IMG/VR virus record: IMGVR_UViG_3300030060_007244
Span: 1 to 22,415 of that record
DNA from: a virus
Strand: one strand, 5' to 3'
Length of the DNA: 22,415 bases
The notes under the pieces are model-generated. The model was not told where the DNA came from. It saw only the letters and a program-made list of their open reading frames with translations, and made no database searches. Of this stretch, positions 1-22,415 are shown in pieces (position 1 is the first letter of the stretch; every line of letters starts with the position of its first letter). Both the position numbers and the translations under genes were made by a program.

Positions 1-2
1 CG

Positions 3-605
3 TTAAAACAATTGTCAAGAAAAAAACACGCAGAAAAAATAAAGCGTGATGTAATTGATTGGTCTAAGCATGTCTTAGAGCCGATGAACAAACATCTAGG
101 TTTTCCAGCATGTCCTTTTGCAGCAAAATGGAGAAAAGATGGTAAGCTTAGAATAGAAGTCAGACCTGATAAATCTAAGTATGAAAAGCATTTGACAAGC
201 CTTTTAAAAGACTGGAATAAAAAACAACATGATATAATAATATTTTGTGATCCTTACTTTGATCAATATAATGAGCAACAATTTCAAGAAAAAATAGATT
301 TTTATAATAAAACCTATAATAGACGTGACGTATATTTTATGGGATTTCACCCTAATAATCCTGCCACTGTAGAGGAACAAGAGTTTTTAGTTAATCCAAC
401 AGATGATACTTACCAATACGAGTCTGATTTAGCATACTCCATGATGCTAATACAAAAATTTAAACAGCTCTATGATGCAAGTTGCAAACTACATAAGATA
501 GGTTATTATAAGAAATGGCCAGCTGAGTATTACGACGAAGTCGTAAAAACTCGGCAAGATAAATACGAACAACTTTTTAAAAAGGAGAAAAAAAATGCCA
601 GGTAA
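3..605 (+). CDS. Unrecognised phage protein with CPFA motif, 5' end probably cut off by the window
   Basis: I do not recognise a function. The frame is open to the left edge. The first possible start is a TTG at position 12 with no visible ribosome binding site, so the gene probably begins outside the window. About 197 residues follow that TTG. The N-terminal part is basic and contains a GFPACPFAAKW segment near residues 30-40. A 'PxCPFA' segment of this kind recurs, as far as I remember, in hypothetical proteins of marine phages. The middle is rich in Tyr, Asp and Asn, and the C-terminal third is helical and charged. There is no signal peptide or membrane segment. The last 11 bases overlap the next small gene, whose ribosome binding site lies inside this one, so the two are probably translated together. 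The position just ahead of adaptor genes does not reveal a role. Confidence 0.7.
   Translation, partial: LKQLSRKKHAEKIKRDVIDWSKHVLEPMNKHLGFPACPFAAKWRKDGKLRIEVRPDKSKYEKHLTSLLKDWNKKQHDIIIFCDPYFDQYNEQQFQEKIDFYNKTYNRRDVYFMGFHPNNPATVEEQEFLVNPTDDTYQYESDLAYSMMLIQKFKQLYDASCKLHKIGYYKKWPAEYYDEVVKTRQDKYEQLFKKEKKNAR
582..587 (+). promoter_or_regulatory. Strong Shine-Dalgarno for the GGGKV micro-protein
   Basis: AAGGAG lies 7 bases before the ATG at 595. It supports translation of the 53-codon frame even though that gene is very short and overlaps the end of the upstream gene. Confidence 0.6.
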
Positions 606-756
606 GACAAAAAACGTAGTAGGAATGAAAATGCGTGGTGGCGGTAAAGTCAACAAGATGCGTGGTGGCGGTAAGGTTATGCCCATGATGAAGGGCGGCG
701 GAAAAGTCATGAAAAAAGGCAAGAAAAAATCTGTCGTCAAGAAAAAAAGAGGATAA
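595..756 (+). CDS. 53-aa Gly/Lys/Met repeat micro-protein (GGGKV repeats)
   Basis: This 53-residue frame starts at ATG 595 behind a strong AAGGAG and ends at TAA 754-756. The protein is extremely basic. It carries three copies of GGGKV at residues 15-19, 24-28 and 34-38. The first two sit in an MRGGGKV unit nine residues apart, and the third is MKGGGKV. The tail is a Lys/Arg cluster ending KKKRG. Acidic and aromatic residues are absent, so a stable globular fold is unlikely. Plausible roles are binding nucleic acid or an acidic virion protein, but this is inference. Similar tiny Lys/Gly/Met-repeat proteins occur in marine phages as hypotheticals, from memory. It lies between an unknown gene and the adaptor genes. 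The overlap and good ribosome binding site argue that it is real. Confidence 0.65.
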   Translation: MPGKTKNVVGMKMRGGGKVNKMRGGGKVMPMMKGGGKVMKKGKKKSVVKKKRG

Positions 757-761
757 TTTGA

Positions 762-1436
762 ATGACCACATCGGACACTACAACTTTTGATTTACAGATT
801 GATGAAGCAATTGAAGACGCGTATGAGCGATGTGGTTTTTCAGGAACAAGAACGGGTTATCAATTACGGTCTGCCAGAAGAAGTCTAAATCTTTTATTCT
901 CTGAGTGGGGCAACCGCGGAGTTCACATTTGGAAAGTAGCTAATCATACACAAAGTTTAACAGCAGGATCAACTGAGTATACTGCTCCTAGTGATGCTGC
1001 AGATGTCTTAGAGATGGTCTTCAGAAATAGTTCGAGTGTGGATACGTCGATGACAAAAATATCTCGTTCAGAGTATCAAGCCATACCTAACAAAACACAA
1101 CAGGGAACTCCCTCTCAATATTTTATTCAAAGAAATTTAGCTAATGTAAAAATTAATGTTTACCTTGCACCAGATACAACAGGCACAAGTCTTAATTATT
1201 ATTATATAAAACGAATTCAAGATGTTGGTGCTTACACAAATACTCCAGATGCACCTTTTAGGTTTTTACCTTGCATGGTTTCTGGTCTTGCTTATTTTCT
1301 TTCTCAAAAAGTTTCACCTGAAAGAACTCAAGGTTTAAAATTATACTATGAAGATGAACTACAAAGGGCATTGACTGAAGACAGTCAGTCCACTTCAGTT
1401 CACATTGTCCCTCAAAATTATTTTGTGAGTAGCTAA
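762..1436 (+). CDS. Head-tail adaptor-like protein (P22 gp4-like / head completion type)
   Basis: This 224-residue protein is probably a head-tail connector or adaptor that sits under the portal and links it to the tail. The N-terminal 60 residues are predicted helical and resemble P22 gp4-type proteins: a helical start, then a segment like ARRSLNLLFSEWGNRGVHIW, where this family typically has 'A..aLN.m...W...g..lW'. A beta-rich middle follows (AGSTEYTAPSDAADVLE, then SEYQAIPNKTQQGTPSQYF), and the C-terminal helix ends in a YYEDELQRAL segment. AGAGGA lies about 9 bases before the ATG. The stop overlaps the next start as TAATG. The second adaptor-like gene two genes downstream strengthens the assignment. 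The exact position in the connector is uncertain. Confidence 0.65.
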   Translation: MTTSDTTTFDLQIDEAIEDAYERCGFSGTRTGYQLRSARRSLNLLFSEWGNRGVHIWKVANHTQSLTAGSTEYTAPSDAADVLEMVFRNSSSVDTSMTKISRSEYQAIPNKTQQGTPSQYFIQRNLANVKINVYLAPDTTGTSLNYYYIKRIQDVGAYTNTPDAPFRFLPCMVSGLAYFLSQKVSPERTQGLKLYYEDELQRALTEDSQSTSVHIVPQNYFVSS

Positions 1437-1768
1437 TGGGCAACTTTGCTACAGGTGCTCGTGCTATAGCCTTATGTGATCGTTGTGGTCAGCAATATAG
1501 ATTTCATGAACTTAGACAAGAATGGAACGGACTAAAAACCTGTCCTTCTTGTTTTGAAACTAAACATCCACAATTAGATCCTCCTCATCACAGAGCAGAC
1601 GCACAAGCTCTTCCTTGGAGTAGGCCAGCTAGAATTGAACCGATGACAGTTTTTGTAGGGGCTCCTGGTGACTCTGCTTTTGAAGCAAATGGTATGCAAC
1701 CTGCTATTGAAATCAGAGAGTTGATTATGAGTTCAAGTGTTGGTAAAGTGACAGTGGTGATATCATGA
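1436..1768 (+). CDS. Small zinc-ribbon phage protein
   Basis: This 110-residue protein has two CxxC pairs, C14-DR-C17 and C36-PS-C39, separated by 18 residues: a treble-clef or zinc-ribbon-like metal site. A conserved-looking KHPQLDPP segment with an HH pair (residues 51-52) follows. The pattern 'CDRCG ... LRQE ... CPSCF ... HPQ' is familiar from short hypothetical proteins placed next to adaptor genes in many tailed phages; their function is not established. The second half is Pro- and Glu-rich and ends in a short beta-like strand. It starts at a TAATG junction with the upstream adaptor gene and overlaps the downstream one by ATGA, so the three are probably translationally coupled. A structural or assembly role is inferred from context only. 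Confidence 0.75.
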   Translation: MGNFATGARAIALCDRCGQQYRFHELRQEWNGLKTCPSCFETKHPQLDPPHHRADAQALPWSRPARIEPMTVFVGAPGDSAFEANGMQPAIEIRELIMSSSVGKVTVVIS

Positions 1769-2460
1769 ATTATTCTGAACTTTTAGACAATGTAAGAAAC
1801 TATACAGAGGTTACAAGCGATGTTTTAAGTAATTCTGTAATTAATGTTTTTATAACTAACATAGAAAATAAAATTGATAGGGCGGTTGATGGTGATTATC
1901 AAAGAAGATACGCAACATCAACTTTCGAGGCTAATAATTCTTTCTTAGATATATCTGCACCTGAGGGAGGATTTAGATTTGCAAGAGGTTTAGAGTTAGT
2001 TGAAACAGACGGCACAAGAACTTGGTTACAACAAGTTGATACAACCTTTATTGATGAGTATATTCCAGAGCGATCAACTACAGATACAAATTTTACAGGT
2101 AAGCCTAGATATTGGGCAAACTGGGATGCAACACAATTAGTGGTGGCTCCCACTCCTAATGCAGCTTACACTGTTGAAATGTGGTATCAGGAAACTCCTG
2201 AGAGATTAGGTAATGGCTCTGGGTCCACAAGCACAACAACTTTCATATCTAACAATGCTCCAGAAACACTTTTGTACGGAACTTTAGTGGAGGCATATTC
2301 ATACTTGAAAAATACACAGGATATGCAAATATACCAACAAATGTTTCAATCGTCTTTGAGCGAGTTTGCTCAAGAGCAGATGGGACGTAAACGTAGAGAT
2401 GAGTATGTAGACGGTGTCTTAAGACTCCCTCTTAAATCAGTAGACCCAGGAGGTAAATAA
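1765..2460 (+). CDS. Phage adaptor protein (SU10 adaptor-like)
   Basis: This 231-residue protein resembles the SU10-type phage adaptor family, which forms part of the neck between portal and nozzle in short-tailed phages. The N-terminal helices (NYSELLDNVRNYTEV and ITNIENKIDRAV) are typical of the family. The middle contains GKPRYWANWD, then VVAPTPNAAYTVEMWYQ, matching the recurring family pattern 'G.P.yya...d..i.l.PtPd..Yt.e..Y'. A helix-rich C-terminus follows with ETLLYGTLVEAYSYLK and a basic GRKRRDEY segment. The start overlaps the preceding zinc-ribbon gene by four bases (ATGA). The C-terminal codons contain the ribosome binding site of the next gene. Family recognition is from motif memory, not from a search. 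Confidence 0.7.
   Translation: MNYSELLDNVRNYTEVTSDVLSNSVINVFITNIENKIDRAVDGDYQRRYATSTFEANNSFLDISAPEGGFRFARGLELVETDGTRTWLQQVDTTFIDEYIPERSTTDTNFTGKPRYWANWDATQLVVAPTPNAAYTVEMWYQETPERLGNGSGSTSTTTFISNNAPETLLYGTLVEAYSYLKNTQDMQIYQQMFQSSLSEFAQEQMGRKRRDEYVDGVLRLPLKSVDPGGK
2449..2454 (+). promoter_or_regulatory. Strong Shine-Dalgarno inside the end of the adaptor gene
   Basis: GGAGGT lies 8 bases before the ATG at 2463 and is encoded by the last codons of the adaptor gene. It is among the strongest ribosome binding sites in the window, which suggests the downstream small structural protein is made in high amounts. Confidence 0.6.
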
Positions 2461-2462
2461 AA

Positions 2463-2906
2463 ATGACAATAAACCAAGCAGTCTGTGCTTCCTTTAAACA
2501 GGAGTTATTGGCAGGGGATCACGATATTGATAATGATACAATCAATCTTGCTCTCTACACAAGTTCAGCAACTTTAAACGGAAACACAACAGCGTTTTCA
2601 GCAACTAACGAAGTTGGAAACTCAGGAACATATGCAAGTGGTGGAGCAACTCTAACGAGTCCAACCATTGGCTTAACCAAAACAAGCGCAACAGCTTCAA
2701 CAGCTTTTGTAGATTTTGCAAACGTAAGTTTTACATCAGCAACTATTTCAGCTCAAGCAGCATTGATCTATAACAGATCATCAAGTAATACAAATGCAGC
2801 TATCGCAGTTTTAGATTTTGGTGCAGTAAAGACATCAACCAACGGTACATTTACAATCGCATTTCCAACTAATGATGCATCAAGTGCTATATTAAGATTA
2901 TCTTAA
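2463..2906 (+). CDS. Small Ser/Thr/Ala-rich phage structural protein
   Basis: This 147-residue protein belongs to a type common in tailed phages of environmental origin. It opens MTINQAVCASFKQELLAG, then ALYTSSATL, a Gly/Thr/Ser-rich beta region, VDFANVSFTSATI, AALIYNRSS and a closing AVLDFGAVKTS segment. The alternation of Thr/Ser with hydrophobic residues points to a beta-sandwich virion protein. Such proteins are usually listed as hypothetical or structural, and a head-decoration or tail role is possible. The strong upstream GGAGGT fits a high-copy product. Its stop codon lies inside a perfect 10-bp inverted repeat (2887-2911), which may influence the message between this gene and the next. 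Confidence 0.7.
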   Translation: MTINQAVCASFKQELLAGDHDIDNDTINLALYTSSATLNGNTTAFSATNEVGNSGTYASGGATLTSPTIGLTKTSATASTAFVDFANVSFTSATISAQAALIYNRSSSNTNAAIAVLDFGAVKTSTNGTFTIAFPTNDASSAILRLS

Positions 2907-2911
2907 TATAG
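2887..2911 (+). repeat. Perfect 10-bp inverted repeat (stem-loop) at gene junction
   Basis: CTATATTAAG (2887-2896), then a 5-base loop ATTAT, then CTTAATATAG (2902-2911). The two arms are exact reverse complements. The right arm contains the TAA stop of the upstream gene and touches the GAGGGG ribosome binding site of the next (2911-2916). No T-run follows, so it is not a standard intrinsic terminator. An RNA stability or translation-control hairpin is a reasonable guess. Confidence 0.6.
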
Positions 2912-2923
2912 AGGGGCCTTACC

Positions 2924-3910
2924 ATGGCAGATGCTTGGGGTGAAAATAATTGGGGCGAAGGTGCGTGGGGGCAACAAAGCTCAATTACAGTTACCTTATC
3001 AGGTGTCTCCTCTACATTTGCATTAGGTACCGAGTCAATTGTTGCTGATAGTCTAGTTACATTAGACTCATTACAAATAACTTCAGCTGCAGGAACAGCC
3101 GTAGCTGAACAAGAATCCATATTCACCTTTACTGGTGTTTCATCTCAATTTAATTTAGGTGCTCCAAGCATAGAAGAGGGTGCAGGTGTTACTCTTGCAA
3201 GTTTATCTATGGCATTTACTGCAGGGGACGAAACAGCGTCTGGAACAGTTGATGCTGGTTGGGGTAGATCTACATGGGGATCTTTTGCATGGAATGAGAA
3301 TATAACACAAGAAGTTAGTGTTACAGGCGTTGCAATGTCAACGTCTCTTGGGACGACAACACAATCAGTTGGTACGGGTGTAATTGTATCTGCAACAGGT
3401 CTAAGCATGACAAGTGCCTTAGGCACGACATCTCAAACAGGAACAGCATTACAAACACTTGACAGTTTAACGATAGGTGCAGCTTTATCTGGTGCTTCAG
3501 GTATTACCGGTGAAGGTAATATTGGAGTTATAGCTCCATCTGACCAACTCGATTTTAGCATCGGCTCAGTAACAATTGACATCTTTACACAAGTAGATGC
3601 TCCTTCTGTTGCAATGACAACAGCCGCTGGTACATTAGTTGCAGAAGCAGATGCATTAGTAACCCTTGGTAGTTTATCTAGTAGCTTCTCATTAGGCACA
3701 GAGACAGTAGAAGTAGGCACAGGAGTAATAGTTTCTGTATCTACAGTAGCTTTATCTTTTGCTACAGGCACAGAAACAGCGACAGGTGGAGCGATAGTTG
3801 ACATTACAGGATTAAGTATGACTACTGCTTTAGGTGATCCATTTAGCACCCCTTGGGCAAACGTAGTAACTGGAGCAACTAATACATGGACAGAAGTAAA
3901 CGCAGCATAA
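2924..3910 (+). CDS. Repetitive beta-rich structural protein with WGxxx triplets
   Basis: This 328-residue protein is very low in Lys and Arg and rich in Ser, Thr, Ala, Gly and Val. It contains about ten loose repeats of 20-30 residues, each built like 'v.l.glsm...lGT'; examples are GVSSTFALGTES, GLSMTSALGTTS, LSSSFSLGTETV and GLSMTTALGD. Two tryptophan clusters have strict five-residue spacing: W5, W10, W15 at the N-terminus and W113, W118, W123 inside. Each is of the form WGxxxWGxxxW. The same triplet recurs in the nozzle protein (W192, W197, W202). A virion role such as a fibre or tail-associated repeat protein is likely from composition and neighbours. I know of no defined function. GAGGGG lies 7 bases before the ATG. 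Confidence 0.75.
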   Translation: MADAWGENNWGEGAWGQQSSITVTLSGVSSTFALGTESIVADSLVTLDSLQITSAAGTAVAEQESIFTFTGVSSQFNLGAPSIEEGAGVTLASLSMAFTAGDETASGTVDAGWGRSTWGSFAWNENITQEVSVTGVAMSTSLGTTTQSVGTGVIVSATGLSMTSALGTTSQTGTALQTLDSLTIGAALSGASGITGEGNIGVIAPSDQLDFSIGSVTIDIFTQVDAPSVAMTTAAGTLVAEADALVTLGSLSSSFSLGTETVEVGTGVIVSVSTVALSFATGTETATGGAIVDITGLSMTTALGDPFSTPWANVVTGATNTWTEVNAA

Positions 3911-3916
3911 AAAGTG

Positions 3917-3944
3917 TTGCTTGGATAATAAAAAAAGATATATT
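3917..3944 (+). promoter_or_regulatory. Possible sigma70-type promoter ahead of the tail fibre gene
   Basis: The 50-base gap before the collar gene, the largest in the window, holds TTGCTT (3917-3922), a 16-base spacer and TATATT (3939-3944). The -10 matches TATAAT at five of six positions. The -35 matches TTGACA at only three. In such AT-rich DNA this could arise by chance. AGAGAGG (3947-3953) then serves as a ribosome binding site for the ATG at 3961. Confidence 0.3.
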
Positions 3945-3960
3945 TTAGAGAGGTATAAAC

Positions 3961-5028
3961 ATGTCAAGCACATATTCAGATAGACTTAAATTAGAACTCA
4001 TGGCAACTGGCGCAAATGCCAATACATGGGGCACAAATACCAATAATAATTTAGAAGTTTTAGATGCCTTTGCGGCAGGATATTTATCTAAATCTGTAGC
4101 GGGATCTGCAAACATTACTCTAACGACAGCTAATGCTTCAGACACTGCTGAATCTTCAAACAAAGTTATTGAACTTACAGGTGCTCTGACAGGTGACATT
4201 GTTGTTTTCATACCGGCTGTCGAAAGTGAATATTTATTTTTTAACAATACAACAGGTTCTCAAACTTTAACTATAGCAGCCACAGGGCATACAGCTAACG
4301 GTGCGTTAGCTACTCAAGGTGCATATTCAAGAGTTTATTGTGATGGTTCTTCAGACATGAATGTTGAAGTATCAACTTCCTTATTAGGAACTACTACTTT
4401 TAAAGATACTGTTACTGCTGGTGGTGGTAACATTATTCTTAGAACTAATGGTGCGGTGTCTGCTACAACCTATACAGGTAGTGGTGCTAATCTTACTGAC
4501 ATTGAGGCTTTTCCCTCTGGAACAAAACAACTTTTTTATCAAGCTTCTGCACCAACTGGTTGGACACAAGACACAACTGCTGCATTAGGTAACGCTGCCT
4601 TAAGAGTTGTTGTTGGTACAGGTGGAGGCACAGGCGGTGCTGATACTTTTCAAACAGTTTTTTCAGATTCAAAAACTACAGAATCAAAAAGTTTACCCGT
4701 CACAGGAAGTTTAAGCGGTACGGTTGGATCTACAACTTTGACAACACCACAAATTCCAAGTCACAATCACGCAATAAATAAAACTGCTACTCAAGGACAA
4801 AACCCCGCACCTCTAAGATCTTTCCAGCCTGGTGCATTTCTGTCAAGAAGAGCTGAACCTACTAATCCAGGTTTTTCCACTGAAGCTTTCCCAAACACAG
4901 GTGGTGGCGGTTCTCACACTCACCCATTTACAGGAAGTTTAAGTAGTGCAACTACCGCATCCTCAAGCTTTGCAGTCCCATCAATGGACGTAAAACATGC
5001 AAACGTCATCATAGCTGCTAAAGACTAG
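3961..5028 (+). CDS. Tail fibre / collar-type receptor-binding protein
   Basis: This 355-residue protein probably forms the fibre that contacts the host. The N-terminus (TYSDRLKLELMATGANANTW followed by GTNTNNNLEVLD) resembles the attachment domain of many phage fibres, where 'LkLel...G...gtWG...N.NL' recurs. A beta-rich shaft follows. From about residue 184 the segment FPSGTKQLFYQASAPTGWTQ and ALRVVVGTGGGTGG is the classic entry to a phage tail-collar domain. SHNH (H268, H270) and SHTH (H319, H321), with GGGG between them, match the metal-binding HxH pairs of T4 gp12-type collar domains, which bind a metal ion on the trimer axis. The stop overlaps the next GTG start (TAGTG). Its neighbours, the glycosyltransferase and oxygenase genes, make it a candidate substrate for modification; that is inference. 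Confidence 0.8.
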   Translation: MSSTYSDRLKLELMATGANANTWGTNTNNNLEVLDAFAAGYLSKSVAGSANITLTTANASDTAESSNKVIELTGALTGDIVVFIPAVESEYLFFNNTTGSQTLTIAATGHTANGALATQGAYSRVYCDGSSDMNVEVSTSLLGTTTFKDTVTAGGGNIILRTNGAVSATTYTGSGANLTDIEAFPSGTKQLFYQASAPTGWTQDTTAALGNAALRVVVGTGGGTGGADTFQTVFSDSKTTESKSLPVTGSLSGTVGSTTLTTPQIPSHNHAINKTATQGQNPAPLRSFQPGAFLSRRAEPTNPGFSTEAFPNTGGGGSHTHPFTGSLSSATTASSSFAVPSMDVKHANVIIAAKD

Positions 5029-5510
5029 TGCCAATATTTGACCCAGATGGGACTTGTCCTCTTCTTAAAAAGAAGTGTATAAAACATCGGTGCATATGGT
5101 ATAATATGCTTCAGGGTAAACACCCTCAAACAGGGTTAGATGTACAGGAATGGGGCTGTTCTATAGCATGGTTACCCTTACTTTTAGTAGAAAATTCAGG
5201 AAAAATATCCCAGACAACAGCAGCAACTGAAAGTTTTAGAAACGAAATGGTTCAATCGAATAATATAATGACAAAAGTTTTAGCACAAAGTGGAGATGCA
5301 CAAAAAGCGATGGCCACGGCAGGATCTATTTTTGAATTAATAGGCGATCATCAAAAAGCAATTGATACTAATGATCCTAATTATGAGGATAAAACTATTT
5401 TACAACTAAGCAATAATAAGGTAAAAGTTAAGAAGAAGCCTAAAAAGGCTATGACTAAAAAGGTGAAAAAAAATGGCAACAACCGTAAACAACACAACAG
5501 TTCAAAGTAG
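5028..5510 (+). CDS. Cys-containing phage protein with Lys-rich tail, unknown function
   Basis: This 160-residue protein starts at GTG overlapping the stop of the fibre gene by one base. The N-terminal 45 residues contain four cysteines (C10, C17, C22, C44) with two His and aromatic residues nearby (CPLLKKKCIKHRC and EWGCSIAWLP). This could be a zinc or iron-sulphur site, though I cannot identify the metal. The order 'CPLLK..CIKH.C.WY ... P.TG ... W.CSIA..P.LL.E' is familiar from uncharacterised marine phage proteins. The middle is helical, and the last 30 residues are a Lys-rich tail. The tail's final 38 bases overlap the start of the next gene, which has its own AGGTGA. The position after the fibre suggests a tail-related role, with low certainty. 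Confidence 0.7.
   Translation: MPIFDPDGTCPLLKKKCIKHRCIWYNMLQGKHPQTGLDVQEWGCSIAWLPLLLVENSGKISQTTAATESFRNEMVQSNNIMTKVLAQSGDAQKAMATAGSIFELIGDHQKAIDTNDPNYEDKTILQLSNNKVKVKKKPKKAMTKKVKKNGNNRKQHNSSK
5461..5466 (+). promoter_or_regulatory. Shine-Dalgarno supporting the overlapping start at 5473
   Basis: AGGTGA lies 6 bases before the ATG at 5473, inside the Lys-tail codons of the upstream gene. It supports the unusually long 38-base overlap between the two genes. Confidence 0.5.
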
Positions 5511-5925
5511 AATTACAATACTTTTTGATGCTGATGGTCCCTTAACAGGTGATGGACCAGCAAAAGGCACCGGAAACACTCAATCAGATATATATTTAGA
5601 TGACAATATTCAATTAAATATCAGATCTCATACAGAGATCGATTCTAATATTCATGCCTTACAATGGGATGCCACAACAAACACTGGACAGATAGAGTTT
5701 ACAGACACAAGAGACAATGAGTCTATATCCTCATTTCCTCAGTGGGCTACAAATGTAGTGATTAGAGCTGAAGCTCAAAATACTTGGCAAAGCACTTATG
5801 ATTCTACATATGAAGGTCATTCAGATGCTGGAGCAGAAGATGATTCTGCAGCAGTGACAGCCGCAACTACGGCTGCCAACACAGCGAGAACAGATTATCT
5901 TGCTGCACACAGTATAACTTACTAA
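5473..5925 (+). CDS. Small acidic phage protein, unknown, probably tail-associated
   Basis: This 150-residue protein is acidic and rich in Thr, Asp and Ala. It contains TILFDADGPLTGDGPAKGTG near the N-terminus, a central ALQWDATTNTGQIEF, a conserved-looking FPQWATNVVIRAEAQNTW, and a helical Ala/Thr C-terminus ending AAHSITY. No catalytic motif is visible. The start at 5473 is chosen because an AGGTGA precedes it, although it overlaps the upstream gene by 38 bases. It is the last gene before the AT-rich enzyme island, and its own composition is like the structural genes. A chaperone or accessory role for the fibre is possible by position only. Confidence 0.65.
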   Translation: MATTVNNTTVQSRITILFDADGPLTGDGPAKGTGNTQSDIYLDDNIQLNIRSHTEIDSNIHALQWDATTNTGQIEFTDTRDNESISSFPQWATNVVIRAEAQNTWQSTYDSTYEGHSDAGAEDDSAAVTAATTAANTARTDYLAAHSITY

Positions 5926-5945
5926 GTTTTCTGTGAAGAAATAAT

Positions 5946-6494
5946 ATGCGAGAATATATACTAGAAGTAAAAAAATTAATTCCCGAAAAATACTGTCAAA
6001 AAATTATTTCTTATTTTGATTATAATTTAATAGATGCACAAACAACAGGGCTCGGTTTAGCCAAAGATGTAAGAAATTGTAAAAGTAGGAATGTTATGAG
6101 ACCAGAAACTTTTGGTGAAAGGATATGCTCTAATTTTATTCAAACAAAATTATTAGAATGCGTTGATTATTATAAAGATAAATACTCACATTTCAATTCT
6201 AACAAAATAACATCATGTGAACTACTTAAATACCAGCATAATAAATATAAAACAGGATATCAATATCACGTAGATATGGGATACAAAGTTTCCGATCGAC
6301 ACGTATCGATATCCATATGCTTAAACAACGATTTTGTAGGTGGTGAATTTAAATTTGATTTGCCGGAAGGCGAAATACAAATGCCACAAAATGTAGGAGA
6401 TGCAATAATTTTTCCTTCAAACTTTATGTTTCCACATCAAGTAAATCAAATAACAAAGGGCACTAGATATGCTTTAGTAGCATGGATAATATAA
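5946..6494 (+). CDS. 2-oxoglutarate/Fe(II) oxygenase (prolyl-4-hydroxylase-like)
   Basis: This 182-residue protein is a compact double-stranded beta-helix oxygenase that would use Fe(II), O2 and 2-oxoglutarate to hydroxylate a substrate. The iron triad is visible as H108-V-D110 (YHVDMG) and distal H164 (FPHQV). R174 (GTRYALVAW) is placed to bind the 2-oxoglutarate carboxylate. The stretch between them has the standard pattern: SISICLNN, VGGEFKF, GDAIIFPS. This is the clearest oxygenase of the window and resembles PKHD-type hydroxylases. The substrate is unknown; protein prolyl or lysyl, sugar or lipid are all possible. It opens the AT-rich enzyme island after a 20-base gap with no clear ribosome binding site. 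Its stop overlaps the next start as TAATG. Confidence 0.88.
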   Translation: MREYILEVKKLIPEKYCQKIISYFDYNLIDAQTTGLGLAKDVRNCKSRNVMRPETFGERICSNFIQTKLLECVDYYKDKYSHFNSNKITSCELLKYQHNKYKTGYQYHVDMGYKVSDRHVSISICLNNDFVGGEFKFDLPEGEIQMPQNVGDAIIFPSNFMFPHQVNQITKGTRYALVAWII

Positions 6495-7099
6495 TGAAAC
6501 CTATTTTTATTAAAGAATTTTTACCTAAAGAAATCTTAACTGTTGTTCATAATTATTGTTTGTTAAAATATCAAAATCCTCAATTTTTGAATAATGATTC
6601 TCAAAGTAACTCTTTCATATCACACCATAATGATTATTTAATGGAATCATTAATGGATCTAAGCACCCCTGTTGTAGAAAAAAATGTACAAAAAAAATTA
6701 TTTCCGACTTATTCTTTTTTTAGAATTTATGATCGACTGTCTGACTTACCAGTGCATACAGATAGACCCGCTTGTGAATACACAGTTGCTTTAAGTTTGG
6801 GGTCTGACCCTGTTGAAAAGCCTTATGAAATATTTGTAGGTGAAGCGGACGACACATCTGATTATAAATATTATGATAATTCTAGAAAAAAATTTAACAG
6901 ATATCGAATCGATTATAAATTTCCCATGGTTCCTAACAATGCAATAATTTTTAAAGGCATGGAAAAAATACATTGGAGAGAATATTGTGAGCATGATTAT
7001 TTTATGACCGTTTTCTTACATTATGTCGATCAAGAGGGCGATTATAAAGATCATAAATTTGATAAGAGAGATCGCATAGGTACTAATTTAAAAGATTAA
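6494..7099 (+). CDS. 2-oxoglutarate/Fe(II) oxygenase-like protein
   Basis: This 201-residue protein starts at the ATG at 6494, which overlaps the upstream stop as TAATG. An in-frame ATG at 6482 would add four residues but overlap more, and I prefer the later start. The HxD motif is H88-T-D90 in LPVHTDRPACEYTVALSL, and the distal His is H160 in KIHWREY. A following MTVFLHYVDQEGDY segment and KFDKRDR end match a phage oxygenase type in which 'HWR ... HYVD..G' recurs. The usual Arg ten residues after the distal His is not obvious, so the cosubstrate-binding residue may differ. It probably acts with the adjacent oxygenase and glycosyltransferase; the substrate is unknown. Confidence 0.7.
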   Translation: MKPIFIKEFLPKEILTVVHNYCLLKYQNPQFLNNDSQSNSFISHHNDYLMESLMDLSTPVVEKNVQKKLFPTYSFFRIYDRLSDLPVHTDRPACEYTVALSLGSDPVEKPYEIFVGEADDTSDYKYYDNSRKKFNRYRIDYKFPMVPNNAIIFKGMEKIHWREYCEHDYFMTVFLHYVDQEGDYKDHKFDKRDRIGTNLKD

Positions 7100-7100
7100 T

Positions 7101-7904
7101 GTGAATAAAATTCTTTATAAAATAAGAATTGGCTTAGGCCTTGGAGATGTGTTTTGTGCGTCTGGTGCCTTAAAAAAACTTACTCAAAAATTAGACGCTA
7201 AAGTTTTTGTTGAAACAGGTCAACCCTCAGTCTTTGAAGATCAGCCTCATGTAATAAAAGCGTTTAGAGGAGCTTATGATTATTTAGATATTGACATTGA
7301 AAATCTTTACAAAAGTTTTGATAAAATTTACGTTGCAGATTATTATAACGAAAATCACTTAAAGTCTAAAACTAACATTGTTGAGGCGTACTGTGAATCT
7401 ATTGATGTAGATAAAACCTCTTTACCTTATTTGTTAGTGGATAAAGATAAGTTTAATAGTTTTGAGTTTATTAATGACGATTATATTTTTGTTGCACTAT
7501 CTGACAAAATAAAACCCTTTGTCAGTGAAATAGGTTCATCAAAACATCTTTCTAACAATTACTGTAAAGATTTGATATACGCCATTCAAAAAAGCTTTCC
7601 AAATTATAAAATTGTAGATATTGACAGTTTAAATCCAAATATACATGACAAAAAAGAATTACTTTACATTGCTATGAAAGCGAAAAGTTTTGTAGCGGTT
7701 GATGGTGGAATGGTGCACATAGCGTCTAATCAACCAACTTTTAAGAAGGGAGTTTGTTTATATCGTAATCAAGATTGTGTAGATTCTTTTGGGTACAAAG
7801 AACAAACTAATTTAATTTCAGACACACCTTTAATTGGACCCTACGTATCAATAGAAAAAATTATAAATGAACTTAATAAAATTATAGATCAAAATGTTAA
7901 CTGA
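7101..7904 (+). CDS. GT9-like (heptosyltransferase-type) glycosyltransferase
   Basis: This 267-residue protein starts at GTG 7101, one base after the upstream stop. The N-terminus IGLGLGDVFCASGALKKL matches the opening of GT-B family 9 enzymes, where 'GlGD.l...p.l..L' forms the acceptor-side loop. The C-terminal half contains DKKELLYIAMKAKSFVAVDG then GMVHIAS (D201-G-G-M-V-H206). This corresponds to the family's nucleotide-sugar site, 'l..a...v..D.G..HlA'. GT9 enzymes usually transfer ADP-heptose to lipopolysaccharide core. It is shorter than cellular heptosyltransferases (about 320-350 residues), so donor and acceptor may differ. The last 11 bases overlap the next oxygenase. In a phage this suggests modification of the host surface glycan or of a virion protein. 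Confidence 0.68.
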   Translation: MNKILYKIRIGLGLGDVFCASGALKKLTQKLDAKVFVETGQPSVFEDQPHVIKAFRGAYDYLDIDIENLYKSFDKIYVADYYNENHLKSKTNIVEAYCESIDVDKTSLPYLLVDKDKFNSFEFINDDYIFVALSDKIKPFVSEIGSSKHLSNNYCKDLIYAIQKSFPNYKIVDIDSLNPNIHDKKELLYIAMKAKSFVAVDGGMVHIASNQPTFKKGVCLYRNQDCVDSFGYKEQTNLISDTPLIGPYVSIEKIINELNKIIDQNVN

Positions 7905-8418
7905 AAAAATATTATTTAAAGAGTCTGCTTATCTTACTAAATACGAAGGAGATACAAATGTTATAGATAAACACATAGAGCATATTTTACTATTTGATAA
8001 AGGACGTAAAGGAAGTAATGAGGGGGGCTATCAAAGTCATGATATTACTTTTGGTTTTCATGAATTACTTACTTTTACACAAAAGTGTGCCGTAGAATTA
8101 GAACCAAGTTTGATCCTTTCAAATTTTTGGTTAAACGTAAACAAAGGAAATAATTATAATTCAGAACACATACATGAATTAAATGGTGCATCTGCGGTTT
8201 ATTACCATAAAGTTTGCTGTGATAAATCTCCTATTTACTTTAAACATTTATGTTCTCAGGTTGTATTGGGCACACCAAAATTCTATCCTAAAAACGGCGA
8301 TTTAATATTTTTTCCTGCTTACTTACCTCATGGAGTACAAGGGTGTGGTAATCCAGAACATGAAAGAATTTCTTTAGCTTTAAACTTTAAAATAAATAAA
8401 CACTCTTTAGGATTATGA
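7894..8418 (+). CDS. 2-oxoglutarate/Fe(II) oxygenase-like protein, HxH type
   Basis: This 174-residue protein resembles the small oxygenase-like family known as TIGR02466. The core is SNFWLNVNKGNNYNSEHIHE, then LNGASAVYYH, which fits the family's 'W.n.n..g..n..H.H....sgv.Y' pattern. A GDLIFFPAYLPHGVQ and an ERISLALNF segment follow. Candidate metal ligands are H92, H94 and distal H146, with R158 for 2-oxoglutarate. The HxH in place of the usual HxD is typical of this family rather than a mutation, though the metal ligation is unproven. It overlaps the GT9-like gene by 11 bases and the methyltransferase-like gene by ATGA, so it sits tightly between transfer enzymes. Confidence 0.68.
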   Translation: MLTEKILFKESAYLTKYEGDTNVIDKHIEHILLFDKGRKGSNEGGYQSHDITFGFHELLTFTQKCAVELEPSLILSNFWLNVNKGNNYNSEHIHELNGASAVYYHKVCCDKSPIYFKHLCSQVVLGTPKFYPKNGDLIFFPAYLPHGVQGCGNPEHERISLALNFKINKHSLGL

Positions 8419-8903
8419 ATAAAGTAATTCCACAACTTACCTTTGATTTTATAGAATGGATGGAAGAACAAGAAACAAGCGATAAAACCATTGTTGAATT
8501 TGGTTCTGGTAATTCAACTTTATATTTTAGTAATAAATTTAAAAAGGTTATTACTTATGAAGATGAACCGCAATGGATAGAAATGATTAAGTCTAGAAAT
8601 ATAGAAAACATACATATAAATTTTTTGGACTATAATTTTTATAAAAAAGAACCTGATTCTTTCAAAAACGTTGATTTTATTTTAATTGATAATAACCCTC
8701 GTGATAATAATTCACGACTATACGTGGCTCAAGCTTTAATAGAAAAAATTAATTATCAAAATACGTTGGTGTTAGATAATGGCAATTGGAACGGAGATTG
8801 TTATTTTTATTTACGAACAAAATATAAATCTTATCATGACTTTATAGGTATAAACCCAAGGGGAGATAGAACAGTAACTACAGTTTTTTATGACAGAAAA
8901 TAA
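8415..8903 (+). CDS. SAM-dependent methyltransferase-like protein
   Basis: This 162-residue protein has a class I methyltransferase-like layout. Motif I is TIVEFGSGNSTLYF (E28-F-G-S-G-N-S), which would bind S-adenosylmethionine. An acidic E49 (ITYEDEPQW) sits at the end of the second strand, where the ribose is normally held. VDFILIDNNPR (D87, D92) and TLVLDNGNW (D121) follow at the strand 4 and 5 positions. It is shorter than most methyltransferases and lacks a clear substrate domain, so it could be a minimal O-methyltransferase or a degenerate relative. ATGA overlap with the upstream oxygenase and a 14-base overlap with the next suggest one co-expressed set. The target is unknown; a sugar hydroxyl or carboxyl would suit the neighbouring enzymes. 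Confidence 0.62.
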   Translation: MNKVIPQLTFDFIEWMEEQETSDKTIVEFGSGNSTLYFSNKFKKVITYEDEPQWIEMIKSRNIENIHINFLDYNFYKKEPDSFKNVDFILIDNNPRDNNSRLYVAQALIEKINYQNTLVLDNGNWNGDCYFYLRTKYKSYHDFIGINPRGDRTVTTVFYDRK

Positions 8904-9465
8904 TTTTCATCAAATATATGAGAGTAAAATTTACAGAGGTGTGCTTGATAATGAGGTGTGCCAACAATCTAAAAAATTTATTGAATCTTTTAAAGATAAA
9001 TTTACTGAGTACAAGTGGGATTGTCCTCTTAAAACATCACTTAATTTAACAAACAATATTTTAAATATTGTAGAGTTAAGACAATTAAAATTTAATATTT
9101 TATCTCATATAGATAATTATATGTTGCAAACAGAAAAGTTTTTTGATGGATTCATAGATAATTCATGGATTAATATTTATGAAAAAAACTATTATCAAGA
9201 ATTTCACAATCATGTAAGTGAAATTCATAAATGTATAAGTGGTGTCGTTTATCTAACAGAAAAAAACTCAAGTATCATTTTTGACACAAATCATGCTAAA
9301 AATTTAATTCCTGAATTCTCAGATATAATAATATTTGAGGATGATATGTTTCACAGAGTTAAGTCTAATGATGAAGAATTAAGAATAAGTTTAGCTTTTA
9401 ATTATAGAAAATGTGTTCCATGGCATGGGTTAAAAAAAACAAACAAGGAGAAAACAAATGATTAA
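8890..9465 (+). CDS. 2-oxoglutarate/Fe(II) oxygenase-like protein, HxH type
   Basis: This 191-residue protein is of the same TIGR02466-like type as the gene two places upstream. The signature is SWINIYEKNYYQEFHNHVSE followed by ISGVVYLTE, with a distal DMFHRVKS and ELRISLAFNYR. Candidate ligands are H106, H108 and H155, and R165 is the 2-oxoglutarate candidate. The first 85 residues are helical and Lys/Asn-rich. G+C is extremely low here: the 60 bases at 9061-9120 contain only 8 G or C. The start overlaps the methyltransferase-like gene by 14 bases. Its last codons hold the AAGGAG for the glycosyltransferase that follows. The two HxH enzymes flank the methyltransferase, suggesting a duplication followed by divergence. 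Confidence 0.7.
   Translation: MTENNFHQIYESKIYRGVLDNEVCQQSKKFIESFKDKFTEYKWDCPLKTSLNLTNNILNIVELRQLKFNILSHIDNYMLQTEKFFDGFIDNSWINIYEKNYYQEFHNHVSEIHKCISGVVYLTEKNSSIIFDTNHAKNLIPEFSDIIIFEDDMFHRVKSNDEELRISLAFNYRKCVPWHGLKKTNKEKTND
9445..9450 (+). promoter_or_regulatory. Strong Shine-Dalgarno for the GT-A glycosyltransferase
   Basis: AAGGAG lies 7 bases before ATG 9458 and within the end of the upstream gene. It fixes the start despite the 8-base overlap. It is the clearest ribosome binding site in the AT-rich island. Confidence 0.6.
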
Positions 9466-10267
9466 ACCAGAAGAACTAAAAGATAAAAACTTTAAAGTTT
9501 TTTTAGGAATGCCCATGTATGGAGGTATGTTGTCTGAAGCTACATTACATGGATTGTTAGAGTTGCAACAATGGTCAATGTCTGCAAACAAAAATGTTGC
9601 TATGCGAATACAAACCATGGGTAATGAAAGTTTGATTACCCGCGCAAGAAATACAATAGTATCTATGATGATGGATCAAAACGATTTTGTGGCCACACAT
9701 CTTTTATTTATAGACGCTGATATAGGATTTTCTTGGCAAAACGTAGAAAGACTACTTTGTGCAGATAAAGACATAGCCTGTGGAATATATCCAAGAAAAC
9801 ATATTTATTTAGAAAAAATTAAAAAAATTTTAGAAGAAACACCAAACGCTACACCAGACGATATTGAAGCTAGAGCCTTGGGGTACAATGTTAATTTTGA
9901 TGACCCACATAACTTAAAAGGAGAAAATGGTTTTTTTAAAGTAAACGAAGCCGCTACAGGTATGATGCTTGTAAAGCGAGAGGTTTTTCGAACTATGTTT
10001 AAAAAGTTTCCTGAGAGAAAATACGAGTCTGATCAAATTGTAAACGGCCAATCTTACAAATCAGATAATTGTTACGACCTTTTTGCTGTTGGTCCTTATA
10101 TGACTTTAGATCAAAAGAGATACTTATCTGAAGATTATTATTTTTCTAGACTATGGACAGAGGAGTGTGGTGGAGAAATATGGGCCGACTTAGGTATGCC
10201 TTTAACTCACTTTGGTAATAGAGCTTTTAAGGGTCATGTAGGAACTTTGGTTGCTAAAAAAGAGTAA
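9458..10267 (+). CDS. GT-A-type glycosyltransferase (GT2/Anp1-like)
   Basis: This 269-residue protein has the features of a GT-A nucleotide-sugar glycosyltransferase. FLGMPMYGG opens the first strand. ESLITRARNTIVSMMM and HLLFIDADIGFSW follow, with D86-A-D88 as the DxD that binds the metal and sugar nucleotide. The run DIACGIYPRK, the central AATGMMLVKREVF, the EDYYFSRLW acceptor-side segment and a late PLTHFGN (H251) match a glycosyltransferase type common in phages and related to GT2/Anp1. Length is typical for a single catalytic domain without a membrane anchor, so it is probably cytoplasmic. It starts behind a strong AAGGAG and ends in TAATG with the next oxygenase. Donor and acceptor are unknown. 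Confidence 0.78.
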   Translation: MIKPEELKDKNFKVFLGMPMYGGMLSEATLHGLLELQQWSMSANKNVAMRIQTMGNESLITRARNTIVSMMMDQNDFVATHLLFIDADIGFSWQNVERLLCADKDIACGIYPRKHIYLEKIKKILEETPNATPDDIEARALGYNVNFDDPHNLKGENGFFKVNEAATGMMLVKREVFRTMFKKFPERKYESDQIVNGQSYKSDNCYDLFAVGPYMTLDQKRYLSEDYYFSRLWTEECGGEIWADLGMPLTHFGNRAFKGHVGTLVAKKE

Positions 10268-10746
10268 TGAATGTTATAGATAATTTTTTACCTGAAGATG
10301 TTTTTTTGGAAATAAAAAACAATCTTCTTAGTTTAGATTTTCCTTGGTATTACAGTAGCGCTGTTGCCTCTGATCAAGACGACAGTGATTTTTATTTCAA
10401 TCATAATTTCTATGAATTTGAAAGCTCTAGAAGTTCTTGGTGTCATAAAATAGTTAATCCTTTGTTAGGAAAATTGACTTTTAATAATTTAGTTAGAGCA
10501 AGAGCAAATCTTTATACAAGAAAAACAGAACCAGTTCCAAACGGTTTTCACATAGATCAAAATCATCGTCATACGGTGGCTTTATTTACGATTAATACAA
10601 ATAATGGTTACACGCTTTTCAAAGATGGAACAAAACACCAATCAGTTGAAAACACTATGTTACTTTTTGATGGATCTCTTGAGCACGCTAGCGTCGCACA
10701 AACAGACGAAAAAGTAAGGGTAAACATCAATCTTAATTTAATATAG
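10267..10746 (+). CDS. 2-oxoglutarate/Fe(II) oxygenase-like protein, HxD type
   Basis: This 159-residue protein is a short double-stranded beta-helix oxygenase candidate. The metal ligands are visible as H95-I-D97 (NGFHIDQNH) and H140 (SLEHASVAQ). R151 (EKVRVNINLNL) is placed for 2-oxoglutarate about eleven residues after the distal His, as in the family. HTVALFTINTNNGYTLFKDG gives the strands between them, and MLLFDG is the usual turn before the distal His. It overlaps the glycosyltransferase by one base (TAATG) and is the last gene of the AT-rich island. A 31-base gap follows, then the nozzle gene. Hydroxylation of a sugar or of a protein residue are both possible. Confidence 0.68.
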   Translation: MNVIDNFLPEDVFLEIKNNLLSLDFPWYYSSAVASDQDDSDFYFNHNFYEFESSRSSWCHKIVNPLLGKLTFNNLVRARANLYTRKTEPVPNGFHIDQNHRHTVALFTINTNNGYTLFKDGTKHQSVENTMLLFDGSLEHASVAQTDEKVRVNINLNLI

Positions 10747-10777
10747 ATTTTGTGAAAATCAGTAGTATATTGGCATA

Positions 10778-12604
10778 ATGCCATTAGTTAATTTTAGACC
10801 AGCACCAGGTATTAATAAGGAAGTCACTGACTATACTGGTCAGGGTAAGTGGACTGATGGTGATATGGTTAGATTCTTTCAAGGATCTGCACAAAAAATA
10901 AAGGGTTGGGAAAGGTTTCTTTCAACTACATTAGTCGGTGTGGTTAGAGATCAACACGCTTGGGTTGCTCTTGACGGTACAAGGTACAACGCCTTTGGCA
11001 CTGATAGAAAGCTCTATGTTTTTGAAGAGGGTAGGGCCTATGACATAACTCCTATTAGAGAAACACAAGCTTTGACTAATCCATTTACCACTAACGGTAC
11101 TACATCTGTAGTTGTTACCGATACAGGTCATGGTGCACAAAAAGGAGATTTTGTTACCTTTGATTCTTTCTCTGCTATAGACGGACTAGATATGAACAAA
11201 GAGTTTGAGGTAACATCTTTAGCCAACTCAGACGCTTATGTCGTAACTACTACATCGGCTGCATCAGGCTCTACATCTGGTGGTGGAGGTTCAGGTAATG
11301 CTAAATATCAAATAACTATTGGTCCTGAGCTTTCTACTTCAGCTTTTGGTTGGGGCACAGATACATGGGGTTCAAGCACCTGGGGCACACCCTCAGCAAC
11401 ATCTAATGTAACCTTAGAAGCTAGACAATGGTCATTAGATAACTTTGGTCAACTATTGATTGCTACAGTTTTAAATGGAGGAGCTTTTGAATGGAGTCCT
11501 ACCTCTGGTGTATCTACAAGAGCCACAGCCATAACGGGTGCTCCGACTGCATCTAGATTAAGTTTAGTTTCTACACCAGATAGGCATTTATTGTTTTTTG
11601 GCACAGAAAATACGATAGGCACAACCGGTTCGCAAGATGATTTATTATTAAGATTTTCAAATCAAGAAGATAGAAACACTTATCAGCCAACAGCAGAAAA
11701 CACTGCAGGATCTTTACGTATTGCTGACGGATCACGGATCGTGGCCGCAGAAAGATCAAGAGGTCAGATATTAGTATGGACAGATACATCTTTACACTCT
11801 TTACAATTCATTGGGCCACCCTTTACTTTTGGTTTAAGACAATTAGGTCAGAATTGTGGTATTATAGGTAGTCATGCGGGTGTTGATATTAATGGTGTAA
11901 GTTATTGGATGTCACAAGATTCATTTTTCTTATTCGATGGCTCCGTTAAAAAATTACCTTGTACGGTAGAACAATTTATTTTTAATAATATAAACGTAAC
12001 TGGATCAGAGAACGCCTTTGCAGGACATAATGGTGAGTTTAATGAGATTATGTGGTTTTATGCTAGAACAGGATCTGACCAGATTAATGCTATAGTTGCC
12101 TATAACTATTTAGAGCAAACATGGTGGACTGGCACTTTATCAAGAACAACATGGATTGATAGGGAAGTATATGATAATCCTATAGCGACAGAGTACAGTT
12201 CTACAACTACTGCTAACAATGAAGTTATAAGTGGATTAACTGATGGTGCCTCATCAGTGTTTTTACATGAAACAGGAAACAATGGTGATGGTGCTGCAAT
12301 AACTGCTTTTGTAAAATCAGGTGTTGTTCAAATAGGAGAGGGTAATGACTTTTCTTTTGTATCAAAATTAATACCCGATATAGAGGATCAAGAAGGCGTT
12401 TTAAATGCTAAATTAGAATTTAAAAACTATCCTAATAATAGCACAAGCGTCACAAAAACAGTAAGCTTCCAAGATAATACGGATTTTGTTAGCTTACGAG
12501 GCAGAGGTCGAGAGTTTACCGTTAATGTTGTATCTAACACGACAGGAACAGCATGGAGATTAGGAACTCAAAGATTTGATATACAACCTGATGGTAGAAG
12601 ATAA
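10778..12604 (+). CDS. Tail nozzle / phage stabilisation protein (P22 gp10-like)
   Basis: This 608-residue protein resembles phage stabilisation proteins of the P22 gp10 type, which form the nozzle under the adaptor and plug the short tail. The N-terminus PLVNFRPAPGINKEVTDYTG with GKWTDGDMVRFF, then a KIKGWERF segment, is characteristic: the family opens 'mp...f.pGi.......g.....w.dg..VRf..g...k..Gw'. The body is beta-rich and consistent with a beta-propeller: repeated short units such as RHLLFFGTEN, RGQILVWTDTSLHSLQF, VSYWMSQDSFFLFDG and NEIMWFYARTG. A WGxxx triplet at W192, W197 and W202 echoes the repeat protein upstream. There is no good ribosome binding site. Its last codons overlap the cupin gene. 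Placement ahead of ejection proteins matches the P22-type order. Confidence 0.68.
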   Translation: MPLVNFRPAPGINKEVTDYTGQGKWTDGDMVRFFQGSAQKIKGWERFLSTTLVGVVRDQHAWVALDGTRYNAFGTDRKLYVFEEGRAYDITPIRETQALTNPFTTNGTTSVVVTDTGHGAQKGDFVTFDSFSAIDGLDMNKEFEVTSLANSDAYVVTTTSAASGSTSGGGGSGNAKYQITIGPELSTSAFGWGTDTWGSSTWGTPSATSNVTLEARQWSLDNFGQLLIATVLNGGAFEWSPTSGVSTRATAITGAPTASRLSLVSTPDRHLLFFGTENTIGTTGSQDDLLLRFSNQEDRNTYQPTAENTAGSLRIADGSRIVAAERSRGQILVWTDTSLHSLQFIGPPFTFGLRQLGQNCGIIGSHAGVDINGVSYWMSQDSFFLFDGSVKKLPCTVEQFIFNNINVTGSENAFAGHNGEFNEIMWFYARTGSDQINAIVAYNYLEQTWWTGTLSRTTWIDREVYDNPIATEYSSTTTANNEVISGLTDGASSVFLHETGNNGDGAAITAFVKSGVVQIGEGNDFSFVSKLIPDIEDQEGVLNAKLEFKNYPNNSTSVTKTVSFQDNTDFVSLRGRGREFTVNVVSNTTGTAWRLGTQRFDIQPDGRR

Positions 12605-13136
12605 GCTTATACAACAATTAAAAAGTCAAAAGATGTCTATTACAGAGGACACTATTTTAGAAAGATTGTTAGATAGATATCGTTGGCCTAAACTTTATTC
12701 AAGTACCCTCCAACCAAGCGTTGAGGCAATAAAAGAAGATGGCACTAAACACCAAGATTTTTTTGATGATGACGATTATATAAATTCATTAGATTGTATA
12801 AAATCTTATGAGGAGGGCTACTCTTTAATAATTTCTAACACTGGCACTTTATGTAAAGACCTTTGGCTTATTCAACAACTCTTAAATCAAAACTATCAAA
12901 GACACATAAATTGTAACTTATACTTTGGTAATGGTAAAAAATCAGTATCTTTTCCTAAACATAATCATGAATATCCCGTTATTGTTAAAAACATATATGG
13001 CACATCTAAATGGATAATTGATGGAAAAGAAGTTATTTTAAAAGATCAAGATGTAATTTGGTTTGATAAGGGCATAGATCATCAAGTGGTAGAAATAAGT
13101 GATGCAAAATTATCTTTGACATGTAATATGGAATAA
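12591..13136 (+). CDS. Cupin-fold protein, possible Fe(II) oxygenase
   Basis: The 181-residue reading from ATG 12591 overlaps the nozzle gene by 14 bases. A TTG at 12576 would add five residues and is less likely. The N-terminal third is helical. The C-terminal part has a cupin or JmjC-like barrel: PKHNHEYPVIVKNIYGTSKW (H124, H126, E127) followed by VILKDQDVIWFDKGIDHQVV (H164). This matches the pattern 'H.H(E)...vf.qi.G.k.w ... l..GDv..f..g..H.v' in which two His, one acidic residue and a distal His hold a metal. It could be a 2-oxoglutarate oxygenase or a non-enzymatic binding cupin. The stop overlaps the next small gene (TAATG). Confidence 0.58.
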   Translation: MVEDKLIQQLKSQKMSITEDTILERLLDRYRWPKLYSSTLQPSVEAIKEDGTKHQDFFDDDDYINSLDCIKSYEEGYSLIISNTGTLCKDLWLIQQLLNQNYQRHINCNLYFGNGKKSVSFPKHNHEYPVIVKNIYGTSKWIIDGKEVILKDQDVIWFDKGIDHQVVEISDAKLSLTCNME

Positions 13137-13309
13137 TGGCTAAACTAATATTACAAAGATTTCCTGACCCAAGACCTGAGTATGATGCTCAACAGTCAGC
13201 TGAATTAATAAGACAACTTGAAGAAATGATACAACAATTGAACACTCAATACACACAAGACACACAAGAGGAGTCTACAAGAAGGAGTTGGTTTTTTTCT
13301 AATGGCTGA
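13136..13309 (+). CDS. 57-aa coiled-coil micro-protein
   Basis: This 57-residue frame runs from the ATG overlapping the cupin stop (TAATG) to TGA 13307-13309. It begins MAKLILQRFPDPRPEYDAQQ, then a helix (ELIRQLEEMIQQLNTQY), and ends RRSWFFSNG. Heptad-like Leu/Ile spacing suggests a short coiled coil. The same layout, 'RFP.P.peYd' then a helix then an aromatic end, is familiar from short unnamed proteins of marine phages. Overlaps at both ends (1 and 8 bases) with real genes, and no stop across 57 codons of AT-rich DNA, support it. The role is unknown; a virion or assembly partner is possible. Confidence 0.65.
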   Translation: MAKLILQRFPDPRPEYDAQQSAELIRQLEEMIQQLNTQYTQDTQEESTRRSWFFSNG

Positions 13310-13658
13310 TGTTTTTAAAAGATTTATAACTAACGTTACTACAACAGACCTGACAACGGTGTTTACTGTTCCAACTGCTAATGTAGCAGCTACACCTCCA
13401 GTTCCTGTGTCTACTTTCATTGTTAAAACAATAAACACTCATAACTATGACGGGTCTTCAGCGGTAACTGTCAATGTAGACCACAATGACGGCAGTGCTG
13501 ACTTTCAAATATTTCAAGTTGACGTAGCGGCCTCTAACACAAATACCATAAGCACTAGCATGGTGTACCAAGAGGGTGATTCTATGAAGGTTCAAGCAAA
13601 CGCTGCTTCTAGAGCTATGATTGAGGTATCTATATTGGAGATAAAACAACAACAATAA
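13302..13658 (+). CDS. Small beta-rich phage protein, probable minor virion component
   Basis: This 118-residue protein starts at ATG 13302, eight bases inside the previous gene. It is rich in Thr, Val, Ala and Asn, with alternating strands (TTVFTVPTANVAATPPV, TFIVKTINTHNYDG, VTVNVDHNDG, MIEVSILEI). MADVFKRF at the start is common among small structural proteins of environmental phages. No catalytic residues stand out. An AAGGAG lies 14 bases upstream, rather far. A head-decoration or tail accessory role is inferred only from composition and neighbours. Confidence 0.65.
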   Translation: MADVFKRFITNVTTTDLTTVFTVPTANVAATPPVPVSTFIVKTINTHNYDGSSAVTVNVDHNDGSADFQIFQVDVAASNTNTISTSMVYQEGDSMKVQANAASRAMIEVSILEIKQQQ

Positions 13659-14248
13659 TGTATGTAATAGCAGACGTACCTAAAGAAATATTAAGTATCT
13701 TAGATGGTGTTATTGAAGAAAAGGGTTTATCGCCTTTGAATCAAGATCTTGCCGGCAACATTAAACATGAGTATGCCATACCAAAAGGTAAAGCTGCAGT
13801 CTCACCAATGTTAATGCAAATGATAATAAAGCATCAAGAAAAATATCCAAATTATTTCAAAAAAGCACACTCCACAATAAACTATAAAGCTTGTGAAATT
13901 GAGCTATTTAATCTGTGGGTAAACTTTCAAAAAAAATATGAGTTTAATCCAATGCATGTGCATGATGGTTTATATAGTTTTGTGATATGGCACAAGGTGC
14001 CCTACACTATGAAAGATGAAAAAGAAAGATTAGCTAACATGATGGATAATGATTTTAGAGCAGGTATGTTTGCTTTCTTTTTTTCTGATCCGTCAGGTAG
14101 AATTACACAAGAGGCTTTACACGTTGATAATAGCTGGGAGGGTAAAGTGGCTCTTTTTCCGGCTAATTTAAATCATTGTGTCTATCCTTTTTACACGTCT
14201 GATGAGTACAGAATCTCTATATCAGGTAACCTCGGTTTTAAGATATAA
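13658..14248 (+). CDS. 2-oxoglutarate/Fe(II) oxygenase-like protein, HxHD type
   Basis: This 196-residue protein is an oxygenase candidate of the HxH type. Its core is ELFNLWVNFQKKYEFNPMHV and HDGLYSFVIWHKVPY, with H100, H102 and D103. The distal part is WEGKVALFPANLNHCVYPFY (H173) and EYRISISGNLGF (R185). The spacing of twelve residues between distal His and Arg is typical. The 'H.H.g..SFv.w..iP' pattern recurs in oxygenase-like proteins of phages. Unlike the main island, it stands alone among small structural genes; it overlaps the upstream stop by TAATG. It is the seventh oxygenase/cupin-type gene in about 8 kb. A short gap of 40 bases follows. Confidence 0.72.
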   Translation: MYVIADVPKEILSILDGVIEEKGLSPLNQDLAGNIKHEYAIPKGKAAVSPMLMQMIIKHQEKYPNYFKKAHSTINYKACEIELFNLWVNFQKKYEFNPMHVHDGLYSFVIWHKVPYTMKDEKERLANMMDNDFRAGMFAFFFSDPSGRITQEALHVDNSWEGKVALFPANLNHCVYPFYTSDEYRISISGNLGFKI

Positions 14249-14282
14249 ACCTGTTGATTTCCTAGTTTTAAGCCTATAAAAC
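14235..14282 (+). repeat. Short direct repeat near a possible promoter
   Basis: GTTTTAAG-A-TATAAAC (14235-14250) recurs 30 bases later as GTTTTAAG-CC-TATAAAAC (14265-14282). The second copy lies in the 40-base gap before ATG 14289; the first overlaps the end of the oxygenase gene. Both contain a TATAAA that could act as a -10 element, but the best upstream -35 match (TTGATT, 14254-14259) has only a 15-base spacer to the second. A weak tandem promoter or operator pair is possible. Confidence 0.3.
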
Positions 14283-14288
14283 TATACT

Positions 14289-14540
14289 ATGGCAAAGATT
14301 GTAGATGAACCAGTTCTTCTACGCTATGACACGATTGACGGTAAACAAGTGCCTGTCTATAGCGCAAAAGTAGAAACAACTGTAACAAACACAAAAACAG
14401 GACAAGAATATAGCAGTCACGAAGAAGTGGATGCTGACATAGCCAACCCTGCAACTGAGACTACTGAAGCGGATATCCGCAGAGATGTGCATGTAATTGC
14501 ACCAAACTTATTTAGTGGAGCAGCTACCGGGGATGACTAA
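14289..14540 (+). CDS. 83-aa acidic phage protein, unknown function
   Basis: This 83-residue protein begins MAKIVDEPVLLRYDTIDGKQ and has a beta-hairpin-like middle (VPVYSAKVETTVTNTKTGQE). The C-terminus is acidic and ends DIRRDVHVIAPNLFSGAATG. No enzymatic motif is seen. It lies after a 40-base gap, where a new transcription start is conceivable, and overlaps the first ejection-type gene by TAATG. A similar small gene often precedes the internal virion genes in related-looking phages, from memory. The role is unknown. Confidence 0.65.
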   Translation: MAKIVDEPVLLRYDTIDGKQVPVYSAKVETTVTNTKTGQEYSSHEEVDADIANPATETTEADIRRDVHVIAPNLFSGAATGDD

Positions 14541-15853
14541 TGTTAAAAAAATTTATTGAAGGTGTTAAAGACGTTTTACCAGCGATTGGTGGTACGCTTG
14601 GATATGCAATAGCAGGTCCAGCGGGTGCTGCCATAGGTTCTGGTTTAGGCTCTCTTGTCAGAGGAGATCCTGGTCAAGAAGCTTTTCAAAATGCATTACT
14701 AGCTGGTTCAATAGGCGCTGGTGGTCAACGTTTCTTATCTGGTGGCTCGGGTCCAATCGGACAATTTTTTGCAAAGGGTAACATACCCGGTGTTGTCGGT
14801 GGTGACACAGGAATATTAAAAGCATTTAGTCAACGTAGTTTTTCTCCAACCATGGAAGGTTTTGGATTTGGTGGTAAGTATTTACCGACTGAAACAGCGG
14901 AGGCTGCAAGAACGATTGGAGGCACTTACACGAGCGGTGAGGCGGGATATGGTATGCAAGGTGGTACCGAGATTAGTGGAGATACACTAAAAGAATTTAA
15001 CAGATTGAAAGGATTGGGCACAGGCACATCTGAAGGTGACTTATTAGACATGGCACGAAAAAATGTTCTAAGTGGTGAGGCAGGCGGTGATACTGGTATT
15101 TTGAGTCAAGCTTTAAGTTTTGGAAAAGAAAATCCAGAATTAGTATTGGGTGCTGGTTTATTGCTAGATCAAATGGGTTTCTTTGATGAGGGTGATAAAG
15201 ATGATTTGCCTGAGTCACCAGCAGCAGGTAGTCAAGGATCTTTACCAACAGGTTTAGCTCAGTTAATCGCTCCGGTTGTAGGAGCAGATGGAACCTATTC
15301 ATATGGCTTAGCTGCTGACGGTGGTATTATGAATGCTAAACAGGGTAAACAAGCTGAAGGCTTAACTGAAAGACAAGAAGAATTACTAAGAATGTTGGAG
15401 GAGCAGCGTAGACAAGAAATACTTGAACAGATGGAAAACGAAAGAAGGAAGTTTGAACAATTTCAGAATCCTAAATTTACGCCTGATAGAAAACTCACCA
15501 TAGGAGCTGCGGAAGGTATGATGATGGACCGTAAGTTCAATCCTGATGGTGGGGTTGCTGAAATGATGAACGGCAACATAGCAAGTTTTAAAGAAAATAG
15601 TCCAAGAAGAGATTTATTTTTAGAGAGAGAAGGTCCAATATCCGATGACCGTGGATCACCGAACAAGGACACTGTATTTGCAAAATTAGCTGACGGAGAG
15701 TTTGTAGTTAATGCTGACACGGTGGCTGATATAGGTTACGGTATGGGCGCAAAAAGTTTAGATCAAGCAAAAGAAATGGGTGGTTCTTTCTTTTATGGCT
15801 TACAGGACGCACAGAAAAAAGGTATATTAGGTAATATGGTAGGAACAGCATAA
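14540..15853 (+). CDS. Glycine-zipper internal virion-like protein
   Basis: This 437-residue protein is likely packaged in the virion, possibly for DNA ejection. The N-terminus has a glycine zipper, GGTLGYAIAGPAGAAIGSGL (17-36), of the kind that can insert into or line membranes. A glycine-rich low-complexity region follows, holding two GGDTGIL copies near residues 87-93 and 182-188. Residues about 275-310 form a charged coiled coil (TERQEELLRMLEEQRRQ). The C-terminal 70 residues (GPISDDRGSPNKDTVFAKLA then DGEFVVNADTV) resemble a short domain common in marine phage virion proteins, where 'LadGEFV.nAdtV' recurs. It begins with a TAATG overlap and heads a run of four large genes. The ejection role is inference from synteny with P22/T7-type modules. 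Confidence 0.62.
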   Translation: MLKKFIEGVKDVLPAIGGTLGYAIAGPAGAAIGSGLGSLVRGDPGQEAFQNALLAGSIGAGGQRFLSGGSGPIGQFFAKGNIPGVVGGDTGILKAFSQRSFSPTMEGFGFGGKYLPTETAEAARTIGGTYTSGEAGYGMQGGTEISGDTLKEFNRLKGLGTGTSEGDLLDMARKNVLSGEAGGDTGILSQALSFGKENPELVLGAGLLLDQMGFFDEGDKDDLPESPAAGSQGSLPTGLAQLIAPVVGADGTYSYGLAADGGIMNAKQGKQAEGLTERQEELLRMLEEQRRQEILEQMENERRKFEQFQNPKFTPDRKLTIGAAEGMMMDRKFNPDGGVAEMMNGNIASFKENSPRRDLFLEREGPISDDRGSPNKDTVFAKLADGEFVVNADTVADIGYGMGAKSLDQAKEMGGSFFYGLQDAQKKGILGNMVGTA

Positions 15854-16806
15854 TGGCAACAACAGAACAAATAATTAGACAACCACCCTTTATCGAAGAA
15901 AGGGCAGAACAACTTTTACAGTCTGTGTTTGGACCCAATGGAGTTGCTAACGTCGCTCAAACAATTCCTGCTGCTAGTGTTGCTCAGTTTCAACCTTTAC
16001 AAAACACTGCTTTTAGCGCTGCACAAACAGCAGCTAACGCGGGCGTGTCTTCAGGTATTGGTGCTTTTCAACCTTTCTTAGGTTCTGCTACTCAACAATT
16101 AGCAGGCGCTGGAACGACACTTGGTGCAGGAATAGGCACAATCGGACAGGGTGTGGGTATGGTTGGTCCATCAGGTGTTCAACAATTTATGGACCCGTAT
16201 CAACAACAGGTTACACAACAAGCATTGGCTGAAATAGACAGACAAGCAAACATGGCTAGAAACACAGCGGCAGCTCAAGCTGTGGGAGCAGGTGCTTTTG
16301 GTGGTGGCCGTGAGGGAGTGCAAAGAGCTGAACTTGATAGAAACTTACAAGATATTAAATCAAGAAGAATAGCAGAAGACCTACAAAGAAATTTTTTACA
16401 AGCTCAACAACAACAACTACGATCAGCTGCTACTCTTGGTCAACTAGGTCAACAAACGTTGGCTGGAGGTATTGCACAACAAGGTTTAGCGGAACAAATA
16501 GGAAACTTAGGCACTAGAGCACAACAATCAGGATTTGCAGACATACAACAATTATTAGGATTAGGATCTTTACAGCAACGACAAGATCAAATGCAAAGAG
16601 ACGTTGCTCGTCAAAATACATTAGAAGCACAAAGAGAACCTTTCGGCCGATTACAGTTTGCTTCTGATATTTTACGAGGTGTACCATCTGGTCAATCAAC
16701 ATTTCAAACACAACCTTCTCCTTCACCATTTAGTCAGTTACTTGGTGCAGGCGTTGGTTTAGCGGGTATTAGTTCACTACTAGGTCAAAGCGGATTCAGC
16801 TTATAA
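15853..16806 (+). CDS. Gln/Ala-rich internal virion-like protein
   Basis: This 317-residue protein is rich in Gln, Ala and Gly and predicted mostly helical. It has a conserved-looking core, FMDPYQQQVTQQALAEIDRQ then AQAVGAGAFGGGREGVQRAE (about 112-160). A DPY...vt..aL.ei.RQ segment followed by a Gly patch and R.. E is familiar from phage internal virion proteins. The region 170-260 has long amphipathic helices dominated by Gln. A hydrophobic glycine-rich segment closes the protein (LLGAGVGLAGISSLL). Overlaps of one base on both sides (TAATG) join it to its neighbours. A role in DNA ejection or in the internal core is inferred; an alternative is a tail-tube scaffold. Confidence 0.62.
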   Translation: MATTEQIIRQPPFIEERAEQLLQSVFGPNGVANVAQTIPAASVAQFQPLQNTAFSAAQTAANAGVSSGIGAFQPFLGSATQQLAGAGTTLGAGIGTIGQGVGMVGPSGVQQFMDPYQQQVTQQALAEIDRQANMARNTAAAQAVGAGAFGGGREGVQRAELDRNLQDIKSRRIAEDLQRNFLQAQQQQLRSAATLGQLGQQTLAGGIAQQGLAEQIGNLGTRAQQSGFADIQQLLGLGSLQQRQDQMQRDVARQNTLEAQREPFGRLQFASDILRGVPSGQSTFQTQPSPSPFSQLLGAGVGLAGISSLLGQSGFSL

Positions 16807-19502
16807 TGAATGATATATATAATAGAAAAATGTTTGTTCAAGGCTTCAATCGGGGCAGAAGAGTTACTCGATACGGTTTACCTGCCGGAGCTGGTCAAGA
16901 TAGTTTAGGTGGAGCCTTATTAGGCTTTGATATTTTAGGTGGTTTTAATAAAGCTGCCGACATGAGAGCTGAAGGTGTACAAGATCCAGAAGGGTCGTAT
17001 CCTTTTCTTTCACAAGGTATAGGTCAGGTGTTTAGTACTGTGCCTGAGTATTACAAACAAGGATACAATCAGATATTAGCTCCTTTCCTTGACCTTAGTA
17101 AAACAGCGATTGGTGAAGGTATGGTCGGTATCGGTGCTTCAAGAGGTGATGTCTCTAGATCAGGCTTGTTAGATCCTGCTGGTAGATTTGAAACGGAGGC
17201 TAACCCATACGGTCTTGTAGTAAAGCCAGGCTTGTTTGGTAACCCACGTGAAAATATGATTATTGCCTTTGATCAAGAATATCCAAGAGGTAGTCAGAAG
17301 AGAAAAAATTTCATAATTGAAAAAGCTCAAGAACCTGGATTTAGTTCTAAGCTAGCTTTGTATGGTGTATCTCAAACAGAAATATCTGCTCTTAGTGATG
17401 ATATCATTGAAGCAGTTGGACCTACAGATCCTAAGTTTCTTAAAAAAACACCAACCCCTGATACAGCATTTGCTACAAGAGATGATGCTGCAGGTATGGA
17501 GGAAGGCACAAAACGATTAGTTGAACTACTAAGACCTAAGGAACCTTTCAGTGAAACAAACCCTGGTGATCTTAACGTGATGCAAGAGATTGTTGACGCA
17601 AGAAAAAAGTCAGCACAAGAAGACGATATCGGTGAGCAAGAAAAACAAAATTTAGAAGGAGATTCTGGATCTGGTGAGCCAGGTAGTGTGGAGAATGAGA
17701 CTGATTATTTAGCAGAGCTGCAAGGTGAGCTTGATAGTGCGGAGAGTCAAAAAGAAGCTTTTAACTTTGAAGATGAAGTTGACAGATTAAAAAAAGTTTT
17801 ATCAGAACAAACAGATGTTGATGATCCTACAACACCTGCTCTTCTTCTTTTACAATTAGCATCTAATTTAATATCTGGTAAAACAAGTGAAAGAGGATTC
17901 ACTGGTTTCTTAGATGTGTTAGGTCAAGCTAGTCAACCTGTGCTTGATAGCGCAATAAAACTATCAGCAGCAGAAAGAGCACGAAAACAAGAGATTGGTG
18001 CTTCTGCAGTCGGTCTGGCTTTACAAAGAGAAAAAGATTTAATAGAAGCAGCTCAAGCTCAATCAGATAAAATTTTAGATTTATCTGCACCCTTTGATGA
18101 AACTCAATATATTCATAAATTAATTGTTGGTCCTAATGGAGAAAAATTAGGTTACGATACTAGTGTGAATCCTATCCCTGTTAACTCAAACGCGCAAGCG
18201 TTGCCATACTTACAAGCACAGCCTTTTATCATTGACGGAGAAGACGGTAAAACTAAAACTGTTAATTTAGTTGGATTTGAGATGTTAAAGACAGATCAAC
18301 CTCCTGAATTTATACTTGGTCTAAGAGATCCTGACGGTTACTACAAATCAGGCGGCCCTAATCAATTACTAACAGAAATATTAAAAAACATGTCCGTGGC
18401 TAACTCTTTTAAAACAGACGTTTTAGGTGATGATGAATCAACTTTTTCTTTAGTTGGTGCTACCTATCTACTTCAAAACACTGCCTTTAAATTTTCAGAC
18501 ATTGTAGATGCTTTTAAAAACGATAAAAATCTTCAACAAAGAGTTGGGGATAATTTTAGTGTTTCCGAAGTTGAAAAAATTCAAGGTAAGTTACAAGAGA
18601 TAGACAGTCATCCTGACTTTAGACCAGAAGAAAAAGCACGAATGAAAGAAAACTTAATACTAGAAGCTTCTGGTTTTAACTATAGAAACGCTTTAGTTGC
18701 AAAAACAGAAGAATTATTAAGTGACCAAATAAGAGTTGGTAATAATAGTTTTACTCTTAGACAATTAGCTTTACTAGAGCCTGGCTCATTGGACGATCAA
18801 GAGATTATAATGGCAGCTCCTACAACTGATATCATGACAAGTTCAGGTGAAACAATGTCATTGTCTGGAGATGAAATAATAGAGGCAGCTAAAGAAAAAG
18901 TTGCTGTTATACAAAATGCGTTAGGTCAAAGTGAAATAGGTTATGACTTAAAAACTGGTGAATATGACATAAGACCTATTGATTCTTTTGATGATCAAGC
19001 ATTGACTGTGAACGTGTTTGGCAAGAACATACAAATATCAAACAAAATTTCACAGGTTCAAACTTATTCTACTTTGTTAGGTTTTGGTTTCGCACAAACA
19101 ATTCAACCTGATCAAAGATTGTTGAAAGATACAATTGAAAAATCATTAGCTAACTTTGCTATCACAGATATAACATCAGGTCCTAAACAAGTCAGAGGTA
19201 GAGTTGATACATATATAGGTTTATTAGAAAAGTCTTATAACACAATTATAAACAATACTTTCACCGATGATTACGCTCCAAGATATCAATACTTTGATGG
19301 TAAAAGATCAATTACTGAATTTAAAGGTGGTGATGCCATTAGATACGCTGGTAATAATCAAAACAATCTAAATGTAAACTTTAATCAAAAAGAAAGCGCT
19401 GTGAATGATTCTATTAATACAGGTCAGAACAATGCACAAAAAGATGATTACTATAATCTAAATGAGTTTATTGATTCAATAACACAGGAGGCTATTCAAT
19501 AA
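16806..19502 (+). CDS. Large internal virion-like protein 1 (898 aa)
   Basis: This 898-residue protein is one of two large ones that end the module. The N-terminus is basic (YNRKMFVQGFNRGRRVTRYG) and leads into a glycine-rich segment. An acidic, Glu/Ser-rich linker with a coiled-coil stretch lies near 285-340 (for example LAELQGELDSAESQKEA). Residues about 345-420 form hydrophobic, Ala-rich helices (LLLQLASNLISGKTSERGF). The rest is mixed helix and strand without recognisable enzyme motifs; no lysozyme or transglycosylase signature is visible. Its position and size parallel the large ejection proteins that follow the nozzle in P22- and T7-type phages, and this is the main basis of the call. 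AGGAGG near its end serves the next gene. Confidence 0.6.
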   Translation: MNDIYNRKMFVQGFNRGRRVTRYGLPAGAGQDSLGGALLGFDILGGFNKAADMRAEGVQDPEGSYPFLSQGIGQVFSTVPEYYKQGYNQILAPFLDLSKTAIGEGMVGIGASRGDVSRSGLLDPAGRFETEANPYGLVVKPGLFGNPRENMIIAFDQEYPRGSQKRKNFIIEKAQEPGFSSKLALYGVSQTEISALSDDIIEAVGPTDPKFLKKTPTPDTAFATRDDAAGMEEGTKRLVELLRPKEPFSETNPGDLNVMQEIVDARKKSAQEDDIGEQEKQNLEGDSGSGEPGSVENETDYLAELQGELDSAESQKEAFNFEDEVDRLKKVLSEQTDVDDPTTPALLLLQLASNLISGKTSERGFTGFLDVLGQASQPVLDSAIKLSAAERARKQEIGASAVGLALQREKDLIEAAQAQSDKILDLSAPFDETQYIHKLIVGPNGEKLGYDTSVNPIPVNSNAQALPYLQAQPFIIDGEDGKTKTVNLVGFEMLKTDQPPEFILGLRDPDGYYKSGGPNQLLTEILKNMSVANSFKTDVLGDDESTFSLVGATYLLQNTAFKFSDIVDAFKNDKNLQQRVGDNFSVSEVEKIQGKLQEIDSHPDFRPEEKARMKENLILEASGFNYRNALVAKTEELLSDQIRVGNNSFTLRQLALLEPGSLDDQEIIMAAPTTDIMTSSGETMSLSGDEIIEAAKEKVAVIQNALGQSEIGYDLKTGEYDIRPIDSFDDQALTVNVFGKNIQISNKISQVQTYSTLLGFGFAQTIQPDQRLLKDTIEKSLANFAITDITSGPKQVRGRVDTYIGLLEKSYNTIINNTFTDDYAPRYQYFDGKRSITEFKGGDAIRYAGNNQNNLNVNFNQKESAVNDSINTGQNNAQKDDYYNLNEFIDSITQEAIQ
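19486..19491 (+). promoter_or_regulatory. Shine-Dalgarno for the last large internal protein
   Basis: AGGAGG lies 10 bases before ATG 19502, inside the last codons of the preceding gene. It suggests strong independent initiation in addition to TAATG coupling. Confidence 0.5.
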
Positions 19503-22273
19503 TGAAAACTTTTATGAGTCTTGCTGACGTTTTAGAGTCTATAATGAAAGGTAAACAACAAACAAACATGCCTGAATTAAGTCCTGGTATTCCTTTAGCT
19601 GATGTTCGTGCAATGGCAGAAGGTGATTTAGTTGAAGCAGGGACAGAACCTGATTTACCAAAAGATGCAGTTCTTCCTAAAGTTAGTGTGTTTGGTGTTG
19701 ACTTTACTCAATCAGCGCAAAAGTATTCTCAAGATCCGGGTCGTTTTGAAACTGCAAAGATACCTCTTGATAAGATGAAAGAAATTATCGTTCAAGTTGG
19801 TAAGGTTGGCATGGAAAAAGGTGTGCCTGAAGAAGTGATTATGCAAGACATACAGAGTTACATGAATCGTTTTGGTTACACGGAAGACATGTTACATCCT
19901 GAGTCTGTAAGAGTAAAAGACATAGATGATAAATATAAATATTTTACAAACAGACCTAACCCTTTGCCTGCACTAAAACTTACAAGCGATATAACCGCTA
20001 GTGTGGGGGGTGCGATTGCAGGAGCTAAATTAGGTGCAAAGTTTGGTAGATTTTTTGGTTTACCTGGTGCAGCTATTGGTAGTATTTTTGGAGGCACCGC
20101 GGGTTTAGTAGCTAGTTTAGCAGGATACGAAGGTTTAATTACTGATCTTAATAAAAAAGGTGTTTTGTACAGTCCTACTTTTGATGAGTTTGGTGACATG
20201 ATTGGTTTTGAAGAAGGTGTAAACAGACCGACACAAGAAGAATTAAAAGAGTATTTAAAAAAAGAAGCTCAGTTTGATTTAGCTTTTGGTGGTGGTATCG
20301 TTGCTGCCAGACCTGTTCTTGGTTTATTCAAAGCAGGGTTTAACAAATTGGTTGGTGTAGATCCTAAAGTATATCAAAGGTTAAAAGATATAGGAGTAGA
20401 TCCAGGTAGAGCAGAAGTGTCTAGTATTCCCATTATAAATTCTTTTCCTAATACGTTTGGTAGGATACCTTTCTTTGGTCCAGCCTTTCAAAAAGCTTAC
20501 AAGAAAAACGCAGAAAAGTTTGCAAAAACAGGTGATACAATTATACCTGGCTTTAAAGATTTAACCAATGCCGCTCAGGGCGGACCAGCTACAATCTTAG
20601 CTGAGATGGGTGTTAATGTTAGAAAAGCCTTTCTAGATGCTAATGATGTAGCAATAAAAGAAGTTGTTAAACAATACAACCTCGTTGCCGACATAGGTCA
20701 ACAAATGGGAAAAGCTTTTGATATTCGTGAGTTAAGAAACATTGCTCAACCACTTCTTAAAAAAATAACAGCTTATGAAGATTTAGCACCAGATAAATCA
20801 AGTGCACAAGCTTTTAAGATTTTAAGAGAAATACTTGATCCTAAAAACTATGACAACAGAGGAGAGTTTGTGGACTATAATAGATTCAAGGCGCTTCGAT
20901 CATCAATAGCTGGTGCTATAGGCAACATGACAGAACAAGGATCTAAAAGAACATACAAAGAAGGTGTTAATGATTTCTTAGCTTTACAAAGAGTGCTAGA
21001 TACAGCTGGAGGTAAACCAGTCATGCCCGCCGGTATGAACCCGGCAGAGTTTAACAACCTTAGAGATGCTTTTATGAAACAGTTAAGAGACGCTGACAAA
21101 AACTATGCTCAGACTGTGACTCTTTTTGGAGGCACGATAAACCGTAACTTTAAAGGTGTTGGAGATTTTTATATCGAAGATCAGATAAGATTAGGTGGTG
21201 ACTTTACTAATGATATTTTTGAAAAAGCTTTTAAGTTTAACTCAGTTGAGGGTGTAGAAACAATAAGAAAAATATTTAGCAAAGTCGATGGCGGTGATCA
21301 ATTGTTTAAAGACGCAGTTGCGTTTAAGGTAGGTAAATCATTTAGAGATTCTTTTGTGTCTGAAGGTGCAGAAAGATTTGGACCAAGAGCCGCCTTAGAA
21401 GACATGGGCACACTTCGTTTTAGCACAGAAATATTTAAAAAGAATTTAGGATTAGATCAAGTATCTAGTCTAGACAACTCTACGTTACAAGGACTTGGTC
21501 ATGCTTTGAAGAAAGCAAACTTAGTGGGAGACTCAGGAAAGGCTTTAGATGTTGACACACTTAGAGACTTCTCTAATGCTACCGCTTTATTCTTTAATAA
21601 TAAAAACTTTAACATGTCTACCTTCTTGGCTAGAAGAGCTCAGATTGGTGGTACTAAGTCTATTTTAAGATCTATAACTGGTGGTGGTTTAGTTGCAACA
21701 GGTGGTGCTGTAACCGCTGGTGTATTGCCAACATTAATAGGTTTGTTAGCAGCTCGATACTCATCAAGATTGTTTGCTAATCCTTTTGTGATTAGACCTT
21801 TTGCTCAAGCTATGGATGACGCTGCTAAGGGAACTTTTTTAAAAGATCCTAAAAGAGTTGAAAATGTAGCAAGATTACTTAAAAATTTATTTGATCAAGA
21901 CAAAGAATTGTTTTCTAATATAGAAAATGATTTTAATGAAATACAATCTAGAGCTGCAAACTCAAGAGCCTTTAATCTTGGATCAGTGTTCTTTGATAAT
22001 AAAAGTAATATGAACAATGCTAAATTTGTAGGTGATATTGTTAACAAAACAAAAAATAAAGTATCTGAAGTAAGCAACAAAGTTATACCTATCTCTTCTA
22101 ATGAAGCACAGTCACCTGAGGCTGAAGTTAAAGTTCCAACAGAAGATCAAGTAGCTAGACCAGTTCTTCCTAACATCAATGAAGTGATTGATAGACCTTT
22201 ATCAGCGCAGAGAGCTGAAGTATTATTTCCACAAGATGAATTATTACAGGCATCATTAAAGAGGAGAGTATAA
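19502..22273 (+). CDS. Large internal virion-like protein 2 with glycine zippers (923 aa)
   Basis: This 923-residue protein is probably a DNA-ejection or internal core protein. It contains a strong glycine zipper at about 166-208 (SVGGAIAGAKLGAKFGRFFG, then GAAIGSIFGGTAGLVASLAG) and a second hydrophobic glycine-rich segment near 724-758 (GGGLVATGGAVTAGVLPTLI). Both could cross or line a membrane. Between them lies a long, mostly helical, Lys/Asp/Phe-rich region with repeated FxKAF and RDA-type segments, without catalytic motifs I can name. It follows the 898-aa gene with a TAATG overlap and an AGGAGG. Large proteins carrying membrane-active Gly segments at this position are expected for the channel that short-tailed phages build through the envelope at infection; here that is inference. 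Confidence 0.62.
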   Translation: MKTFMSLADVLESIMKGKQQTNMPELSPGIPLADVRAMAEGDLVEAGTEPDLPKDAVLPKVSVFGVDFTQSAQKYSQDPGRFETAKIPLDKMKEIIVQVGKVGMEKGVPEEVIMQDIQSYMNRFGYTEDMLHPESVRVKDIDDKYKYFTNRPNPLPALKLTSDITASVGGAIAGAKLGAKFGRFFGLPGAAIGSIFGGTAGLVASLAGYEGLITDLNKKGVLYSPTFDEFGDMIGFEEGVNRPTQEELKEYLKKEAQFDLAFGGGIVAARPVLGLFKAGFNKLVGVDPKVYQRLKDIGVDPGRAEVSSIPIINSFPNTFGRIPFFGPAFQKAYKKNAEKFAKTGDTIIPGFKDLTNAAQGGPATILAEMGVNVRKAFLDANDVAIKEVVKQYNLVADIGQQMGKAFDIRELRNIAQPLLKKITAYEDLAPDKSSAQAFKILREILDPKNYDNRGEFVDYNRFKALRSSIAGAIGNMTEQGSKRTYKEGVNDFLALQRVLDTAGGKPVMPAGMNPAEFNNLRDAFMKQLRDADKNYAQTVTLFGGTINRNFKGVGDFYIEDQIRLGGDFTNDIFEKAFKFNSVEGVETIRKIFSKVDGGDQLFKDAVAFKVGKSFRDSFVSEGAERFGPRAALEDMGTLRFSTEIFKKNLGLDQVSSLDNSTLQGLGHALKKANLVGDSGKALDVDTLRDFSNATALFFNNKNFNMSTFLARRAQIGGTKSILRSITGGGLVATGGAVTAGVLPTLIGLLAARYSSRLFANPFVIRPFAQAMDDAAKGTFLKDPKRVENVARLLKNLFDQDKELFSNIENDFNEIQSRAANSRAFNLGSVFFDNKSNMNNAKFVGDIVNKTKNKVSEVSNKVIPISSNEAQSPEAEVKVPTEDQVARPVLPNINEVIDRPLSAQRAEVLFPQDELLQASLKRRV

Positions 22274-22415
22274 TGGCTCGAGGTAGAAAAAGAAAAACAG
22301 GTGATACAAGAAGTTTTGGTCAGTTTAAAAAAGAACAAGGATTACCTCCAGCTAATAGACCTATCACTCGAGGCACTGCGGGTAGTGGATATCAAGCGGG
22401 TAGTGATTCCATTAC
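22273..22415 (+). CDS. N-terminal part of a basic protein, cut by the window end
   Basis: A frame opens at ATG 22273, overlapping the previous stop (TAATG), 6 bases after GAGGAG. It stays open for 47 codons to the end. The visible residues begin MARGRKRKTGDTRSFGQFKK and continue Gly/Ser/Pro-rich. The start is strongly basic, which would suit contact with DNA or another virion protein. No domain can be named from so little. It is probably another virion or packaging-related protein, because the gene run has not ended. Confidence 0.6.
   Translation, partial: MARGRKRKTGDTRSFGQFKKEQGLPPANRPITRGTAGSGYQAGSDSI

Follow-up and report, generated by a model that had tools for sequence, protein, structure and literature searches.

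A putative virion-protein modification island in the tail operon of a phage related to the HTVC023P-type pelagiphages

Described systems closest to the island

Few unexplained genes are as common in marine phages as those for 2OG oxygenases, which are usually filed under host metabolism. The nearest described case is that of the HTVC023P-type pelagiphages, for which Wittmers et al. (2022; PMC9599517) report, in the sections considered here, eight 2OG AMGs, three glycosyltransferases and a "ferrochelatase" partner. These phages are related to the one described here through the stabilisation gene STAB (42% for HTVC023P and 40% for HTVC027P, within an identity range of 39-45% that also takes in DSL-LC04). 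They carry 2OG genes in the same slot ahead of STAB and encode a homologue of the island glycosyltransferase g7 (27-31%), but in HTVC023P and HTVC027P this homologue lies 3' of STAB with another glycosyltransferase, apart from the oxygenases. The treatment also differs: those sections present the 2OGs as host-metabolism AMGs acting with a ferrochelatase, whereas in the phage studied here the supposed ferrochelatase folds like a 2OG enzyme and the genes are linked to the fibre module. A reading of the island made from the sequence only had called such a gene combination under-described. The pelagiphage enzymes had in fact been reported, and what stands is that no link between them and a fibre slot was found in those sections of the paper.

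In bacterial flagellin glycosylation islands (FlmG in Caulobacter, PMC7591256; Geobacillus, PMC5109656), the enzymes likewise adjoin the gene for an external filament protein. Mycobacteriophages Che8 and Rita (cited in PMC11256854) use phage-encoded glycosyltransferases to modify virion proteins, as we propose here. In the cited portion of that source, however, glycosylation is demonstrated, it concerns the capsid rather than a fibre slot, and a 2OG set goes unmentioned, whereas for our phage it is a proposal. Collagen-type lysyl hydroxylation and glycosylation (LH3, COLGALT1 and the viral hydroxylase-glycosyltransferase) pairs a hydroxylase with a GT-A enzyme as the island does, with a weak fold match to g7 and a weak sequence match to g1. 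We regard this as a likeness of working and not of membership; no collagen-like repeats were seen in the fibre of the window, and the island enzymes are separate small proteins. A literature search returned nothing direct on fibre hydroxylation in cyanophages and similar phages.

The island and its enzymes

The window, meaning the whole stretch of DNA analysed, covers positions 1-22,415 of IMG/VR virus record IMGVR_UViG_3300030060_007244 (22,415 nucleotides). The sequence-only reading placed eight tightly packed genes at 5946-10746, between the fibre genes and the nozzle gene, and this is borne out (Table 1): all eight ORFs lie on the plus strand, their junctions are overlaps of 13, 11, 4, 14, 8 and 1 bp with a single 1-bp gap, and spacers of 20 bp and 31 bp separate the island from the tail gene before it and from STAB, respectively. 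GC content is 24-34% per island gene (24-31% in the variable members) against 35-41% in the flanking tail genes. These ORFs are real genes, because homologues in dozens of IMG/VR contigs keep the catalytic residues invariant.

Table 1. Features of the island and its flanks in the window.
Feature	Position	Strand	Evidence
FIB, tail fibre gene, candidate substrate	3961..5028	+	phrog_31104 6e-24; phrog_12796 tail fiber 3e-7
u14, small conserved fibre-module protein, Lys-rich C-terminus	5028..5510	+	with u13 in 39/68 contigs
u13, small fibre-module protein, directly 5' of island	5473..5925	+	with u14 in 39/68 contigs
g1 (OX1), 2OG/Fe(II) oxygenase	5946..6494	+	PF13640 5e-12
g2 (OX2), 2OG/Fe(II) oxygenase fold	6482..7099	+	model pLDDT 91; Foldseek best 2.5e-8
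g3, variable; glycosyltransferase, probably GT9-like (heptosyltransferase-type)	7101..7904	+	PF01075 E 0.07, under cut-off
g4 (OXb), PF13759-type putative 2OG oxygenase	7894..8418	+	PF13759 6e-11
g5, weak candidate for a class I SAM-dependent methyltransferase	8415..8903	+	motif-I-like stretch
g6 (OXb), PF13759-type putative 2OG oxygenase	8890..9465	+	PF13759 3.5e-8
g7 (GTA), GT-A glycosyltransferase	9458..10267	+	phrog_1574 family; DXD, ED, HxG
g8 (OXc), 2OG oxygenase-like	10267..10746	+	phrog_274 3e-42
STAB, structural protein (stabilisation/nozzle) bounding the slot on its 3' side	10778..12604	+	phrog_3287 1e-82
Cupin-fold protein	12576..13136	+	PF07883 1e-6
OXd, 2OG oxygenase (the sixth) in a second slot for tailoring genes, 3' of STAB	13658..14248	+	PF13759 1.2e-9; phrog_81 5e-30

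Profile, fold and motif evidence agrees with the earlier proposal of five 2OG/Fe(II) oxygenase-like proteins, g1, g2, g4, g6 and g8, with iron ligands of the form HxD...H in g1, g2 and g8 and HxH...H in g4 and g6. The residues H108-x-D110...H164...R174 are invariant in 28 representatives of g1, whose nearest solved relatives are PiuC, prolyl 3-/4-hydroxylases and a viral lysyl hydroxylase (PDB profile matches of 3e-7 and weaker). In g4, which matches PDB 3bvc/2rg4 at about 3e-8, H92-x-H94...H146 is invariant and R158 nearly so; H106-x-H108...H155...R165 is invariant in g6. Both fit family PF13759 without the canonical HxD...H triad, and the same HxH...H is present in the solved PF13759 relative 3bvc. 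For g8, found in 6 of 68 slots, H95-x-D97...H140...R151 is invariant across 10 diverse members, a motif that rules out the PHROG label of "DNA endonuclease V" (phrog_274).

In all 28 members examined, g2 retains H92-x-D94...H164. Its confidently predicted model is a double-stranded beta-helix 2OG fold, and nearly all Foldseek matches listed are 2OG dioxygenases. A ferrochelatase model was matched by none of the 28 family members in a profile search at E 0.1, and the ferrochelatase label in wide use for this family (phrog_2954) is ruled out by motif, profile and fold together. It appears that the published partner is a misnamed 2OG oxygenase, and we suggest that a labelling error underlies the 2OG-ferrochelatase pairing. 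The g2 fold lies near the small-molecule and sugar oxygenases MysH, SnoN/SnoK and AviO1. The 2OG enzymes might then act on a sugar or other small molecule after its transfer to a virion glycoprotein, and not on the protein beforehand; up to six 2OG genes per slot would indeed be many for peptide hydroxylation alone. We consider this rather unlikely, given that protein hydroxylases stand among the relatives of g1 and that OX1 and OX2 follow the fibre (see below), where sugar-acting enzymes should follow the glycosyltransferases.

The motifs of g7 mark it as a GT-A-like glycosyltransferase of the phrog_1574 family, the class proposed for it earlier. Its DXD, xED and C-terminal His motifs are invariant in 48 diverse members and in 142 clade copies, one of which is truncated ahead of the last two catalytic residues, and Pfam Anp1 is matched by 8 of the 48. 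The best PDB sequence match (E 0.0035), which spans the DXD region, is to STIV A197 (2c0n), a known viral GT-A protein; it comes from an archaeal virus, and the match is remote and partial. The best Foldseek matches (PDB, BFVD) are mostly GT-A proteins, and the top PDB fold matches are collagen hydroxylysine glycosyltransferases, weak ones (4e-3 to 6e-3) obtained with a low-confidence query model (pLDDT 58) built from a shallow alignment. FlmG of the flagellin islands is a TPR-type transferase and in this differs from g7.

The other two assignments of the earlier reading fared less well. A GT9-like identity for g3 is plausible, and we regard it as probable, on a PF01075 match at 12.9 bits against a cut-off of 22 and an hhalign match to E. 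coli WaaF/WaaC/WaaQ (E 8.5e-5, probability only 60%). For g5, a motif-I-like stretch, ExGSGxST, points weakly to a class I SAM-dependent methyltransferase, with weak KsgA matches (E 0.06-0.09) and an hhalign match to the PF13578 family over 21 residues at 9% probability.

A constant core, shuffled accessories and the fibre type

We compared the slot between the fibre and stabilisation genes in 68 related IMG/VR contigs. A g7 gene is present in every one, including all 40 contigs recruited by STAB alone, where g7 played no part in recruitment, and in 67 of the 68 the fibre module is immediately followed by a single 2OG oxygenase or by two of them. While g1/g2 and g7 are near-constant, g3, g4, g5, g6 and g8 come and go, and the slots of some relatives hold sulfotransferases, a carbamoyltransferase or epimerases; the combination of GT9, methyltransferase, OXb and OXc is found in the window only. 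In these counts the cupin d22 was left out of the oxygenases; OX26, OX28, OX33, OX48, OX66, OX67 and OX82 were taken as 2OG by eye, from HxD-type motifs with no Pfam support, and the sulfotransferase cluster c57 and GT-like cluster c51 were likewise assigned by eye. Because the 68 contigs show 53 arrangements, the island is not one transferable unit: a core of OX1/OX2 and g7 is accompanied by shuffled accessories. The fixed linear pathway of hydroxylation, glycosylation and methylation envisaged earlier finds no support in this comparison, and the genes are not gained and lost together; they do stay in one slot, so that the pattern named in the earlier reading as refuting it is seen in part. 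The same free shuffling, together with the low GC of the variable genes, would suit a neutral, low-constraint insertion site in which unrelated morons accumulate and share no pathway. We think this improbable: g7 is always there, is single-copy in the 11 records examined and keeps its catalytic residues, the slot strongly favours oxygenases and group-transfer enzymes, and OX1 and OX2 distances are correlated at 0.8.

The fibre gene FIB differs in type between relatives, and u13 and u14 are exchanged together with it; in other fibre types the u13 position is taken by TFA20, TFA37 (PF16778 tail assembly chaperone) or TFA56. The two core oxygenases follow this exchange. OX1 similarity is 0.50 within fibre types against 0.09 between them, and OX2 similarity 0.63 against 0.18 (permutation p 0.001), whereas the corresponding values are 0.84 and 0.83 for g7 and 0.87 and 0.86 for STAB. 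Between contigs with near-identical STAB and different fibres, OX1 similarity drops to 0.11 while that of g7 is still 0.86. The gene directly 5' of FIB, s10, did not track fibre type (p 0.25). Since OX1 and OX2 adjoin the fibre module, physical linkage can also explain their tracking; Mantel tests within a single fibre type, in which the window was entered twice, gave moderate, overlapping correlations that do not separate coevolution from linkage.

These patterns bear on the proposal that host LPS or polysaccharide is what the enzymes modify, for instance to prevent superinfection or re-adsorption to debris. The resemblance of GT9-like g3 to LPS heptosyltransferases had been offered in its favour, and makes a weak case, with g3 in just 16 of the 68 contigs and g7 in all. 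The sulfotransferase, carbamoyltransferase and epimerase genes of relatives are typical of surface glycans, and Prochlorococcus AG-409-J16 carries the nearest cellular homologue of g7 (51-52%) close to apparent polysaccharide genes. On the other hand, transporter, lipid-carrier and acyltransferase genes were not recognised in the slot, and a fibre-matched change of OX1/OX2 would presuppose that receptor and fibre change in concert. We judge remodelling of a host-surface or receptor glycan unlikely.

The virion as candidate substrate

We propose, with a probability of about one half, that the locus is a virion-protein modification (glycosylation) island within the tail operon. The fibre-matched oxygenases would add hydroxyl groups to side chains in the fibre, or in the adjacent small tail proteins, during synthesis, and g7 would then place a sugar on the new hydroxyl, or on a native Ser/Thr/Tyr, of the same protein. 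Lengthening or capping of the glycan may fall to the variable genes, namely the GT9-like, methyltransferase-like and additional 2OG genes and, among relatives, those for the sulfotransferase, carbamoyltransferase and epimerases. The outcome would be a tail coat comparable to that of a flagellin glycosylation island, variable because the cap genes are freely exchanged, and might serve to tune receptor binding, protease resistance or stability.

The virion had been favoured earlier as the target from gene position, and the support gathered here is indirect. The fixed slot in a structural operon, with g7 universal and its catalytic residues kept, suggests a virion role, as does the change of OX1/OX2 with fibre type, which g7, STAB and s10 do not follow. 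The affinity of g1 to PiuC and protein hydroxylases, the weak collagen-enzyme fold matches of g7, and the presence in relatives of tailoring classes typical of glycans suggest the same. So, by analogy, may the setting of cellular g7 homologues. Flagellar genes lie within five genes of these in 24 of 68 loci, flagellin within two genes in nine, and the share of flagellar neighbours is 14-20% at a distance of 1-3 genes, falling to 2-7% at 5-8; some relatives adjoin flagellin/FlbT or FliI-MotB. Bradyrhizobium cluster 16, a candidate FlaF, proved by Pfam to be a carboxymuconolactone decarboxylase and was left out of these counts. Same-family 2OG oxygenases were not found near the cellular g7 genes, bar on one short contig, phage-derived in appearance. 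Against the virion stand the 44 cellular loci with no flagellar neighbour, the low-confidence g7 model, the separation of g7 from the oxygenases in HTVC023P and HTVC027P, and the settings of g7 in other phages: alphaproteobacterial and Stenotrophomonas T4-like phages carry the homologue in the replication module, near the gp46/gp45 genes, and in groundwater phages it adjoins recombination genes.

The latter settings would fit DNA base modification, in which a base hydroxylated by an oxygenase would receive its sugar from g7, in the style of base J. Phages with pathways of TET-type 2OG enzymes plus glycosyltransferases are known and provide a precedent. Thymidine hypermodification genes are also reported from related pelagiphage clades in the sections of PMC9599517 considered. 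Yet the island sits in a tail operon, g1 is closest to PiuC and protein hydroxylases, and DNA chemistry does not predict that oxygenases should change with fibre type. Moreover, in 11 records of relatives, four of them of 57-59 kb, no thymidylate synthase was found, which suggests a virion target, and a Tet_JBP search run without a positive control matched none. We hold DNA modification to be unlikely, and less probable than modification of the virion.

Were the virion the substrate, a broader and more tentative scheme is possible for abundant marine podophages, one of combinatorial tail modification: fibre-specific 2OG hydroxylases would make attachment sites, a single conserved glycosyltransferase akin to flagellum-linked enzymes would add the first sugar, and exchangeable sulfo-, carbamoyl-, methyl- and additional hydroxyl-modifying enzymes would diversify the coat. 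Host recognition would then be altered through chemistry as well as through protein sequence. The tie to the fibre module and an invariant protein-type glycosyltransferase give these 2OG oxygenases a concrete candidate substrate, the virion, and the uncharacterised phrog_1574 family gains a functional lead toward the glycosylation of protein, possibly flagellin.

We also note that the cupin-fold protein and OXd, both downstream of STAB (Table 1), were overlooked in the sequence-only reading; a cupin lies inside the slot in 3 of the 68 relatives.

Enzyme families of the island

All eight genes called in the sequence-only reading were found exactly where it had placed them, joined by six overlaps of 1-14 bp and one 1-bp gap, and with a GC content of 24-31% in seven of them and 34% in g7, below the 35-41% measured for the fibre module and the stabilisation gene on either side. 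The record holding the window comprises 38,539 bases; a tRNA search of the window found none. The island is real, strongly structured and belongs to a marine phage group that is common; we infer that its kind is virion or filament glycosylation, with a putative chemistry of modification.

The first gene, g1 (OX1), matches PF13640 (5e-12), and its family profile matches PiuC, prolyl 3-hydroxylase 1 and bacterial prolyl 4-hydroxylases, with a weak match to "procollagen lysyl hydroxylase and glycosyltransferase". PHROGs and phage records label g2 (OX2) a ferrochelatase, an identity we reject: the ferrochelatase model was matched by 0 of 28 family members, H92-x-D94...H164 is invariant, and a confident model (pLDDT 91) has 2-oxoglutarate (2OG) dioxygenases as top Foldseek matches (best 2.5e-8). 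The phage genes that bear this label, in phrog_2954 and phrog_3531, are apparently 2OG oxygenases. In HTVC023P-type phages, Wittmers et al. describe 2OG genes, adjacent "ferrochelatases" and three glycosyltransferases, and discuss heme and iron regulation (PMC9599517). Deposited HTVC023P and 023Pt_psg01 annotations suggest that the "ferrochelatase" partner belongs to the phrog_2954 family, in which case the 2OG fold modelled for g2 argues that it is itself a 2OG oxygenase. The HTVC027P transcriptome paper mentions gp73 as an iron-requiring enzyme (PMC12753301).

In g4 and g6, putative 2OG oxygenases of PF13759 in which three histidines may hold the iron, HxH...H replaces HxD...H; a solved relative, 3bvc, shows the same replacement in our alignment. 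The family of g8 (phrog_274) keeps an invariant 2OG-type HxD...H...R, and its "DNA endonuclease V" label is likely an error. Profile-profile comparison with E. coli heptosyltransferases makes g3 GT9-like (E 8.5e-5, probability 60%), its Pfam GT9 match falling below cut-off; g5 matched KsgA weakly and has a stretch resembling a SAM motif, and gave nothing stronger. Alone, g7 has no Pfam match; across 48 diverse homologues DXD (residues 86/88), ED (225/226) and HxG (251/253) are invariant, and eight family members match Anp1. STIV A197 heads its PDB profile matches (E 0.0035). A structural model of low confidence (pLDDT 58) resembles GT-A proteins; the leading matches are COLGALT1 and LH3 in PDB (E 4e-3 to 6e-3) and proteins of phages and PBCV-1 in BFVD.

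Coordinates of the island and of related genes
Feature	Locus	Positions	Remark
Island g1-g8	window	5946-10746 (+)
Fibre C-terminus	window	about 4760-4930	SHNH and SHTH (HxH)
g2	window	6482-7099	labelled ferrochelatase
g4	window	7894-8418	PF13759
g6	window	8890-9465	PF13759
g8	window	10267-10746	labelled DNA endonuclease V
Second tailoring slot	window	12576-14248	after stabilisation gene
Cupin	window	12576-13136	downstream of island
Sixth 2OG gene	window	13658-14248	downstream of island; Pfam PF13759
HTVC023P gp67	L004	9295-9915	labelled ferrochelatase
Comparison gene	L003	11051-11707	labelled ferrochelatase
Comparison gene	L003	9310-9792	labelled DNA endonuclease V
Longer island, Marine virus AG-345-E08	L006	11376-24516	read by eye
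g7 homologues by replication genes	L159; L161; L160	6962-7939; 6974-7780; 6989-7846	Sinorhizobium, Ochrobactrum, Stenotrophomonas phages
g7 homologue, Prochlorococcus AG-409-J16	L165	7986-8783
Contig in Maricaulis MAG	L167	357-4001	GT9-like, 2OG and g7 homologues

A conserved slot and a fibre-matched oxygenase pair

IMG/VR scans gave 289 stabilisation-protein and 207 g7 relatives; with near-identical loci merged, 68 contigs (window included) spanned fibre to stabilisation gene. g7 lies in this slot in all 68, including 40/40 recruited without using it, together with one to six oxygenases (mean 3.85). GT9-like (16 contigs), DUF6065 (18), methyltransferase-like (10), sulfotransferase (5), second GT-like (2), carbamoyltransferase (1) and epimerase (1) genes vary around them, in 53 gene orders. 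The expectation that the island is gained and lost as one unit thus gives way to a core of OX1/OX2 and g7 with shuffled accessories. Downstream of the stabilisation gene, 42 contigs extend far enough to show the second slot, and in 37 of them it holds further oxygenases. Among cultured but more distant pelagiphages, HTVC023P and HTVC027P resemble the window in carrying 2OG genes in the same slot but differ in having a g7 homologue and another glycosyltransferase directly downstream of the stabilisation gene, while no 2OG gene is annotated in the corresponding slot of Roseobacter phage CRP-902. The AG-345-E08 island has 2OG, sulfotransferase-like, epimerase-like and HldE-like genes alternating with RCC1-like repeat proteins.

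The four main fibre modules that alternate are u14-u13, TFA20 (with a Gly-rich fibre), TFA37 (bearing a tail-assembly-chaperone domain) and TFA56. Mean normalised bit scores within/between types, with permutation p, were 0.54/0.25 for the fibre, 0.50/0.09 for OX1 and 0.63/0.18 for OX2 (each p 0.001), against 0.84/0.83 for g7 (p 0.08), 0.67/0.66 for the gene upstream of the fibre (p 0.25) and 0.87/0.86 for the stabilisation protein (p 0.03, a tiny effect). Pairs with near-identical stabilisation proteins and different fibre types (250) score 0.11 for OX1 and 0.86 for g7; pairs with diverged stabilisation proteins and the same type (453) score 0.48 for OX1 and 0.62 for OX2. The exchanged block therefore comprises fibre, small tail protein and oxygenase pair, with g7 outside it. 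Within the u13 type, distances correlate at 0.80 (OX1-OX2), 0.55 (OX1-u13) and 0.18 (OX1-stabilisation protein). Since physical linkage can also yield these patterns, we take them as support rather than proof. HxH motifs like those of the fibre C-terminus also occur in metal-binding T4 fibre tips.

Relatives of g7 and the likely substrate

The g7 family is not bound to one context. In phiM12, OspM_OC and DLP_6 a homologue lies near gp46/gp45 replication genes: in the T4-like Sinorhizobium and Ochrobactrum phages it stands between gp46-type and sliding-clamp genes, and in Stenotrophomonas phage DLP_6 it is close to the clamp; some other phages carry it beside recombination genes, and ACG-2014f among tail collar fibre genes. 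The replication settings would suit enzymes that modify phage DNA rather than the virion, a reading disfavoured by the island's place in a tail operon, by oxygenases that follow fibre type, and by 11 records in which thymidylate synthase was not found and Tet_JBP not matched, the latter search lacking a working positive control. What we observe is intact enzyme families, a fixed slot, a fixed g7 and a fibre-matched oxygenase pair; as an explanation we favour modification of the virion: the oxygenases would hydroxylate fibre or small tail proteins, g7 would glycosylate them, and the variable slot enzymes would cap the product. Glycosylation is on record for virions of mycobacteriophages (cited in PMC11256854) and for flagellin of alphaproteobacteria (PMC7591256); our literature search found no paper connecting a 2OG set to tail fibres.

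A GTDB genome scan returned 252 g7 relatives, the best 80 mostly alphaproteobacterial. Of 68 cellular loci, 44 have no flagellar gene within five genes of the homologue; the other 24 do, and these loci are not independent (several species of one genus). The flagellar fraction is 14-20% at one to three genes and 2-7% at five to eight. Two settings recur: flagellin/FlbT, with flagellin within two genes in nine loci, and FliI(-FliJ)-g7-MotB-MotA in Acetobacter and Gluconacetobacter. The closest cellular homologue (51-52%), that of AG-409-J16, lies near apparent sugar-transferase and glycosyltransferase genes. The 4.3-kb Maricaulis MAG contig is probably a phage fragment, and a weak clue to the host.
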